Positions 1 to 64,000 of a DNA stretch of 64,000 bases are shown here, piece after piece; position 1 is the stretch's first letter, and each line of letters begins with the position of its first letter. The stretch spans positions 9,548,001-9,612,000 of the forward strand of contig NZ_CP084058.1 in the NCBI RefSeq assembly GCF_020215645.1, written 5' to 3'. The notes under the pieces are model-generated. The model searched no databases and had not been told where the DNA came from. It worked only from the letters and a program-made list of their open reading frames with translations. The position numbers and the translations under genes were made by a program. The DNA comes from Nonomuraea gerenzanensis (GTDB taxonomy: Bacteria; Actinomycetota; Actinomycetes; Streptosporangiales; Streptosporangiaceae).

Positions 1-941
1 GGTGTGTCGGGCACCCCTTCGAGCTGGTCGATGAGCGCGTCAACAGCCAGGCGGGCCAGCTCGCCCGCCGGCGCCGCCATGACGGTCAGCTCGGGCTCGA
101 TCATCTCGCCCAGCTCCCGCGTGGTGGACGCCGAGATGACGGACACGTCGCCGGGGATGGCGCGGCCGGCCGCCCGCAGCCCCTTGGCCAGGCCCGCCGA
201 GGCGCCCTCGTTGACGAGGATGACGGCGGTGCGGTCGGGATGCTCCACGCACAGCGTACGCGCGGCCTCCCTCCCGCCGGCCGACGTGCTCTCGACCGCG
301 ACGATCACGGGCGGCACGCCGAGCGGCTCGATCGCGTCACGGTAGGCCGACTCGACCCGCATGATGCGGCCGGGCCCCGGGCCGCCCTTGGTGTGCTGGG
401 TGACCAGCGCGATGCGCTCGTGGCCGTAGGAGCGCAGGTGGGCGACCGCCTCGTGGACGGTGGCGGCGAAGTCGATGTCCACGTACGGCAGGTCGTCGTC
501 CTCGGTGCGGCCGATCAGCGCGAACGGCAGGCCGGAGGCGACCAGCCGCTCCACCCGGGAGTCACGGATCTGCACCTCCATCAGCAGCGCGCCGTCCACC
601 AGCCCGCCCGCGAGCAGATGTGACATCTGCTCGTCGTCGTTGACCGGCCACAGCACCAGGTCGTAGCCGCGCGCGCGGGCGCCGTGCGCGGCGCCCATGA
701 CGAACTGGATCACCGTGGCGTTCGGCCGCGACTCCAGGTCGGGGTGGAGCAGGGCGAGGATGCGGGTGCGCGAGCTGGCCAGGGCGCGCGCCACGACGTT
801 GCGCCGGTAGTTGAGCTCCTCGATGGCCGCCTCGATGCGGGCCCGGGTCTCCGGCGCGACCCGTTTGGTGCCGTTGAGCACGAAGGACACCGTGGCGATG
901 GAGACGTTCGCCCGCGCGGCGACGTCGCGCATCGTGACCAT
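1..941 (-). CDS. LacI-family transcriptional regulator (3' end cut by window)
   Basis: The reading frame runs off the left edge, so the C-terminus is missing; 313 residues are visible. An N-terminal helix-turn-helix (MRDVAARANVSIATVSFVL) is followed by the hinge and the periplasmic-binding-protein-like sensor domain, with the usual LacI/GalR layout. Start: ATG at 941, or ATG at 932 three codons later; neither has a clear ribosome site. It is divergent from the sugar-binding-protein gene at 1180, and two LacI-type palindromes lie in the shared intergenic region. It is therefore probably the local repressor of the sugar operon, relieved by the imported sugar or a derivative. The ligand cannot be read from the sequence. 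Confidence 0.93.
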   Translation of the reverse strand, partial: MVTMRDVAARANVSIATVSFVLNGTKRVAPETRARIEAAIEELNYRRNVVARALASSRTRILALLHPDLESRPNATVIQFVMGAAHGARARGYDLVLWPVNDDEQMSHLLAGGLVDGALLMEVQIRDSRVERLVASGLPFALIGRTEDDDLPYVDIDFAATVHEAVAHLRSYGHERIALVTQHTKGGPGPGRIMRVESAYRDAIEPLGVPPVIVAVESTSAGGREAARTLCVEHPDRTAVILVNEGASAGLAKGLRAAGRAIPGDVSVISASTTRELGEMIEPELTVMAAPAGELARLAVDALIDQLEGVPDT

Positions 942-998
942 GGCTGCCCGCTCTTTCCGTGAGGAAGCACTGCGACTATATCTCCAGGCCGCCTTCGG

Positions 999-1078
999 CA
1001 AAACGCTTAACTTGTTGTTGACATCACGGACAGATCAGCGCAACATACACAACAAGCGAACGCCGGTTAAGCGCTTTG
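999..1078. promoter_or_regulatory. Divergent control region with two LacI-type operators
   Basis: Two sites with the LacI/GalR core lie between the divergent regulator and importer genes: CAAAACGCTTAAC at 999-1011 and GGTTAAGCGCTTTG at 1065-1078. Between them is a -35-like TTGACA (1018-1023) with AACATA 18 bases downstream as a weak -10 candidate for the rightward operon. An operator on either side of the promoter suits repression by the neighbouring LacI protein. The -10 assignment is uncertain. Confidence 0.6.
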
Positions 1079-1179
1079 ATCGATCAGTGCCCGCCTGGCT
1101 CATCACCTCCATCTCCCCTGCTCGCAAGCCCTCCACTGCCGATTTCCGCGACCCGATCCAACGGGACAGGAGTCATCAC

Positions 1180-2406
1180 ATGGAGACAGCGCGGAAGCGC
1201 CCGGGAAAGGCGCCGAAAGTGGCTGTCGCGGCGGCGGTGCTCGCTCCTCTCACGCTGACCGCGTGCGGCGGAGCGGCCGCCTCCGGCACGGAATCCCCGA
1301 ACACGCTGACCATCCAGGACTACTACGACGAGGCCCAGGACCCGATCTACCACTCCTGCGCGCGCGGCACCGGCGTCTCCATCGAGATCAGCCACGTCGC
1401 GGGCCCCGGCCTGATCCCCAAGGTGCTCCAGCAGAGCTCCTCCCGCACCCTGCCCGACGTGCTCATGCTCGACAACCCCGACGTGCAGCAGATCGCCGAG
1501 TCCGGCGCGCTCTCCCCGCTGTCCGACTACGGCGTCACCGGCGAGGGCATCCTGCCCGCCGTGGTGAAGGCCGGCACGTACGCGGGCAAGCTGTACGGGC
1601 TCGCCCCCGCCGTGAACACGCTGAGCATCTTCTACAACAAGGACCTGTTCCGGCAGGCCGGCATCACCACCCCGCCCGCTACCTGGGCCGAGCTGCGCGC
1701 GACCGCGAAGAGGCTGACCGGCCAGGGCCGCTACGGCTTCGCGATGAGCACCGTCAACACCTACGAGGGCACCTGGCAGTTCCTGCCGTTCATGTGGGGC
1801 AACGGCGGCACCGAGCAGGACATCACGACGCCGCCGACCGTCCAGGCGGTGCAGTTCCTCCTCGATCTGCAGAACGACGGGTCGATGTCCAGGAGCTCGA
1901 TCATCTGGAGCCAGGACGACGTGATCGACCAGTTCATCGCGGGCAAGGCGGCGATGGTGGTCAACGGGCCGTGGCAGCTGCCCGCCCTGCGGGAGCAGCG
2001 CGACCTCGACTGGGGCGTCTTCACGATCCCCAAGCGCGACCCGTCGCAGACCACGGTCGCGCCGCTCGGCGGCGAGGTCTTCACCGTGCCGCGCACCGGG
2101 AACCAGGCCAAAATGGCCAAGGCGGGGCAGTTCGTGAAATGCCTCGTCTCCCCCGACAGGCAGCTCCAGTCGGCGCAGGTCAAGCAGATGGTGCCGGCGA
2201 ACCCCGACGTCGCCGCCCGGGCCGCCGAACAGGACCCGGCGCTCGCCCCGTTCGTCACCACCGTACGGACCGCGCGCTCGCGTACCGCGCTGCTCGGCCC
2301 CGACTGGCCGCAGGCGGCGACCAAGATCTACAACGCCGTGCAGATCGCGCTGACGGGCAAGGCCGCTCCCGCCGAGGCCCTGCGCCAGGCGCAGGGCGAG
2401 CAGTAA
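1180..2406 (+). CDS. Extracellular solute-binding lipoprotein of a sugar ABC transporter
   Basis: A 408-residue CUT1-type sugar-binding protein, the extracytoplasmic receptor of the importer encoded by the next two genes. The N-terminus has basic residues, a hydrophobic stretch and a lipobox (LTAC) with Cys29, so it should be a lipid-anchored lipoprotein. The body has the two-lobed SBP_bac_1 features (LYGLAPAVNTLSIFYNKDLF; later FIAGKAAMVVNGPW). The start is ATG at 1180, preceded by GGACAGGAG. It opens an operon with 12-base or shorter gaps to the permeases. The substrate is unknown; the ThuA and dehydrogenase genes downstream favour a disaccharide or modified sugar. Confidence 0.93.
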   Translation: METARKRPGKAPKVAVAAAVLAPLTLTACGGAAASGTESPNTLTIQDYYDEAQDPIYHSCARGTGVSIEISHVAGPGLIPKVLQQSSSRTLPDVLMLDNPDVQQIAESGALSPLSDYGVTGEGILPAVVKAGTYAGKLYGLAPAVNTLSIFYNKDLFRQAGITTPPATWAELRATAKRLTGQGRYGFAMSTVNTYEGTWQFLPFMWGNGGTEQDITTPPTVQAVQFLLDLQNDGSMSRSSIIWSQDDVIDQFIAGKAAMVVNGPWQLPALREQRDLDWGVFTIPKRDPSQTTVAPLGGEVFTVPRTGNQAKMAKAGQFVKCLVSPDRQLQSAQVKQMVPANPDVAARAAEQDPALAPFVTTVRTARSRTALLGPDWPQAATKIYNAVQIALTGKAAPAEALRQAQGEQ

Positions 2407-2418
2407 GGAGCACCGTTG

Positions 2419-3357
2419 ATGACCTCAGCCCAGCTGAGCCTGCCGATCGCGGCGGGCGAGCGCCGCACGTCGAGGTGGGCCCGGTTGCTGCGGCGGGCCA
2501 CGCCGTGGCTGTTCTGCCTGCCCGCGATCGTGTTCGTGGCGATGTTCTTCGGCTATCCGATCGTGCAGAACGCCGTCATGAGCTTCCAGGAGTACACGAC
2601 CGCGACGTTCTACAGCGGCCGGGCGCCCTGGGTGGGTGTGGCCAACTACGCGACGATCCTGTCGAGCTACCTGTTCACGACGACCCTGGTGAACACCGCG
2701 CTGTTCACGATCGGGTCGATCACCTTCCAGTTCGTGATCGGGCTGGCGCTGGCGCTGTTCTTCAAGCGCAACTTCCCGCTCGGCGGGTTCCTGCGGGCCA
2801 TGCTGCTGCTGCCGTGGCTGATCCCGCTGATCGCCTCCAGCGCCGTCTGGAAGTGGCTGCTCGACCAGGAGAGCGGCGCGCTCAACCAGTTCCTCGGCCT
2901 GTTCGGGGTGCCGGCGGTGCCCTGGCTGGTCGATCCGACGCTCGCGCTCATCGGCGTGATCGGGGTGAACATCTGGCTGGGCATCCCGTTCAACGTCGCC
3001 ATCCTCTACAGCGGGCTGCAGGCGGTCCCGAAGGAGTTGTACGAGGCGGGGTCGCTGGACGGGGCGACCGGGTGGAAGGCGTTCCGGCACATCACGTGGC
3101 CGAACCTGCGGCCCGTGGTCAGCGTCGTGATCGTGCTCGGCGTGGTGTACACGCTCAAGGTCGTCGACATCATCCTCGGCCTGACCGGTGGCGGCCCGGC
3201 CAACTCCACGCAGACGCTGGCGACGAACGCGTACAACAAGTCTTTTGTGGAGTTCGACTTCGGGCAGGGTGCCGCGATCAGCAACGTGCTCATCGTCGTG
3301 TCCCTCGTCTTCGCCCTGGTCTACCTGTATCTCACGCGCCGGGAGCCGACCGAATGA
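2419..3357 (+). CDS. Sugar ABC transporter permease (MalF-type)
   Basis: A 312-residue inner-membrane permease with about six membrane segments. The cytoplasmic EAA loop that docks the ATPase is clear (EAGSLDGATGWKAFRHITWP). ATG at 2419 is chosen over the TTG at 2416 because AAGGAG lies 8 bases upstream, just after the binding-protein stop. Its stop overlaps the start of the next permease (ATGA). It should form a heterodimer with that protein and use an ATPase encoded elsewhere. Confidence 0.95.
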   Translation: MTSAQLSLPIAAGERRTSRWARLLRRATPWLFCLPAIVFVAMFFGYPIVQNAVMSFQEYTTATFYSGRAPWVGVANYATILSSYLFTTTLVNTALFTIGSITFQFVIGLALALFFKRNFPLGGFLRAMLLLPWLIPLIASSAVWKWLLDQESGALNQFLGLFGVPAVPWLVDPTLALIGVIGVNIWLGIPFNVAILYSGLQAVPKELYEAGSLDGATGWKAFRHITWPNLRPVVSVVIVLGVVYTLKVVDIILGLTGGGPANSTQTLATNAYNKSFVEFDFGQGAAISNVLIVVSLVFALVYLYLTRREPTE

Positions 3358-4205
3358 GCCTCAACATCCCGCTCGTGCCGAGAGCCGCGCGCAGGAACCT
3401 CGACCTGCGCCGGCTACCCTTGACCGCCCTGGGCGTCCTCTTCCTGGCCGTGATGCTCTTCCCGGTCTACTGGATGGTCAACAGCAGCCTGCAGTCCAGC
3501 TCCGGTGCCACCACCAGAGACTGGTTCCCGCTCGACGCCACGTTCTCCGGCTACGAGAAGGCCATCACCGAGCAGGGCCCGAACTTCGTCACCAGCCTGC
3601 TCATCGCCCTCGGCACCGTCGTCCTCACCCTGATCATCGCCACCCCGGCCGCCTACGGCCTGTCCCGCATCCGCTCGCGCGGCGCGAGCGCGTTCGTACT
3701 GGTGCTGCTGATCACGCAGATGATCCCCGCCATGGTCATCGCGAACGCGCTCTACCCGCTGTTCAACTCGCTCTTCCTGATCAACAACGTCTTCGGCCTG
3801 ATCCTCGCCAACACGGCCGCGGGCATCCCGTTCGCGGTGCTGCTCATCCGGGCGTTCATGGGATCCATCCCGCGGGCGCTGGTGGAGGCGGCGATGGTGG
3901 ACGGGGCCGGTCACCTGCGGGCGTTCGTCTCGATCGTGGTGCCGATCAGCAAGAACGCGATCGTGACGGCCGCCCTGTTCACGTTCCTGTCGGCGTGGAG
4001 CGACTTCCTGTTCGCCCTGACCCTGACCAGCACGCCGGAAGTCCGGCCCATCACCCTCGGCATCTACGACTACATCAGCGCGAACACGCAGGACTGGGAC
4101 ACGGTGATGGCCACGGCGGTGCTCGCCTCCGTCCCCGCGGCCCTGCTCCTGATCTTCGCGCAGCGTTACATCGCGGCAGGCGCCGTCGCCGGCGCCGTCA
4201 AGTGA
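3354..4205 (+). CDS. Sugar ABC transporter permease (MalG-type)
   Basis: A 283-residue CUT1 permease with six predicted membrane segments and an EAA loop ([20 protein letters not shown]). ATG at 3354 overlaps the previous stop codon by an ATGA junction, so translation is probably coupled to MalF. It ends 13 bases before the ThuA-like gene. As in many actinomycete sugar importers, no ATP-binding subunit is in the operon; a shared MsiK-like ATPase elsewhere is the usual answer, which is an inference here. Confidence 0.95.
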
Positions 4206-4218
4206 GGAGTTCCCTGAT

Positions 4219-4998
4219 ATGACGATCCGTGTCCTGGTGTGGGGCGAGAACCGCCACGAGCAGGCCGAGCCCGAAGTCGCCAAGATCTACCCGGACGGCA
4301 TGCACAACGCCATCCGGCGGGGGGTGGAGGCCCGGCTGGGCGAGCGGGCGACCGTACGGACCGCCACCCTTGACGACCCCGAGCACGGGCTCACCGAAGA
4401 GGTGCTCGCCGAAACCGACGTGCTGACGTGGTGGGGGCACGCCGCCCATGGGGAGGTGGCGGACGAGGTGGTGGAGCGCGTGCACCGGCACGTCCTGTCG
4501 GGCATGGGGTTGCTGGTGCTGCACTCCGGCCACTGGTCGAAGATCTTCACCAAGCTGATGGGCACCACGTGCACGCTGCGGTGGCGCAGCGAGAACGACC
4601 GCGAGCTGATCTGGACGGTCGCGCCGAGCCACCCCATCGCGCGCGGCGTCCCGCACCCGATCGAGATCCCCGCCCAGGAGATGTACGGGGAGCAGTTCGA
4701 CATCCCGACGCCCGACGAGCTGATCTTCATCAGTTCGTTCAGCGGGGGTGAGGTGTTCAGGAGCGGGTGCACGTTCCGGCGGGGCAATGGCAAGATCTTC
4801 TACTTCAGCCCCGGGGATCAGGACTATCCCGTCTATCACCACCCCGACGTGCTGCAGGTCATCGCCAACGGCGTGGAGTGGGCGGCCGGGGATCCGGGGC
4901 GGCGGGAGTTGCCCACCTTGCTGCGGTACGAGGTGGGCGACTTCTTCAACGGGCACGGGTACCGGGGGGCGATGCACAACAAGGAGGGCGCTCAGTGA
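4219..4998 (+). CDS. ThuA-domain protein (trehalose-utilisation type)
   Basis: A 259-residue protein of the ThuA family, a class I glutamine-amidotransferase-like fold found with ThuB-type dehydrogenases in rhizobial trehalose/maltitol operons. Visible family features include [10 protein letters not shown] at the N-terminus, the [13 protein letters not shown] strand and loop, and [12 protein letters not shown] at 4219 follows a good GAGGAG. It overlaps the dehydrogenase gene by four bases (GTGA). Biochemistry of the family is thin; in Sinorhizobium ThuA/ThuB act on sugars through keto intermediates. A role in converting the imported sugar is inferred from context. Confidence 0.88.
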
Positions 4999-6101
4999 GT
5001 GGGCGGCCGGTGCGAGTGGTGCAGGTGGGGGCCGGGGCCATGGGGGCGGCCTGGCTGCGTACGCTGGCCGGAGCCGAGGAGGTCGAGGTCGTGGGGGTGG
5101 CCGATCTGGATGTGGGGCGGGCGGAGGCCGCCGTACGCGCGGCCGGCCTCACGGGCGCCGGGGTGAGCGGCGGCCCGGTCAGGGTGGCCGGTTCGCTCGG
5201 TGAGCTGCTCGCCGTGGTCGACGCCGACGCGGTCGTGAACGTCACCATCCCGGCGGCGCACAGCACGGTCAACATCGAGGCGCTCTTCGCCGGCCTCCCC
5301 GTCCTGTGCGAGAAACCGGCCGCCCCGACCCTCGCCGAAGCCCTCGTCCAGGCCGCAGCCGCCGAGGCCACCGGCCGGCTCCTGATGATCAGCCAGTCCC
5401 GCCGCTACTTCGCCGCCCTGACCACCTTCCGCGACCGGATCACCCAACTCGGCGCCCCCGGCCTGCTCACCACCGACTTCTTCCGCGCCCCCCACTTCGG
5501 CGGCTTCCGCGACGAGATGCCCCACCCCCTCCTGATCGACATGGCCATCCACGCCTTCGACGCCAGCCGCTTCCTGCTCGGCGCGGAACCGGTCTCGGTC
5601 GTGTGCGAAAGCTGGAACCCCGCCTGGAGCTGGTACCAGGGCGACGCGTCGGCCACCGCCACGTTCCTCTTCTCCGACGGCACCCGATACGTCTTCACCG
5701 GCAGCTGGTGCGCGGAGGGCCGGGACACGTCCTGGAACGGCGAATGGCGAGCCGTCGGCGCCGGCGGCACCGCCACCTGGGACGGTGAGGGACGCGTCAC
5801 CTCCAGCGCGGCGGGGGTGGAGGAGGAGGTCCCGCCGGGCGCGCACGAGCAGATCGCCGGCGCGCTCGTCGAGTTCGTGGGCGCGGTCCGGACGGGCGCG
5901 GAGCCGGCCGGCTCGATCAAGGGCAACCTGCGCAGCCTGGCCATGGTGGAGGCGGCCGTCCGGTCGGCCGAGACCGGTGAACGGGTGAACATCGGCGCGT
6001 TGCTGGAACAGGCTTATGAGGAGGCACTCGCCTTGCCGGCGCGGGAGGAGATCAGGCAGCAGCTGAAGTCGTGGGGCGCGGCGGCGACCATCCTCAGCTG
6101 A
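4995..6101 (+). CDS. Gfo/Idh/MocA-family sugar dehydrogenase
   Basis: A 368-residue NAD(P)-dependent oxidoreductase. The N-terminal Rossmann fold starts [14 protein letters not shown], the CEKP motif that places the catalytic lysine is at VLCEKPAAP, and the C-terminal alpha/beta domain carries the family HP/H residues ([11 protein letters not shown]). GTG at 4995 overlaps the ThuA stop and has AAGGAGGG seven bases upstream, which decides the start. It is the last gene of the sugar operon and is probably the ThuB counterpart that oxidises the imported sugar. The substrate is not determined. Confidence 0.92.
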
Positions 6102-6112
6102 GCTCCTCGCCG

Positions 6113-6220
6113 CGGCTGTGGTCGTGGCTGTAGTCGTGGCTGTGGTTGCGGCTGTGGTTGCGGTCGCGGCTGCGGCTGCGGCTGCGGCTGCGGTCGCGGC
6201 TGCGGTCGCGGCTGCGGCTG
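6113..6220. repeat. Hexanucleotide tandem repeat, about 18 units
   Basis: Eighteen consecutive 6-base units, variants of CGGCTG, TGGCTG, CGGTCG and TGGTCG, begin 12 bases after the dehydrogenase stop. The tract becomes purer towards the middle (four perfect CGGCTG units). One minus-strand frame would encode a Ser-Arg dipeptide run, but no ribosome site supports a gene. The rest of the gap to 6337 holds nothing I recognise. Confidence 0.85.
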
Positions 6221-6337
6221 GAACTAGGACTAAGACTGGGGCTGAGGCCGGGACGCCTGCTGTGGCGTGCAACGCGGGCGTGGGTCACGGATGCGTTCAG
6301 AACCCAACCCGTGACCCACGACGCGTCACCCGGCTAC

Positions 6338-7717
6338 TCAGCGGACGTGATGACGATCAGGCAACATGGGATCGTCCGGCAGTGGCGCCGCCTCCGGAAG
6401 CCGCCGAGCCGGAGCCACCTCGGCCCACCGCAGCAACGTATCCGTCGCCGCCACCCGATCAGCCTCGGACAACAACGCGATGGACGCCCCATGGTTGGCG
6501 CCCGGCGCCACGTACAGATGGGAATCGCGCCTGCTCGGCACGAACCGCTCAGCACTCCACGGATCATTCTCACCGTAGACGAACAACATCCGCTCCGACC
6601 GCGTACGCACCCAGAGGTCCACGTCCAGCATCGGCCGCGGATCGTGCCGGGAGCGCAGCTCCACGGGAAGCACCGAGTTGGGCTGGTAGAGCCCCCGATA
6701 CCGGGTCAGCCCGCGCAGGTGCCGGAAGGCGAGGTCGGGCCAGCCGAGCTGGGTGGCCGCCTGGTAGTAGTACGGCGCGTAGTACTCCATGCCCTGGTCG
6801 GTGTAGAAGCTGAACGAGGCGACGTTGTCGATCCAGGCGTACAGTTCCTCGTCCGTGGCGGTCGCGGGCGGCACGGACGCGCAGTCGGCCACGCCGGAGT
6901 ACTGCCAGAACGCCCACGCCGTGTCCAGGATCGTCATCTCGAACGACCGGTCGGCGCTGCCCAGCGTTCTGGCGAAGGTGTAACCGTTGCGCGCGGCGTC
7001 CGCCTCCAGCAGCGCCACCATCCGCGCGCGCCGCTTGAGCGCCTCACGCTGCACGTCCTCCAGCGCGGTACGGCAGGACTCGGTGCCGACGCGGGCGAAG
7101 AAGCGGTCGTAGGCGTGGTCCAGCGGGTTGATCGGGTCGTTCGGCGCGACGTAGGCCACCACGCCGTCCACATCGTCGGGATAGAAGCGGCGGTGGTAGA
7201 CGGAGGTCATCCCGCCCTTGCTCACGCCCGTCTGGATCCACTTCCCGGAGTAGATCGTCCTGAGCGCCTGCACGATCCGGTGCTCGTCGGTCGCCTCCTG
7301 CCAGATGGTCAGATCGTGCCAGTCAGCCGGGGACGGGCGGGAGGAGCGGAAGAACCGGTGCTCGACGGACACCTGGTTGCCGTCGATCAGGCGGGTCGGC
7401 TCGGTACGCGAGGCCGTCGGGTTCACCGGCAGCCCGTACCCGCTGGTGGCGAGCACGACGGGCGCCTGCTCCGAGCGGTGGAGCAGGGTGAGCCGCTGCT
7501 GGAAGGTGCCCGCACCGGGGTCCCGGTGGTCGGCGGGCTGCGTGTAGCTCAGGACGAAGAACCGATAGCCCGCCGGCTGGGTCTCCGACACGACGGTCAG
7601 TCCGGTGATGGCCTTGAGCCGTTCCAACAGATCGTCCTGGGCCGCGGCGGTGGCCGAGGCGGCGGGCAGGACGAGAGCCAGCAAGGCCGCCAGGGCGGCC
7701 AGAAACCGTAATCGCAC
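6338..7717 (-). CDS. Secreted serine peptidase, family S37 (PS-10 type)
   Basis: A 459-residue secreted alpha/beta-hydrolase-type peptidase related to the Streptomyces PS-10/S37 enzymes, which release small N-terminal peptides. A signal peptide (RLRFLAALAALLALVLPAAS) ends near residue 25. The nucleophile is Ser166 in GVSKGG; the acid and base are probably the Asp of GENDPW and the His of GANHG near the C-terminus. GTG at 7717 is preferred because AAGGAG sits 8 bases upstream; the frame stays open further upstream without a better site. It is a single-gene unit. It probably scavenges peptides outside the cell. Confidence 0.88.
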   Translation of the reverse strand: MRLRFLAALAALLALVLPAASATAAAQDDLLERLKAITGLTVVSETQPAGYRFFVLSYTQPADHRDPGAGTFQQRLTLLHRSEQAPVVLATSGYGLPVNPTASRTEPTRLIDGNQVSVEHRFFRSSRPSPADWHDLTIWQEATDEHRIVQALRTIYSGKWIQTGVSKGGMTSVYHRRFYPDDVDGVVAYVAPNDPINPLDHAYDRFFARVGTESCRTALEDVQREALKRRARMVALLEADAARNGYTFARTLGSADRSFEMTILDTAWAFWQYSGVADCASVPPATATDEELYAWIDNVASFSFYTDQGMEYYAPYYYQAATQLGWPDLAFRHLRGLTRYRGLYQPNSVLPVELRSRHDPRPMLDVDLWVRTRSERMLFVYGENDPWSAERFVPSRRDSHLYVAPGANHGASIALLSEADRVAATDTLLRWAEVAPARRLPEAAPLPDDPMLPDRHHVR

Positions 7718-7976
7718 GGTACGCACTCCTTCGGAGGAGGACCGGTTTCGCCCGAACGTATACCGATCATGCCCCTCCGACCACCCCACCCCTGACACCC
7801 GAACCTGCGGAAAGCCCGCCAGGCTTATTCGGGCGGTCGAGGACGACTCGCGCAATGATCGTGAGTATCACGGCGAGAAGCGTCCCCCGTGGATTCGCGG
7901 AGGCTCCCTTGACAGGCAGCGATGCCCTGAGGGGCCCTACCCTGCCCTGCCCATGACCCCATGCATGGAACCCGGA

Positions 7977-8168
7977 CATCGTCGCCAGCCGAAGCACGCC
8001 CATCCATCACCCCGATGCGCCAGCCGAAGCACCTCAGCTCATCACTCGGCGCGCAAGCCGAGCCACCCCTACCTCATCACCCAGCGCGCAAGCCGCAGCA
8101 CATCATCCTCCTCACCCAGCGCGCAGCCCGCCGCCCCACACCAACCCCATCACCCAGCGCGCAAGCCG
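7977..8168. repeat. Interspersed direct repeats, period 35-37 bases, in a 474-base gene-free gap
   Basis: The gap 7718-8191 has no credible gene. It contains a core close to CATCACCCAGCGCGCAAGCCG at 8005, 8040, 8075, 8111 and 8148, with a partial copy at 7977. Copies are 20-22 bases, separated by 13-17 variable bases. The spacers are too short and the copies too degenerate for CRISPR. The upstream part of the gap presumably holds the promoter of the S37 peptidase gene. Confidence 0.75.
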
Positions 8169-8191
8169 AGGCCCCCACACCAACCCCATCA

Positions 8192-8770
8192 TCACGTGGT
8201 GAAGCGCGACAGAAGGATGGCGAGCCTGCGCTCATGACCATGAGCCGGCAGCCTTCCTGAGCGCATGAGCGTCGCCAGCCCATGCAGCGCCGCCCAGAAC
8301 GTCTCGGTCAGCACCCCCACCCCCTCCTCATCACCATCGTCATCCGCATACGGCCGAACGGCCTCAGCCAGCTCCCCCCACGCCGCCCACAAGGCAGGCG
8401 GCGCGTCAGGATCGGCGAACGGCAGATCCACCCGCTGATGAAACATCGCGTCATAAAGCGCCGGCCGCCACCCAGCGAACGCCGTATACGCCCGCGCGAC
8501 GCCCTCCAGAGCCCCGGCCGCGTCCACCGCCTCCATACGGGCAGCCCGCAACTCCTCACCCAGGCTGGCGAACCCCTCCACCGCCACAGCGGTCACGATC
8601 GCGTCCTTGCCCTTGAAGTGGCTGTAGAGCACCGGCTGGCTGTACTCGACCCGCTCAGCCAGCCGCCGCGTCGTCACCGCCTCCCACCCCTCGGCCTCGG
8701 CCAGCTCCCGAGCCGCCGTAATGATCATCTTCTCCCGCTCGGCCCGCACTCGCTCCCGGCGCGTCTGCAT
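8192..8770 (-). CDS. TetR-family transcriptional regulator
   Basis: A 192-residue TetR repressor. The N-terminal helix-turn-helix is clear (TRRLAERVEYSQPVLYSHFK), followed by a ligand-binding helical domain with the C-terminal pattern common in actinobacterial AcrR-like proteins. ATG at 8770 is preferred to ATG at 8776 because GGAGG lies 7 bases upstream of the former but only 1 base from the latter. It is divergent from a DUF4267 membrane-protein gene, and three copies of one palindrome lie between them, so it probably represses both genes. Confidence 0.92.
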   Translation of the reverse strand: MQTRRERVRAEREKMIITAARELAEAEGWEAVTTRRLAERVEYSQPVLYSHFKGKDAIVTAVAVEGFASLGEELRAARMEAVDAAGALEGVARAYTAFAGWRPALYDAMFHQRVDLPFADPDAPPALWAAWGELAEAVRPYADDDGDEEGVGVLTETFWAALHGLATLMRSGRLPAHGHERRLAILLSRFTT

Positions 8771-8786
8771 CGACATGCCTCCAAAT

Positions 8787-8853
8787 CTAGCACCGCTAGC
8801 GATTCTGTCACCGCTAGTGCTAGCGTTGCTCCTATTCCTAGCACTGCTAGCAC
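8787..8853. promoter_or_regulatory. Three-copy palindromic operator between tetR and DUF4267 gene
   Basis: Three near-identical palindromes are present: CTAGCACCGCTAGC (8787-8800), CCGCTAGTGCTAGCG (8811-8825) and CTAGCACTGCTAGCAC (8838-8853). Spacing between them is 10-12 bases. They fill the region between two divergent starts, so a TetR dimer bound here would cover both promoters. Confidence 0.8.
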
Positions 8854-8865
8854 TTAAGGACGGAC

Positions 8866-9240
8866 ATGCTCACTTACGCTGCCTACGGCCTGGCCATCGC
8901 CCTCAATCTGCTGGTGCTGTTCATCGGCGCCCGCTTCCTTCTCGCACCGCGCCCCGCAGCCGCCGGCTACGGCGTCCCCGCCAAGGAGGACGGCGACCCG
9001 GCCTTCCTCACGATCAAGGGACTGCGCGACGGCAGCTTCGGACTGCTCGGCCTGGCACTCCTGGCCTTCGTCGGCCCGCTGGCCGCCGCCTGGTTCATGG
9101 TGGTCGTCGCCCTGGTGCCGTTGGGGGACACGGTGATCGTGCTGCGGCATGGGGGGACGAAGGCGGTGGCGTTCGGCATCCATTTCGCGACCGCCGTGGT
9201 CGTGCTCCTCAGCGCCGCCCTGCTCTTCGCCGTCAGCTGA
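8866..9240 (+). CDS. DUF4267 small membrane protein
   Basis: A 124-residue protein with four predicted membrane segments, typical of DUF4267. Conserved family stretches are recognisable: the Arg-Phe-Leu-Leu-Ala-Pro-Arg after the first helix, LTIKGLRDGSFGLLGL, and IPLGDxxIVLRHGG-like VPLGDTVIVLRHGG. ATG at 8866 follows AAGGA. The function of the family is unknown; such genes are often under the control of an adjacent TetR regulator, as here. Confidence 0.85.
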   Translation: MLTYAAYGLAIALNLLVLFIGARFLLAPRPAAAGYGVPAKEDGDPAFLTIKGLRDGSFGLLGLALLAFVGPLAAAWFMVVVALVPLGDTVIVLRHGGTKAVAFGIHFATAVVVLLSAALLFAVS

Positions 9241-9474
9241 GGAACTACCCAGCGCCGCGCCCTGCCTGCCGCGCCCTGCCCGCCGCGCCCTACCCGCGAG
9301 ACCATACGCAACGCGATCACCCCCCACTCCCCCACCATCAGCCCCCAACCGCGCGCACCATCACACCGCCGCCACAGGCGCCGCCCACCCCCGCCATCGC
9401 CCGAAGACCACCCCCACCGGCGGACCCTCAACTGGCGCAGCACCCTCCCCTCCAGACAGCCCTCTCGGGCCCGG

Positions 9475-11331
9475 CTACGATCGCGGCTCCGTGCGATCCC
9501 GACGACCCACCACCGGCACCTCGCCCCCCATGTCCACCATCACCATCCCGCCCCCGACCAGGGACACGACAACCACATCCCCTTCCTCCACCCGGACAAC
9601 GGGAACAGGCGGCCCTTCCTCCGGCACACCACCCAGCCAGACAAGGCTCACATAGAGCGCAGTGCCACCCGGGTGACCCGCCGCCAAGACATACGGCGTA
9701 GCGGAGTAATGCCCGTACGCATTGGTACCCACAGACGTGACCACGCCCGTACTCGTAAAACCATGCAGAGCACGGACAGCACTGGTCAGCCCATCCGGAC
9801 GCCCGGCAAGCGCCAGACCAGCCTCCTCCCGCAGCGCCGGCTCAGCCATCGCGGCCAGGGCATGGCCACCATCCCGCACCTGATGCCCGCTCGGCGCCGT
9901 AACCCGGTGAATCCTGATCTCCGCCGCCCCGTCCACCACGGACGCGGTCACAACACGCACCGGACCATCCTGGTAAGCAGAGGCGGCGAAGCGGTCGGAA
10001 GCGGCGAGCGGCTCGATGTGACGGCGCAGCGAGGCGGTACCGTCAGAGGCGATGACGGTCACGCGGTTGTCCACGTCCTGCGCCCGCTCCCCCACCTCCG
10101 GCCCCGTGTGGCTGGTGTAGGCGAGCTTGGTGTAATACGGGTCAGGAGCACCATCGGGCGGCTGGACGCGGTCGCGGTCGCTGCCGTGGTTGACCAGGCG
10201 GACGACGCCATCCGCGCTGGTGGTGTGCAGGAGCCAGCCGGGAGCGGGCATGGTCAGCGACTGGTCGGCCAGCTCGACGGGCGCGGCCTCCTCGGGTGCC
10301 GTCCAGACGGGGTGGCCGGCCGGAAGCAGGAGGCCGAGGAACGCCTTGCTGGCCCAGTACGGCGACGCCGGCCCCGAGTAGGACTGGGCGATGGGCGGGA
10401 ACGCGTCGTACCAGCCGATGGTGAGCAGGCCGCGCTCGTCCGGCGCGCCGCGCTCGGCGAAGTGGCGCAGCACGCGGCCGGCGATGCGGCGGGTGCGGCC
10501 GGGCGGGAGGGGCGTCGCGCCGGTGAGCGCGCCCAGCCACAGCGGCGCCACCGTCGCGAACCGGTACGTCAGCGAGCGCCCCTGGTGCACGGGCCCGCCG
10601 TCGGCGGCGAAGAAGTGCTGGTACTGCTCGAGGAAGCGGCGCAGCCGGCCCGCGTACAGCTCCTGCCTGGCCGTGTCACCGCTCATCCTGGCCCACAGCG
10701 ACGGATACAGGTGCAGCGCCCAGCCGCAGTAGTAGTCGAAGTTCTTGCCCTTGCCGTCGGAGTACCAGCCGTCGCCGACGTACCACTCCTCGATGCGGTC
10801 CAGGCCGCCGCTGATCTCGGACGGTTCGTACGGCCCGCCCACCTCGGCCAGGAACTGCTCGACGATCACCCGGAACAGCACCCAGTTGTTCTCCGGCGTA
10901 CGCCGCCCCACGAACCCGGCCAGCCACTCCACCACCCGCTCCCGCTCCCCCTCCGAGAGCCGGTCGAACAGCCACGGCCGCGTCTCGTGCAGCGCCAGCG
11001 CGATCGAGGCCGCCTCGACGAGCTGCTGCGACATGTCCGTGAGCGCGGGCCACGCGTACGGGTGCGCCGGATCGGTACCCGCGATCAAACCGCTCGCGTA
11101 CCGCTCCAGCAGCGCCGGCGGCACGTCGCCGCGCGCTCCGGCGATCCTGAACGCGGCGAGCAGGAACGTGCGCGCGTACCCTTCGAGGCCGTCACTCACC
11201 GGCCCCGACCTGCTGGCCGTGCCCGGCAGGCGGTATTGGGCGAAGCCGTCGGTCGCGTACGGCAGCACGGAGTTCAGCAGGTGGTCCGCCGTGGCTTCCC
11301 AATGCTCTCGGGTACGGTGCTCATCAGGCAT
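9475..11331 (-). CDS. DUF2264 protein, probable carbohydrate-active enzyme (paralogue 1)
   Basis: A 618-residue cytoplasmic protein (no signal peptide). The N-terminal two thirds match DUF2264, thought to form an (alpha/alpha)6 toroid like several glycoside hydrolases and lyases; the family overlaps, as far as I recall, with GH154. Conserved blocks are NNWVLFRVIVEQF, EEWYVGDGWYSDG, YYCGWALHLYP and GPASPYWASKAF. The C-terminal third is beta-rich. A close paralogue lies at 53815. It is divergent from a LacI regulator at 11506 and shares operator-like sites with it, so sugar-inducible expression is likely. No strong ribosome site is visible at ATG 11331. Confidence 0.85.
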   Translation of the reverse strand: MPDEHRTREHWEATADHLLNSVLPYATDGFAQYRLPGTASRSGPVSDGLEGYARTFLLAAFRIAGARGDVPPALLERYASGLIAGTDPAHPYAWPALTDMSQQLVEAASIALALHETRPWLFDRLSEGERERVVEWLAGFVGRRTPENNWVLFRVIVEQFLAEVGGPYEPSEISGGLDRIEEWYVGDGWYSDGKGKNFDYYCGWALHLYPSLWARMSGDTARQELYAGRLRRFLEQYQHFFAADGGPVHQGRSLTYRFATVAPLWLGALTGATPLPPGRTRRIAGRVLRHFAERGAPDERGLLTIGWYDAFPPIAQSYSGPASPYWASKAFLGLLLPAGHPVWTAPEEAAPVELADQSLTMPAPGWLLHTTSADGVVRLVNHGSDRDRVQPPDGAPDPYYTKLAYTSHTGPEVGERAQDVDNRVTVIASDGTASLRRHIEPLAASDRFAASAYQDGPVRVVTASVVDGAAEIRIHRVTAPSGHQVRDGGHALAAMAEPALREEAGLALAGRPDGLTSAVRALHGFTSTGVVTSVGTNAYGHYSATPYVLAAGHPGGTALYVSLVWLGGVPEEGPPVPVVRVEEGDVVVVSLVGGGMVMVDMGGEVPVVGRRDRTEPRS

Positions 11332-11387
11332 AAAGCGGATACTAGGCCACTAAGTCGGGGAAATAGAGACTTATCCGCCATCTAGTA

Positions 11388-11481
11388 GTAAGCGTTTAAC
11401 CTCTGCTCCTCGCCTCGGCATGGCGGGAAACGAGTTGACGCCGCGACGGCCAGGCGGAAACATCGCGTGTAAGCGGTTTAC
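11388..11481. promoter_or_regulatory. Two LacI-type operators between DUF2264 gene and lacI
   Basis: GTAAGCGTTTAAC (11388-11400) and GTAAGCGGTTTAC (11469-11481) share the same half-site and the CG-centred core of LacI/GalR operators. One lies close to the DUF2264 start, the other 24 bases before the lacI ATG. This suggests autoregulation and repression of the DUF2264 gene by the adjacent LacI protein. Confidence 0.65.
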
Positions 11482-11505
11482 CCATGTGTTTCACCGGGAG
11501 GTGGC

Positions 11506-12588
11506 ATGGTCCGGCGTGCGACGTCCGACAGCGGGGAGCGGCGGCCGACGACGATCCGTGACGTGGCCGCGCACGCGGGCGTGTCCGTGGCCACGGTGTC
11601 CCGCATCCTGTCGGGCTCCTACCCCAGCGCCCCGGCCACCCGCAGCAAGGTCATGAAGGCGGTGCGCGAGCTCGACTACGTCGCCAACGCCAACGCCCGC
11701 AACCTCGCCGGAGCCAGCAGCCGCAGCGTCGCCATCATCGTCAACTCCGTCGTGTCCCCGCACTACGCCCACGTCGCCCAGGGGGTGCAGACGCAGGCGG
11801 CGCTCGAGGGCAAGCTGTGCATCGTCGGCACCACCGGCGGCGATCCGGAGCGCGAGCTGGCCACCGTCCAGCTCATGCGGCAGGAGCACGCCGAATGCGT
11901 GATCCTCGTCGGGAACGTCGTCAACAACGACGCCTACCGCGAACGCATGGCCGACTACGCCCGCGCGCTCGCCGCGGCCGGCTCGCAGCTCGTCCTGTGC
12001 GGACGTCCCACGCTCGGGCCGGACGTGCCGGCCCTCGTCGTCGAGTACGACAACACCGGCGGCGCCTACGCCATCACCAGCCACCTGCTCTCGGCAGGGC
12101 ACCGGCGCATCCTCTTCCTCGGCAGGCACGAGGGCTACACCACCTCCGACAGCCGCATCACCGGCTACCGCAACGCCCTCGCCGACCACCGCGTCCCGCA
12201 CGACCCGGGCCTGGAGGTCGACGGCACGATGGAGCGCAGCGAGGGGTACCGCATGATCCGCGAACGCCTCGCGGCCGGCCCGCCCGACTTCACCGCCGTC
12301 TTCGCGGGCAACGACCTCATCGCGGCCGGCGCCCGCCAGGCGCTGCGCGAGCAGGGGCTTCGGGTGCCTGATGACATCTCCATGGTGGGCTTCGACGATC
12401 TGCCGCCGTCCGTGGACATCGACCTCACCACCGTGCATGTGCCGCACGAGGAGCTGGGGCGGACTGCGGTGCGGCTGGCACTCGAACGGCGGCAGGACAA
12501 GGGGGCGGCGCCGGCTCGGCATGTGTTGCTCGGGACGCACATCATCGTTCGGGATTCTGTGCGGCCGTTGCGGGTTGAGCTGGGGTGA
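11506..12588 (+). CDS. LacI-family transcriptional regulator
   Basis: A 360-residue LacI/GalR repressor. A 15-residue basic leader precedes the helix-turn-helix (TIRDVAAHAGVSVATVSRIL, residues 16-35); the hinge helix follows (YVANANARNLAG), then a full type I periplasmic-binding-protein-like effector domain ending at GTHIIVRDSVRPL. ATG at 11506 has GGGAGG upstream. The divergent DUF2264 gene and the paired operators mark the likely target. A strong hairpin begins at its stop codon. The effector is presumably a saccharide, unknown. Confidence 0.93.
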   Translation: MVRRATSDSGERRPTTIRDVAAHAGVSVATVSRILSGSYPSAPATRSKVMKAVRELDYVANANARNLAGASSRSVAIIVNSVVSPHYAHVAQGVQTQAALEGKLCIVGTTGGDPERELATVQLMRQEHAECVILVGNVVNNDAYRERMADYARALAAAGSQLVLCGRPTLGPDVPALVVEYDNTGGAYAITSHLLSAGHRRILFLGRHEGYTTSDSRITGYRNALADHRVPHDPGLEVDGTMERSEGYRMIRERLAAGPPDFTAVFAGNDLIAAGARQALREQGLRVPDDISMVGFDDLPPSVDIDLTTVHVPHEELGRTAVRLALERRQDKGAAPARHVLLGTHIIVRDSVRPLRVELG

Positions 12589-12617
12589 GCCCCGGCTGTG
12601 GCGGGGTGCCGGGGCTC
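12587..12617 (+). terminator. Hairpin terminator of lacI gene
   Basis: A perfect 10-base stem (GAGCCCCGGC / GCCGGGGCTC) with an 11-base loop overlaps the lacI stop codon. No U-tract follows, as is common for actinobacterial terminators. Confidence 0.65.
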
Positions 12618-12668
12618 GGTGGGTGCTGCTGAGGGTGGGTACGCTTCCGGACTCAGCCGGGGGCGCCG

Positions 12669-12800
12669 TCAGTCGGGTTCGACGTCGCCGAGCCAGATGT
12701 AGCCGTTGTCGACGTCGAGCCAGGCGTTCTCCGAGGTGCTCGGGCCGATCGCGTTCGCTACTTGCTGGACGATGTACGAGGCCGGGTAGGCGGTGGTTGC
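12669..12800 (-). pseudogene. In-frame C-terminal extension of the SH3-like protein beyond a TAG codon
   Basis: Directly after the TAG that ends the gene at 12801 the same frame stays open for 43 more codons to TGA (12671-12669). The extension ends NAWLDVDNGYIWLGDVEPD, which looks like the last two strands of a bacterial SH3 domain whose first strands lie in the upstream ORF. It has no start codon or ribosome site of its own. It is either a disabled end of the gene, cut off by a nonsense change, or is reached by stop-codon readthrough, or the TAG is a sequence error. Confidence 0.7.
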
Positions 12801-13619
12801 CTAGTCGCTCGATGCGGTGGTGGAGGGCGCGGAGAGGTCGCCGGTGGTCATGTCGGTGTAGACGTCGTGAGCCGCCGAATCGCCGGAGGTGTCGTTGGCC
12901 TCATTCGTGTCGCTGGGCGACATCTCGCCGATGAACGTGTCGCCGGACGCCGGCTCGCCAGACGCCAGCTCGCCAGGCGCCAGCTCGCCGGACGCCAGCT
13001 CGCCGGACGCGGTTTCTTCGGCCGCCATTTCGGCGGCGGCCGCGGCAGCAGCCATCATGGCGGCCTCTTCTGCGGTTGGCTCGGCGTAGCCGGGCATCTC
13101 TCCATCGGCCATCTCGCCGTCAGCCGCGGCGACACCCGCAGGCATCTCTGCATCGGCCATCTCGCCGTCGGGCGCGGCGACACCCGCAGGCGTCTCGCCA
13201 TCGGGCATGGCGTCCTCAGCCATCTCGCCGGACGTGGCACCACCGGGCATCGTCCCGGCGAGCCCCGCCGCCTCCTCATCCGTCATCTCGACGTAGCCGG
13301 TCGTCTCGTCGTACTGCACCGCCTCGCCGTACTCCATGCGATCGACGATGTCGTACGCCGGCCCGGGACCGGCCCGCACCGGCGCGCCCTCGGGGTCGGC
13401 CACCCGGAGGTCGTCGTCGTCCGGCACCGGCTGGGCGGCCTGGGCTGGTCCGTGGCCCACGCCTACGTCGGCCTGGGACCGTACTTGACCCGCGTCCACG
13501 TCGGCCTGCGCCCGCACTTGACCCGCGCCCACGTCGGCCTGCGCCGTCGCCGCCGCGCCGAGCAGGCCCGTTACGCCCACAGCGCCGACGACGGCGAACT
13601 TGGTGATGGTGGTCCGCAT
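12801..13619 (-). CDS. Secreted repeat-rich acidic protein with split SH3-like domain
   Basis: A 272-residue protein with a signal peptide (MRTTITKFAVVGAVGVTGLL, cleaved after AQA near residue 28). Short N-terminal repeats (ADVGAGQVRAQADVDAGQVR) come first. The opening of a bacterial SH3 domain follows (APVRAGPGPAYDIVDRMEYG, ETTGYVEM), then about 180 acidic, Ala/Gly/Pro/Glu-rich residues with internal repeats (GEMADGEMP; GELAS x4). At DNA level there is a 48-base duplication starting at 13111 and 13159 and 15-base repeats at 12946-13010. The expected end of the SH3 domain lies in frame beyond the TAG at 12803-12801. Probably a cell-surface protein; function unknown. Confidence 0.75.
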   Translation of the reverse strand: MRTTITKFAVVGAVGVTGLLGAAATAQADVGAGQVRAQADVDAGQVRSQADVGVGHGPAQAAQPVPDDDDLRVADPEGAPVRAGPGPAYDIVDRMEYGEAVQYDETTGYVEMTDEEAAGLAGTMPGGATSGEMAEDAMPDGETPAGVAAPDGEMADAEMPAGVAAADGEMADGEMPGYAEPTAEEAAMMAAAAAAAEMAAEETASGELASGELAPGELASGEPASGDTFIGEMSPSDTNEANDTSGDSAAHDVYTDMTTGDLSAPSTTASSD

Positions 13620-13981
13620 CTCGGGTACCCCCGATTCCTGCTTCCTCGCGACCGCCGTTCCCGAAGTGGGAGAGCCGTCGCCTTGCAGTCACCTGTCGAG
13701 CTGCCCTCGGCCGGGAGGTCCCATCCCGCTCTGGCGTCAAAACCGGCCCAACTGCTCCTGCGGCTCATCCGTACCGACCGCCTCAACCGCCCTGCGGCTG
13801 GGAGCTCCGCCGGGGCCTCGCCGAGGCCGGTAGCACGGTACACAGTGCGCTCGTCCGCCTGACTGCACACCACCGGCCCGGGCCGGCGCATCTGTCGCGT
13901 TCTGGTGAGGCTGCTGTTCGGGCGCGAGGTAGGCAGGCAGGTGTGACAGCGGCCGCTACCGTCGTGCTCTCAAGCCACGCA
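13620..13981. other. Gene-free stretch
   Basis: I see no gene, RNA or clear repeat here. It must contain the promoter of the SH3-like gene, whose ATG (13619) is preceded by a purine-rich GAGGAAGCAGGAA segment, and the region after the YcaQ-like gene's stop on the other side. Open frames that cross it have no ribosome sites and no recognisable product. Confidence 0.5.
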
Positions 13982-15196
13982 TCACCCCAGGACAGCGCCC
14001 CGCCACGGCGCTGTCACCTTCTCTCCATGGACGACCTCACGGGCGCCGGCGAACGCGGCCAGATCGGTGATCGCCTTCGCGACGGCCCGGACGGTGCTCG
14101 GGTCGGTGGTGGTGTCCTCCGGGAAGACGCCCTCGATCTCCAGCACCCCGCGCCGCCGGTCCATGCGCGGGACGAGCCGCCCGATCAGTCGCTCCCCGTG
14201 CAGGATCGGCATGATGTAGTGGCCGTACTGCCGCTTGTGCTTGGGGACGTACATCTCCGTGCGGAACGCGAACCCCCACAGGCGCTCGGTGCGCTCGCGA
14301 TCGCAGATGAGGTTGTCGAACGGCGACAGGAGCGTGGTGTGCGGTTGCCAGGCGTCGCGTTCCAGCAGAGCGAGGGCGTCCACGTGCGCGTACCAGGTCT
14401 CGTCGCCGCCCTCCACCGCGACGGGGACGATGCGCTCCGAGCGGTGCAGGGCGGCGAGCACCTCGGTGAGGCCCGGGTAGCGGCTGCGGGTGAAGTGGTT
14501 CTCGATGTCGGGGGCTCGGGCGACGCCGAGGGCGCGCAGGGCGTGCTCGGTCGCCAGGGTCACCGCTGCTTCCTGGGAGAGCGGCTCGGCCTGCGTCCAG
14601 CCGGGGAGCCAGCGCTCGGCCAGGTCCCAGTGGCGGGTGCGGCCCTGCCTGGCGGCCACCATGATGTGGCCCTGGGTCCACAGGAAGTCCAGCATGCGTT
14701 CGACGTTGCGGCCGTTGGTCCAGCCGCTGGACTTCCACGGCACGGCGGCGAGGTCCTCGAACGCGCCCGGCGGGAGCGGGCCCGCCTCGCGCAGGCGGTC
14801 GAGCACGTGGCGACGTAAGACGTCGTTGGCTTCCAGCCAGCCGTGCACCATGCGGGCGTAGTCGGACTCGCCCTCGGCGTAGCGGCGCATCATGAGGTGG
14901 TGGATCGGGTAGTCCTCGGCCAGCACGATCGAGGCGGCGTGGGCCCAGTATTCGAACAGCCAGCGCTCCTGCCACAGGAGCGTGTCGAGGTCGGCGGGGC
15001 TGTAGTGGCCGGCTCGGCTCCAGAGCACGAGGAGGTGGCTGCGGGCCACCGCGTTGACGGGGTCGAGCTGCAGGCAGCGCAGGCGGCTCAGGATCGAGCG
15101 CAGGCCCTCCAGGTCACCGGTGGGGCGGGGGCCGGCCAGGTGCTGGCACATCACGGCCAGTCGTCGCGCCGACTCCAGGGTGAGGGTTAGGGCCAC
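13982..15196 (-). CDS. YcaQ/AlkX-like winged-helix DNA glycosylase family protein
   Basis: A 404-residue HTH_42 (DUF1006) protein. Members include AlkZ and E. coli YcaQ (AlkX), glycosylases that unhook interstrand crosslinks and alkylated bases. The catalytic QxQ/QxD position is present as CLQLDPVNAVARSHLLVLWSR, that is QxD, the variant of the YcaQ/AlkX group. Other family blocks are FEYWAHAASIV, WKSSGWTNGRNVERMLDFLW and LLSPFDNLICDRERTERLWGF. GTG at 15196 gives the usual N-terminus (LTLESARRLAVMCQ). It stands alone between repeat tracts. A DNA-repair role is inferred from the family. Confidence 0.88.
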   Translation of the reverse strand: MALTLTLESARRLAVMCQHLAGPRPTGDLEGLRSILSRLRCLQLDPVNAVARSHLLVLWSRAGHYSPADLDTLLWQERWLFEYWAHAASIVLAEDYPIHHLMMRRYAEGESDYARMVHGWLEANDVLRRHVLDRLREAGPLPPGAFEDLAAVPWKSSGWTNGRNVERMLDFLWTQGHIMVAARQGRTRHWDLAERWLPGWTQAEPLSQEAAVTLATEHALRALGVARAPDIENHFTRSRYPGLTEVLAALHRSERIVPVAVEGGDETWYAHVDALALLERDAWQPHTTLLSPFDNLICDRERTERLWGFAFRTEMYVPKHKRQYGHYIMPILHGERLIGRLVPRMDRRRGVLEIEGVFPEDTTTDPSTVRAVAKAITDLAAFAGAREVVHGEKVTAPWRGAVLG

Positions 15197-15320
15197 GAGG
15201 TGGGAGCGTAATCGAAAAGGCGTTCGATGGCAAAGTGGCTCAGGGGTTGTCGCGTTGCGGTGCAGAGGTGACGACGCAAGGGGGTGTGAGCGGCGTGGAG
15301 GGCTTGGGCGCGGGGCACAC

Positions 15321-15440
15321 GGGGCGGTGATGTGCGGGGCGCAGGGGGCGGTGATGTGCGGGCCACAGGAGGCGGTGATGCGCGGGCCACAGGAGGCGGT
15401 GATGTGCGGGGCGCAGGGGGCGGTGATGTGCGGGCCACAG
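15321..15440. repeat. 24-base tandem repeat, five units, in a 494-base gene-free gap
   Basis: Five contiguous 24-base units (15321, 15345, 15369, 15393, 15417), each a variant of GGGGCGGTGATGTGCGGG plus CGCAG or CCACAG; a decayed sixth follows. Unit 1 resembles unit 4, and units 2 and 5 are identical, suggesting duplication of a multi-unit block. The surrounding gap 15197-15690 holds no believable gene. Confidence 0.85.
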
Positions 15441-15690
15441 GGGGCAGTGTGCGCGGCGCATGGAGGCGGGGTGCAGAGGGCGCGAGGGCAGGGTGCGCAG
15501 GGTGCGGTCGCGGGACGCGGGGGTGCGGAGGACTCAGCGCGGTGGGCGCGAGGGCGCCGGGAGGCGAGTGCGCAGGTAGATGCCCGGCGCCCGCTCGGGT
15601 GACTCGGGGCCGGCCGGGAAGGCCGTCTCGCCGTTCCATCGGTACTCGGAGCTGGGGCCGGAGGCTTGGGATCGCCGCGCCGTCCGCCTG

Positions 15691-17241
15691 TCACGGCCGG
15701 GTGTCGATGAGGTTCTGGCGGGCGTCGCCGGGGAGCAGGTAGCCGGCCTTCACGTTGTGGGCGTCCGCGCGGACGACCGCCGCCACGTAATGGCCGTGGG
15801 TCGGGTACAGCCGGTCGAGCTGCTCCTGAGTGAACGGGATGTGCGTGCCGAACAGTACGCAGAACGTCTCGCCGGAGTTGTCGCCCGTGTTCAGCGCCCT
15901 GGGCGCCACCACCTGCGACAGCCGGATGCCCCCACGCGCCAGCCCCAGCTCGTCGCGCGCTTTGGTTCCGTCCGGGGCGAACTCCAGGGGCTGTGCGCTG
16001 GGCGGGGCGACGCCACGCCGCGCCCAGCGGGTGAGGTGGTCGTAGGCGGCGGCCAGGACGTGGTGCAGCGGCACGCGGCTGAAGGGCGGTCTGGCGCACG
16101 TGTACGTCGGCGCGGCCCCGAGATCGCGGGTGAGCAGCGGGACTCGGGCGTTGTAGCCGTGCCAGCCGGAGTGTGCGCTGCCGGCCACCTCCCAGCGGCG
16201 GAACCGCTCGGTGTCCGGAGGCCGCACGGGCGAGCGCACGTCCGTCTCCGACAGCACCTGGAAGACCGGCTCCGCGCCGGCGCGGGTGGGGGCCGGGCCG
16301 ACGATCTGGCCGTAACCGTCGAAGACGCTCTCTAGGTGCGGCAGCACGGCGTCGTAGTAGACGGTCAGCCGGCCGGCCGACTGCGAGGCGCCGACGGCCA
16401 GCACCGTGTTCGCGCGCAGGCGGCCCAGGAGGGAGGGGCGGGCGGATGCCTTGATGGCCTTGGCCGCCTGGGAGAACACGTCGTAGGAGAGCTGGTCGGT
16501 CATGAACTGGCCGCCGCCCGTGACGTCGAGGGTGCCGTATCGGGCGGGGCTCCACTGGCGGAGCTGGTTCACGCCCACGCGCTGGGCCGAGACGCCGACC
16601 CACGCGTAGCCGGCGCGGGTGAGCTGCTCGGTGCTCCACAGGGCGTCCAGGTCGTAGCCGGCGGTGACGTTCTGCCACTCCATCAGTACGGTGCCGTTGA
16701 AGGTGGCCTGGATCGCCGGGCGGCGGACGATCACTCTGGTTCGGTACGGCACGTCGGAGGCGAGCAGCTCGCCCGTGGTGGTGTAGGCGTCGGCGTTGCC
16801 CGAGAGGTGGAACTCCTGCTCGACGTAGCCGCGTTCGCGCAGGTCGGCGTCGGTGGCCAGCCAGGGGTAGGTCTGGGAGATGTCCGGTGAGGCGGGGTCG
16901 CCCGGTAAGACGCCCGGCAGCGGGCCTTCCACCGTCGGCACGTCCACCAGGCCGGCCGCGATGGGGTGGGCTCCCGAAGCCACCGTTGCGGCCCTTGCGG
17001 CCGACGCGACCGTTTCAGCCGGAGCGGTTGCTGTGGCGAAAGCGGTCCTAGAGGTTGCTGTGGCAAGAGCGCTCGCAGCGGGGGTCGTTGCGGCCGAAGC
17101 GGTAGTCACGGCGGAAGCGGTAGTCACCGCCGATGCGGCGGGAGTGACCGCAGCCTGAGCCGCCGACGCGGGAAACAGGCTCGCGGCGAGCAGCGCCGCA
17201 CCCGCGACCCGTGCCACTCGAGGGAGGGAAAATGCCGCCAT
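15691..17241 (-). CDS. Secreted alpha/beta-hydrolase domain protein
   Basis: A 516-residue secreted protein. After the signal peptide (ending near AAQA) comes an unusual 60-residue Ala/Thr/Val-rich repeat (SAVTTASAVTTASAATT), then a large alpha/beta-hydrolase domain of the kind often annotated just so in actinomycetes. The nucleophile elbow is probably GASQS with Ser286; a late His lies in THGHY or DAHN. ATG at 17241 follows GGAAGGAGA. No neighbour hints at the substrate; esterase or lactonase activity is possible but untested. Confidence 0.8.
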   Translation of the reverse strand: MAAFSLPRVARVAGAALLAASLFPASAAQAAVTPAASAVTTASAVTTASAATTPAASALATATSRTAFATATAPAETVASAARAATVASGAHPIAAGLVDVPTVEGPLPGVLPGDPASPDISQTYPWLATDADLRERGYVEQEFHLSGNADAYTTTGELLASDVPYRTRVIVRRPAIQATFNGTVLMEWQNVTAGYDLDALWSTEQLTRAGYAWVGVSAQRVGVNQLRQWSPARYGTLDVTGGGQFMTDQLSYDVFSQAAKAIKASARPSLLGRLRANTVLAVGASQSAGRLTVYYDAVLPHLESVFDGYGQIVGPAPTRAGAEPVFQVLSETDVRSPVRPPDTERFRRWEVAGSAHSGWHGYNARVPLLTRDLGAAPTYTCARPPFSRVPLHHVLAAAYDHLTRWARRGVAPPSAQPLEFAPDGTKARDELGLARGGIRLSQVVAPRALNTGDNSGETFCVLFGTHIPFTQEQLDRLYPTHGHYVAAVVRADAHNVKAGYLLPGDARQNLIDTRP

Positions 17242-17339
17242 CGCGCGATCTCCTTCCAGGGGCCCGGCAAGTCGGCCACCCCCGATGATCCCCCGCCCGG
17301 CAGCCCACGCGCATCGGCACAATCACCGGCGCACCGCGA

Positions 17340-17975
17340 TCAAGCAGACGGCCGCCCCTCGATGCCATAAAGCGCGTGAAACAACGGCCACGTCAAAGCC
17401 GCCATCTCCCCCGCAGACCGCCGACACCCCCCTTGCAACCACTCAGCCGCCACCCCGATCAAAGCCCCCGCCGTAAAAGCGGCCGGCACATCAAGCGGCA
17501 ACCCCAACGCCGACCCCACCAGATCCCCCGCGTCCCCCCTCTCCACCGCCTCCCGCAGCCGCTCCTCGATGGCCACAGTGCTGCGCCGCCGGATGTGATC
17601 GGCCACCCGCGCACTCCCCTGCGGCCCCAGCAACGCCCGATAGAGCCCCGCGTGCTCGGCGAGGCTGGCGAAAAAGGCCTCCAGCGACTCGGTGGCCTCC
17701 TGCCCTGGATCGGCCGCGTTGAAGTCACCGGGCAGGGACTCGATCAGCCGGTCGATCATCGCGGTGCAGGCGGCCTCCGCCAGCTCGTGCACGTCGCGGT
17801 AGTGGTCGTAGAACGTCGAGCGGCTCACCCCGGCGAGCTCGGCGACGTCGGCGACGGTGACGCGGGACAGGTCCTGCTCCTCGACGAGCTGGAGCAGCGC
17901 CCGTGCCAGGGCCGCCTGGGTGCGGCGCACGCGGCGGTCGCCCGTGGGGGTGCTGCTTGCTCTGCTCGTGACCAC
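17340..17975 (-). CDS. TetR-family regulator of the P450 cassette
   Basis: A 211-residue TetR protein. The helix-turn-helix is TVADVAELAGVSRSTFYDHY, near residues 40-59; a TetR_C helical domain follows. The start is GTG at 17975 with only a weak ribosome site. It is divergent from the ferredoxin reductase gene, and a 30-base palindrome lies between them. It therefore probably represses itself and the reductase-P450-ferredoxin operon until a ligand, plausibly the P450 substrate, binds. Confidence 0.92.
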   Translation of the reverse strand: MVTSRASSTPTGDRRVRRTQAALARALLQLVEEQDLSRVTVADVAELAGVSRSTFYDHYRDVHELAEAACTAMIDRLIESLPGDFNAADPGQEATESLEAFFASLAEHAGLYRALLGPQGSARVADHIRRRSTVAIEERLREAVERGDAGDLVGSALGLPLDVPAAFTAGALIGVAAEWLQGGCRRSAGEMAALTWPLFHALYGIEGRPSA

Positions 17976-17995
17976 GGATTCACCCTACCGTCTGA

Positions 17996-18025
17996 CTACA
18001 TGTGCAGGTTTTCCTACAGATGTAG
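17996..18025. promoter_or_regulatory. 30-base palindromic TetR operator
   Basis: The inverted repeat has arms beginning CTACATGTGCAGG and ending CCTACAGATGTAG around a TTTT centre; 11 of the 13 arm positions pair. It lies 20 bases from the tetR start and 86 bases before the reductase start, as expected for a shared operator. Confidence 0.8.
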
Positions 18026-18111
18026 GGTAATCTGTGGGCGACACGAGGGAAAGGACTACGACCTATGCGGGTTTCTGCAGGTAGGACGGCCTCTCACCGG
18101 AGCGGGGCGGC

Positions 18112-19290
18112 GTGACTCCGTCCGGCAGCGTTCTGATCGTCGGCGCCTCCGCCGCCGGCCTGAGCACGGCCGAGGCGCTGCGGCGCCAGGGTCACCAGGG
18201 GCGGCTCACGCTGCTCGACGCCGAGCCGCACCTGCCGTACGACCGGCCGCCGCTGTCGAAGCAGGTCCTGGCCGGCGACTGGGAGCCGGCCCGCGCCCAG
18301 CTCCGCACGCAGGCGCAGCTGGAGGCGCTGGCCACGGAGTTCGTGCGGGGCGAGGCCGCCGTCTGTCTGGACGCCGCCGCCCGCGAGGTGCGCACGGCCA
18401 CCGGCCGGGTGCTGCGCGGCGACGCCGTCGTCATCGCCACCGGCCTGACCCCGTGCCGGCTGCCGGGGCAGCAAGGGCTGGCGGGGGTGCACGAGCTGCG
18501 CGGCCTGGACGACGCGCTCACCCTGCGCGCCCACCTGACCGCCGCCAAGCGGCTGGTGGTCGTGGGTGAGGGCGTGCTGGGCGGGGAGCTGGCCGCGACG
18601 GCGCGCAAGCTGGGGCTGGACGTCACGCTCGTCGGCCTCGGCCCGGCGATCCTGGCCGAGCAGCTCGGCGGCACCGTCTCCGAGCTGCTCACCCGCACGC
18701 ACGCGGAACGCGGGGTCGAGCTGCGGCTCGGCGTCGCGGTCGAGGAGCTGGCGTCCGCCGGCGGCCGGGTCACCGGGGTCCGGCTGGCCAGCGGCGAGCT
18801 GTTGCCCGCCGACGCGGTCGTGGTGGCCATCGGCTCGCGCCCGGCGACCGGCTGGCTGGCGGGCAGCGGGCTCACGCTCGGCGACGGCGTCGAGTGCGAC
18901 TCGCGCTGCAGCGCCGCCGAGGGGGTCTACGCCGTCGGCGACGTGGCGTCCTGGCGACACGAGGGGCTCGGCAGGCGGCTGCGCCTGGAGAACCGCACCA
19001 ACGCCACCGAGCAGGCCCAGGTGGTGGCCGCCAACGTGCTCGGCGCCGACCGCCCGTACGAGCCGATCCCGTACTTCTGGACCGACCAGTACGACATCAA
19101 GATCCAGGCGCACGGCCTGCCGTCGGCCACGGCCGAGGTGAGCATCGCGGAAGGCGACCCGGAGCAGGGCCGCTTCGCCGCGCTCTACCGGGAGGACGGC
19201 CAGGTCACCGGCGTCCTGGGCTGGAACATGCCCAAGCAGGCACGCGTACTGAGACAGCAGCACCTCGCCGCCCGGCCTGTCACCGCGTAA
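18112..19290 (+). CDS. Ferredoxin reductase (FAD-dependent, NAD(P)H)
   Basis: A 392-residue class I flavoprotein of the putidaredoxin-reductase type, which passes electrons from NAD(P)H to the ferredoxin at 20595. The FAD Rossmann motif is SVLIVGASAAGLSTAEALRR; PYDRPPLSKQ is the family signature near residue 45; the NAD(P) Rossmann motif is VVGEGVLGGELA; the second FAD motif is GVYAVGDVASW. Start: GTG at 18112 after GGAGCGGGG. It is followed 64 bases later by the P450 gene in the same direction. Confidence 0.93.
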   Translation: MTPSGSVLIVGASAAGLSTAEALRRQGHQGRLTLLDAEPHLPYDRPPLSKQVLAGDWEPARAQLRTQAQLEALATEFVRGEAAVCLDAAAREVRTATGRVLRGDAVVIATGLTPCRLPGQQGLAGVHELRGLDDALTLRAHLTAAKRLVVVGEGVLGGELAATARKLGLDVTLVGLGPAILAEQLGGTVSELLTRTHAERGVELRLGVAVEELASAGGRVTGVRLASGELLPADAVVVAIGSRPATGWLAGSGLTLGDGVECDSRCSAAEGVYAVGDVASWRHEGLGRRLRLENRTNATEQAQVVAANVLGADRPYEPIPYFWTDQYDIKIQAHGLPSATAEVSIAEGDPEQGRFAALYREDGQVTGVLGWNMPKQARVLRQQHLAARPVTA

Positions 19291-19354
19291 GGCCGGGCAC
19301 GACACGGGCCGCCCGGCGGGCGGCCGAACGATCCGCGCACGAGGAGAATGTCGA

Positions 19355-20566
19355 ATGAGTGTGAACGAGCAGGTCCTGAGCTATCCGATCCCCAACGACG
19401 CGGCGCTGGACCCGCCCGCGGAGTGGGCCGAGCTGCGCGGCGGGTGCCCGGTGGCGCACGTCAAGCTGCCCAGCGGCGACTCGGCGCGGCTGATCACCCG
19501 CTACGAGGACGTCAAGCAGGTGCTGGCCGACCCCCGCTTCACCCGTCAGCTCACCGCCCCCGACGCGGCCCGGCTGTCGGCCGACGGCGGCGGGGTGTTC
19601 AACAGCGACGTGGCCCAGATCATCCCCGACAGCGGTGACGGGCACCTGCACTGGCGGCGCCTAGTCGGCAAGTGGTTCACGGCCAAGCGCATGGCGGCCA
19701 TGCGGCCGCGCATGGCGCAGATCGCCGAGGACCTCATCGACGACCTGGTCAAGCGCGGCGCGCCCGGTGACCTCAGGGCGGCGCTGGGCTTCCCGCTGCC
19801 GGTGTACGTGATCTGCGACATGCTCGGCGTGCCGGCCGAGGACCGTGACAGGTTCTCGTACTGGTCGGACACGCTGCTCAACCTGACCCGCTACGGCAAG
19901 GACGAGATCGAGGCCGCGCAGGCCGAGTTCTTCCAGTACATGTCGGACCTCATCACCGCCAAGCGCGCCGAGCCGGGCGACGACCTGCTCAGCGAGCTGC
20001 TCGCGGCCGGCGGCCCCGACGACGGCGGGCTGGCCGACCTCCAGATCATCGTCACGGGCATGGCGCTGCTGGTCGCTGGCCACGAGACCACCGCGAACAT
20101 GATCGGCAAGATGGTCTCCATGCTGCTGGCCGACCGCGCCCGCTGGGAGGCGCTGCTGGCCGACCCGTCGCTGATCCGCACGGCCGTCGAGGAGACGCTG
20201 CGCCTGGACGCCAACTCGGGCTTCGGCCTGCCCCGCTACCTGCCCGTGGAGGCGGAGATCGGCGGCGAGACCCTGCCCAAGGGCACGACGGTGATCTGCA
20301 GCATGGCCGCGGCCAACCGCGACGAGAGCGCCTTCGAGGGCGCGGCCGAGATGGACCTGACCCGCAGCCCGAACGCGCACTTGGCCTTCGGCTCCGGCGC
20401 CCACTCCTGCCTGGGGCAGTCGCTGGCCCGCACCGAGCTGCAGGTCGTGCTGGAGGTGCTGCTGCGCAAGCTGCCGGGGCTGGAGCTGGCCGTGCCGGTG
20501 GCGGAGCTGGAGCGGGTGGAGGGGCTGGCGGTCGGCGGCCTGCGTACGGTGCCGGTCCGCTGGTGA
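19355..20566 (+). CDS. Cytochrome P450 (bacterial class I)
   Basis: A 403-residue soluble P450. The I-helix oxygen-activation motif is AGHETT (near residue 243), the ExxR pair is VEETLRL, and the haem loop is FGSGAHSCLG with ligand Cys352. Start: ATG at 19355 after GAGGAG. It sits between its own reductase and ferredoxin, so the operon codes for a complete monooxygenase chain. It is clearly related to the second P450 at 35683 (shared CPVA, LPSGD and WRRL blocks). The substrate is unknown. Confidence 0.95.
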   Translation: MSVNEQVLSYPIPNDAALDPPAEWAELRGGCPVAHVKLPSGDSARLITRYEDVKQVLADPRFTRQLTAPDAARLSADGGGVFNSDVAQIIPDSGDGHLHWRRLVGKWFTAKRMAAMRPRMAQIAEDLIDDLVKRGAPGDLRAALGFPLPVYVICDMLGVPAEDRDRFSYWSDTLLNLTRYGKDEIEAAQAEFFQYMSDLITAKRAEPGDDLLSELLAAGGPDDGGLADLQIIVTGMALLVAGHETTANMIGKMVSMLLADRARWEALLADPSLIRTAVEETLRLDANSGFGLPRYLPVEAEIGGETLPKGTTVICSMAAANRDESAFEGAAEMDLTRSPNAHLAFGSGAHSCLGQSLARTELQVVLEVLLRKLPGLELAVPVAELERVEGLAVGGLRTVPVRW

Positions 20567-20594
20567 CAGCGATCAACGAGGAGGGAACCCCGAG

Positions 20595-20789
20595 ATGAAG
20601 GTCACCGTCGACGAGGACAAGTGCTGCGGCGCCGGCTCGTGCGTGCTGCTCGCGCCCGAGGTGTTCGACCAGCGTGAGGAGGACGGCATCGTGGTCCTGC
20701 TGAACGCCGAGCCGGGCGAGGACCAGCACGCCGTGGTCCGCGAGTCCGCCGCGGTCTGCCCCGGCGCGGCCATCGAGGTCAGCGAGTAA
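20595..20789 (+). CDS. 3Fe-4S ferredoxin, P450 redox partner
   Basis: A 64-residue ferredoxin. Ligands are Cys10, Cys16 and Cys55 (KCCGAGSC ... VCPGAA), with the second cluster cysteine replaced as in [3Fe-4S] P450-type ferredoxins; Cys11 is an extra neighbour. ATG at 20595 follows GAGGAGGG. It lies 28 bases after the P450 stop and ends the operon at a hairpin terminator. Confidence 0.95.
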   Translation: MKVTVDEDKCCGAGSCVLLAPEVFDQREEDGIVVLLNAEPGEDQHAVVRESAAVCPGAAIEVSE

Positions 20790-20804
20790 CGCGGCACTGA
20801 TTCC

Positions 20805-20842
20805 AGGCGCACGTGCGGGAAGGACCGCCCGTGCGCCTTTCT
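20805..20842 (+). terminator. Intrinsic terminator of the P450 operon
   Basis: A 9-base perfect stem AGGCGCACG / CGTGCGCCT is followed at once by TTCTC, giving a short U-rich tail. It starts 15 bases after the ferredoxin stop. Confidence 0.75.
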
Positions 20843-20907
20843 CATGCGCGGCCTCCCTGGCACGCACTCGCGGCCTCCCACGCACTCATGCGCGGCGTCC
20901 CGGGCTC

Positions 20908-21393
20908 TCAGGCGCGCCCTCCCAGACGGGATCTCGTGCGCTCAGGAGCGTACGCGGGCAGCTCGGCGAGGATGTCGGCCAGCGAGACCGCGGCGAGGCT
21001 GGCCCGCCACGCCCGGTGCGCGTCGGCCATCTTCTCCGCCAGGACACACGCGCGCCGGCACTCCTCGGGCGGCAGCGCGCCCCGCCCCTGCTGGCGGATC
21101 TCACGGCACTCGTACGGCATAGACGCGCCGTCGACCGCCTCGACGATCTGCAACATCGTGATCTCGGCAGCCGCCCGGGCCAGCCGGAACCCGCCTCTCG
21201 GCCCGGTCGTCGCCGCCAGCACCCCGGCCCTGACCAGCGCCTGGAGCTGCTTGGCGAGGTAGGGCGCGGGCAGGTCGTAGTAGTCGGCGAGCTGCGCCGC
21301 GGACGCGGTGACCCCGGGCTCCAGCTGGGCCAGCGACGTCGCGCAGTGCAGCAACCATTCGGTGCTCACAGGCAACTTCACACCCGACAGCAT
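20908..21393 (-). CDS. Rrf2-family transcriptional regulator
   Basis: A 161-residue Rrf2 protein. The winged helix-turn-helix covers about residues 10-70 (SAAQLADYYDLPAPYLAKQLQ; the wing GPRGGFRLA). Three cysteines at 96, 112 and 116 fall in the region where IscR/NsrR bind iron-sulphur clusters, though spacing differs (x15, x3). It is divergent from an NAD(P)-binding protein gene, a common pairing for this family. A palindrome covers its own start codon. It probably senses redox or nitrosative stress, an inference. Confidence 0.9.
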   Translation of the reverse strand: MLSGVKLPVSTEWLLHCATSLAQLEPGVTASAAQLADYYDLPAPYLAKQLQALVRAGVLAATTGPRGGFRLARAAAEITMLQIVEAVDGASMPYECREIRQQGRGALPPEECRRACVLAEKMADAHRAWRASLAAVSLADILAELPAYAPERTRSRLGGRA

Positions 21394-21404
21394 ATCGCGG
21401 ATAT
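21392..21404. promoter_or_regulatory. Palindrome overlapping the rrf2 start codon
   Basis: ATATC-GCG-GATAT is a perfect palindrome with a 3-base centre, overlapping the ATG of the Rrf2 gene. A second looser repeat (CGGATCTATTTAGTCCG) follows at about 21407-21423. Either could be the Rrf2 operator controlling both divergent genes. Confidence 0.45.
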
Positions 21405-21465
21405 TGCGGATCTATTTAGTCCGAGATACGGTCGGAGCGAGACGGGGATCGAGAAGGAGATCGTC

Positions 21466-22209
21466 ATGCGAATCGCCATTGCCGGCGCCACCGGGAACAT
21501 CGGCGCCCTGACCACCGCCGCCCTCGAACGGGACGGCCACGACGTGGTGCGCATCAGCCGCTCACTCGGTGTGGACCTGGTGACAGGCGAGGGGCTCGAC
21601 GCCGCGCTCGCCGGGGTGGACGCGGTGGTCGACGCGGTCAACGGCCAGGGTGGCACGCGGGAGGAGACGGTGGCCTACTTCGCGGCCACCACGCGCAACC
21701 TGCTGGCCGCCGAGGAGCGGGCCGGCGTGCGCCACCACGTGCTGCTGTCGATCGTGGGCGTGCACCGGGTGACGGGCAACGCCCACTACGCGGGCAAGCG
21801 CGAGCAGGAACGCCTGGTGGAGGCGGGGCCGGTGCCGTACACGATCGTGCCGGCCACGCAGTTCCACGACTTCGCCGCGATGGTGGCGAGCTGGACGGAG
21901 CAGGACGGCGTGGCCCCGATCGCGCCGCTGCTCGTGCAGCCGATCGCGCCGGCCGACGTGGCGGAGGTGCTGGCCGAGATCGCACTGGGCGACCCGAAGG
22001 GCCGTTACGCCGACGTCGCGGGCCCCGAGCCGCAGGACCTGGTGGACATGGCCCGGCGGACGCACCAGGCGCGCGGGCGCGAGGTGAAGCTGGTGCCGAC
22101 GTGGTCGGGCCTGTTCGGCACGGAGATGGCGGGGAACGTGCTGCTGCCGGGCGACGGTGCCCGCCTCGCACCGACCACCTTCGAGGAGTGGCTCGCCGGG
22201 CAGCGATAA
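21466..22209 (+). CDS. NAD(P)-binding atypical SDR (NmrA/YwnB-like)
   Basis: A 247-residue single-domain Rossmann protein. The nucleotide-binding motif is IAIAGATGNIG at the N-terminus; LLSIVGVHR and YAGKREQERLV take the place of the SDR catalytic strand and Tyr-x3-Lys (the YAGK fits). ATG at 21466 follows GAGAAGGAG. It is divergent from the Rrf2 regulator and 29 bases upstream of a cyclase-family gene, so the two probably form an operon. Such proteins act as oxidoreductases or redox sensors; no substrate is known. Confidence 0.88.
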   Translation: MRIAIAGATGNIGALTTAALERDGHDVVRISRSLGVDLVTGEGLDAALAGVDAVVDAVNGQGGTREETVAYFAATTRNLLAAEERAGVRHHVLLSIVGVHRVTGNAHYAGKREQERLVEAGPVPYTIVPATQFHDFAAMVASWTEQDGVAPIAPLLVQPIAPADVAEVLAEIALGDPKGRYADVAGPEPQDLVDMARRTHQARGREVKLVPTWSGLFGTEMAGNVLLPGDGARLAPTTFEEWLAGQR

Positions 22210-22238
22210 CGTGGTGCGGTGGAGCATGGAGGGCTGAG

Positions 22239-22898
22239 ATGAACGAAGTGGTGGATCTGTCGCACGTGGTCGAGCACGGCATGATCACTTATCCCGGGCT
22301 GCCCGGGCCCGAGATCGCCGACCATCTCTCCAGGGAGGCGTCGCGCGGCGCGTACGCGCCCGGCACGGAGTTCCAGATCGGCCGCATCGGCATGGTGGCG
22401 AACACCGGCACCTACCTCGACACGCCGTTCCACCGCTACCCCGACGGCACGGACCTCAGCGAGATGCCGCTGGCGAGGCTGGTGGGCCTCGAAGGGGTGC
22501 TGGTGTCCGTCGGGGAGCCGAGGGCGATCGGGCGCGAGGCGTTCGACAAGCTGGAGGTCCGCGGCCGGGCGGTGCTGGTGCACACCGGCTGGGACCGGCA
22601 CTGGCGCACGGAGCGGTACGGGCACGCGTCGCATCCGTTCCTGACCTCCGACGCCGTCGAATGGCTGGCCGAGCAGGGCGCCGCGCTCGTCGGCATCGAC
22701 TCGGTGAACATCGACGACGTCGGCGACCCGGCCCGCCCCGCCCACACGAAGCTGCTGGCGGCCGGGATCCCGGTGGTGGAGCACCTGACCGGGCTGGAGC
22801 GGCTGGCGGGCCGGTCGTTCGAGTTCCACGCCGCCCCGCCCGCCGTCAAGGGCATGGGCACCTTCACCGTACGGGCGTACGCGGTGCTCCGGGGCTGA
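22239..22898 (+). CDS. Cyclase-family metal hydrolase (kynurenine formamidase-like)
   Basis: A 219-residue member of the cyclase family, which includes arylformamidase KynB and isatin hydrolase. The metal-site signature HxGTHxDxPxH appears as NTGTYLDTPFH (residues 55-65): Asp61 and His65 are kept, but both leading histidines are changed to Asn55 and Tyr59. This variant looks internally consistent and may mark a subgroup with altered metal binding. ATG at 22239 has GGAGGG upstream. It probably forms an operon with the SDR gene. Confidence 0.85.
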   Translation: MNEVVDLSHVVEHGMITYPGLPGPEIADHLSREASRGAYAPGTEFQIGRIGMVANTGTYLDTPFHRYPDGTDLSEMPLARLVGLEGVLVSVGEPRAIGREAFDKLEVRGRAVLVHTGWDRHWRTERYGHASHPFLTSDAVEWLAEQGAALVGIDSVNIDDVGDPARPAHTKLLAAGIPVVEHLTGLERLAGRSFEFHAAPPAVKGMGTFTVRAYAVLRG

Positions 22899-23014
22899 CA
22901 GCGGGGCCGGGTGGTCCTGGTGAGCTGCGCTGCTCGGCGTACTGCCTGGCATCCAAGGCGATCAGCCCGGCCAGGACCAGCACCAGGCCGCCGAGCGGTG
23001 GGTGTCCACCCGCG

Positions 23015-23452
23015 TCAGAAGTACTGCTTGACGCGGAACTCCCGGACGAAGAGCGGCTCCGAGGCGCGGCCGAGCACCTTGACCTTCCTGAGGTGGGTGG
23101 CCTTGTCGATGGTCACCTTGACGCACTTCATGTGCACCTCGTGGTGCCCGGGAGGCGCGTACCGGGAGATGATGATCCCCCGCCTGCCGAATCCCCGCTC
23201 CGACAGCCCCACGCCTACCTCACGGTAGCTGCGCCAGGAGCCCTTCAGCGGGAACGCGGTGGAGCCGACGATCGCGTGGTTGGAGTCGTCGGGGCAGTGC
23301 AGGAGCACCCGGATGACGTCGTTCTGGTGGGGGGCGTACGGCGTGATGAAGAAGGATGTGAGCTTGCGCCACGGCGGCGTCTCCGCGCGGGCGGCTCCGG
23401 TGTGAGCGGCGAGGAGGGCGGCGGTGGCCGCCAGGCCGACGATGGCTCGCAT
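23015..23452 (-). CDS. Small secreted protein, unknown function
   Basis: A 145-residue protein with a signal peptide ending near residue 23 (AARA/ETPPW). The mature part is basic, with two cysteines (LLHCPDD and HMKCVKV) that could form a disulphide, and tracts such as APHQNDVIRVLLHCPDD and ISRYAPPGHHEVHMK. No family recognised. ATG at 23452, preceded by GAGGAGGG, is preferred to the ATG five codons upstream. It stands alone, downstream of a DoxX-like gene on the same strand. Confidence 0.8.
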   Translation of the reverse strand: MRAIVGLAATAALLAAHTGAARAETPPWRKLTSFFITPYAPHQNDVIRVLLHCPDDSNHAIVGSTAFPLKGSWRSYREVGVGLSERGFGRRGIIISRYAPPGHHEVHMKCVKVTIDKATHLRKVKVLGRASEPLFVREFRVKQYF

Positions 23453-23505
23453 TCGCCCTCCTCGCACGGTGTGACCAGGCTTTTTCTCATTGTGGTGACT
23501 CCACC

Positions 23506-23534
23506 GTCACCTGGGGTGACGCCACGCCGGTGGC
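23506..23534 (-). terminator. Tandem hairpins after the DoxX-like gene
   Basis: Two small perfect palindromes stand side by side: GTCACCTGGGGTGAC (23506-23520) and GCCACGCCGGTGGC (23521-23534). They begin 9 bases after the DoxX-like stop and most simply act as its terminator, but could also be a regulatory site before the secreted-protein gene. Confidence 0.45.
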
Positions 23535-23542
23535 GTTCCTGC

Positions 23543-23890
23543 TCAGGCCGCCAGCCCGAGCAGGAACGCGCCCACCACCGGGGCCAGGTAGAGCAGCGGG
23601 AACGGGAGGTGGCCGTACGAGCGGGCCCTGGCCACGGTGACGACGGCACCCGTGAAGTACACGGCCAGGCCGATCGTGGCCAGGACACCGATCACCGGCA
23701 CGAAGAGCCCGACCAGCAGGCCGAGTGCGCCGGCGGCCTTGGCGGTGCCGAGCCACGGCCACCAGCGGCGGGCGACGCCGTACTCGGCGAGGGGCTCGAC
23801 GACCCACTTGGCGCGCATGAAGACCGACAGGGCCGAGAAGCCCACCCAGAGGGCGGCCAGGACGGTGACGATGGTGTAGGCGGTGGTCAT
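23543..23890 (-). CDS. DoxX-like membrane protein
   Basis: A 115-residue protein with four predicted membrane helices and the DoxX-like layout (LAALWVGFSALSVF, then ARRWWPWLGTAKAAGALGLL). ATG at 23890 follows AAGGAG. The DoxX family is loosely linked to thiosulphate oxidation and redox defence, but most small actinobacterial members are uncharacterised. Upstream, TGTCACA on the coding strand (23958-23952) resembles an ECF41 -35 box with an imperfect -10. Confidence 0.85.
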   Translation of the reverse strand: MTTAYTIVTVLAALWVGFSALSVFMRAKWVVEPLAEYGVARRWWPWLGTAKAAGALGLLVGLFVPVIGVLATIGLAVYFTGAVVTVARARSYGHLPFPLLYLAPVVGAFLLGLAA

Positions 23891-23990
23891 CGGGTGCTCC
23901 TTCAATGCGGTTTTCGATGCCTTCACCGCCTTGACCCCTGGCATCGGGAATGTGTGACAGCCTCGCCGCCACGCATCACATCGACGTAAA

Positions 23991-24557
23991 ATGCCCGGTA
24001 TGCGACGTTTGAGCAGCACGGTGGTCGTGGTGGCGGGGGAGGGAGCCGCCGGGGTGGTCGCGGGGCTGGACAGGCTGCACAACGTACGGGCGATCAGCCG
24101 GGGTGAGCGCAGCGCGGCCGAGGTGATGGAGCTGGCCGGGCGGTCGGCGGCCACCTATGTGGTGCACGACGCCGATCCGCTGGCCGACGTGGCGGCGGCG
24201 TGGGCCGCCTACTTCGACGGCACCGGGGTGGTCGGGGCGCTGGAGGTGGCCATCGAGGCGGCTCTGGGCGAGCTGCGGGGCGGGCGGCTGGTGTTGCCGG
24301 ACTACTACCTGGTGCTGGAGCCCGACGAGTTGTCCCAGACGTGGCGGCACTGGTGGCTGGGGGTGCTGGCGGGGGTGGCGCCCGTCCGGGTGGTGCCGGT
24401 GAGTGCGTCCGCGGGGGCGGTCGCGCAGGAGCTGGGGCGGTTGGCTGCCGGGCGGTGGTGGCCCGCCGATCTGGAGGCGTGGTTGCGTGCGCTGCCCAAG
24501 GTGGTGCCCGACCAGGCCGGTCTGCCCACCGCCGCCGCCATCGCCACCCCGGCCTGA
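23991..24557 (+). CDS. Conserved hypothetical protein
   Basis: A 188-residue soluble protein I do not recognise. It begins with a beta-strand-turn pattern (SSTVVVVAGEGAAGVVAGLD) and continues with an alpha/beta-looking body containing YVVHDADPLADVAAAW and a Trp-rich segment (TWRHWWLGVL). Codon use matches its neighbours. The start may be ATG at 23991 or at 24000; neither has a clear ribosome site. It lies between the DoxX-like gene (divergent) and the nitroreductase promoter. Confidence 0.65.
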   Translation: MPGMRRLSSTVVVVAGEGAAGVVAGLDRLHNVRAISRGERSAAEVMELAGRSAATYVVHDADPLADVAAAWAAYFDGTGVVGALEVAIEAALGELRGGRLVLPDYYLVLEPDELSQTWRHWWLGVLAGVAPVRVVPVSASAGAVAQELGRLAAGRWWPADLEAWLRALPKVVPDQAGLPTAAAIATPA

Positions 24558-24679
24558 CCCGCCAGTCCCCGGCCGGACTCCGCTTCCAGGTGCTCCCGCA
24601 GGTGCGCGGCGGCGTGCCGGTCGGCTTCCGAGGTCACCTCCAGGCCGGCCGGCTCGGCCCGTGCCGCGTGGCCGTCCGA

Positions 24680-24714
24680 GGTCCATCGGACCTGTTCTGA
24701 GGGACTTTGGTCCC
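24680..24714 (+). promoter_or_regulatory. Composite DosR/DevR-type element upstream of the nitroreductase
   Basis: The palindrome GGTCCATCGGACC (24680-24692), 8 bases, then GGGACTTTGGTCCC (24701-24714), which matches the DosR/DevR box of the mycobacterial dormancy regulon. The centres are about 21.5 bases apart, two helical turns, like paired DevR boxes. The main box is centred 44.5 bases before the ATG. The same pair with the same spacing, followed in both cases by TGCCTCGG, precedes narG at 35635-35669. Confidence 0.8.
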
Positions 24715-24751
24715 TGCCTCGGACGGGGCGGATCACGAGAATCTTGGCTTC

Positions 24752-25759
24752 ATGTCTGCTGATGTCCCCGTGACCGAGCTAGGCGCGCCGCCGTTCGCGA
24801 CGCGCGCCGGGGTGCGCAGGGCGGTGGGCGCCGCCGTGGCCGCGCCGTCCGTGCACAACACCCAGCCCTGGCGGTTCCGCCGCGTCGACGACGCCACCAT
24901 GGAGCTGTACGCGGACCTCGACCGGTTGCTGATCGTCACGGACCCGATGGGGCGCGGGCTCGGCATCAGCTGCGGGGCCGCACTGTTCAACCTCAGGCTG
25001 GCGCTCCGGATGACCGGCCACGACGCCCGCGTGACGCCCCTGCCCGACCCCGCCGAACGCCCCGACCTGCTGGCCACCGTGCGGGCCGTGCCCGGCGAGC
25101 CGCCACGGGCCGACGAGCGCCTGCTGTACGAGATGATCCCGCACCGGCGCACGAACCGGTTCCCGTTCGACGGGCAGCCGCCCCCGAGGGAGGTCTTCGT
25201 CGAGCTGGTGCACGCCGCCCACACGGAACACGCGACGCTGGTGCCGGTCACGGGCAGGGCCGCGCGGCGGGTGCTCGACCTGGTGGGCGCGGCGGAGAAC
25301 ACGCTGGCCGCCGACGAGTCGTACCAGGCCGAGCTGGCAAGCTGGACCGGCACAGGCGCCTGCTCCGACGGGGTGCCCGAGCACGCCTTCGGCCCCCGCC
25401 CCGCACGCGGTGAGCTGCCCATGCGGGACTTCGCCCCCGGCGCGGCGCGGCCGGGCGCGGCCTTCGAGCCGCGACCGAGGCTGGCGGCCCTGTTCACCCG
25501 GCAGGACGGGCCGCGGGACTGGCTGCGGGCCGGGCAGGCGCTGCAACGCGTGCTGCTCACCGCCACCGCGCACGGCGTGGCGGCGTCGCTGTTCAGCCAG
25601 CCTCTCGACCTGCGTGCGCCGCAGCACCGCGGTGACCGGGTGGGGCCGTTCGGGCATGTGCAGATGCTGGCCAGGTTCGGCTACGGGCCGCCGGTCGGGC
25701 AGGTGCCGCGACGGCCCGTGTCCGAGGTCGTGGAGCTGCGGGAGGGCCGGCGTGGCTGA
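24752..25759 (+). CDS. Acg-family nitroreductase-like protein
   Basis: A 335-residue protein of the Acg (Rv2032) group within the nitroreductase fold. Typical blocks are AAPSVHNTQPWRFR near the N-terminus (flavin-phosphate region), GISCGAALFNLRLAL, HRRTNRFPF and a C-terminal LARFGYG. In mycobacteria these proteins belong to the hypoxia/NO-induced DosR regulon and sequester flavin rather than reducing nitro groups. ATG at 24752 lies just after the DosR-like box. The gene overlaps the nitronate monooxygenase gene by 8 bases. Confidence 0.88.
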   Translation: MSADVPVTELGAPPFATRAGVRRAVGAAVAAPSVHNTQPWRFRRVDDATMELYADLDRLLIVTDPMGRGLGISCGAALFNLRLALRMTGHDARVTPLPDPAERPDLLATVRAVPGEPPRADERLLYEMIPHRRTNRFPFDGQPPPREVFVELVHAAHTEHATLVPVTGRAARRVLDLVGAAENTLAADESYQAELASWTGTGACSDGVPEHAFGPRPARGELPMRDFAPGAARPGAAFEPRPRLAALFTRQDGPRDWLRAGQALQRVLLTATAHGVAASLFSQPLDLRAPQHRGDRVGPFGHVQMLARFGYGPPVGQVPRRPVSEVVELREGRRG

Positions 25760-27176
25760 GTCGGCGGACGCCCGCCCCGTGCTGATCCAGGGGGGCATGG
25801 GGGTGGGCGTGTCCGGGTGGCGGCTGGCGCGGGCCGTCGCCGTGACCGGGCAGCTCGGCGTGGTGTCGGGCACGGCGCTGGACGTCACGCTGGCCAGGCG
25901 GCTGCAGCTCGGCGACCCCGGCGGCCACCTGCGCAGGGCGCTGGCGAGCTTTCCGGTGCCCGAGGTCGCCGAGCGGGTGCTCGCGCGTTACTTCGTGCCC
26001 GGTGGCACGGCCGAGGGGGTGCCGTACCGGCCGGTGCCCAGGCTCGGGCTGCGCGGCAGCCGCGCCGGGGACGAGCTGACCGTGGTCGCCAACTTCGCCG
26101 AGGTGTTCCTGGCCAAGGAGGGGCACCGCGGCCTGGTCGGCGTCAACTACCTGGAGAAGATCCAGCTCGCCACCCCTGCCGCCGTCTACGGCGCGGTGCT
26201 CGCCGGGGTGGACTACGTGCTGATGGGGGCGGGCATCCCGGTGGAGATCCCGCGCCTGCTCGACGACCTGGCCGAGCACCGCCACGGCCGCATCTCGGCC
26301 GCCGTGGCGGACGGCGGCACGGGTGAGCACGCTGAACACACCGTGGGGATCGACCCGGTGGCCCTGTTCGGCCGCCGCCTCCCGCCGCTCCCCCGCCCCC
26401 GGTTCCTGGCGATCGTCTCCTCGCACGTGCTGGCCGCGTACCTGGCCCGCGCACCCCGCACGCGCCCGGACGGCTTCGTGATCGAGACCCCCGTCGCGGG
26501 CGGCCACAGCGCGCCACCGCGCGGCCGTGTGGTGCTCGACGAGGCGGGCGAGCCGGTGTACGGGCCACGTGACGACGCCGACCTGGCCAAAGTGGCCGCG
26601 ACCGGCCTGCCGTTCTGGCTGGCCGGCGGCTACGGCACGCCCGGCGGGCTGGAGCGGGCGCTGGCGGCGGGCGCCGAGGGGATCCAGGTGGGGTCGGCGT
26701 TCGCGCTGTGCCGCGAGTCCGGGCTGGACTCGGTGCTGCGCCGCCGCCTGCGCAGGAGGGCCGGGCTGGTGCGCAACGACCCGCTCGCCTCGCCGACCGG
26801 GTTCCCGTTCAAGGTCGCCGCCGTTCCGGGGACGCTGTCGGAGCAGGACGTGTACGAGGCCAGGCCCCGCCTGTGCGACCTGGGTTACCTGCGGACCCCG
26901 TACGAGAAGGCGGACGGCTCGATCGGTTACCGCTGCGCGGCCGAGCCGGTGGACGTCTACGTGCGCAAGGGCCGCCCGGCGGAGGAGACGGCCGGACGGC
27001 GCTGCCTGTGCAACGGCCTGCTGGCGGCGATCGGGCTGGGCCAGCACCGCCCCGGCGGGTACGCCGAGCCGCCGCTGCTGACGCTGGGCCAGGACACCGG
27101 TTTCCTCGACGGCCTGCCCGACGACCACTCGGCCGCCGACGTCGTGGCCCACATCCTGCTGGGCGCGCACCTGTAG
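25752..27176 (+). CDS. Nitronate monooxygenase-family flavoprotein
   Basis: A 474-residue TIM-barrel FMN protein of the 2-nitropropane dioxygenase/nitronate monooxygenase superfamily. Signature stretches are IQGGMGVGVSGWRLA at the N-terminus, TPVAGGHSAPP (catalytic-His region), AGGYGTPGGLERALAAGAEG and IQVGSAFALCRES. It is longer than typical enzymes (about 350 residues); the extra 100 residues at the C-terminus include cysteines (LCNGLLAAIGLGQHR). GTG at 25752 overlaps the Acg gene, so the two are co-translated under the DosR-like element. It may detoxify nitronates or reactive nitrogen products. Confidence 0.85.
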   Translation: MAESADARPVLIQGGMGVGVSGWRLARAVAVTGQLGVVSGTALDVTLARRLQLGDPGGHLRRALASFPVPEVAERVLARYFVPGGTAEGVPYRPVPRLGLRGSRAGDELTVVANFAEVFLAKEGHRGLVGVNYLEKIQLATPAAVYGAVLAGVDYVLMGAGIPVEIPRLLDDLAEHRHGRISAAVADGGTGEHAEHTVGIDPVALFGRRLPPLPRPRFLAIVSSHVLAAYLARAPRTRPDGFVIETPVAGGHSAPPRGRVVLDEAGEPVYGPRDDADLAKVAATGLPFWLAGGYGTPGGLERALAAGAEGIQVGSAFALCRESGLDSVLRRRLRRRAGLVRNDPLASPTGFPFKVAAVPGTLSEQDVYEARPRLCDLGYLRTPYEKADGSIGYRCAAEPVDVYVRKGRPAEETAGRRCLCNGLLAAIGLGQHRPGGYAEPPLLTLGQDTGFLDGLPDDHSAADVVAHILLGAHL

Positions 27177-27202
27177 CACCCGGCCTCTGCCATGATCGCC
27201 AC

Positions 27203-28006
27203 ATGAAACGCATGAGCGTCGTGCTGGTCTTTGCCGGGTTGCTGAGCCTCGCGATCCAGGGCGGCGCCGTTCACGCGGCGCCCGTGCCCGGCGCCCTCGA
27301 CTCCGTCGTCGCGGCCGTCAAGAAGCAGTTCGCCGAGAAGAGCAGCGTGCGCTTCTCCGTCGCCCGTCGCGGCGGGCCGGAACCCGCCGTGCCGACCCGC
27401 ATCTCCGGCGCCTACCGCTTCAACGCCTCCGGCATGTACTCCGCCGACACCACGGAGATCACCGAGGAGGGAACGGCGACGGGCCGGTACCGGGCGATCA
27501 CCATCGGCCGGGAGTTCTGGTCGCAGGGCTACGTCCGTGCCAGGAACGGCAAGTACCTCTGGAAGTCGCCGTCGAAGGTGGGCGAATGGAGCGCGTGGCA
27601 GAACCTGGCCGGGGTCGTCTGGGGAGATGACCTGATCAACGGGATCAACCCGCACTTCCTCGACCTGGCCGCCTCCTACGACACGGCCAGCGCCGACGGC
27701 GGGACCGTCGAAGGCGTGGCCACGACCCTCCACAGCGGCACGGTGACGGTCTCCGACCTGGGCGAGCGGCAGGCCGGGATCACCTTCGGGACCGAGGAGG
27801 AAGAATACTCGGACAGCGGCCCGATCACCTGGAAGCTCTGGGTGGGCCCGGACCACCTGCCGCGACGTTTCCACGCGGTCATCGCCTTCATCCCGGCGCA
27901 GGGCGGCGACGCCAGGACCATGACGATGAACATCGTCTACCGGAGCTGGGGCAGCCCCGTCACCATCACGCCCCCGCCCGAGCACCGCATCTCCGACGAC
28001 TGGTGA
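27203..28006 (+). CDS. Secreted protein, unknown function
   Basis: A 267-residue protein with a signal peptide ending at about residue 26 (AVHAAPVPG); no lipobox. The mature part appears beta-rich and resembles in outline the LppX/LprG or outer-lipoprotein carrier-like folds (RISGAYRFNASGMYSAD, VWGDDLINGINPHFLDL), but I cannot assign a family. ATG at 27203 has a poor ribosome site. It follows the nitronate monooxygenase by 26 bases, so it may belong to the same DosR-like operon. It converges on the nar operon remnant. Confidence 0.75.
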   Translation: MKRMSVVLVFAGLLSLAIQGGAVHAAPVPGALDSVVAAVKKQFAEKSSVRFSVARRGGPEPAVPTRISGAYRFNASGMYSADTTEITEEGTATGRYRAITIGREFWSQGYVRARNGKYLWKSPSKVGEWSAWQNLAGVVWGDDLINGINPHFLDLAASYDTASADGGTVEGVATTLHSGTVTVSDLGERQAGITFGTEEEEYSDSGPITWKLWVGPDHLPRRFHAVIAFIPAQGGDARTMTMNIVYRSWGSPVTITPPPEHRISDDW

Positions 28007-28010
28007 CCGC

Positions 28011-28316
28011 TCAGCCGGCCGTGGCGGCGGCGCGGCGGACGGCCGCCGCGCGTACCGCGGTGAGCGTCAGGACGAGGGTGATCGCGGCCGTGACCGCCAG
28101 CAACCCCAGCTCGGTGACCGAGCTGGGGTTGTCGGCCGGCGCGACCTGGGCGACCAGGGCCCACCAGCAACGCCTGCTGAGCCGCCGAGAGCCCGAGCAC
28201 CTCCTTCAGCCGGGGGCCGAGCGGGCTGAGCAGCGCCCAGGCCCGGAAGTTCACCGCGAAGCCCAGCGTCGCCAGGCCGAGCATCAGCGGTGGCCGGTGG
28301 GTGAGGTGTTCGTCAT
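28011..28316 (-). pseudogene. narK: Remnant of a NarK-type nitrate/nitrite transporter
   Basis: ATG at 28316 starts MTNTSPTGHR and hits TGA at once; in the next frame, from 28284, the peptide GLATLGFAVNFRAWALLSPL plus LSAAQQALLV matches the N-terminus of NarK/NNP transporters. One missing base (CGCTGATG for CGCTGGATG) explains the first break. Near 28163 the NarK-like frame ends and a third frame, with a membrane-helix-like tail (LAVTAAITLVLTLTAVRAA), runs to TGA at 28011. About 350 residues of the transporter are absent, so an internal deletion has fused N- and C-terminal scraps. It is the last member of the nar operon, coupled by ATGA to the gene at 28313. Confidence 0.75.
28101..28131. terminator. 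Perfect 14-base hairpin in the narK remnant
   Basis: CAACCCCAGCTCGG and CCGAGCTGGGGTTG flank the loop TGA. The stem is very stable and lies between the converging secreted-protein gene (stop 28006) and nar operon, so it could stop transcription from both sides. There is no U-tract. Confidence 0.45.
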
Positions 28317-28699
28317 GTGCCCCTCACAGGGGTCACGAGAGGTGGTGGGGTGGCTCCGCGCGGGATGCCGGTGCCGCCGAGCCGTAGCCTGGTGTGGAAG
28401 TCCTCGACGGCGGCGAGCACGCCGGTGAGGATGCGGGGCGAGTCGCGGGCGGCCAGGGTGCGGTGGTAGGCGCACGCGGTGCGGACGGCCGCCGTCATGT
28501 CGGCCAGCGGCTCCTCCGCCAGCCGCCCGTCCGCCACGGCGGCCGCGATCCAGGCCAGGTACGCGCGCACGCGCCGCAGGTAGACGGCCCTGCTGGAGGG
28601 GGCCAGACGGGAGTGCGCCAGCGCGCCGGCGTAGGCGTGCAACAGCCCGTCGTACGGGGCGGGCAGCTCACCGGCGGCGGCGAGTGGGAGTGGGCGCAT
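28313..28699 (-). CDS. Orphan tyrosine-recombinase core-binding (SAM-like) domain protein
   Basis: A 128-residue protein that looks like only the N-terminal, DNA-arm-binding domain of a tyrosine recombinase: LLHAYAGALAHSRLAPSSRA then VYLRRVRAYLAWI, followed by AYHRTLAARDSPRILTGVLA and AVEDFHTRLRLG. The catalytic domain (RxxxR...HxxR...Y) is absent and no trace follows. ATG at 28699 has GAGGA just upstream, 6 bases after the small membrane ORF; its TGA overlaps the narK ATG (ATGA). It is therefore part of the nar transcription unit. It may be a remnant of a mobile element or a domesticated DNA-binding protein. Confidence 0.7.
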   Translation of the reverse strand: MRPLPLAAAGELPAPYDGLLHAYAGALAHSRLAPSSRAVYLRRVRAYLAWIAAAVADGRLAEEPLADMTAAVRTACAYHRTLAARDSPRILTGVLAAVEDFHTRLRLGGTGIPRGATPPPLVTPVRGT

Positions 28700-28705
28700 C
28701 GGTCC

Positions 28706-28777
28706 TCACCCGGTGGTGGCGAGCAGGGCACCGGCGGCCCCCAGCAGGACCACCGCCGCGCTCCGCACCGCGCTCAT
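28706..28777 (-). CDS. 23-residue single-membrane-span peptide in the nar operon
   Basis: ATG at 28777 overlaps the narI stop (ATGA) and the ORF ends with TGA at 28706. The product, MSAVRSAAVVLLGAAGALLA plus TTG, is a short basic N-terminus followed by one hydrophobic helix. Its tight coupling to narI, and the ribosome site of the next gene placed at its stop, suggest real translation. Tiny membrane subunits of respiratory complexes (for example CydX) are a precedent, but no homology is claimed. Confidence 0.5.
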   Translation of the reverse strand: MSAVRSAAVVLLGAAGALLATTG

Positions 28778-29571
28778 CGCCCGGCCCCCGACCGCCCGGC
28801 GCGGGAGGCCCCGGCCCCCGGACGCCCGAGCCGGGAGGCCCCTGCCCCCGGACGCCCGAGCCGGGAGGCCCCTGCCCCCGGACGCCCGGCGCCCGCGGGC
28901 ACGGCCCGCCGCCGGTAGACGACGTACGGCCGCCACAGGTAGGCGACCGGCGCCGACCAGACGTGCACCAGCCGGGTGAACGGCCAGATGGCGGCCAGCA
29001 GCCAGGCGGACAGCGCGTGCAGCTGGAAGATCAGCGGCACGTCCGCCATCAGCGCGGGATCCGGCCGGAAGGTGAGCACCCCGCGGAACCACACGGCGAT
29101 GGTGGCGCGGTAGTCGTAGCCGCCGCCGAGCAGGTTCTTGCCGATGGTCGCGGACAGGCCGAGGAGGATGACCACGCCGAGCACGGCGAACAGCACCTTG
29201 TCGGCGGTCGTGGTGGTGGTCCGGACGCGGGGGCTGGTGAGGCGGCGGGCCAGCAGCAGGCCGAGCCCGGCGACGACCATCAGCCCGGCCACGGTGCCGG
29301 CGCTCACCGACACGAGATGGTAGAGGTGCTCGTCCACGCCGACCGCCGCGGTCCAGCTCTTCGGCACGAGCAGGCCGAGCACGTGCCCGGCGATGGCGGC
29401 GAACGCACCGAGGTGGAACAGCGGCGACCCGAGCCGCAGCAGCCGGCTCTCCAGCACCTGGGTGGTGCGGGTGGTCCAGCCGAACTGGTTCACGCGCCAG
29501 CGCCAGACGTGTCCCACCACGAAGATCGTCAGAGTGATGTACGGGATCACGACCCAGAGCGCGACGCTCAC
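28774..29571 (-). CDS. narI: Respiratory nitrate reductase gamma subunit (cytochrome b)
   Basis: A 265-residue membrane subunit that takes electrons from menaquinol through two b haems to NarH. Five membrane segments are visible; haem-ligand histidines fit GHVWRWR, LFHLGAFAAIAGHVLG and QLHALSAWLL/RLVHVWSAP. GTG at 29571 overlaps the narJ stop (GTGA). After the usual end (YLWRPYVVYRRR) it carries an extra tail of three 10-residue repeats (GRPGAGASRL), matching a 30-base DNA repeat. Such a tail is not normal for NarI. Confidence 0.93.
   Translation of the reverse strand: MSVALWVVIPYITLTIFVVGHVWRWRVNQFGWTTRTTQVLESRLLRLGSPLFHLGAFAAIAGHVLGLLVPKSWTAAVGVDEHLYHLVSVSAGTVAGLMVVAGLGLLLARRLTSPRVRTTTTTADKVLFAVLGVVILLGLSATIGKNLLGGGYDYRATIAVWFRGVLTFRPDPALMADVPLIFQLHALSAWLLAAIWPFTRLVHVWSAPVAYLWRPYVVYRRRAVPAGAGRPGAGASRLGRPGAGASRLGRPGAGASRAGRSGAGR
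28801..28890. repeat. 30-base tandem repeat, three units, inside narI
   Basis: Units start at 28801, 28831 and 28861, differing by a few bases. They are in frame and code for the GRPGAGASRL-type C-terminal tail of NarI. Confidence 0.9.
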
Positions 29572-30296
29572 GGCCGTACCTCCATTTCGTCGAGCGGCGG
29601 ACCGTACGGCGCCAGGCCGACCTCCTCGGCGGGCGGCCCGGCCAGGGCCAGGTCGGCGACGGCGGCGCGGTCGGCCGCGGACAGCTCGGGCAGCTCGGCG
29701 TGCAGCGCGTCGAGCACCAGCGCGTACGGCGACCCGGCGGAGCGCAGGGCGGAGCGGATGAGCTCCAGCCCCCTGCGGTGCTGGCGCAGCGGCGCCTCGC
29801 CGGTGACGGGCCCCGCCAGGGCGGCGAACTCGCAGACCACCGGCAGGAAGTCGGGCAGCTCGCCCTCGGGCGGGACGAGCCCGGCCACCCGGTAGCGCTG
29901 CTTGAGCGTGAGCAGGGCCATGCCCCGGCGGCGGGTGTCGCCGTGCAGGTAGTAGGTGAGGTAGAGGCTGGACTTGCGGCGCAGGTCGAACGTCTCGACG
30001 TAGGAGCGGGCCAGCGGCATCGGCTCGCACTCGCGGTACCAGGCGGTGAACGCGACCAGCGCGTCCCGGCCCGGCGAGGCGGGCAGCGCGTCGGCGGCGC
30101 GGCACAGCTCGTCCCGGGCGGCCAGCAGGCCGTCGTCGGGGTACTGCAGGAGCAGCGACACCAGCCGCATGAACGCCGCTCTGCCCGCGCCGCGCCCGTC
30201 CGCCCGCTCTCCCGCACGTGCGTCGGCGGCGGGTGGCCGGGCGGCCGACACGACAGCCGGACGGCGGCGATCGGCGCGCCGGAGGCGGAGCTTCAC
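29568..30296 (-). CDS. narJ: Nitrate reductase assembly chaperone (delta subunit)
   Basis: A 242-residue TorD/NarJ-type chaperone that holds NarG while its molybdenum cofactor is inserted. Recognisable blocks are LVSLLLQYPDDGLLAARDEL, ETFDLRRKSSLYLTYYLHGD, RRGMALLTLKQRYR and ELPDFLPVVCEFAAL. GTG at 30296 overlaps the narH stop by GTGA. The first 40 residues are Arg/Ala-rich and look like extra sequence before the conserved domain, so an internal start (ATG near MRLVSLLLQ, about 30170) is possible. Confidence 0.93.
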   Translation of the reverse strand: MKLRLRRADRRRPAVVSAARPPAADARAGERADGRGAGRAAFMRLVSLLLQYPDDGLLAARDELCRAADALPASPGRDALVAFTAWYRECEPMPLARSYVETFDLRRKSSLYLTYYLHGDTRRRGMALLTLKQRYRVAGLVPPEGELPDFLPVVCEFAALAGPVTGEAPLRQHRRGLELIRSALRSAGSPYALVLDALHAELPELSAADRAAVADLALAGPPAEEVGLAPYGPPLDEMEVRP

Positions 30297-31846
30297 GCCG
30301 CACCTCCGTCACGACCGGCGAAGAGCCTGAGCCCGAGACGCCCGTCGGCACGCCTCCCGGTCAGCCCGACCGGCGGGAAGCCCCCCATGCCGGGCCCGCC
30401 CTCTCCGTCGAGGCTGCACCCGTCCACCTGCCCGGCCAGCGCGGCGGCGTCCTCGCGGTGGGCGGCGGGCACGACGTACCGCTCCTCGTACTTGGCGATG
30501 GCCAGCAGCCGGTACATCTCCTCCACGTCGGCCGCCGTCATCCCCACGGCCTCCAGCAGCTCGCCCGGCCGGCTGCCGTCGAGGCTCCTGGCCCGCATGT
30601 ACGCGCGCATGGCCGACAGCTTCATCAGCACCCCGGCCACCACCTCGGTGTCCCCCGCCGAGAACAGGCTCGCCAGGTAGTCGAGAGGGATGCGCAGGTC
30701 GGTGATGGCGTGGAAGACGTTGTCGGGGTCGTCGGCGTCCGCGCCGACGCCGGTGACGGCGTCCAGCACGGGCGACAGCGGCGGGATGTACCAGACCATG
30801 GGCAGCGTCCGGTACTCGGGATGCAGCGGCAGCGCCACCCGGTACTTCATGGCCAGCCGGTAGACGGGCGAGCGGCGGGCGGCGGCGATCCAGTCCTCGC
30901 TGATGCCGGCGGCGCGGGCGGCGGCGATCACGGCCGGGTCGTCGGGGTCGAGGAAGACCTGGCGCTGCGCCTCCAGCAGGTCGCGCGGGTCCTCGACGCG
31001 GGCCGCGCCGAGCACGGCGTCGGCGTCGTACAGGATGAGCCCGAGGTAGCGCAGGCGGCCGACGCAGGTCTCGGCGCACACGGTCGGCTGCCCTGCCTCG
31101 ATGCGCGGGAAGCAGAATGTGCACTTCTCGGCCTTGCCGGTGCGGTGGTTGACGTACACCTTCTTGTACGGGCACGACGACACGCACATGCGCCAGCCCC
31201 GGCACCGGTCCTGGTCCACCAGGACGATGCCGTCCTCCTCCCGCTTGTACATCGCCCCGGACGGGCAGGCGGCCACGCAGGCGGGGTTGAGGCAGTGCTC
31301 GCAGATGCGCGGCAGGTGGAACATGAAGGTCTTGTCGAACTCCAGCTTCACCTTCTCGGCCATCGCGGCCAGGTTCGGGTCGGCGGGGGCGTGCTCGGGG
31401 GCGCCGCCCAGGTCGTCCTCCCAGTTCGCGCCCCAGGTGATGGCCAGGTCCTCGCCGGTGATGGCCGACTTGGGGCGGATCACCGGCGTGTGCGGGCCGG
31501 CGGGGGCGTTGAGCAGGGTGTCGTAGTCGTAGGTGGCCGGCTCGTAGTAGTCGTCCAGGCCGGGCAGGTCGGGGTTGGAGAACAGGTTGACCAGCCGCTT
31601 GATCCGGCCGCCCGCGCGGAGCTTGAGCCGGCCGCGCCGGTCGAGCTGCCAGCCGCCGTGCCAGCGCTCCTGGTCCTCGTAGCGCTTGGGGTAGCCGACG
31701 CCGGGCTTGGTCTCGACGTTGTTGAACCAGACGTACTCCACGCCGTCCCGGTTGGTCCAGGTCTGCTTGCAGGTGACGGAGCAGGTGTGGCAGCCGATGC
31801 ACTTGTCCAGGTTCATCACCATGGCGACCTGTGCCATGACGCGCAT
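30293..31846 (-). CDS. narH: Respiratory nitrate reductase beta subunit (iron-sulphur)
   Basis: A 517-residue electron-transfer subunit between NarI and NarG. Four cysteine clusters are present: CIGCHTCSVTCKQTW; CEHCLNPACVAACPSG; CRGWRMCVSSCPYKK, with Trp in place of the second Cys as in the NarH 3Fe-4S site; and CTFCFPRIEAGQPTVCAETC. ATG at 31846 shares a base with the narG stop (TGATG). The C-terminal 30 residues are Gly/Arg-rich and overlap narJ. Confidence 0.96.
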   Translation of the reverse strand: MRVMAQVAMVMNLDKCIGCHTCSVTCKQTWTNRDGVEYVWFNNVETKPGVGYPKRYEDQERWHGGWQLDRRGRLKLRAGGRIKRLVNLFSNPDLPGLDDYYEPATYDYDTLLNAPAGPHTPVIRPKSAITGEDLAITWGANWEDDLGGAPEHAPADPNLAAMAEKVKLEFDKTFMFHLPRICEHCLNPACVAACPSGAMYKREEDGIVLVDQDRCRGWRMCVSSCPYKKVYVNHRTGKAEKCTFCFPRIEAGQPTVCAETCVGRLRYLGLILYDADAVLGAARVEDPRDLLEAQRQVFLDPDDPAVIAAARAAGISEDWIAAARRSPVYRLAMKYRVALPLHPEYRTLPMVWYIPPLSPVLDAVTGVGADADDPDNVFHAITDLRIPLDYLASLFSAGDTEVVAGVLMKLSAMRAYMRARSLDGSRPGELLEAVGMTAADVEEMYRLLAIAKYEERYVVPAAHREDAAALAGQVDGCSLDGEGGPGMGGFPPVGLTGRRADGRLGLRLFAGRDGGAA

Positions 31847-34800
31847 CAGTAAGTCACCTCCTGGCCGCGGCGGCGGATCACGGTGACCTCGTCCCGCTGG
31901 TTGCCGGTCGGCCCGTAGTAGTTGAAGGCGTAGGTGAGCTGCGCGTACCCGCCGATGAGGTGGCTGGGTTTGAGCAGCAGGCGGGTCAGGGAGTTGTGCA
32001 CGCCGCCGCGCCGGCCCGACCGCTCGGTGAGCGGGACGTTCACGTTGCGGTCCTTGGCGTGGTACATGAACACGGTCCCGGCCGGCATGCGGTGGGAGAC
32101 GACGGCCCTGGCGACGACGACGCCGTTGCGGTTGTACGCCTCGATCCAGTCGTTGTCGGCGACCCCGATGCGGGTGGCGTCCTCGACGCTCATCCAGATC
32201 GTCGGCCCGCCGCGCGACAGCGCCAGCATGTACGCGTTGTCCTGGTACTCGGAGTGGATGGACCACTTGGAGTGCGGGGTCAGGTAGCGGACCGTCACCT
32301 CGGCGGCGCCCCCCTCGCCCTGCTCGCCGTAGTGGCGCGGCAGGTTGAGTGGCGGCCGGTAGGCGGGCAGCTGCTCCCCCAGCTCGATGATCCAGTCGTG
32401 GTCGAGGAAGAAGTGCTGGCGTCCGGTCAGCGTGTGCCACGGCTTGTCGCGCTCGACGTTGATCACGAACGCGGAGTAGCGGCGCCCGCCGGTCTCGGAG
32501 CCCGACCACTCGGGCGAGGTGATCACCGGCTGCGGCCTGGACTGCGTGTCGGCGAACGTGATGCGCTTGCCCTCGTGCTCGGCGGCCAGATCCGCCAGCC
32601 GGGTCCCGGTGCGCCGTTCCAGCGTCTCGAAGCCCTGCGTGGACAGCCGGCCGTTGGTCGTGCCGGACAGCGCGAGGATGGCCTCGCACATGCGGTCGGC
32701 CGTCTCCAGCGAGATCCGGCCCTCGGGGGTGGCGCCGTTCTTGTCGCGCAGGTGCACCAGCTCGGGCCCGACCTGGTAGGTGATGCCCTTGGTGGTCAGC
32801 CCGAGCTTGCCGAACAGCGGCCCGATGCCGCGCATGCGCTCGGCGACCGCCGGGTAGTCGCGCTCGACCGTGACGAGCTTCGGCATCGTCCTGCCGGGGA
32901 TCGGCTCGCACTCGCCGTGCTTCCAGTCGAGCACCCGCCCGCCGGGCTGGGCCAGCTCGTCGGGCGTGTCGTGGGTGAGCGGCACCGCCAGCACGTCCGT
33001 ACGCCTGCCGAGGTGGGTGGCGGCCAGCTTCGAGAAGGCGTCGGCGAGGCCGAGGAAGACGTCGTAGTCGGCGCGGGTCTGCCAGGGTGGCGCGATGGCC
33101 GGGTTGAAGGCGTGCACGAACGGGTGCATGTCGGTGCTGGACAGGTCGTGCTTCTCGTACCAGGTGGCGGCGGGCAGCACGACGTCGGCGAACAGCGCCG
33201 TGGACGTCATCCGGAAGTCGATCGTGGTCAGCAGGTCGAGCTTGCCCTCGGCGGCCTGGTCGCGCCAGGTCACCTCGACCGGGTGGGTGCCCTCCTCGTT
33301 GCGGGTCTCGGCGTCGGCGCCGAGCAGGTGGCGCAGGAAGTACTCGTTGCCCTTGCCGGAGGAGCCGAGCAGGTTGGCCCGCCAGACGGTGAGCACGCGC
33401 GGGAAGTTGGCCGGGTCGCCGGGGTCCTCGGCGGCGAAGCGCAGGCGGCCCGAGGTCAGCTCGTTCACCACGTGCTCGGCGACGGGGACGCCCTTCGCCC
33501 GGGCCTCCTCGGCGAGGTCGAGCGGGTTGCGGTCGAACGTCGGGTGCGACGGCAGCCAGCCCAGCCGGGCGGCCTGGGCGTTGCAGTCGGCGAACGACCG
33601 GCCCTCGAACAGGCCCTCGCCCAGCGGGCTGGCCAGCTCGTCCGCGCCGATCCGCTCGTAGCGCCACTGGTCGGTGGCCAGGTACCAGAACGCGGTGCCG
33701 GCCATGTGCCGGGTCGGCCGCTGCCAGTCGAAGGCGAAGGCCAGGTGCTGGAAGCCGGTGATCGGCCGGACCTTCTCCTGGCCGACGTAGTGCCCCCAGC
33801 CGCCGCCGTTGACGCCCTGGCAGCCGGTCAGCGTGGTCAGCGCCAGGAACGCGCGGTAGATCTGGTCGGAGTGGAACCAGTGGTTGGTGCCGGCGCCCAT
33901 CGCGATCATCGAGCGGCCCTCGGTGACCTCGGCGTTGCGGGCGAACTCGCGGCCGATCCTGGCGATCGTGGCGACCGGCACCGAGGTGATCTCCTCGGCC
34001 CAGGCCGGCGTGTACGGCTGCGCGGCGTCGTCGTAGCCGGTGGGCCACTGCCCGGGCAGCCCGTCGCGCGCCACCCCGTACTGGGCCAGGAGCAGGTCGA
34101 ACACGGTCGTGACGAGCTTGCCGGCCACCTCGGTGACGGGCACGCCGCGCCGCATGACGGAGCCGCCCTCGCTCTGGCCCTCGTCGAACCGCGGCAGGTC
34201 CACCTCGACCGCGCGCCCGCCGAGCGGCGAGTGAGCGGACGCCACGCCGTCCAGGCCGAGTGGCGAGTGAGCGGGCGCCACGCCGTCCAGACCGAGCGGC
34301 GAGTGAGCGGACGCCGCCCCGTCCAGGCCGAGCAGCGTCAGCGCGGGCTCGGCGCCGTCCAGGTCGAGGTTCCAGCGGCCCTCGCCCTCCTGGCCCCAGC
34401 GGAAGCCCAGCGAGCCGTTCGGCACCACGGGCGCGCCACTGGCCGCGTCCAGGAAGACGGTCTTGAACTGCGCGTTCTCGCTCTCCTCGCCGAGGTCGGC
34501 GGCGGTCACGAAGCGGCGCGGGACGTAGGCGTCGCCGCGCGGCTCCAGCGTGACCAGGAACGGCAGGTCCGTATATTTCCGTACGTAGTCGGTGAAGTAG
34601 GGGACCTGGCGGTCGCGGAAGAACTCCGACAGCACCACGTGCCCCATCGCCATGGCCAGCGCGCCGTCGGTGCCCGGATGCGGGGACAGCCAGTCGTCGG
34701 CGAACTTGACGTTGTCGGCGTAGTCGGGGCTGACCGCGACGACCTTGGTGCCCTGGTAGCGGGCCTCGGTCATGAAGTGGGCGTCCGGCGTCCTGGTGAC

Positions 34801-35598
34801 CGGGATGTTGGAGCCCCACATGATCAGGTAGCGGGAGTTCCACCAGTCGGCGGCCTCGGGCACGTCCGTCTGGTCGCCCCAGACCTGCGGCGAGGCGATC
34901 GGCAGGTCGGCGTACCAGTCGTAGAAGGACAGCAGCGTGCCGCCGATCATCGACAGGAAGCGGGTGCCGGCCGCGAACGAGGCCATCGACATGGCCGGGA
35001 TGGGGGAGAAGCCGACGACCCGGTCGGGCCCGTACCGCTTGATGGTGTGCACGTGGGCGGCGGCCATCAGCTCCAGGACCTCCTCCCAGCTCGACCGCAC
35101 GAACCCGCCCTTGCCGCGCGCCCGCTTGTAGGCCCGCGCACGCTCCGGGTCGCCGGTCAGCTCCGCCCAGGCCAGCACGGGGTCGCCCAGCCGGTCGCGC
35201 GCCTCCCGCCACATCTCCAGCAGCACCCCGCGCACGTACGGGTAACGCACGCGCGACGGCGAGTAGGTGTACCAGGAGAACGAGGCGCCACGGGGGCAGC
35301 CGCGCGGCTCGTACTCGGGCGATCCCGGCCCCACCGACGGGTAGTCGGTGGCCTGGTGCTCCCAGGTGATCAGGCCGTCCTTGACGAAGACCTGCCACGA
35401 GCACGAGCCCGTGCAGTTCACCCCGTGGGTCGAGCGCACGACCTTGTCGTGCGCCCACCGGTCCCGGTAGAAGCGGTCCCACGCTCCCGGGTCGATCTGG
35501 TGCAGGGTACGGCCGTCGGCGGACACCTCCGCCCTGGTGAAGAACTTCCTGGCGGCAAGCAACGGCCCCATCCCGGGCACCGCGTCGATATCACTCAC
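31846..35598 (-). CDS. narG: Respiratory nitrate reductase alpha subunit (molybdenum catalytic)
   Basis: A 1250-residue Mo-bisMGD enzyme that reduces nitrate to nitrite on the inner face of the membrane. The N-terminal FS0 cluster motif is HGVNCTGSCSW (His58, Cys62, Cys66), then EPRGCPRGASFSWYTYSPSR. GTG at 35598 has GAGG ten bases upstream. At about residues 420-460 there is an insertion with three 12-residue repeats (LGLDGVASAHSP type) coded by a 36-base tandem repeat. It heads the operon narG-H-J-I-peptide-recombinase domain-narK remnant. A DosR-like double box lies 37-71 bases upstream. Confidence 0.97.
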   Translation of the reverse strand: MSDIDAVPGMGPLLAARKFFTRAEVSADGRTLHQIDPGAWDRFYRDRWAHDKVVRSTHGVNCTGSCSWQVFVKDGLITWEHQATDYPSVGPGSPEYEPRGCPRGASFSWYTYSPSRVRYPYVRGVLLEMWREARDRLGDPVLAWAELTGDPERARAYKRARGKGGFVRSSWEEVLELMAAAHVHTIKRYGPDRVVGFSPIPAMSMASFAAGTRFLSMIGGTLLSFYDWYADLPIASPQVWGDQTDVPEAADWWNSRYLIMWGSNIPVTRTPDAHFMTEARYQGTKVVAVSPDYADNVKFADDWLSPHPGTDGALAMAMGHVVLSEFFRDRQVPYFTDYVRKYTDLPFLVTLEPRGDAYVPRRFVTAADLGEESENAQFKTVFLDAASGAPVVPNGSLGFRWGQEGEGRWNLDLDGAEPALTLLGLDGAASAHSPLGLDGVAPAHSPLGLDGVASAHSPLGGRAVEVDLPRFDEGQSEGGSVMRRGVPVTEVAGKLVTTVFDLLLAQYGVARDGLPGQWPTGYDDAAQPYTPAWAEEITSVPVATIARIGREFARNAEVTEGRSMIAMGAGTNHWFHSDQIYRAFLALTTLTGCQGVNGGGWGHYVGQEKVRPITGFQHLAFAFDWQRPTRHMAGTAFWYLATDQWRYERIGADELASPLGEGLFEGRSFADCNAQAARLGWLPSHPTFDRNPLDLAEEARAKGVPVAEHVVNELTSGRLRFAAEDPGDPANFPRVLTVWRANLLGSSGKGNEYFLRHLLGADAETRNEEGTHPVEVTWRDQAAEGKLDLLTTIDFRMTSTALFADVVLPAATWYEKHDLSSTDMHPFVHAFNPAIAPPWQTRADYDVFLGLADAFSKLAATHLGRRTDVLAVPLTHDTPDELAQPGGRVLDWKHGECEPIPGRTMPKLVTVERDYPAVAERMRGIGPLFGKLGLTTKGITYQVGPELVHLRDKNGATPEGRISLETADRMCEAILALSGTTNGRLSTQGFETLERRTGTRLADLAAEHEGKRITFADTQSRPQPVITSPEWSGSETGGRRYSAFVINVERDKPWHTLTGRQHFFLDHDWIIELGEQLPAYRPPLNLPRHYGEQGEGGAAEVTVRYLTPHSKWSIHSEYQDNAYMLALSRGGPTIWMSVEDATRIGVADNDWIEAYNRNGVVVARAVVSHRMPAGTVFMYHAKDRNVNVPLTERSGRRGGVHNSLTRLLLKPSHLIGGYAQLTYAFNYYGPTGNQRDEVTVIRRRGQEVTY
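34221..34328. repeat. 36-base in-frame tandem repeat, three units, inside narG
   Basis: Units start at 34221, 34257 and 34293 (CGAGCGGCGAGTGAGCGGAC and variants). They code for three copies of a 12-residue, mildly acidic loop sequence in NarG. Confidence 0.9.
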
Positions 35599-35634
35599 GT
35601 GCTCAGCCTCGTGGCTGCCGTCCGGCCCGAGGCA

Positions 35635-35669
35635 GGGACCAAAGTCCCCAGTGAGGGGTCCGATGGACC
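35635..35669 (-). promoter_or_regulatory. Composite DosR/DevR-type element upstream of narG
   Basis: Read on the minus strand: GGTCCATCGGACC, 8 bases, then GGGACTTTGGTCCC, followed by TGCCTCGG. It is base-for-base the same pair and spacing as at 24680-24714; only the 8 spacer bases differ (CCTCACTG against TGTTCTGA). The main box is centred 43.5 bases before the narG GTG, which would put a transcription start close to the start codon if the usual -42.5 geometry applies. Confidence 0.8.
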
Positions 35670-35682
35670 CCTCAGGGAGGGC

Positions 35683-36903
35683 TTACCAGGTGACCCAGAG
35701 GTCCTGCAGGCCGCCTGACATCATGCCGGTGCGCAGGCGCAGGTCTCCGGGGTGGTCGCGGAGCCGCAGGCCGGGCAGGCGGCTGGTCAGCGTGCCGAGC
35801 ACCACCTGAAGCTCCAGCCGGGCCAGCGGCTGCCCGAGGCAGTAGTGCGGGCCGGCGCCGAACGTCAGGTGCTGGGCGCCGTTCTCGCGGCGCGGGTCGA
35901 ACCGGTCGGGGTCGGCGAACTTGGCCCGGTCGCGGTTGGCGGCCGCGAGGTGCGGGATCACCGTGCTGCCCGCGGGCACCGTGGCGGTGCTCAGCTCGAC
36001 GTCCTCGGTGCTGAACCTGGGCAACCCGCCGAGCACCGACAGCGTGCTGTCCAGGCGCAGCACCTCCTCGACGGTGCCGGGGATCAGCTCGGGGTCGTCC
36101 ACGACGTCCTCGTAGCGGCTCCTGTCGGCCAGCAGCATGGCCGTCATGATGGCGATCATGTTCGAGGTCGTCTCGTGGCCCGCCAGCAGCAGCGCGCGCA
36201 CGGTGGCGACGAGCTCCTGCGCGCTGAGGCGGTCGTCCTCGGTGTCGGTGATCCGGGTCAGCTCGCTGAGCAGGTCGTCGCCGGGGTGGGCGCGGTTGCG
36301 CTCGATCAGGTCGGAGACGTAGCCGTTGAACTCGCGATAGGCCTGGTCGACCTCGTCCTGGGTGTAGCGGGTCAGCGTCAGCATGACGCGCGACCAGTGC
36401 GCGAACCTGTCCTGATCCTCGACCGGCGCGCCGACCAGCGCGCAGATGACGCGTACGGGCAGCTGCATGGCCAGCCCGGCCGACAGGTCGCCCGGGGAGC
36501 CCTTGGCGAGCATGGCGTCGAGCAGGTCGTCGGTCATCGCCTGGATCCGGGGCCGCCACAGCTCCATCCTGCGCAGCGTGAACCAGCCGCTGAGCAGCCG
36601 CCGCCAGCGCAGGTGCCCCTGGCCGTCGCGGATGCGGGCGACGCCGGCCCGGCGGCGGTTGAAGAGCCCGCCGTCCTCGGTGGTGGCCAGCCTGGCGGCG
36701 CCGTCCCTGGCGAGGTCGCGGCTGAAGCGCGGATCGGCCATCACCATTCGGGCGTCGTCGTACCTCGTGACCACGGTGGCCACGTCGCCGCTCGGCAATC
36801 GTACGGAGGCCACCGGGCAGCTCTCGCGCAGCTGCGCGAGCTGGGGCGGCGGTTCCAGAGCGGTGGGGCGGTCGAACGGGAAATCAGGGATCGCGTCAGC
36901 CAT
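35683..36903 (-). CDS. Cytochrome P450 (second paralogue)
   Basis: A 406-residue class I P450: I-helix LLAGHETTSN, ExxR as VEEVLRL, and haem loop FGAGPHYCLG with Cys355. ATG at 36903 follows GGAGGA; upstream in-frame codons lack a ribosome site. It resembles the P450 at 19355 along its length but has no reductase or ferredoxin beside it, so it may borrow the partners encoded at 18112-20789. It ends 14 bases from the DosR-like element of narG. Substrate unknown. Confidence 0.94.
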   Translation of the reverse strand: MADAIPDFPFDRPTALEPPPQLAQLRESCPVASVRLPSGDVATVVTRYDDARMVMADPRFSRDLARDGAARLATTEDGGLFNRRRAGVARIRDGQGHLRWRRLLSGWFTLRRMELWRPRIQAMTDDLLDAMLAKGSPGDLSAGLAMQLPVRVICALVGAPVEDQDRFAHWSRVMLTLTRYTQDEVDQAYREFNGYVSDLIERNRAHPGDDLLSELTRITDTEDDRLSAQELVATVRALLLAGHETTSNMIAIMTAMLLADRSRYEDVVDDPELIPGTVEEVLRLDSTLSVLGGLPRFSTEDVELSTATVPAGSTVIPHLAAANRDRAKFADPDRFDPRRENGAQHLTFGAGPHYCLGQPLARLELQVVLGTLTSRLPGLRLRDHPGDLRLRTGMMSGGLQDLWVTW

Positions 36904-37019
36904 CGCCTTTGTCCTCCGACTGGGGAGTCCGACCCCTACGAATATAAGAAGATCATCAATTGCTGACAATCGCCTTCATTCGACGGGGACGGATTCGGCG
37001 CCGCCACCACTCGGAACCT

Positions 37020-37361
37020 CTAGTGAGCGGCTTCGTACTGCTCCACGACGGTGGAGGCGATACGGCCCCGCTCGCTCACCGGCAACCCCTGGGCCTTGGC
37101 CCAGCGCCGGATCTCCGTGGCCTTCTCACGGCTCACGGCACGCGAGGACAGCGCGCCGGGGCGGCGGCCGCGCAGCACGCGGTCGGCGCGGACCGCACGG
37201 GCCTTGGTGATATAGGGGGCCAGAGCCTTCTCCAGCTTCTCCCTGTTCGAGCCCGACAGATCGATCTCGTAGTTCACTCCGTCGAGCGCGAACCGTGTCG
37301 TGCCCTCGGCCTCACTGCCGTCGATGTCATCGATAAAGGACTCAACAATACGCTTCGCCAT
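37020..37361 (-). CDS. lsr2: Lsr2 nucleoid-associated protein
   Basis: A 113-residue H-NS-like protein that bridges AT-rich, often foreign, DNA and silences it. The N-terminal dimerisation domain is AKRIVESFIDDIDGSEAEGT and the C-terminal DNA-binding domain carries REKATEIRRWAKAQGLPVSE and RGRI. ATG at 37361 has GGAG upstream. Actinomycetes often carry two Lsr2 copies; a role in silencing the adjacent accessory region is conceivable but not shown. Confidence 0.95.
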   Translation of the reverse strand: MAKRIVESFIDDIDGSEAEGTTRFALDGVNYEIDLSGSNREKLEKALAPYITKARAVRADRVLRGRRPGALSSRAVSREKATEIRRWAKAQGLPVSERGRIASTVVEQYEAAH

Positions 37362-37604
37362 AAGGGTGCTCCAATTAACGTCACGGGCTGCAGGTACTGT
37401 AGCCCGCTTCAGCACATCGTGCATCACCGAGGGGTGCGATACCTGCGCAAACGACTTTAGCGAACCCGCCCCGCACCAGCACGTGACTTGCACATGATGG
37501 AACCGGACAGCCGCTCGTCCGAGATCACCGGCGGGCGCGCATTGAAGTTGAATTCAAACCTTTCCCTTGCTGCATAGGGCTTTCCGGCGCCGGCCCGCCC
37601 CGCG

Positions 37605-38381
37605 TCAGGAGTCTTCCGGGACGCGGGGCGTGGGCTCTACCTGCCGCGCTGTTTCCCAGAGATAGTCGAACTGCTCGACCCAATAGGCGTACCAGCGCTC
37701 GTGCCGCTCGCGAGTGAGGTCCACGTGCATACGCGCGAAAGTGGACTGGCCCGCCCCGTGCAATTCGACGATCGCGCGGCCCTGCCAGGCGTCCGGATCG
37801 GTGAGCACGAGGCTGAAACCGGGGTTGTAGGGGAACAGCCGGTACTCCACCTTTCCCGGCGTCTTCCAGCCGCGCATTCGCGCCAGCCGTTCCAGCACCG
37901 CGCCGAGCGCGACGGGCAGGCTCTGGATCTGATGGTCGTCCGACTCGTCGAGCTGCTTGCGGGCGATCTGGATGGCCTCCTGGCGGTCGGGGTCCAGCAC
38001 CACGACCCGCACCCGCGCGTCCCGGTGCTGCAGCACGCTGGTGCGCAGGGTCTCGCACACGTACGGGGACAGCAGGTTGGCGGCGGACGGCGCGAAGATG
38101 CGCACCTCGCGGACCCCGTCGAAGAGCCTGGGCAGGGGCGTCTCGTCGAAGTCGGCCCGGTCGCCGAGCACGTCCCGGCCGCCGCGCGGCTGCTCGGGCA
38201 GGGTGGCGCGGTAGAGCAGGACGCCGAGGCCGGCCAGTGCGGCCGCCCACTTGACCTCTTCCGAGACGACGTCGCTGATCACCGAGACGACGGCGAAGAG
38301 CAGCAGGATGAGGGCCATCGCGTAGGTTTCGATGTTCTTGCGCGCCCGCACGTCGGTCTTGACCCGTCGCAGCAACCTCAT
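37605..38381 (-). CDS. Membrane-anchored protein, unknown function
   Basis: A 258-residue protein. Two membrane segments near the N-terminus (TYAMALILLLFAVVSVISDV and KWAAALAGLGVLLY) anchor a cytoplasmic domain of about 190 residues. The latter contains VREVRIFAPSAANLL, VRVVVLDPDRQEAIQIARKQ and a Trp/Tyr-rich end (RHERWYAYWVEQFDYLWETA), somewhat reminiscent of phospholipase-D-like or nucleotide-sensing domains, but no HKD motif is seen. ATG at 38381 follows GAGGCGGTGG. No family assigned. Confidence 0.75.
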   Translation of the reverse strand: MRLLRRVKTDVRARKNIETYAMALILLLFAVVSVISDVVSEEVKWAAALAGLGVLLYRATLPEQPRGGRDVLGDRADFDETPLPRLFDGVREVRIFAPSAANLLSPYVCETLRTSVLQHRDARVRVVVLDPDRQEAIQIARKQLDESDDHQIQSLPVALGAVLERLARMRGWKTPGKVEYRLFPYNPGFSLVLTDPDAWQGRAIVELHGAGQSTFARMHVDLTRERHERWYAYWVEQFDYLWETARQVEPTPRVPEDS

Positions 38382-38530
38382 CGCCACCGCCTCACGTCGG
38401 CCCGGTCCTGACTCCATTCTGGAGTGCCGGGCGTCCGCCCGCCCATGAAACTTTCATCCCTGCCGCCACCTGCCTCTCAGCCACCCACCTGGGCGGAGTC
38501 ACGGGGCTGCGCAGAACGACGCAGTGGATT

Positions 38531-38610
38531 TGCAAACGGTTGCAGCATCGCGCTTCCGGAGGGGATCGGCCTGTGGTTGACTCGCCCTCACTTCGGGAAA
38601 GCGCTTACCC
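38531..38610 (+). promoter_or_regulatory. Two LacI-type operators before the pectate lyase gene
   Basis: TGCAAACGGTTGCA (38531-38544) and GGGAAAGCGCTTACCC (38595-38610) are both CG-centred palindromes of LacI/GalR type. They differ in half-site, so two different regulators may act. The second lies 28 bases before the start codon and would block transcription or elongation. Confidence 0.6.
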
Positions 38611-38638
38611 GCCCTTCCATCTCGAAACGGAGTTCCGC

Positions 38639-39910
38639 GTGCGCGAACAGGAACGATTCGGCAGAAGGCTGGCGGTCGTGCTGGCCACCGGCCTCCTCGC
38701 GACCGGAGGACTGGTGGTCGCGCTCAACGGCACCGCCTCGGCCGCCCCGGCCAACGGCGACTACACGCTCGTCAACTCGAGCAGCGGGCTGTGCGCCACC
38801 GTACCCGGCCAGAGCACCGGCGACGGCGTCCAGCTCACCCAGAGCACCTGCTCGGGCGGCGCCGGGCAGGTCTTCACCCTCACCGCCTCCGGCAGCGCCT
38901 TCCAGATCAAGGCCCAGCACAGCGGCAAGTGCGCGGGCGTGCGCGACGCCTCCACCTCCGCGGGCAAGGCCGTCCAGCAGGAGGGCTGCACCGGGGCCGC
39001 CTCGCAGACCTGGCAGCTCACGGCGTCCGGGTCCGCCTACCGGGTGGTCAACTCCAACGGCGGCAAGTGCCTCAACGTCAAGGACAACTCCACCGCGTCC
39101 GGCGCGCTTCTGCAGCAGAACTCCTGCGACTCGGCCGCCACCAAGCAGTGGACGCTGCGGGCCGCCGGCGGCTCCGGCCCCGACCCCACGCCGACGCCCA
39201 CGCCCACGCCGACCGTCACCCCGACCAGCGGCGGCGGGGACGGCAGCGGCCCCTGGCCGACCGCCACGGGCAGCGTCAAGCTCGCCGACACCCAGCAGGT
39301 CACCAACTTCGACGGTGGCATGAAGAGCTACTACGGCATCGGCGACGGCGGCCAGAGCGAGAGCCAGGACCCGATGTTCGAGGTCGCCAACGGCGGCACG
39401 ATCCAGAACGTGATCATCGACGCCCCCGCCGGTGACGGCATCCACTGCCTCGGCTCGTGCACCATCCGCAACGTGTGGTGGAACGACGTCGGCGAGGACG
39501 CCGCCACGTTCATGAGCTCCAACTCCTCGGCGACCTACCTGGTGGACGGCGGCGGCGCCAAGTCCGGCTCCGACAAGGTCTTCCAGCACAACGGCGCCGG
39601 CACCGTCACCATCAAGAACTTCCAGGTGCACAGCTCAGGCAAGCTCTACCGGGCCTGCGGCAACTGCTCCTCCTCCTACCAGCGGCACGTGCGGATGGAG
39701 GGCGTCACCGCCCGCTCCACCAAGGTGCTGGCCGGCATCAACACCAACTGGGGCGACACCGCGCGCTTCAGCCGGATCACGGTGTACGGCAGCGCGGTCA
39801 TCTGCGAGAAGTACCGTGGCGTGCCGAAGGGCAGCGAGCCCACCAAGATCGGTGAAGGCGCCGACGGGGTGAACTGCATCTACTCCCCGTCCGACATCAC
39901 CTGGCGCTGA
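38639..39910 (+). CDS. Secreted pectate lyase, PL3 family, with ricin-type CBM13
   Basis: A 423-residue secreted enzyme. A signal peptide ends near residue 35 (GTASAAPANG). A ricin-B/CBM13 carbohydrate-binding domain with three repeats follows (the C...QxW pattern: VFTL, QTWQL, KQWTL), then a Pro/Thr linker, then the PL3 right-handed beta-helix (KLADTQQVTNFDGGMKSYYG, VIIDAPAGDGIHCLGSC, WWNDVGEDAATF). It cleaves polygalacturonate by beta-elimination, needing calcium. GTG at 38639 has CGGAG upstream. LacI-type sites suggest induction by pectin-derived sugars. Confidence 0.94.
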   Translation: MREQERFGRRLAVVLATGLLATGGLVVALNGTASAAPANGDYTLVNSSSGLCATVPGQSTGDGVQLTQSTCSGGAGQVFTLTASGSAFQIKAQHSGKCAGVRDASTSAGKAVQQEGCTGAASQTWQLTASGSAYRVVNSNGGKCLNVKDNSTASGALLQQNSCDSAATKQWTLRAAGGSGPDPTPTPTPTPTVTPTSGGGDGSGPWPTATGSVKLADTQQVTNFDGGMKSYYGIGDGGQSESQDPMFEVANGGTIQNVIIDAPAGDGIHCLGSCTIRNVWWNDVGEDAATFMSSNSSATYLVDGGGAKSGSDKVFQHNGAGTVTIKNFQVHSSGKLYRACGNCSSSYQRHVRMEGVTARSTKVLAGINTNWGDTARFSRITVYGSAVICEKYRGVPKGSEPTKIGEGADGVNCIYSPSDITWR

Positions 39911-39921
39911 CCCGGCGCGTG

Positions 39922-39948
39922 GCCCCCGACCGCAGGCCGGTCGGGGGC
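39922..39948. terminator. Bidirectional hairpin between pectate lyase and ECF41 genes
   Basis: A perfect 10-base stem (GCCCCCGACC / GGTCGGGGGC) with a 7-base loop sits between two convergent genes, 12 bases from the lyase stop and 10 from the sigma factor stop. Confidence 0.7.
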
Positions 39949-39957
39949 TCCGCCATG

Positions 39958-40839
39958 TCACTCGGGGATGCTGGCGAGCTTGTCGGGGTTGCTCAGGACG
40001 TAGACGTCCCGTACCTGCTCGCCGTCGGCGGTCAGGTCCAGCACCATCACGGCGAACGGCCCCTCCTCCGACAGCAGCACCACGGACGGGTCGCCGTTGA
40101 CCTGCTGGTAGCGCAGCTCGACGTCCTGGTTGTGGCGGGTGCCCGCGACGATCGTGCGCGCCACCTTGTCCCGGCCGCGGATCGGGCGCGGCCCGCCCAC
40201 CGCCGACTTGCCGCCGCCGTCGGGCCACAGCGTGACGTCCGGCGCGAGCAGCTCCATCAGCGCGCCCAGGTCGCCGCCGAACGCCGCCTCCACGAACCGC
40301 TCGGTGACCGCCTGGTGCGTCCGCCGGTCGATCCTGGCCCTGGGCCGCCGCGCCTGCACGTGCTCGCGGGCCCGGTGCGCGATCTGGCGGACCGCGGCCG
40401 GGCTGCGGTCGATCATCCCGGCGATCTCGGTGTGCCGGTAGGCGAACACCTCGTGCAGCACGAACACCGCCCGCTCCAGCGGGGTGAGCGTCTCCAGGAC
40501 CACCAGCATGGCGATCGACACCGACTCCGCCCGTACGGCGGGATCGGCCGCGTCTGTGGCCAGCGGCTCGGGCAGCCACGGGCCCAGGTAGGTCTCCTTG
40601 CGCCTGCGCAGCGCGCTCTGGTGGGCCAGGGCCTGGTTGACCGCGATGCGCACCAGGTAGGCGCGGTGGTTCTCGATCGTCTCCAGGTCCTTGGCCGACC
40701 ACGCCAGCCAGGTCTCCTGGAGCACGTCCTCGGTGTCGCCGACCGTGCCCAGCATGTTGTAGACGATGGAGAACAGCAGCTCGCGATGGCCGGCGAACAA
40801 CCGGGAGGCCCTGCTCTCCTGTGTCTGCGTCTGCTCCAT
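39958..40839 (-). CDS. ECF41-group sigma factor with SnoaL-like C-terminal domain
   Basis: A 293-residue sigma-70 family protein with sigma2 (LFSIVYNMLGTVGDTEDVLQ), sigma4 (LTPLERAVFVLHEVFAYRHT) and a C-terminal SnoaL-like domain that modulates activity. The ECF41 hallmarks WLPEPL and NPDKL (near the end) are both present. ECF41 factors work without a membrane anti-sigma factor. ATG at 40839 follows GGGGAGCGGGG. A sequence matching the ECF41 promoter lies between it and the divergent gene at 41010. The inducing signal is unknown. Confidence 0.93.
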   Translation of the reverse strand: MEQTQTQESRASRLFAGHRELLFSIVYNMLGTVGDTEDVLQETWLAWSAKDLETIENHRAYLVRIAVNQALAHQSALRRRKETYLGPWLPEPLATDAADPAVRAESVSIAMLVVLETLTPLERAVFVLHEVFAYRHTEIAGMIDRSPAAVRQIAHRAREHVQARRPRARIDRRTHQAVTERFVEAAFGGDLGALMELLAPDVTLWPDGGGKSAVGGPRPIRGRDKVARTIVAGTRHNQDVELRYQQVNGDPSVVLLSEEGPFAVMVLDLTADGEQVRDVYVLSNPDKLASIPE

Positions 40840-40950
40840 CCCCGCTCCCCGTGCCGGTGCCGTCGTATCCACGATCAAGAGCTCGCCGGGGGCCCCGAGT
40901 GTGACGCGATCCGCGCAGGTGTGATCCGCATCATAGGAACCCCGCCAGGG

Positions 40951-40977
40951 TGTCACAAACGCGACCGCCAGGACGTC
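40951..40977 (+). promoter_or_regulatory. ECF41-type promoter (TGTCACA-N16-CGTC)
   Basis: TGTCACA (40951-40957), 16 bases, then CGTC (40974-40977). This is the -35/-10 combination I know for ECF41 sigma factors. It points away from the sigma factor gene towards the unknown gene at 41010, with a leader of about 25 bases. Confidence 0.75.
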
Positions 40978-41009
40978 TTAGAGGTACCTGAGTGACAGCG
41001 AGGTGAATC

Positions 41010-41447
41010 ATGGCCTGGCGGATCGCCATGGACGCCACCGAGGCGACGCTTACGACGAGCACGTCCAAGGACCCCCTGTATACGCTTCCCGGTCTCGACG
41101 GCGCCTTCTACCTGCGGCCGGGCGGTGAGCTGGCGGGCTTCGCGCTGCGGCTGCCGCTGCCCTCCCGGCGCGGCGGGCAGCGGGACCTGTGGTGGGAGGC
41201 GGCCGACCTGGACCGCGAAGGGCGGGCCTGGCTGCGGTACGGGCAGCAGGAGGTGTGCCGGGAGGTGTCCGTGTTGTGCAGGCAGATCCCGGGTGAGCGG
41301 CCCTACGAGAAGATCGTGCTGGAGACGGCGTTCTCCTCCTGGAGCCTGCGCCTGCCCGGGGTGCCGTTGCTGCGGCCGCGCCGGTTGACGTTGCGGCTCT
41401 TCAGCGAGTTGCGGACGGTGGAGAGCACGCCCGACCTGCCACGCTGA
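41010..41447 (+). CDS. Unknown protein, predicted ECF41 target
   Basis: A 145-residue soluble protein without a recognised family; no signal peptide or membrane segment. It has a Trp-rich middle (QRDLWWEAADLDREGRAWLR), two cysteines (EVCREVSVLCRQ) and a beta-like C-terminus (SLRLPGVPLLRPRRLTLRLF). ATG at 41010 follows GCGAGGTGA. It is divergent from the ECF41 gene and directly behind a consensus ECF41 promoter. Usual ECF41 targets are carboxymuconolactone decarboxylase-like, oxidoreductase or epimerase genes; this product resembles none of them. Confidence 0.75.
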   Translation: MAWRIAMDATEATLTTSTSKDPLYTLPGLDGAFYLRPGGELAGFALRLPLPSRRGGQRDLWWEAADLDREGRAWLRYGQQEVCREVSVLCRQIPGERPYEKIVLETAFSSWSLRLPGVPLLRPRRLTLRLFSELRTVESTPDLPR

Positions 41448-41532
41448 GGCGGGCGGGGGTCGTTCAGCAACCGGTTGCCGGAAAGTCCGGCGTCGAGCAC
41501 GGCTGTGGCCCATGGGCACTGCCCAGACGGGC

Positions 41533-42372
41533 TCAGCTGAAGTCGGCGCGGTGGTCGGCGACCCACTGGGCGTAGGTGCGGGCGGGGCGGCCGGTGAGGT
41601 CCTCGACGACGGAGTTGACCGGCGCCGGCTTGCCCACCGTCGCCTCCATCAGGTCGAACAGCGCGTTGACGAACGCCGGGTCCATGAACTGGCCGAGCTG
41701 CGCCCTGACCGGCCCGGCGTCGAGCTCCTCGAAGCTCAGCGGTCGGCCGAGCACCGTGCCGAGCACGCGCACCTGCTCGGCCTGGGTCATGGACTGGGGC
41801 CCCGTCAGCTCGTACACCCGGCCCGCGTGCCCGTCGCCGGTCAGCACCCGGGCCGCCACCGCGGCGACGTCGCCCTCGTGGACGGGCGCGCTGGTGGCGC
41901 CGGCGTACGCGCCGCGCACGACGTCGGAGCCGCCGAGCTGCATGGCGTACGACAGCGAGTTGACGGCCGGGAAGAACAGCCGCAGGATCGTCCACTCGGC
42001 CCCGGTGGCCTTGACGGCCTGCTCGACGCCGTGGTGGTAGGCGGCGATCACGTCGGGCTGCCGGTCGGCCCCGTCGATCACGGCCCCGGAGGACAGGAAC
42101 ACGATCCGGCCGACTCCGGCCCGCCGCGCGGCACGCAGCAGCGGCGCCGCCTCCATGCCGTACGGCAGGACGAGGAAGAGGGCGCGCACCCCGCTCAGCG
42201 CCGGCGCGAGCGTCTCCTCCTGCGTCAGGTCGCCCCGCACGACCTCGACCCCGGCGGGCAGCCCTGCCCTCTCCGGGGTGCGGCTCAGCGCCCTGACCCG
42301 GTGCCCCTCGGCGGCGAGCGCTTCGACGGTCTGCCGACCGAAGTGGGCCGTGGCCCCGACTACCAGGATCAT
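41533..42372 (-). CDS. NmrA-family NAD(P)-binding protein
   Basis: A 279-residue Rossmann protein of the NmrA/HSCARG/atypical SDR type: nucleotide motif ILVVGATAHFG at the N-terminus, ALFLVLPYGMEAAPL, FLSSGAVI and a substrate-side WTILRLFFPAVN. These enzymes range from quinone oxidoreductases to redox sensors. ATG at 42372 follows GGAGGACG. It is divergent from a TetR gene with a perfect palindrome between them, so it is probably the TetR target. Confidence 0.9.
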   Translation of the reverse strand: MILVVGATAHFGRQTVEALAAEGHRVRALSRTPERAGLPAGVEVVRGDLTQEETLAPALSGVRALFLVLPYGMEAAPLLRAARRAGVGRIVFLSSGAVIDGADRQPDVIAAYHHGVEQAVKATGAEWTILRLFFPAVNSLSYAMQLGGSDVVRGAYAGATSAPVHEGDVAAVAARVLTGDGHAGRVYELTGPQSMTQAEQVRVLGTVLGRPLSFEELDAGPVRAQLGQFMDPAFVNALFDLMEATVGKPAPVNSVVEDLTGRPARTYAQWVADHRADFS

Positions 42373-42483
42373 CTTCGTCCTCCTCTGTGCATCCGGCGGA
42401 ACTCTCCGCCGTGGACCCCACTCTATCAGAACGGAATGCTTCGTTCCTCCACGGGCCGACCAACTGTGGCCGCCATTGAATTG

Positions 42484-42498
42484 CCTAAAGCCTTTAGG
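42484..42498. promoter_or_regulatory. TetR operator, perfect palindrome
   Basis: CCTAAA-GCC-TTTAGG lies 38 bases before the tetR start at 42537 and about 110 bases from the divergent NmrA start. The perfect arms and position between divergent genes make it the likely TetR binding site. Confidence 0.7.
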
Positions 42499-42536
42499 TA
42501 TTTGCATACTGTGTTGCGGCAAATGGAGGCAGGGTT

Positions 42537-43121
42537 ATGGCACGGGCAGGGCTGACCGCGGAGCGTCTGGTGCGGGCGGGCGCGGAGCTGGCCGACGAGA
42601 TCGGGTTCGACCAGGTGACCGTCTCGGCCGTGGCCAGGCGGTTCGACGTCAAGGTGGCGAGCCTGTACTCGCACGTGAAGAGCTCCCACGACCTCAAGAC
42701 GAGGATCGCGCTGCTCGCCTTGGAGGAGATGGCCGACCGGGCGGCCGAGGCGCTGGCCGGGCGGGCGGGCAAGGACGCGCTGACCGCCCTCGCCGGCGTC
42801 TACCGCGACTACGCCCGCGAGCACCCTGGCCGCTACGCCGCCGCCCAGCTCAGGCTCGACCCGGAGACGGCGGCCGCCGGCGCGGGCGTGCGGCACGCGC
42901 AGCTGACACGGGCCATCCTGCGCGGCTACGACCTGGCCGAGCCCGACCAGACGCACGCCGTACGACTGCTGGGCAGCGTCTTCCACGGCTACGTCAGCCT
43001 GGAGCTGGGCGGCGGGTTCGACCACAGCGCGCCCGACACCCAGCAGACCTGGTCCCGCACCATGGACGCCCTCGACGCCCTCCTGCGCAACTGGCCCCCC
43101 GCGGCCACCGAAGACCTGTAG
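42537..43121 (+). CDS. TetR-family transcriptional regulator
   Basis: A 194-residue TetR protein. Helix-turn-helix: TVSAVARRFDVKVASLYSHV; the C-terminal domain (LTALAGVYRDYAREHPGRYA, then GSVFHGYVSLELGGGFDH) is of the WHG/TetR_C_33 kind. ATG at 42537 has GGAGGCAGGG upstream. It is divergent from the NmrA-like gene, its probable target. The GDSL hydrolase gene follows 15 bases downstream and may be co-transcribed. Confidence 0.92.
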   Translation: MARAGLTAERLVRAGAELADEIGFDQVTVSAVARRFDVKVASLYSHVKSSHDLKTRIALLALEEMADRAAEALAGRAGKDALTALAGVYRDYAREHPGRYAAAQLRLDPETAAAGAGVRHAQLTRAILRGYDLAEPDQTHAVRLLGSVFHGYVSLELGGGFDHSAPDTQQTWSRTMDALDALLRNWPPAATEDL

Positions 43122-43136
43122 CGATCGGCTGACATC

Positions 43137-44276
43137 ATGCTCATCACCACCCCCATCACCGAGACCCTCGTCCGCGGCGCCGCCGACCTGGAGCGCACCG
43201 AGCACGGCCTGCTGCCGCACCGGCTGCCCGCGCGGGCCCGCGCGCAGTGCGCCGACGGCCAGCTCGCCGTGGCCGAGTCGCAGCCCTCCGGCGTGCGGCT
43301 GGCCTTCCGCACCACGGCCACCACCGTCGAGCTGGACGCGCTGCCCACCAAGCGCGTCTACCTGGGCGCGCCGCCCCGCCCCGACGGCGTGTACGACCTG
43401 CTCGTCGACGGCCGCCTGACCGGCCAGGCGAGCTTGCCCGACGGCGATACGGTGACCGTCGACCTCGCCACCGGCTCCGCCGAGCACCGGCCCGGCCCGG
43501 TCGGCACCGTCCGCTTCACCGGGCTGCCCGCGCGGGAGAAGGACGTCGAGCTGTGGCTGCCGCACAACGAGACCACCGAGCTGGTCGCGCTGCGTACCGA
43601 CGCCGCGATCGAGCCGCTGCCCGGCCGCGGGCGCAGGGTGTGGCTGCACCACGGCAGCTCGATCAGCCACGGCTCCGACGCGGCGAGCCCCAGCACCACG
43701 TGGCCGGCCCTGGCCGCCTCCCTGGCCGGGCTGGAGCTGATCAACCTCGGGATGGGCGGGAGCGCGCTGCTCGACCCGTTCACCGCCCGCGCCATGCGGG
43801 ACACGCCCGCGGACCTGATCAGCGTCAAGATCGGCATCAACCTGGTCAACGCCGACCTGATGCGGCTGCGCGCGTTCGGCCCGGCGGTGCACGGCTTCCT
43901 CGACACCATCCGTGAGGGCCATCCGACCGCGCCGCTGCTGGTCGTCTCGCCCCTCTACTGCCCCATCCACGAGGACACCCCGGGGCCCGGCGCGTTCGAC
44001 TTCGCCGCGCTCAGCACCGGCAGGCTGCGCTTCCGCGCCACCGGCGACCCCGCCGAGCGGGCCGCGGGCAAGCTGACGCTGGGCGTCATCCGGGAGGAGC
44101 TGGCCCGCATCGTCGAGCAGCGGCGGGCCGGCGACCCGCACTTGCGCTACCTCGACGGCCGCGACCTCTACGGCGAGGCCGACCACGCCGAGCTGCCGCT
44201 GCCCGACGAGCTCCACCCGGACGCCGCCACCCACCGCCTCATCGGCGAGCGCTTCGCCAAGCTGTCCGGCTGCTGA
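43137..44276 (+). CDS. SGNH/GDSL-family hydrolase with N-terminal beta domain
   Basis: A 379-residue cytoplasmic protein. About 160 N-terminal residues are beta-rich, a jelly-roll-like domain seen in several esterases. The SGNH domain then has block I as HHGSSISHGSD (nucleophile probably Ser175), block II GMGGSALLDPF, block III KIGINLVNADL and block V DELHPDAATH. It is likely an esterase or lipase, possibly a carbohydrate deacetylase as in CE2-like two-domain enzymes. ATG at 43137 lies 15 bases after the tetR stop, without a clear ribosome site, so translation may be coupled. Confidence 0.87.
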   Translation: MLITTPITETLVRGAADLERTEHGLLPHRLPARARAQCADGQLAVAESQPSGVRLAFRTTATTVELDALPTKRVYLGAPPRPDGVYDLLVDGRLTGQASLPDGDTVTVDLATGSAEHRPGPVGTVRFTGLPAREKDVELWLPHNETTELVALRTDAAIEPLPGRGRRVWLHHGSSISHGSDAASPSTTWPALAASLAGLELINLGMGGSALLDPFTARAMRDTPADLISVKIGINLVNADLMRLRAFGPAVHGFLDTIREGHPTAPLLVVSPLYCPIHEDTPGPGAFDFAALSTGRLRFRATGDPAERAAGKLTLGVIREELARIVEQRRAGDPHLRYLDGRDLYGEADHAELPLPDELHPDAATHRLIGERFAKLSGC

Positions 44277-44286
44277 GCCCGCCTGG

Positions 44287-46158
44287 TCAGTCGAGCCTGC
44301 CCTCGCGGGCGCCGGCCAGCGCCTCCCCCTCCGGCTCGCCCTCGTCGGTGACGTCGTCGTCGATGAGGAAGCCGCCCGACTGGTGCCGCCAGAGCCTGGC
44401 GTACGGGCCCTGCGCCTGGAGCAGCTCGCCGTGGGTGCCCTGCTCGACGATGCGGCCCTTGTTGAGCACGACGAGCCGGTCCATCCGGACGACCGTGCTC
44501 AGCCGGTGGGCGACCACGAGCGCGGTGCGCCCCTGCATCAGCCGCCACAGGGCCTCCTGGACGAGCAGCTCGCTTTCGGAGTCGAGAGCGCTCGTGGCCT
44601 CGTCCAGCAGCAGGATCGGCGCGTCCCGCAGGATGGCGCGAGCCAGGGCCAGGCGTTGCCGCTGGCCGCCGGAGAGCTTGACGCCGCGCTCCCCCACCAG
44701 CGTGTCGAACCCGTCGGGCAGCGACTCGGCGAACTCCGTGACGTGCGCCGCCCGCGCCGCCTGGAGGATCTCGGCGTCGGTGGCGTCCGGCCGGGCGAAG
44801 GCGATGTTGTCGCGGATCGACCGGTGGAACATGGCCGGCTCCTGCGGCACGTACGCGATGAGGCTGCGCAGGTCGGCCTGGCGCAGCCGGGCGATGTCCT
44901 GGCCGCCGATGAGGATGCGGCCGCCGTCGATGTCCATCAGCCGCAGCAGCAGCCGGGTGAGCGTGCTCTTGCCGCCGCCGGACTGGCCGACCAGCCCGAT
45001 CCTGGTGCCGCTGGGGATGTCGAGATCGAGGCGGTCGAACAGGGGCGGCCCGTCGCCGTAGGCGAAGCGCACCCGCTCGAAGCGCACGCTCGCGTCGGCG
45101 GGCCGCAGCGGCTGCGGGTCGGGCGGGTCCACCACGGTCGGCGGGTCGAGCAGCAGCTCGGTGAACTGCGCGGCCTCCGTGAGCACGCTCTCCAGGCGCC
45201 GGTAGATCTGGTTGAACTCGAACATGATGCTGATCGTGTTCGTGTAGTAGGTGAAGGTCACCACGATGGCCTCCACCCCCAGCCCGCCGCGCAGCGCCAC
45301 GGCCAGGAGCAGGCCCACGGCGCTGGTCAGCACCGACATCGGCGCGACGACGGTGTCGACGCGCAGGTTGCCGTAGTCCCACGAGCGCAGCGACAGCCTG
45401 GTCTGCTCGGCGATCCTGGCGCGGTGCTCGGTGGCCTCGCGGTCCTCGGCGGCGAACGCGCGTACGGTGTCCATGTTGGACAGCACGTCGGCCACGTGAC
45501 CCGACACCCGCACCTTGGCCGCCTCGCGCTCGTCCACCAGCGCCTGGCGGCGGCGGATGAGCGGGGCGACGAGGAAGCCGGTGACGACGATGAGCCCCAG
45601 CAGCACGATGACCAGCAGCGGGTCGTAACTCCACAGCACCACCGAGGCGAAGGTCAGCGGCACCAGCTTGGCCATGATGGAGAACGTCATCGTGTCGACG
45701 AAGTCCTCGAACCTGCTGGAGAAGCCCAGCACCCGCTTGGTCAGCGAGCCGGCGAAGTTGTCGTGGAAGAACGCGGCGTCCTTGACGAGCAGCTCGTCCA
45801 TGCCGACGACGCCGAGCCGCTCGATGCCGCGCGCGTCCGTCCGGTTGAGGAAGTGCAGGCCCACCCGCCAGAACACCTCGCCCGCCAGCAGCAGGCCGCC
45901 GAAGGCGAGCACGTACGGCAGCAGCGCGTCCACGGCGCCGTCACCGCCGCCGGCCAGGTGCCCGACGAGTGCGGCCACCGCCAGCGGCGCCAGGTAGTAC
46001 AGGCAGACGTTGCCCAGGGCCGGCAGCGTCAGGGCCGGCGCGGCGACCCGCCACTGGCGCCTGAGCTCGCCGAAGTAGTAGCGCAGGACCAGCAGGATCG
46101 AGGATTTACGCGGGGACGGAGTGTCTCCGGAGCCTTCGCGTGTCCCGAGCACAGTCAT
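44287..46158 (-). CDS. ABC exporter, fused membrane and ATPase domains
   Basis: A 623-residue half-transporter with six membrane helices (type 1 exporter fold) followed by the nucleotide-binding domain: Walker A GQSGGGKST, Q-loop YVPQEPAMF, signature LSGGQRQRLALARA, Walker B ILLLDEATSALD and switch VVAHRLSTV. It works as a homodimer or with a partner not found here. ATG at 46158 is chosen over the ATG 12 codons upstream because GGGGAGGG lies in front of it. The substrate is unknown; multidrug or lipid export is usual. Confidence 0.93.
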   Translation of the reverse strand: MTVLGTREGSGDTPSPRKSSILLVLRYYFGELRRQWRVAAPALTLPALGNVCLYYLAPLAVAALVGHLAGGGDGAVDALLPYVLAFGGLLLAGEVFWRVGLHFLNRTDARGIERLGVVGMDELLVKDAAFFHDNFAGSLTKRVLGFSSRFEDFVDTMTFSIMAKLVPLTFASVVLWSYDPLLVIVLLGLIVVTGFLVAPLIRRRQALVDEREAAKVRVSGHVADVLSNMDTVRAFAAEDREATEHRARIAEQTRLSLRSWDYGNLRVDTVVAPMSVLTSAVGLLLAVALRGGLGVEAIVVTFTYYTNTISIMFEFNQIYRRLESVLTEAAQFTELLLDPPTVVDPPDPQPLRPADASVRFERVRFAYGDGPPLFDRLDLDIPSGTRIGLVGQSGGGKSTLTRLLLRLMDIDGGRILIGGQDIARLRQADLRSLIAYVPQEPAMFHRSIRDNIAFARPDATDAEILQAARAAHVTEFAESLPDGFDTLVGERGVKLSGGQRQRLALARAILRDAPILLLDEATSALDSESELLVQEALWRLMQGRTALVVAHRLSTVVRMDRLVVLNKGRIVEQGTHGELLQAQGPYARLWRHQSGGFLIDDDVTDEGEPEGEALAGAREGRLD

Positions 46159-46290
46159 CCGCCCTCCCCGAACGCCGATACCCGCCGTCGTCATGCTGCC
46201 GCAGTCCGTACGCGAGGAGCGACTGATTTTTCTCCCCCGCGAACTCGATCACCGTCCCCTGTTGTGCGCGCGGCGGGGGTTCCTGGACGA

Positions 46291-46320
46291 CGCCGGGCGG
46301 AGCCGCCGCTCCGCCCGGCG
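46291..46320 (-). terminator. Hairpin terminator after the GH95 gene
   Basis: A 13-base perfect stem (CGCCGGGCGGAGC / GCTCCGCCCGGCG) with a CGCC loop begins 13 bases after the GH95 stop, in the gap before the ABC exporter gene on the same strand. Confidence 0.75.
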
Positions 46321-46333
46321 CGGGCTCACGAGG

Positions 46334-49300
46334 TCAGAAGGCCAGCTCCCGCCAGGTCCGCACCTCCTCGGCGGTCAGCGTCCTGGACAGGATGGCGGCG
46401 CGATCCACGCCTCCGGTCATGCGCTGGCCGCCGCCCTGGTCGGCGCCGAAGCGCAGCGGCCGGGCGGCGCAGCCGGTGATGCCGTCGGCGCCGACCTGGC
46501 CGGTGGCCACGCGCGTGCCGTCCACGTAGAGGGCGAGCGTGCCGGTGCGGTCGAGGGTGACCACGAGGTCCAGCCAGCGGCCGGTGGGCAGGGTGGCGTT
46601 GAGGGTGACGTTCGCGCCGGCGCCGATGAAGCGCACCTGGTGCGACGGGGTGACGTCGATGAGCACGCCGTCGGTGCCCGGGTCGCCGGACGGCTGGGAG
46701 TCGAACAGCCTGCGGTAGCCGCTGCCCTGGACCTTCACCTCGGCGGCGAACGTGGCCTCACGCACCACGCCGAGCGTGGTGTTCGCGGTGGTCAGGTACG
46801 TGCTGCCGTCGAGCACCAGCCCGCTGCCCGACGGGGCGGCGGGGTCGTAGGCGGCGGTGCCGCCCGCGACGGTGGCGTCACGGCCGTTGCCGGAGCTGTC
46901 GGCGACCGTTGCGCCCTCCTTCGGGTCCCAGGCGACCAGGACGGAGCCGGCCGGGGCGGGCGCGCACGGCTCCAATGCGAGCACGGCGGAGGCCGCGCCC
47001 CGCCACGAGTCGCCGGCGACCGAGGCGGACAGCACCGCCCGCCGCGAGCCGTCGGCCGGCCCCGGCGTGACGGTGAAGGTGGCGGTACGCGACCGGCCGG
47101 GCGCCACGCCCGCCAGGTGCCGGGTCGCCGGCGCGGCGGTCCAGCCCTGCGGCACGGTGAGCGTCACGTCGGCGGCGGGCACCGACCTGCGGCGGGTGGC
47201 CGCGACGGTGACCCGCGCCTCGAACGGCGTGCCAGGGGTGGCGGTGGCGGGCGCCTGCAGGGTGACGGCGGCCTCGTTCTGGATCGTGTACGTCTTGCCC
47301 GCGCGGGCGTTCCAGCTCAGCGTGTCGCCGTCGCGGCGCGGCCCCACCTCGTGCCCCTGCTCGTCGTGGACGCGGTAACGGCCGGCGATGAACGACGACC
47401 TGACCTTGATCGGCCCGGTCCTGCCCGGCCGGACGGTGATCGTGTCGGGGGCGCCGTCCTTCCAGGCGGCGTCCACGGTGACGTCGCCGCGGGCGCGCAG
47501 GCCCTGGACGGAGCCGTCGCGCCAGGTGCTGGGCAACGCGGGCAGCACGTGCACCACGTCGTGCTGGCTCTGCAGCAGCATCTCGGCGACGCCGGAGGTG
47601 GCGCCGAAGTTGCCGTCGATCTGGAACGGCGGGTGGGTGTCCCACAGGTTGTCCAGCGTGGACGCCTTGAGCTGCTCGGCCAGCATCTTGTGCGCGTGGT
47701 CGCCGTCCAGCAGCCGCGCCCAGAAGTTGATCTTCCACGCCTTGGACCAGCCGGTGCCGCCGTCGCCGCGCGCCGTCAGCGACACCTTCGCCGCCTCGGC
47801 CTCCGGGGTTCCGGGCAGGATCTGGTTGCCGGGGTGCAGGGCGTACAGGTGGGAGACGTGCCGGTGGGTGTCGGTCCTGGAGTCCCAGTCGCTCTTCCAC
47901 TCCTGGAGCTGGCCCCAGGAGCCGACGCGCAGGCCGGGGTCGAGCTCGGCCAGGGCCGCGCTCACCTCGTCCTGGAAACCCGCGTCCGTCTTCAGCTTCC
48001 TCGCCGCCGCCAGGGCGTTGGTGAACACCTCGCGGACGATCTGCTGCGACATCGCCGCGCCCGCCGAGAAGTCGCCGTGCTCGGGCGAGTAGCTCGGCGA
48101 GACGACGAGCTTGCCGTCGCGCGGGTCGGTGTGCAGGAAGTCGAGCCAGAACTCGGCCGCGCCCTTGAGCACCGGGTACGCGGTCTCGCGCAGGTAGGCC
48201 TCGTCACCCGTGAAGCGGTAGGTGTCGTACAGGTGCTGGGTGGTCCAGGCCGCCGCCTCGGGGAACCAGAAGGAGCTGGCGTAGTCGTGCACGCCGGTGA
48301 AGCCGAACGGGTTGGTCTCGTTGTTGACCACCCAGCCGCGGGCGCCGTACAGGTCCTGGGCGGTCTTGCGGCCCGGGGCCACCAGCGCGGTGATGTAGCG
48401 GTCGTACGGCGTGGTCGTCTCGTGCAGGTTGGTCTGCTCGGCGAGCCAGTAGTTCATCTGCAGGTTGATGTTGACGTGGTAGTCGGCCGACCAGGGCGGG
48501 TTGGTGACGTTGTTCCACACGCCTTGCAGGTTCGCCGGGAGCAGGTCGTTCTCCCGGGAGGAGGAGATGAGCAGGTAGCGGCCGTAGGCGAAGAACAGCG
48601 CCTCCAGCGCCCTGTCGTCGGCCGAGACGCCGCCGGTGTAGTTCCTGCGCAGCTGGTCGGTGGGCACGGCGGGCGTGCTGCCGCCGAGGTCGAGCCGCAC
48701 CCGGTCGAACAGCTTGCGGTAGTCGGCGACGTGCGCCTGCCTGAGCTGCTCGTAGCCCTTGGCCGCGGCGGCGTCCACGGCGGCGGTGACCTTGGCGTGC
48801 GGGTCCTCGCCCCGGTAGGCGGGGTAGGTGCCGGCGTAGTCGGTGCCGGCCGACAGCACGAAGACCGCGCTGTCGGCTCCGGAGACGGTGATCCTGTCGC
48901 CTGCGTCCGTCCGCGTGCCGCCCTCGGTGAGGACCTGCACCTGGGCCTCGAACTTCATGCCGTTGTCGCGCAGGGCACCGCGGATGGTGAGCCTGCCGCC
49001 GGAGGCCGTGACGGTCTTGTCGCCGCGCGGCGAGGTGTGCCGCAGGGTGAACGACACCTTGCCGCCCTGGTCGGCGGAGACCCTGCCGACGATCACGTTG
49101 CCGGGGTTGCTGGCGAAGTACTCGCGGGAGTGGCGCACGCCGTCCGCGGTGTACCCGACGCGGGCCACGGCCTCGCGCAGGCTCAGCTCGCGCCGGTAGC
49201 CGGTGGGCGCCGTGTGGCCGAAGTCGAGGAACAGGTCGCCGAAGGTCTGATACGCCCCGAACCCCGTCTTGGGCTGGCCCAGCTTGGCGGCCACGTCGTT

Positions 49301-49663
49301 CGGCGTCATCCGGCCGTCGCGGTCGATCCGCTGCTGGACCTCGGCGATGGCGCCGGGCCGCGGGGTCCGCCAGTTGCCGTGGTCGTACCCGGCGGCGCCG
49401 GGGCCGCCGGTCCACAACGTCTTCTCGTTGAACTGGAGCTGCTCGGTCGCCACGCCGCCGAAGACCATGGCGCCCAGGGGGCCGTTGCCGATGGGCAGGG
49501 CCTGGGTCTCCCAGTCGGTGGCGGGCTGGTCGTACCAGAGGGATAAGTCATCGGGTGTCTCAGCGATGGCGGCGGTCGCACCGGCGGGTGCGGACAGGCC
49601 GGCGGCAAGCGTCAAGGCGACGATCAGGGCGCTGCTGAAGCGTCGCCTCGGGGGGTGCGGCAC
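46334..49663 (-). CDS. Secreted GH95 glycosidase (alpha-L-fucosidase/galactosidase type) with LamG-like domain
   Basis: A 1109-residue secreted enzyme. A signal peptide ends near residue 32. The GH95 body starts LWYDQPATDWETQALPIGNG. Catalytic positions known from bifidobacterial AfcA are present: the Asn pair in HVNINLQMNYW (about residue 398), Glu in SPEHG (about 527) and Asp in QIDGNFG (about 682). A NEW3-like beta domain follows, then a concanavalin/LamG-like domain (GSGLVLDGSTYLTT to the C-terminus). GH95 inverting enzymes remove alpha-1,2-fucose or L-galactose from plant xyloglucan and related glycans. GTG at 49663 follows GGAGGATT. Confidence 0.94.
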   Translation of the reverse strand: MPHPPRRRFSSALIVALTLAAGLSAPAGATAAIAETPDDLSLWYDQPATDWETQALPIGNGPLGAMVFGGVATEQLQFNEKTLWTGGPGAAGYDHGNWRTPRPGAIAEVQQRIDRDGRMTPNDVAAKLGQPKTGFGAYQTFGDLFLDFGHTAPTGYRRELSLREAVARVGYTADGVRHSREYFASNPGNVIVGRVSADQGGKVSFTLRHTSPRGDKTVTASGGRLTIRGALRDNGMKFEAQVQVLTEGGTRTDAGDRITVSGADSAVFVLSAGTDYAGTYPAYRGEDPHAKVTAAVDAAAAKGYEQLRQAHVADYRKLFDRVRLDLGGSTPAVPTDQLRRNYTGGVSADDRALEALFFAYGRYLLISSSRENDLLPANLQGVWNNVTNPPWSADYHVNINLQMNYWLAEQTNLHETTTPYDRYITALVAPGRKTAQDLYGARGWVVNNETNPFGFTGVHDYASSFWFPEAAAWTTQHLYDTYRFTGDEAYLRETAYPVLKGAAEFWLDFLHTDPRDGKLVVSPSYSPEHGDFSAGAAMSQQIVREVFTNALAAARKLKTDAGFQDEVSAALAELDPGLRVGSWGQLQEWKSDWDSRTDTHRHVSHLYALHPGNQILPGTPEAEAAKVSLTARGDGGTGWSKAWKINFWARLLDGDHAHKMLAEQLKASTLDNLWDTHPPFQIDGNFGATSGVAEMLLQSQHDVVHVLPALPSTWRDGSVQGLRARGDVTVDAAWKDGAPDTITVRPGRTGPIKVRSSFIAGRYRVHDEQGHEVGPRRDGDTLSWNARAGKTYTIQNEAAVTLQAPATATPGTPFEARVTVAATRRRSVPAADVTLTVPQGWTAAPATRHLAGVAPGRSRTATFTVTPGPADGSRRAVLSASVAGDSWRGAASAVLALEPCAPAPAGSVLVAWDPKEGATVADSSGNGRDATVAGGTAAYDPAAPSGSGLVLDGSTYLTTANTTLGVVREATFAAEVKVQGSGYRRLFDSQPSGDPGTDGVLIDVTPSHQVRFIGAGANVTLNATLPTGRWLDLVVTLDRTGTLALYVDGTRVATGQVGADGITGCAARPLRFGADQGGGQRMTGGVDRAAILSRTLTAEEVRTWRELAF

Positions 49664-49684
49664 GGAATCCTCCGATCACAGGAG

Positions 49685-49697
49685 CCTTGGTCCAAGG
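49685..49697. promoter_or_regulatory. Palindrome before the GH95 gene
   Basis: CCTTGG-T-CCAAGG is a perfect palindrome 21 bases upstream of the GH95 start codon. Its position suits an operator or a leader structure; no matching regulator gene is next to it. Confidence 0.4.
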
Positions 49698-49860
49698 AGA
49701 TAGCATCGAAACAGGGCCGTAACAAGACTTCTCATCCGATGTTTCTTGCGGCACGCTGGGTGGTAGAGGAACGGAACAACAGGCCGCACCCGTCCGATCA
49801 CCTGCGTCGTCGAGCATCCGTCAATGATCCGTCGACACGCAGGCTCTATCCTCGTGCGCC

Positions 49861-50775
49861 ATGTCCACTGACCAGGTCGCGGTAGAACAGACCGCTCCCC
49901 ATACGCTCCCCGCGAGCGACGCCCCCGACGGCGAAGGCAACGGCGAGGAGGGCAACGGCGGTGTCCTCTACCTGATCGAGCGCATCGGCTCCGTCATCGT
50001 GCCCATCGGCGTGACCCTCTACGCCGTGCTCTACCTCGGTGTCGAGGAGATGTACAGCGTCTTCGGCATCAGCCCCCAGCAGGCAGGCATCGACCAGTCC
50101 GTGCTGCTGGGCCGCCTCATGGGCACGCTGATCCTGATGCTGCTGATCGCCATCCCCACGCTCGGCTTCGCCGTCGCGCTCTGCTGGGTGGCCGACAAGG
50201 TGACCCGCGGCGCGCTCAGCAGGGCGGTGCAGGCCGTCCGGCGGCGGCCGTGGGTGGCCGCGCTGCTCGCCGCGCTGTGGTGCGGCGCCACGTACTGGGG
50301 ATTGTTCAACATCTTCGGTGACCTCGACCTGGCCGTCATGGTCGTCATCGCCGTGGGGCTCGGCGTGGTGACGTTCCTGGTGCCGTTCAGGCTGCTGCGC
50401 CGCAGGCCGGTCGGCCGCGCCGCGACCAAGGTCCTGCTCGGCGCCCTCACCGGGGTCGGCCTGGGCTTCCTGCTGATCCTGGCGATGGTCAGGGGCGCGC
50501 TGGAGGTCCAGGAGACCGGGCAGGCCAACGAGCTGCTCAGCTACGTCGGCTTCCAGGACCAGTGGACGATCATCAAGAACGCCGAGGACGACAAGCCGCT
50601 CTACGACGGCCGCTGGATGATGCTGCTCGGCGAGAGCGACGGCACGTACGTCTTCTACGACTGCGACAAGTACGAGACGTTCCGCCGCCCCATGGAGACG
50701 ACCAACCTGGGCTCCATCCAGCTCGACCCCGAGCGGGAGAAGGGTTACACCTGCGGCTCGCTCGCCGAGGAGTAG
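49861..50775 (+). CDS. Membrane protein, unknown function
   Basis: A 304-residue protein: a hydrophilic, Asp/Glu/Gly-rich N-terminus of 34 residues, then about five membrane segments (VIVPIGVTLYAVLYLG; LILMLLIAIPTLGFAVAL; WVAALLAALWCGATYW; LAVMVVIAVGLGVVTFL; LGALTGVGLGFLLILAMV), then an 80-residue outside or inside domain with a conserved-looking WMMLLGESDGTYVFYDCDK. No family recognised. ATG at 49861. Its 3' end overlaps the convergent AfsR-like gene by 31 bases. Confidence 0.75.
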   Translation: MSTDQVAVEQTAPHTLPASDAPDGEGNGEEGNGGVLYLIERIGSVIVPIGVTLYAVLYLGVEEMYSVFGISPQQAGIDQSVLLGRLMGTLILMLLIAIPTLGFAVALCWVADKVTRGALSRAVQAVRRRPWVAALLAALWCGATYWGLFNIFGDLDLAVMVVIAVGLGVVTFLVPFRLLRRRPVGRAATKVLLGALTGVGLGFLLILAMVRGALEVQETGQANELLSYVGFQDQWTIIKNAEDDKPLYDGRWMMLLGESDGTYVFYDCDKYETFRRPMETTNLGSIQLDPEREKGYTCGSLAEE

Positions 50776-53630
50776 GAGACCCGGGGCGGGTCGAGGCCGG
50801 CCAGCAGGGCGCGCACGTCCGCCGCGTCGGGTGAGCCCTGCCGCTCCATGATCGTCAGCGCCTCGGCCAGGCAGGCCCTGGCCCGGCTGAGCCGGCCGAG
50901 CCCGCTCAGCGCCTGGCCGAGCACGGCGAGCGCCTTGCCGCGCATCCAGCCCCGGTCGGCCTCGTGCAGCATGGCCAGCGACTCCTCGGCGTGGTCCACG
51001 GCCCGGTCCGGCCGGCCCATGCCGAGGTGGGTCTCGGCCATCCGGCGCAACGTCAGGCCCTCCCAGGCGCGCTGCTTGAGCCGGCGGAACTCCGCGCGGC
51101 CCTCGCCGAAGCGGGCCAGGGCCTCCTCGTGGCGGCCGGCCGCGCCCAGCGCGACGCCCAGCTGGTAGACGATCTGCGGGTTCGGCCTGCCGCCGCTCAG
51201 CTCGCGGGTGATGTCGGCGGCCAGCTCCCCGGCCCGCACCCCCTCCGCGCCCCGGCCGGCCTCGGCCAGCACGAGCGCCAGGTTGCCCATGATGACGGCC
51301 TCCTCCGAGCGGTGGCCGAGCGCCCGCCAGGTGGTGATCGCCTCCTCGTACAGCGCGGTGGCCTCCTCGTAGGCCCGGCGGTCGTGCGCGAGCATGGCGA
51401 GCACGTTGACCGCGCCCGCGTGGTCGACCAGGCGGGCCTCGCCGCACGCCCGCACGGCCCTGCTCTCCGCGGCGGCCGCCTCGACGGCCCTGCGGGAGTA
51501 GAGGATCTCGCCGCGCTTGCGACGGGCGTGCGCCTCGGTGGCCCGGTCGCCGCGCTCCGCCGCCGCCGCGACGAGCCGCTCCGCCATCTGCTCGTACGCG
51601 GTGGTGCTCGACTCGAAGTCGAAGACCAGGCTCATCATGTCGAACAGCGACACCGCGTCCCGCAGCCCGGTGCCCGGCGTCTCGGCGAGCTGGTGCAGGC
51701 AGCACAGCATGCCCTGCTCCTCGGCCTGCCCCCACTCGATCGCGGCGTCCAGGTCCGCGAACGGCGGCCGGGGGCCGTACGTCCTGGCTGGGTCGAGCAC
51801 CGGGTCGCCGGGGTACATCTCGCCGATGATCCAGGCCATGGCCGCCAGGTAGTGGCCGAGCAGCCGGTCGAGCACCTGCCGCCGGACGTCCTCGCCCTCC
51901 AGGCGGGAGCGGGCGTAGAGCTTGAGCAGGTCGTGATGGCGGTAGCGGCCGGGCGCCGGCGACTCCATCAGGTGCACGTTCACCAGGGCCTCGCACAGCT
52001 CCTCCGCCTCGGCCTCCGGCACGTCCAGCACCGCCGCCGCGGCGGGCGCGGTCAGCCCGGCCGCGTTCGGCACCGCCAGCAGCCGGAACGCCCTGGCGTG
52101 CGCCTCGTCGAGCTGGTCGTACCCGAGGGCGAACGTCGCCTCCACGGCCAGGTCGTCCACCCGCAGCTCGGCCAGGCGGCGCCGCTCGTCGGCCATCCGC
52201 CCGAGCATCCTGGCCAGGCTCCAGCCGGGGCGCGCCGCCAGCCGCGAGGCCACGATCCTGATCGCCAGCGGCAGGTAGCCGCACGCCCGCATCAGCTCGT
52301 GCGCCGCCTCCCGCTCGGCGGCCACCCGCTCCTGCCCCACCACCTTGGCCAGCAGCGCCAGCGACTCCTCCGGGCGCATCGCCTCCAGGCCGAGATGCCT
52401 GGCGCCCGAGAGCGCGGCCAGCCTGGCTCGGCTCGTCACCAGCACCGCGCAGCCGGCGGTGCCCGGCAGCAGCGGGCGCACCTGCGCCGCGCTCGCCGCG
52501 TTGTCCAGCAGTACCAGCACCCGCCGCTCGGCCAGCACCGACCGGTAGAGCGCGGCCCGCTCGTCCAGCTCCTCCGGGACGCCCGCCGCGTCCGCCCCCA
52601 GCGAGCGCAGGAACCCGCCCAGCACGACCTCCGGCGCCAGCGGGCGCGGCCCGGCGCCCTGGAGGTCCACGAAGAGCTGGCCGTCGGGGTAGGCGGCGGC
52701 CAGCCGGTGCGCCACGTGCACGGCCAGGGTGGTCTTGCCCATGCCGCCGGCGCCCGCCACGGCCGAGATGACCAGCGCCGAGCCGCCGCCCTCGCGCAGC
52801 GCCCGCGTCACCTGCTCGACGTCCGGCTGCCTGCCGGTGAAGTCCGTCATGTCGGCGGGCAACTGGCGCGGCACCGGCTTGGCGGCCGGCACCGGCTTGG
52901 CGGCCGGGGCCGCCTCCTGCGGCCGGGCGCCGAACGCGGCGTCGGCCGTGATGATCCGCCGGTACAGCTCGGCCAGCTCCGGCGACGGATCGACGCCCAG
53001 CTCGTCGGCCAGCAGCTTGCGCAGGTCGGTGAACACGCCGATCGCCTCGGCCTGCCTGCCCGAGCGGTACAGCGCCGTCATCAGCAGGCCCGCCAGCCGT
53101 TCCCTGACCGGGTGCTCCGCGCAGAGCGTGGTGAGCTCGGCGACGACCTCCGCGTGCCTGCCCTCCTCGACGTCCTCGCCGAGCCTGCGCTCCAGCAGCG
53201 CGAGCCGCCGCTCCGCCAGGCGGGCCCGCTGCGCGTGCGCGTACCCGCCGTCCAGCCCGGCCAGCGGCTCTCCCTGCCAGAGGGCCAGCGCCTCGCCGGG
53301 CCGGCCCTGCCGGGCCAGCTCGTCCAGGTCGGCGAGGTCGCAGGTGCCGGTGGTGAGCGCGTACCCGCTGCCGACGGAGGCGATCACCTCCGCGCCGAGC
53401 ACGGCGCGCAGCCGGGAGACGTAGGTACGCAGGGTGCCGACGGCGCTGCGCGGCCGGGCCTGGCCCCAGAGCGCGTCGAGCAGCTGGTCCTGGCCGACCA
53501 CCCGGCCTCCGGCCGTCAGCAGCACCGCCAGCACCAGGCGCTGCTGCGGCGAGCCGACGTCCAGCTCGGCGCCGTCCCGCCAGGCACGCACCGGGCCGAG
53601 CACCGAGAAGCGCAGGTCTGGATCACTCAT
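50745..53630 (-). CDS. AfsR/SARP-family transcriptional regulator with NB-ARC and TPR domains
   Basis: A 961-residue regulator. An OmpR-type winged helix (residues about 5-95, RFSVLGPVRAWRDG), then BTAD (about 98-230), then an NB-ARC ATPase with P-loop VAGAGGMGKTTL (about 291-302) and VLVLLDNAAS (Walker B-like), then a TPR-rich C-terminus. This is the AfsR layout; such proteins activate secondary metabolism genes, binding direct repeats ahead of a short -10 region. ATG at 53630. It converges on and overlaps the membrane-protein gene. Targets may include the cluster at 59386-64000, an inference without binding-site support. Confidence 0.93.
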   Translation of the reverse strand: MSDPDLRFSVLGPVRAWRDGAELDVGSPQQRLVLAVLLTAGGRVVGQDQLLDALWGQARPRSAVGTLRTYVSRLRAVLGAEVIASVGSGYALTTGTCDLADLDELARQGRPGEALALWQGEPLAGLDGGYAHAQRARLAERRLALLERRLGEDVEEGRHAEVVAELTTLCAEHPVRERLAGLLMTALYRSGRQAEAIGVFTDLRKLLADELGVDPSPELAELYRRIITADAAFGARPQEAAPAAKPVPAAKPVPRQLPADMTDFTGRQPDVEQVTRALREGGGSALVISAVAGAGGMGKTTLAVHVAHRLAAAYPDGQLFVDLQGAGPRPLAPEVVLGGFLRSLGADAAGVPEELDERAALYRSVLAERRVLVLLDNAASAAQVRPLLPGTAGCAVLVTSRARLAALSGARHLGLEAMRPEESLALLAKVVGQERVAAEREAAHELMRACGYLPLAIRIVASRLAARPGWSLARMLGRMADERRRLAELRVDDLAVEATFALGYDQLDEAHARAFRLLAVPNAAGLTAPAAAAVLDVPEAEAEELCEALVNVHLMESPAPGRYRHHDLLKLYARSRLEGEDVRRQVLDRLLGHYLAAMAWIIGEMYPGDPVLDPARTYGPRPPFADLDAAIEWGQAEEQGMLCCLHQLAETPGTGLRDAVSLFDMMSLVFDFESSTTAYEQMAERLVAAAAERGDRATEAHARRKRGEILYSRRAVEAAAAESRAVRACGEARLVDHAGAVNVLAMLAHDRRAYEEATALYEEAITTWRALGHRSEEAVIMGNLALVLAEAGRGAEGVRAGELAADITRELSGGRPNPQIVYQLGVALGAAGRHEEALARFGEGRAEFRRLKQRAWEGLTLRRMAETHLGMGRPDRAVDHAEESLAMLHEADRGWMRGKALAVLGQALSGLGRLSRARACLAEALTIMERQGSPDAADVRALLAGLDPPRVSYSSASEPQV

Positions 53631-53814
53631 CGGACAACACGGCGACGCACTCGTCTCCTCAGGGGGCGTTACCGGATCGAGGCAAGCATCATAGGGGACG
53701 GCTCCTGTCCGGTGTGGCCCGTTTCGCGTGTTGACACACGTGTGCGTCGGCTGGCCGCGCGGCCATGATCTCCAGGAAGAGCTCCCACCCCGCCCACCGA
53801 CTGAAAGGCCGCAC

Positions 53815-55725
53815 ATGCTCCCTCCCTACCTCCCGCTCCCCCCGTCCGACCGCCTGCTCTCCCCGCGCACCGGCTGGACCCGCGCCCACTGGGAGGCCCT
53901 GGCCGACCACCTGCTGGAGGCCGTCATGCCGTACGCCTCACCGGGGCGGGCGCAGTTCCGGCTGCCGGGGCGGGCGAGCTGGTCGGGGGTGGAGCTGGAC
54001 GGGCTGGAGGGGTTCGCGCGGACGTTCCTGGCCGCGTCGTTCCGCATCGCGGGCGCGGGCGGGGACGTGCCGCACCTGGTCGAACGGTACGCCGGTGGGC
54101 TCGCCGCCGGCACCGACCCGTCGAGCGGCGAGTCCTGGCCCGTGCTGACCGACCGGTCGCAGCAGCTGGTGGAGGCCGCCTCGATCGCGATCGGCCTGCA
54201 CGAGACCCGGCCGTGGTTGTGGGACCGGCTCGACGACGGCGTGCGGGAGCGGGTGGTCGACTGGCTCGGCGGGTTCGTCGGGAAGCGGACCTGGGACAAC
54301 AACTGGGTGTTGTTCCAGACGGTGACGGAGGAGTTCCTCAAGTCCGTCGGCGGGCCGTACGAGCAGCGGGAGATCGACCGGGGCCTGGAGCGCATCGAGG
54401 ACTGGTACGTCGGCGACGGCTGGTACACCGACGGCGGCTCCAGGAACTTCGACCACTACTGCGGCTGGGCACTGCACCTGTATCCGCTGCTGTGGACGCG
54501 CATGTCGGGCGACGCCGAGCGGGCCGCGACCTACGCGGGGCGGCTGCGCGAGTTCCTGGGCACCTACCAGCACTTCTTCGGCTCCGACGGCGCGCCCCTG
54601 CATCAGGGGCGCTCGCTCACCTACCGGTTCGCCGCCGTCGCGCCCGTCTGGCTGGGCGCACTCGCCGACGCCACCCCGCTCACGCCCGGGCAGACCCGCA
54701 GGCTGGCCTCCTCCGTGGCCCGCCACTTCGCCGAGCGCGGCGTGCCCTCGCCTGACGGGCTGCTCTCCCTCGGCTGGTACGAGCCGTTCCTGCCGGTGAC
54801 GCAGGCGTACTCGGGGCCGGCGTCGCCGTACTGGGCCTCGAAGGCCTTCGTCGGCCTGCTGCTGCCTCCCGACCACCCGGTGTGGACCGAGTGCGAGCAG
54901 CCGCTGCCCATCGACGAGCGGGACGTGACCGCGGCCGTCCCCGCCGCCGGCCTGCTCCTGCACGGCACCCGCCACGACGGGATCGTCCGCCTGCTCAACC
55001 ACGGCAGCGACCACGGCGCCCCGCCTGACGACCCGCACTACGCCAAGCTCGCCTACTCCACCCGCACCGCGCCCGAGGCGGCCGAGCACGCCTGGGCCCG
55101 CGACCTCGACAACCACCTCGCCCTCGTCGGGCCGGACGGCCTCCCCTCGCGCCGGACCGCGATCCGGCCGCTGATCTGCCACGACACCACCGCCTCCTCC
55201 TCGTACGAGACCGGCACGGGAGCCGTGGTCACCACCACCTCCACCGTGTCCGGCCCCTGGGAGGTACGCGTCCACGAGATCACGGGCGAGCCGGGCGGCG
55301 GCACGGTGCGCGAGGGCGGCTACGCCCTGTCCGACGCCGGCCCGCCCGCCTCGGTCAGCGGCGACGGGTGGGCGCTGGCCCGCCGCGCCGACGGCCTCAC
55401 CTCCGCCGTCATCGGCCTGTACGGGTGGGAGCGGGCCGAGGTGGCGCGGGAGGTCGAGTCGAACGCCTTCGGCCCGCACTCGGCCATCCCCTGCCTGCAC
55501 TCCGGCACGCCCGGCCTGCACGTCTCCCTGGTCGTGCTGTCGGGCGACCAGGTGCATCCGGGTGCGTTGCGGGAGGCCGTCACGGTCGCCGTGAGCGAGG
55601 AGGCGGTCGTCGTCACCTTCCCCGGCGGCACCGGCGCGACGGCGGCGCGTACCGCTCAGACGCTGCGCAGGACCGAGACCACCACGCCCAGCACCACGGC
55701 CTCGTCGCCGTCGATCACGTCGTAG
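53815..55725 (+). CDS. DUF2264 protein, probable carbohydrate-active enzyme (paralogue 2)
   Basis: A 636-residue homologue of the protein at 9475: NNWVLFQTVTEEFLKSVGGP, EDWYVGDGWYTDGG, HYCGWALHLYPLLWTRM and GPASPYWASKAFVGLL match block for block. No signal peptide. ATG at 53815 is preceded by GAAAGG. No LacI gene is adjacent, unlike paralogue 1. The last 20 or so residues (Thr/Ser-rich, TETTTPSTTASSPSITS) are read from the antisense of the LexA gene, with a 70-base convergent overlap, so the original stop may have been lost. Confidence 0.85.
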   Translation: MLPPYLPLPPSDRLLSPRTGWTRAHWEALADHLLEAVMPYASPGRAQFRLPGRASWSGVELDGLEGFARTFLAASFRIAGAGGDVPHLVERYAGGLAAGTDPSSGESWPVLTDRSQQLVEAASIAIGLHETRPWLWDRLDDGVRERVVDWLGGFVGKRTWDNNWVLFQTVTEEFLKSVGGPYEQREIDRGLERIEDWYVGDGWYTDGGSRNFDHYCGWALHLYPLLWTRMSGDAERAATYAGRLREFLGTYQHFFGSDGAPLHQGRSLTYRFAAVAPVWLGALADATPLTPGQTRRLASSVARHFAERGVPSPDGLLSLGWYEPFLPVTQAYSGPASPYWASKAFVGLLLPPDHPVWTECEQPLPIDERDVTAAVPAAGLLLHGTRHDGIVRLLNHGSDHGAPPDDPHYAKLAYSTRTAPEAAEHAWARDLDNHLALVGPDGLPSRRTAIRPLICHDTTASSSYETGTGAVVTTTSTVSGPWEVRVHEITGEPGGGTVREGGYALSDAGPPASVSGDGWALARRADGLTSAVIGLYGWERAEVAREVESNAFGPHSAIPCLHSGTPGLHVSLVVLSGDQVHPGALREAVTVAVSEEAVVVTFPGGTGATAARTAQTLRRTETTTPSTTASSPSITS

Positions 55726-56315
55726 GCGGGGTTGCGGGGTTCGAGGAGGACGTGCCCGCCGCGCCGCCGGTACACCTTGACGGTGGCCTCGCCGTCGATC
55801 ATCGCGGCGACGATCTGGCCCGAGTGCGCCTCCGGCTGCTGCCGGACGACCACGATGTCGCCGTCGCAGATCGCGGCGTCGATCATCGAGTCGCCCCTGA
55901 CCCGGAGGCCGAACACGGTGCCCCTGCCGGTGAGGTCGCGCGGCAGGGTCAGCGCCTCGTCCAGGTGCTCCTCGGCCAGGATGGGGCTGCCGGCGGCGAT
56001 GTCGCCGACCACGGGCACGCTCACCAGGTCCGCGGGCTGCTCCGGCGCGGCGGCCCGCAGGAACGGGCGCACGTCGATCGACCGGGTCACCGTCGTGCCC
56101 CGGCGCAGCAGCCCACGCTCCTCCAGGCTTCTCAGGTGCTTCGAGACCGACGAGGGCGACCTCAGCCCGACGGCGCGGCCCAGCTCGCGGGTGCTCGGCG
56201 GGTAGCCGTACCTGGCCACCCAGTCCCGGATCGTGGCCAGGATCCGCTGCTGGCGCTGGGGCAGGGCCGAGAAGTCCACGTACTCGAAGGCGTCATGATC
56301 GTCGTAGCTGGTCAC
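55656..56315 (-). CDS. lexA: LexA-family repressor, probable paralogue
   Basis: A 219-residue LexA/S24 protein. The winged helix is RQQRILATIRDWVARYGYPP with STRELGRAVGLRSPSSVSKH; the autocleavage site is Ala108-Gly109 (DIAAGSP); the catalytic dyad is Ser143 (RGDSMID) and Lys180 (ATVKVY), so RecA-stimulated self-cleavage should work. GTG at 56315 has only a weak ribosome site. The usual lexA neighbours (nrdR and nrdJ genes in actinomycetes) are absent, which suggests a second copy rather than the housekeeping gene. Confidence 0.9.
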   Translation of the reverse strand: MTSYDDHDAFEYVDFSALPQRQQRILATIRDWVARYGYPPSTRELGRAVGLRSPSSVSKHLRSLEERGLLRRGTTVTRSIDVRPFLRAAAPEQPADLVSVPVVGDIAAGSPILAEEHLDEALTLPRDLTGRGTVFGLRVRGDSMIDAAICDGDIVVVRQQPEAHSGQIVAAMIDGEATVKVYRRRGGHVLLEPRNPAYDVIDGDEAVVLGVVVSVLRSV

Positions 56316-56367
56316 CTGCGAAATGCTAGGCCCATCGCGGGCCCGCCGGGGTGGCGGGCCGCTCTCG

Positions 56368-59312
56368 TCAGCCCTCCTTTACTTGTGCGAGCAGTTGGTG
56401 GCGCAGGGTGCGGGCCGCGCGCAGGAAGGCGCTCGATCCCTTGCGGGCCGCCACCTCGGCGAGCACGGGGACGGTGCCGCCCGCTCCGGCCCGGCTGGCG
56501 GTGGGGTCCGGGGTGGGGTCCGGGGTGGCGTCGCCCGCTCCGGCCCAGCGGGCGGCGTCGCTCGCGAACGTGAGGGCCTGGGTGTGACCGGCGTGCGGCC
56601 GTTCGTCCGGGCCGGGCAGGTAGACGGACAGCAGCCCCGTCATGACCTCCCACACCTCCCGGTGCGCCCCCTGCTCCGCGCAGGCCTCCAACGCCACGCG
56701 TACGGCGCTCATCTTGGCCACGTCCCGCCGCAGGCACAGCCCGAGCTGCCGCCCGCACTCCACGGCGGGCAGGCACCCGGCGGCAGCCGCACCCAGCAGC
56801 AGCGCCTGGCCGCGCTCCGGCCAGCCGTACGTGCCGCGCTCGGCGAGCTGGACGGCGATCAGCAGCGCCATCGCCTCGCCCACCGGCCCGTCCTGCGAGA
56901 GCAGCCCGGCCACGTACCGGTCGAAGTAGCCGGGCCGCTCCCATGTGTTGAGCAGGTGCGGCAGGAGATGCATGGCGACCGCCTCCCGGTCGCAGGGCAG
57001 CGTCATCGACCAGGACTGCATGTACTTGCCGCGCTCGTCGCCGTACCCGTAGGGGTCCGGGTCGGACAGCAGCAGGTCGATCGACGCCAGCCCCGTCGGC
57101 TCGATCCGGATGCGGGGGTGCAACCGCGGGCTGTGCGTGCCCTTCTCCCGGTCGTGCGTGTAGTGGCCGCCGGCGTGCGACCAGTCCACGCGCAGCTCCG
57201 GCCGCGGCCGGTCTGCCAGCCAGCGCGCCAGCCTGGTGCCCGCCTCCGAGGTCAGCTTCGCCGCCCGCTCGATCACCTCCGCGTCCACCTCGCGCGGCAG
57301 CCGCAGCAGCGCCTGCCCGAGGTCGGCGGGCAGCGCCTGGACGCCTGCCCGCTCGTACCCCTCGACGCGGGCGACCAGCTCGGCGGGGTCGAGGTGGCCG
57401 GAGGTGAGGGTCGGGGTGGCCAGCAGGTACGGGGGCAGCGTCCCAGCCTTCAGCGCGGCGTGGATCTCGGCGCAGCGCAGCAGCATCACGTGGTGCGGGG
57501 CCGAGATGTGCCGCAGGTCCGGCAGCCGGTCACGCGGTGGTTGCTCCACCACCCCGCCGCGCCTCTTGCTGCGCAAGGCGGCGAACATTTCTTGGAGCTC
57601 CGCCTGGCCGACTTCCTCGCCAGCGCTCATGAGGATGACCTGGCTGCCGAACCGGGACTCCTCCTCTTCGGGCTCCGGGATGGGTGGCTCCCGGCCGGGA
57701 TCGGCCGCCTCGCGCAGCAGCGCCTGCAGCCAGTCGCTGAGCTCGTACCAGTGGCGCCGCCCGTAGAGGTGGCCGGGCTCGGGGCAGGGCCGTTTCGACG
57801 GGTCGCGGACGAAGGCGTCGAGCCAGCGCTCGAAGGTGACGCCCTCGCCGACCCGCTTGCAGGTGGTGGTCAGGTCGTCGAGCGGTGGGGGGAAGGGCTC
57901 GCGGGCGGGCGGCTCGAAGGGCGGCAGCTCCCCTGGCACGAACCCGTCGGCCGGCTCGGGCTCCTCCTCTGGTGCCACCTCGCCGTACGCCTGGGCCAGC
58001 GTCGCCGCCAGCTCGGGCGGCAGGACACCGGCGGCAGCGCGTACGGCTTCGGCCCCGGCCGGGGTGAAGCGGCTCGCGTGCTTGACTGCCAGGCGTACTG
58101 TGCGCTCGCGTACCTCGTACGACTCGCAGAGGAAGGCCGAGGCGAGGGCGGGGGCGAGGGCGTCGAGGTCGCCGGGGGTGTCGCGGGCGGACTGGTCGAG
58201 CAGGGTCAGGCCGGCGCGTACCAGCTTCGTCTCGGGGCGGAACAGCAGCGCCGACACCGCCTCCCCCAGCTCCGCACCGCTCAGCCCGCCCGCCCGCCGC
58301 ACCTGCCGCAACGCCAGCTCGGCCACCGGGCCGGGGGCGGCGGGCAGTAGGCGCAGGTAGTCGCGGATGCGTTCCCGGGAGGGGCGGGCGGCTCCCGCAG
58401 CGGCGACTCGGCCGCGCGCCGAGGCGAAGAGGGCACCGCGCACGCGGCCGACGCAGTGGGCGCGGTGGACGCGGTGGGCGCGGTGGGCGGCCGTTGCAGG
58501 TGGTCGCCGGTGCGGTCCCGGGCTGGGACGAGCAGCTCGTGCAGCCGGACGAAGAAGCGCAGGTCGGTGGCGCTGCCGCCGCGCAGGAAGCGGCGCACGC
58601 AGCCGTCGACCAGCGGCTCGGGCGCGAGCGTGCCCACCGCGACCGCCGCGCGCAGCGCCCCCAGCCAGGTGCGCCGGCTGCGATCCCAGTCGGGCGGGTC
58701 GGCGGTGTCGTTGCTCAGCGCCCGCCCCACCCCCTCGGCCTCGAACAGCCGGGGCAGCAGGTGCCAGGCCAGCGGATCCAGGGCCAGGTCGGGCGGCGGC
58801 TGGGACACCCAGGCGGTGGTCAGCGGGTCGTGGTCGGGCGGGGCGGCGCCGGTGCGGCGCAGCAGCTCCAGGGCCAGCGGCACGCTGTCGTCCCTGGCCT
58901 GGGTCCGGGTGCCGCGCAGGCGCAGCGCCAGGCGTACGGCGAGGTCGGCCTGCCACTGCGGCGGCCGGGCGGCGATCACCCGCAGCAGGGGCCCGAGGTC
59001 GCGCGCCGGCCACCAGCGGGTGAACTCGCGCCGGTAGAGCCAGGTGGCGACGGCCGCCGCCCCGCCGAGCACACCCGCGCCCGCGACGCGCATGGGCTCG
59101 ATCCAGTCCTCGCTCCCTGACCAGCCGCCGCGGTCGCGTTCGACGACCGCCTGCCTGGCGTCGGCGATGTGGCCGGGCAGCTCGCGGGCCACCTCGCGGC
59201 GCCCGGCCTCGTCGAGGGCCAGCACCGCGGTCGCGACCCGGGCGGGGTCGCCGGCGCTGATGGCCGCGCGCACGCCCGGCCACGCGCCGCTCATCGGGGG
59301 GTGTGTGATCAT
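56368..59312 (-). pseudogene. Large actinobacterial protein (DUF6493-like) split by a frameshift
   Basis: Two open segments form one gene. Segment 1 runs from ATG 59312 (or ATG 59294, MSGAWPGVRAAISAGDPARV) to about 58380; segment 2 continues in the next frame (RERIRDYLRLLPAAPGPVAE) to TGA at 56368, ending LRHQLLAQVKEG. Restoring one C in the CCC run near 58378 would join them into about 980 residues (APP-RERIRDYL). Helical, HEAT-like repeats dominate the N-terminal part; the C-terminal part has LVARVEGYERAGVQALPADL, reminiscent of DUF6493 proteins often found beside SWIM-domain genes. The family assignment is from memory and uncertain. A 9-base repeat lies at 58453-58488. Confidence 0.65.
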
Positions 59313-59385
59313 GCCGCATACGGTAGGGATCGCCGCCGACAGAACCGGCCCGCGCGCGTCACGACGCCACCGCTGCCCGCGCCCC

Positions 59386-59625
59386 TCAGAGCACCAGGCG
59401 GCGCACCGAGTCGGTGAGGGACCGCGCGCTGCGGAACGTCCCCGGCTCGATCATTTCGTCCGGGAATTCGATGGAAAGGCGTTCCTCAAGCTCCGTCAGC
59501 AATTCCACCATACGCAGGGAGGTAAGCCCGGCGGAGTTCAGTTCGGTGTCTGGGCCGAGCTCTCCGGCGGCCATTCCCAGAGTTTTCTCGATAAGACTCG
59601 TGACTATTTCATGAAGCTCATCCAC
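59386..59625 (-). CDS. Acyl carrier protein
   Basis: A 79-residue carrier protein. The phosphopantetheine site is LNSAGLTSLRMVELL with Ser36; helix 1 (LHEIVTSLIEKTLG) and the acidic helix (TELEERLSIEF) fit the fold. GTG at 59625 follows CGAGGATAA. It is divergent, with a 48-base gap, from an AMP-dependent ligase that may load it. It is too distant from any fatty acid synthase gene to be the housekeeping ACP, so a role in a small-molecule pathway is likely. Confidence 0.93.
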   Translation of the reverse strand: MDELHEIVTSLIEKTLGMAAGELGPDTELNSAGLTSLRMVELLTELEERLSIEFPDEMIEPGTFRSARSLTDSVRRLVL

Positions 59626-59673
59626 AGTGTTATCCTCGGTCGATCGATCACTTCCGACAAGGGCTGATGATCC

Positions 59674-61230
59674 GTGGCCGACGTGCATCGTTACCCCTCC
59701 GCCGCGCCTGCGCGCAGCTGCTTCACCGACTTTTTCGACGAGCATCTCCGAGCCCGTCCCGACGCTCCGTACATCACCGGCGACCCCGCCGGGGCGGGCG
59801 CGCAGCGCACACTTTCCTATCGGCAGCTCGACGCCTGCAGCCGCCGGCTCGCGTATTGGCTGAAAGGCGAGCTGGGCGGCTGCGAAACCGTCGGGCTCAT
59901 TCCGCGCAACGAGCTGACGTCGGTGCTGACGATTTTCGCCGCGGTACGCGCGGGATACCGCGTGCTGTTCCTCAGCCCGGCCGATCCCGAGGCGCGGCTG
60001 CGGCAGCAGACCGAGGCGCTCGGCGTGACGGCCGTCCTGAGGTCCGCCGCCGTGCCCGACGACGCCTGCGCCGGGGCGATCCTCGTCCCCGAGCCGTACG
60101 ACCTGCCCGACGCCGGGCCGTTCGCGGCGCCCGCCGCCGACCCTGGTGATGACGTGTTCTACTTCGGTACGTCCGGCTCCACCGCCGCCTCGAAGCTGGT
60201 CGCCCAGTCCCGTCGCAACGTGGTGTCCAACGCCGAGGCGGTCCGCCGGCACCACGGGCTGGGCCCGGGCGACCGGTTGCTCGGCTGCCTGCCGATCCAT
60301 CATGTCAACGGGGTGCACTTCTCGCTGATGGCCACGTTCATGGCGGGCGCGCACGTCGTGCTGGCCGGCGGGTTCGACCCGTTCGCCTACCCGCGCCTCA
60401 TCGAGCGGCACCGGCCGCGCATCGCCAGCGTGGTGCCGAGCATCCTGGAGACGCTGACGGCCACGTGGCGGCGTCCCTCGCTGCCCGCCGAGTTCGGCTA
60501 CTTCGTCTCGGCCGCCGCGCCGCTGCCCACCGCGACCGCCCGCGCCGTCCGCAAGCGGCTCGGCGCCCGCGTCCTGCAGGGGTACGGGCTCACCGAGACC
60601 ACCAACTTCTCCACCACCATGCCGGCCGGCCTGCCGGAGAAGGACGTCAAGCGCTTCCTGACCGAGGTCGACGTGCCGTCGATCGGGGTCGCGGTGCACG
60701 GCAACGAGGTGGCCGTGCTGACCAGGGACGGCGAGCGGGCAGCCCCCGGCGAGGTCGGCGAGATCTGCATGCGCGGCCACAACGTCATGAACGGCTACGC
60801 GGGCAACCCGGCCGCGACGCGGGAGGCGTTCGAGGGCGGCTGGTTCCACTCCCAGGACCTCGGCTTCGAGCTGCGCGACGCCTCGGGCCGGGGCTTCTTC
60901 TTCGTCACCGGGCGGCTGAAGAACATCGCGAAGGTGGGCGGCGAGTCCGTCTCGCTGGAGGAGATGGAGAAGGTGCTGCGGGCGGTGCCGTACGTGCGGG
61001 ACGCCGCCTGCGTGGCGGCCCCGCACCGCTACCTCGGGGAGGAGATCGTCGCGGCCGTCGTCCACACGGAGGACGCGCCGGAGACGGTCAACGTGCGTCC
61101 GCATCTGCTCGCCGCCTTCGCCCACAGTGTGGTGCCCAACCGGGTCGTCCGCCTCGACGCGATCCCCAGGACGGCGACGGGCAAGATCCGCCGCCCCGAG
61201 CTGGCCCGCCTGCTGCTGTCGCCGTCATGA
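59674..61230 (+). CDS. AMP-dependent acyl/aryl ligase (ANL superfamily)
   Basis: A 518-residue adenylating enzyme. Core motifs are FYFGTSGSTAASKLV (A3, with Ala-Ala in place of the usual Gly-Pro-Lys pattern), QGYGLTETTNFST (A5), GFFFVTGRLKNIAKVGGESV (A7/A8) and TATGKIRR with the catalytic Lys (A10). It should activate a carboxylic acid as acyl-AMP and pass it to CoA or to the divergent ACP. GTG at 59674. Its stop codon and that of the convergent glycosyltransferase share the palindrome TCATGA. The acyl substrate cannot be deduced. Confidence 0.92.
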   Translation: MADVHRYPSAAPARSCFTDFFDEHLRARPDAPYITGDPAGAGAQRTLSYRQLDACSRRLAYWLKGELGGCETVGLIPRNELTSVLTIFAAVRAGYRVLFLSPADPEARLRQQTEALGVTAVLRSAAVPDDACAGAILVPEPYDLPDAGPFAAPAADPGDDVFYFGTSGSTAASKLVAQSRRNVVSNAEAVRRHHGLGPGDRLLGCLPIHHVNGVHFSLMATFMAGAHVVLAGGFDPFAYPRLIERHRPRIASVVPSILETLTATWRRPSLPAEFGYFVSAAAPLPTATARAVRKRLGARVLQGYGLTETTNFSTTMPAGLPEKDVKRFLTEVDVPSIGVAVHGNEVAVLTRDGERAAPGEVGEICMRGHNVMNGYAGNPAATREAFEGGWFHSQDLGFELRDASGRGFFFVTGRLKNIAKVGGESVSLEEMEKVLRAVPYVRDAACVAAPHRYLGEEIVAAVVHTEDAPETVNVRPHLLAAFAHSVVPNRVVRLDAIPRTATGKIRRPELARLLLSPS

Positions 61231-62562
61231 CCGGCTCCCGATCGGCCCGCTCCTGGACGACCGCCTTCCGAGCGACACCACCAGTCCGGCCGCGCGCCGG
61301 GCGCCGCCCGCCGCGGTCATCCTGTCCCTGAGGGTCAGGCACGCCGTCCGGTACGACGGGTCGTGCAGCACCTGCCGCACGGCCTTGGCCAGCAGGTCGG
61401 CGTTCACCGTGGCGAACACGTCGTGCGGGTCCCAGAGCGCCACCGCCGCCCCGCCCGCGATGGCGATCTCGGCGTTCGGGAGCTGGTCGCCGACGCCGGG
61501 CACCGAGATCATCGGGACGCCCGCGAGAAGGCTCTCGGCGGTGCTGCTGGTGCCGTGGTGGGTGATGAAGGCGTCGGCGTACCCGTTCAGCAGCTCCCGT
61601 TGCGGGAGGAAGGCGCGCACCACGAAGTTGCCCGGCCACGCGGGCTCGTCGGCGGCGGTCAGCGAGGAGCCGGTCGCCACCACGACGAGCACGTCGTCAC
61701 GGTCGCCGAGCGCGCCGATCAGGTGGTCGAGCAGGGCGAGCAGGTACGCGCGCCCGCTCGGCGCCCCGCCGACCGGCGAGCCGAACCTGAAGCCGGTCAG
61801 CACGGTGCCGAGGGAGAACAGCACGATCGAGCGGCCCGCCCGCCGCGCCGCGTCCAGGACGTCATAGGGGAAGCTCCGGTCAGAGCGATCGTGCGGCCCG
61901 GCCTCCCCCACCGACGGGCCGACGAACGCGCAGGTGCCCTCGTAGCGCGACAGTGCGGCGTGCAGCCGGGGCGCCGTCACCGCGTCCACCCGCCTGGACA
62001 TCGACTCGATCGCGGTGACGATCGACAGGTCCGGCGACGGGAAGAGCACGGGCAGCAGCCCCTCCTCCAGCGGATCCCAGCCATACAGCGCCCGGTAGCG
62101 CCGCCCGGCCGAGGCCGGCTCGCGGGAGGCGTGCTGGAGCACGAACTGCTCGCCGAGCGCGCCGTATCCGGGAAAGGTGACCAGCGACGCCGACGGCACG
62201 CCGAGGGCGCGGGCGGCGACCAGCCCGTGCACGCAGAACACGTCGTACAGCACGACGTCGGGGCGGAACTCGGCGGCGCGCGCCGTCATCCGCTCGCTGA
62301 CCGCGAGCGGCTCGACGAAGCTCCGGTACGCCAGCTCCGACACCCCCACCGGCACCGACGAGGAAGGGGCCGCGGCCTCGACGGGCACGTGACACGCGCC
62401 CGCCGCCGTGAGGGCCGGGCCGAGCGAGGCCGGCGCGAAGCTGCGCACCTGCGCCACGTCGGGATGCCCGGCCAGCGCCCGCACGATCGGCAGGAGCGGG
62501 TTGACGTGCCCGATCGCGTCGATGGGGAAGACCGCGACCCTGACACCGCTCGCCGGGCTCAT
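61225..62562 (-). CDS. Glycosyltransferase, MGT/GT1 family
   Basis: A 445-residue GT-B enzyme of the macrolide-glycosyltransferase type. N-terminal acceptor domain: VRVAVFPIDAIGHVNPLLPI (active-site His in the GHVNP loop). C-terminal donor-binding motif: FITHHGTSSTAESLLAGVP then MISVPGVGDQLPNAE, corresponding to the HGGxGT...DQ signature with HHGTSS. ATG at 62562 overlaps the radical SAM gene stop (ATGA), so the two are co-translated. It probably adds a sugar to the product of the cluster. Confidence 0.92.
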   Translation of the reverse strand: MSPASGVRVAVFPIDAIGHVNPLLPIVRALAGHPDVAQVRSFAPASLGPALTAAGACHVPVEAAAPSSSVPVGVSELAYRSFVEPLAVSERMTARAAEFRPDVVLYDVFCVHGLVAARALGVPSASLVTFPGYGALGEQFVLQHASREPASAGRRYRALYGWDPLEEGLLPVLFPSPDLSIVTAIESMSRRVDAVTAPRLHAALSRYEGTCAFVGPSVGEAGPHDRSDRSFPYDVLDAARRAGRSIVLFSLGTVLTGFRFGSPVGGAPSGRAYLLALLDHLIGALGDRDDVLVVVATGSSLTAADEPAWPGNFVVRAFLPQRELLNGYADAFITHHGTSSTAESLLAGVPMISVPGVGDQLPNAEIAIAGGAAVALWDPHDVFATVNADLLAKAVRQVLHDPSYRTACLTLRDRMTAAGGARRAAGLVVSLGRRSSRSGPIGSRS

Positions 62563-63764
62563 ACGAGGGGAAGCGGTTTGCGGATCTGGATGGCGGGCTC
62601 GATCCTGGGCGTACGGTAGTCGCGGCCGTTGCAGTAGCCGCACGCCCGCAGGTGCGTCGTCCTGCCGTACAGGCGCCGGATGCCGGCCCGCAGCTCGGCC
62701 CCCGACAGGTCGCCCGTCAGGTCCACCACGTCGGCGGGGTCGGCCGGGATGGCGCCCAGGTTGGTGCCGTTCGCGGAGAACGGGCAGCGGTAGAGCTTGC
62801 CGTTGAGCAGGGTCAGGATGTCGTTGACGCAGCAGTTGCTGAACATGTCGTCGAGCACGGCGTCGCTGCGCTCGACGAACCTGATCCGCCCGGAGTCGGT
62901 CCAGACCGGGATCTTCGACAGGTGGGTGACGCCGTTCTCGCGCAGCGTGGCGAGCAGCTCGTCGTGTTTCCTGGAGTGCGCGCCGTAGTCGGTGATCTCC
63001 ACGACCACCTTGTCGTGGCGCAGGCAGTCGAGGTTCTCGCCGCGCGGGACGATGGTGGCGTTGGTGTAGATCACCACCTTCTGCACCTGCTCGTAGCCGG
63101 TCAGCTTCCTGATCACCCGGTGCACGCGGGGGTTGACGAAGGGCTCGCCGCCCAGCACCCGGAACTCGTAGATCCCGTCGATCGCGGCCACGATGCGGCT
63201 CACCGCGCTGTCCAGCAGGTCGAGGTCGCTGTGCCGGGGCTTGGTGTAGTACTGCATCAGGTTCGAGCAGTCCTGGCACTTCATCGAGCACGCCTCGGTC
63301 ACCACGACGTCGAGGTACTTCAGGACGAGCGGGTCGTCGGCCGACTCCCTGGCCTTCAGGCACTCCCACTTGTGCAGTGCGATCTTGCGCTCGATCAGCA
63401 CGAGGTCCATGCCTGTGTCGCAGTCGCGGAAGTCGAAACCGTCGAGGAGCTCGACGCAGTCGTGGAGGTCGGTGAACCCCATCGCGCGCAGCCGCGCGGT
63501 CATGGTGGTGAGGTAGTTCCCGCACAGGAAGACGCAGGAGTCGGCGGGCAGCTCGGCCAGCCGTTCCGGCGCCCGGATCGTCAGGCCGCGCAGGGTCTGG
63601 CCCTGCTTGCTCTGCCGGCCGTCGGCGAAGCAGGTGACCCGCACGCCCAGCCGGGTCAGCGCGGCGTGCGCGAGCACGCCGATGTCGCCCGCGCCGAAGA
63701 GCACGACGGGCCGGCCGGTGGCGGCGAGCTCGCTCACCAGGTCCGGCGCCACATAGGTCTTCAT
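62559..63764 (-). CDS. Radical SAM protein with N-terminal Rossmann domain and Cys-rich C-terminus
   Basis: A 401-residue protein. Residues 1-110 form a Rossmann-like domain (VVLFGAGDIGVLAHAALTRL) of the PglD-N/nucleotide-sugar kind. The radical SAM domain starts near 150; the cluster motif is Cys159-x3-Cys163-x2-Cys166 (EACSMKCQDCS), with GGEPF at 205-209. Five C-terminal cysteines (311, 312, 327, 375, 378) suggest a SPASM/twitch auxiliary cluster. ATG at 63764 has GAGGA six bases upstream and is preferred to GTG 63776. It lies between the GNAT and glycosyltransferase genes in one operon. It probably modifies a peptide, sugar or carrier-bound intermediate. Confidence 0.9.
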   Translation of the reverse strand: MKTYVAPDLVSELAATGRPVVLFGAGDIGVLAHAALTRLGVRVTCFADGRQSKQGQTLRGLTIRAPERLAELPADSCVFLCGNYLTTMTARLRAMGFTDLHDCVELLDGFDFRDCDTGMDLVLIERKIALHKWECLKARESADDPLVLKYLDVVVTEACSMKCQDCSNLMQYYTKPRHSDLDLLDSAVSRIVAAIDGIYEFRVLGGEPFVNPRVHRVIRKLTGYEQVQKVVIYTNATIVPRGENLDCLRHDKVVVEITDYGAHSRKHDELLATLRENGVTHLSKIPVWTDSGRIRFVERSDAVLDDMFSNCCVNDILTLLNGKLYRCPFSANGTNLGAIPADPADVVDLTGDLSGAELRAGIRRLYGRTTHLRACGYCNGRDYRTPRIEPAIQIRKPLPLV

Positions 63765-63772
63765 CGAAGTCC

Positions 63773-64000
63773 TCACTGCCGTAGGAGCTTCTGGAGGTGG
63801 ACGTAGCGCCTGCCCGTCTCGTCGGCGTGGACCGGGCCCTGCTGCTCGAAGCCCAGCCCCAGCAGCATGGTCCTGGTGTCGGTGAGGTCGGGGTTGGCCT
63901 CCGCGCGCAGCGCGTCGGCGCCCGCGGCGGTGGCCAGCCTGATCGCCCGCCTGACGCAGCGCACGCCGGCGAAGGAGCCCTCGGCCAGCAGCTCGGGCAG
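63773..64000 (-). CDS. GNAT-like N-acetyltransferase, C-terminal part (cut by window)
   Basis: Seventy-five residues are visible; the start lies beyond the right edge. The sequence has the end of an acetyltransferase fold: RRAIRLATAAGADALRAEAN, the Asn-Pro-x-Leu then TRTMLLGLGFEQQG, matching the GNAT motif B pattern in which a late helix and GLGF strand follow the acetyl-CoA site. Its TGA is 8 bases from the radical SAM start, so it is upstream in the same operon. Family assignment rests on a fragment. Confidence 0.6.
   Translation of the reverse strand: MPELLAEGSFAGVRCVRRAIRLATAAGADALRAEANPDLTDTRTMLLGLGFEQQGPVHADETGRRYVHLQKLLRQ

Follow-up and report, generated by a model that had tools for sequence, protein, structure and literature searches.

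A probable two-box DevR/DosR-type promoter shared by acg and narGHJI in Nonomuraea gerenzanensis, with predicted leaderless starts

In the window, i.e., the whole stretch of 64,000 nucleotides of Nonomuraea gerenzanensis DNA that was analysed, an acg gene and the narGHJI genes are preceded by the same two palindromes in the same arrangement. The question raised by this locus is which regulator reads these sites and what kind of promoter they form. Each composite consists of GGTCCATCGGACC, 8 bases, GGGACTTTGGTCCC and TGCCTCGG, and was read directly in the window at 24680-24722 (plus strand) and 35669-35627 (minus strand). The two composites differ solely in the 8 spacer bases (TGTTCTGA and CCTCACTG), both palindromes being identical. 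The centre of the second box lies 44.5 bases before the ATG of acg (24752) and 43.5 bases before the GTG of narG (35598). On rereading, the sequence, positions, identical palindromes and identical spacing reported by the first-pass annotation were correct base for base, and its distances from the box centres to the start codons were recovered unchanged. The boxes and the genes behind them are the following.

24679-24692, plus strand: secondary (S) DevR-type box of the acg promoter, a 14-mer in the -22 register (palindrome proper, 24680-24692)
24701-24714, plus strand: primary (P) DevR/DosR box of the acg promoter, GGGACTTTGGTCCC, which together with the T on its 3' side fits GGGACTTNNGNCCCT
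24752-25759, plus strand: acg, Acg-family FMN-binding oxidoreductase, predicted to be leaderless (NCBIfam NF047509, 307 bits, cut-off 199; Pfam Nitroreductase)
25776-27176, plus strand: nitronate monooxygenase-type gene downstream of acg, start codon provisional (match to Pfam PF03060 at E 2e-12, covering residues 228-325 of the translation)
35657-35670, minus strand: secondary (S) DevR-type box of the narG promoter, a 14-mer in the -22 register (palindrome proper, 35657-35669)
35635-35648, minus strand: primary (P) DevR/DosR box of the narG promoter
31846-35598, minus strand: narG, respiratory nitrate reductase alpha subunit, predicted to be leaderless (TIGR01580, 1630 bits, cut-off 1084)
30293-31849, minus strand: narH, beta subunit (TIGR01660, 769 bits, cut-off 524)
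29568-30296, minus strand: narJ, delta subunit (PF02613, E 2.9e-12)
28774-29571, minus strand: narI, gamma subunit (PF02665, E 2e-86)

With up to three mismatches allowed, the composite was found twice in the window and never in 100 dinucleotide shuffles of it. In the whole genome (12,066,052 bases), the same threshold returned two matches, both exact, compared to none for the reversed control pattern. The first-pass annotation had proposed such a genome-wide scan, and the composite turns out to occupy only these two places and is not scattered. Neither half is strong evidence by itself, and the finding therefore rests on the composite. At up to two mismatches genome-wide, the left palindrome alone gave 328 sites compared to 561 for the reversed control, i.e., no enrichment, and the main (P) box alone gave 46 sites compared to 34, a modest excess. 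The single-palindrome scan was dropped as evidence because the left palindrome alone fell below its control. Ten of the 46 main-box sites lie inside 81 kb (5.409-5.490 Mb), and other groups are found at 4.97, 6.82 and 9.82-9.84 Mb.

At both places, GGGACTTTGGTCCCT fits GGGACTTNNGNCCCT, the strong mycobacterial DosR consensus (PMC6448022). The second palindrome is thus a full DosR box, as the first-pass annotation had claimed. The left palindrome had been guessed to be a secondary box about two turns away. To place it, we used a register matrix built from the genome's own boxes, in which each box was left out of its own matrix and the two window promoters stood outside the set. Upstream of 24 other boxes, a second DosR-like site was observed at offset -22, with a mean score of -3.9, compared to -13.6 for the next best offset and a median of -19.9; no shuffle and no rotation, out of 1000 each, matched this signal. 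It should be noted that the 24 boxes were selected, and their orientation decided, by eye among 71 intergenic box orientations, in 11 stretches chosen for box clustering, and that the second orientation of the same box, boxes judged to be without a gene in reach, and box 5484916, near the end of its stretch, were excluded. The -22 offset also stands out in a larger set of 27 orientations (z 8.6), in which a weaker peak appears at +22 (z 4.0). The left palindromes of the window score 3.7 (acg) and 5.6 (narG) at -22, and -2.1 (acg) and -0.1 (narG) at -21. The -21 register, suggested by the dyad of the left palindrome, was rejected because -22 scores better and the second site of other boxes is found there. 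Since it scores positively at the offset where other boxes have their second site, the left palindrome is, as far as its sequence goes, best read as a secondary DevR box located 22 bp, or about two turns, centre to centre from the primary one, and the recurring register supports the earlier guess.

An unlikely alternative is that the P box alone binds DevR, and that another regulator, related to nitrate or NO, occupies the left palindrome, with acg and nar integrating two signals. The S box does depart from the P-box sequence in several places, and its dyad, GGTCC-ATC-GGACC, is odd-centred, unlike the even-centred DosR box. Its conservation at acg and nar also exceeds that of the degenerate second sites of other DevR boxes, and its ATCGG core is nearly fixed, each base being present in 35-39 of 40 promoters (16 acg and 16 narG orthologues, and 8 selected composites). 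However, several orthologues have a right half that does not complete the dyad (GGACG, GGAGG), contrary to what is expected of a site for a symmetric dimer; the palindrome alone is not enriched in the genome; and it stands, with a positive DosR matrix score, in the same -22 register in which a DosR-like site recurs at the 24 other boxes. These observations favour a secondary DevR box.

The genome encodes two DevR-like regulators, 100% alike over 212 amino acids and located 1.06 Mb apart; the pair represents a recent duplication or conversion of the regulator.

5412401-5413039 and 6468042-6468677 of the genome: the two devR copies

Their best PDB match is DevR 3c3w (E 5e-80), followed at a distance by VraR (8e-44) and NarL (2e-31). 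Asp54 and the MFLAEKTVKN stretch, which includes Lys179, Lys182 and Asn183, are identical to those of 3c3w. Lys179 and Asn183 are, we assume, DNA-contacting residues of DevR. Asp54 has been named as the phosphoacceptor of DevR (PMC3029386), and K182 is named in PMC5999986. Two DevS/DosT-like kinases with GAF, HisKA_3 and HATPase domains are encoded as well; DevS is the best match of the GAF domain (E 2e-52), and the two kinases are 85% identical to each other. The HPPM stretch of the DevS GAF domain, which presumably holds the haem histidine, is kept in the kinase alignment. The kinase genes are not adjacent to devR, and the kinases would act on the genome's own DevR. Both the DevR homologue and the DevRS-type pair for which the first-pass annotation had advised a search are therefore present, each in two copies.

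DosR-type boxes stand in front of both devR starts. Further boxes precede genes for two Usp proteins, a WS/DGAT, a CBS-BON protein, a pyruvate formate lyase-like enzyme, a PNPOx-like protein and two more nitroreductase-type proteins. We take this gene company (Usp, nitroreductase-type and others) to be that expected of a DevR regulon. Part of it matches the company reported in PMC5069765.

The composite is conserved in the genus Nonomuraea. Orthologue counts were made on 30 acg and 30 narG loci, a subset of all matches found. Among acg loci with at least 71% identity, the composite (up to five mismatches) was present at 16 of 17, compared to 0 of 13 for more distant acg. For narG with at least 93% identity, the P box (up to two mismatches) was present at 16 of 16 loci and the composite (up to three mismatches) at 13 of 16; the remaining three close orthologues keep the P box and have no S box of this kind. 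None of the 14 other narG loci carried the composite at up to five mismatches. Among the 13 distant acg loci, three (L125, L127, L134) have a single P box at up to two mismatches, as does one (L160) of the 14 remaining narG loci. When the palindrome centres were left free, 57 matches with up to two mismatches were found in 34 of 54 genomes of the genus, compared to 10 matches for the reversed control. An exact scan for GGNCCATCGGNCN10GGACTTTNGTCCC in one genome per species, covering 84,980 species, returned 26 stretches, 24 in Nonomuraea and 2 in Streptosporangium; [Actinomadura] parvosata is counted among the 24, on our assumption that it belongs to Nonomuraea.

The strict composite occurs in 26 of the 41 genomes with a devR match, compared to 1 of the 13 without one (Fisher p 0.0009, a value that ignores kinship and depends on the E-value threshold). 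Here, a genome without devR is one with no match at E<=1e-80 among the 56 candidates scored per genome, and one of the 13, G032, is only 63% complete. In the comparison of the 40 promoters and devR, each genome is represented by one composite match (two for G008 and G020), and further composites of the same genomes were left out. In G025, G045 and G047, devR adjoins narG divergently, at a distance of 0.16-0.7 kb.

The reader of both boxes is very probably the organism's own version of DevR/DosR. That the boxes are real and are read mainly by another NarL-family regulator, rather than by the two DevR orthologues, is very unlikely. The genome does contain 49 matches to DevR at E<=1e-30, i.e., many possible readers; however, the 47 matches besides the two DevR copies are all at most 43% identical, boxes stand in front of both devR genes, and the composite tracks devR across the genus. 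Moreover, S. coelicolor OsdR recognises DevR targets from M. tuberculosis (PMC5069765).

Among the nearest relatives, acg promoters have the spacer tgttctga, and narG promoters have cctcacta or tctcacta. Since the spacers are alike for each gene and different between the two genes, the identity of the boxes points to a long-standing constraint and not to a recent copy. That one promoter was recently duplicated or copied by gene conversion, without regulatory meaning, is thus barely credible: identical palindromes only 10.9 kb apart, and a leader sequence common to the acg and narG promoters in relatives that suggests a shared cassette origin, would fit it, whereas the spacers indicate that both promoters are old and separately inherited, with unchanged boxes.

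In three relatives, the composite is apparently not followed by an intact gene of the expected kind. In G007 (L046), which has no devR match at the threshold, only the first 18 narG residues match behind the composite, and this remnant may be a relic or an assembly gap. In G027 (L061), only a short acg remnant follows, before a nitronate monooxygenase-like frame, and the gene has apparently decayed. In G044 (L071), the composite is followed by a frame that begins MSDAD and then, judged by eye, resembles the small gene located 3' of narI (window 28313-28699, minus strand), as if narGHJI had been lost between the promoter and the small gene.

The bases between the P box and the start codon contain the predicted core promoter.

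24715-24718, plus strand: TGCC immediately 3' of the acg P box, where the -35 element of the predicted promoter would lie
24740-24745, plus strand: predicted -10 element AATCTT of acg (A-11 and T-7 relative to the ATG)
35631-35634, minus strand: TGCC after the narG P box, at the -35 position
35605-35610, minus strand: predicted -10 element GAGGCT of narG (A-11 and T-7 relative to the GTG)

Each base of the TGCC is present in 36-40 of the 40 promoters. In 35 of the 40, a start codon lies 30-43 bases beyond the box, and relative to it A-11 is present in 30 and T-7 in 31 of the 35; start codons were taken too early for L061, L109, L140 and L150, and these counts are lowered as a result. A-11 and T-7 are the most important bases of the -10 hexamer. 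The pattern of a box, TGC and an ATG 35-37 bases after the box gave 36 matches in 21 of 54 genomes, compared to 0 for the reversed control. At acg and narG, the putative -10 element lies 7-12 bases before the start codon, the distance by which a leaderless mRNA was recognised. Both sites also appear to have the structure by which promoters of the regulon were recognised, i.e., two or more boxes, the proximal one overlapping the -35 region. The placement of A-11 and T-7 and the spacing of the ATG point to a transcription start on the start codon or immediately beside it, and such a start would place the P box at about -50 to -37. Judged from sequence, the acg and narG mRNAs are probably leaderless.

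Other genes open their frame 36-37 bases after an ACTTT-type box at L093, L097, L104 and L193, in relatives and in the window genome; one of them, in the window genome, is PNPOx-like by Pfam. These cases hint at leaderless starts elsewhere in the regulon.

We consider it highly likely that each site is a two-box promoter activated by DevR/DosR, with the P and S boxes bound cooperatively, and that it yields leaderless acg and narGHJI mRNAs. We infer the following course of events. Low oxygen or NO would cause the DevS/DosT-like GAF kinases to phosphorylate DevR, supplied by its two near-identical copies. DevR would then occupy the strong P box (about -50 to -37), which adjoins and overlaps the -35 region; the weaker S box, 22 bp further upstream and on the same helical face, would be bound cooperatively with it. 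Bound in this way, it would recruit RNA polymerase to a poor core promoter, with TGCC at -35 and a -10 element defined by A-11 and T-7. The acg and narGHJI mRNAs would begin on the start codon or beside it and hence be leaderless.

The relatives differ in what follows the start codon. In 27 of 51 promoters, an ORF opens at that start codon and its stop overlaps the ATG or GTG of a longer frame. Twenty-three of these upstream ORFs are exactly 12 codons long, one has 9 codons, and three have 43-64 codons; the last three are probably not of the overlapping-leader kind. The acg of the window begins MSADVP-VTE, and the leader of relatives begins MSAVTPVPG, so that the first six acg codons look like a shortened leader fused to the gene. 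The window narG is predicted to begin directly at +1. We found no purifying selection on the 12-codon peptide in the 16 acg-type ORFs among the 23 (the 7 narG-type ORFs being left out), with pN/pS 0.99 in frame compared to 0.80 and 0.73 for the two alternative frames. This value does not support a functional leader peptide, and the ORF, if it matters, should act by its frame and position and not by its product. The overlap between ORF and gene may reflect conserved spacing of the gene's own ribosome site. A broader and tentative proposal, which we think is more doubtful than the two-box reading itself, is that Nonomuraea and Streptosporangium share a portable DevR hypoxia cassette, made up of the S box, the P box, the -10 element and a start codon placed at +1, which in many cases opens a leaderless ORF of 12 codons whose stop overlaps the beginning of the gene. 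Leaderless initiation might then feed the translation of Acg and nitrate reductase under oxygen starvation, and the species of the window would have the leader fused to acg and narG placed directly at +1.

The closest known system is the OsdR/OsdK regulon of S. coelicolor, in which predicted OsdR boxes are listed at the nitroreductase gene SCO0215 (-99) and at narG2, SCO0216 (-53) (PMC5069765, Table 1), and the Nar2 genes are down at 36 h in the osdR mutant (PMC5069765). As in the window system, a DevR orthologue outside mycobacteria is combined with boxes at nitroreductase and narG genes and with Usp genes. The S. coelicolor consensus is AGGGCCGATCGGCCCT, whereas the window box is ACTTTG-centred and has a near-fixed S box 22 bp upstream, and the phrases "two binding sites" and "leaderless" do not occur in the available text of PMC5069765. 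The first-pass annotation had tied nitrate respiration, flavin sequestration and nitronate oxidation into one hypoxia/NO response outside mycobacteria. As a prediction, this response withstood the two checks made by computation, for DevR homologues are encoded and the composite is not scattered; its occurrence outside mycobacteria is not new, since in S. coelicolor a nitroreductase gene and narG2 are already connected through OsdR (PMC5069765).

For DevR of M. tuberculosis, it is established that promoters have P and S boxes, that these are bound cooperatively and that the proximal box overlaps -35; the Acg-family gene Rv3131 is among its targets (PMC3029386). The window promoters share the two boxes, the predicted overlap of the proximal box with -35 and the Acg-family target with that system, as far as it is described in the cited text. 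They differ from it in that the same composite precedes narGHJI and that the start codon coincides with the predicted transcription start. Leaderless transcripts starting at ATG or GTG, including those of leaderless small ORFs, are common in mycobacteria (PMC6448022, PMC8022548). Compared to these accounts, the leaderless starts proposed here are predicted and tied to one DevR-type cassette, and in relatives a 12-codon ORF overlaps the gene start.

We found no description of the two-box Nonomuraea composite, its use in common by acg and narGHJI, the leaderless start predicted here or the variation in the upstream ORF in the open-licence literature, and a search of titles and abstract beginnings in open-licence papers on Nonomuraea and DosR returned nothing on such promoters. 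The kind of regulator is thus known, and the exact promoter layout looks new. The results would add a further large genus of actinomycetes to those with the dormancy regulon, through a promoter that is clearly delimited and directly testable, and would make nitrate respiration and Acg a conserved pair under a DevR-type promoter. The fused, direct and upstream-ORF versions of the same promoter in sister species offer a natural case for the study of leaderless translation in hypoxia.

Two minor observations concern NarK-like genes. A similar promoter is found elsewhere in the window genome, from 4975900 onward (L038:9901-11203), with the upstream site GGCCCATCGGAGG, the box GGGACTTCGGTCCC and an ATG 35 bases after the box; it lacks an obvious -10 element, and the score of its upstream site is low, at -7.7. 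It precedes an MFS gene that is closest to NarK (TIGR00886, 199 bits, below the cut-off of 311.7). In the window itself, a short frame at 27937-28284 (minus strand), between the acg and nar operons, looks like the beginning of a transporter of the NarK type (TIGR00886, E 0.0027, with a score well short of the cut-off) and is possibly a decayed narK.
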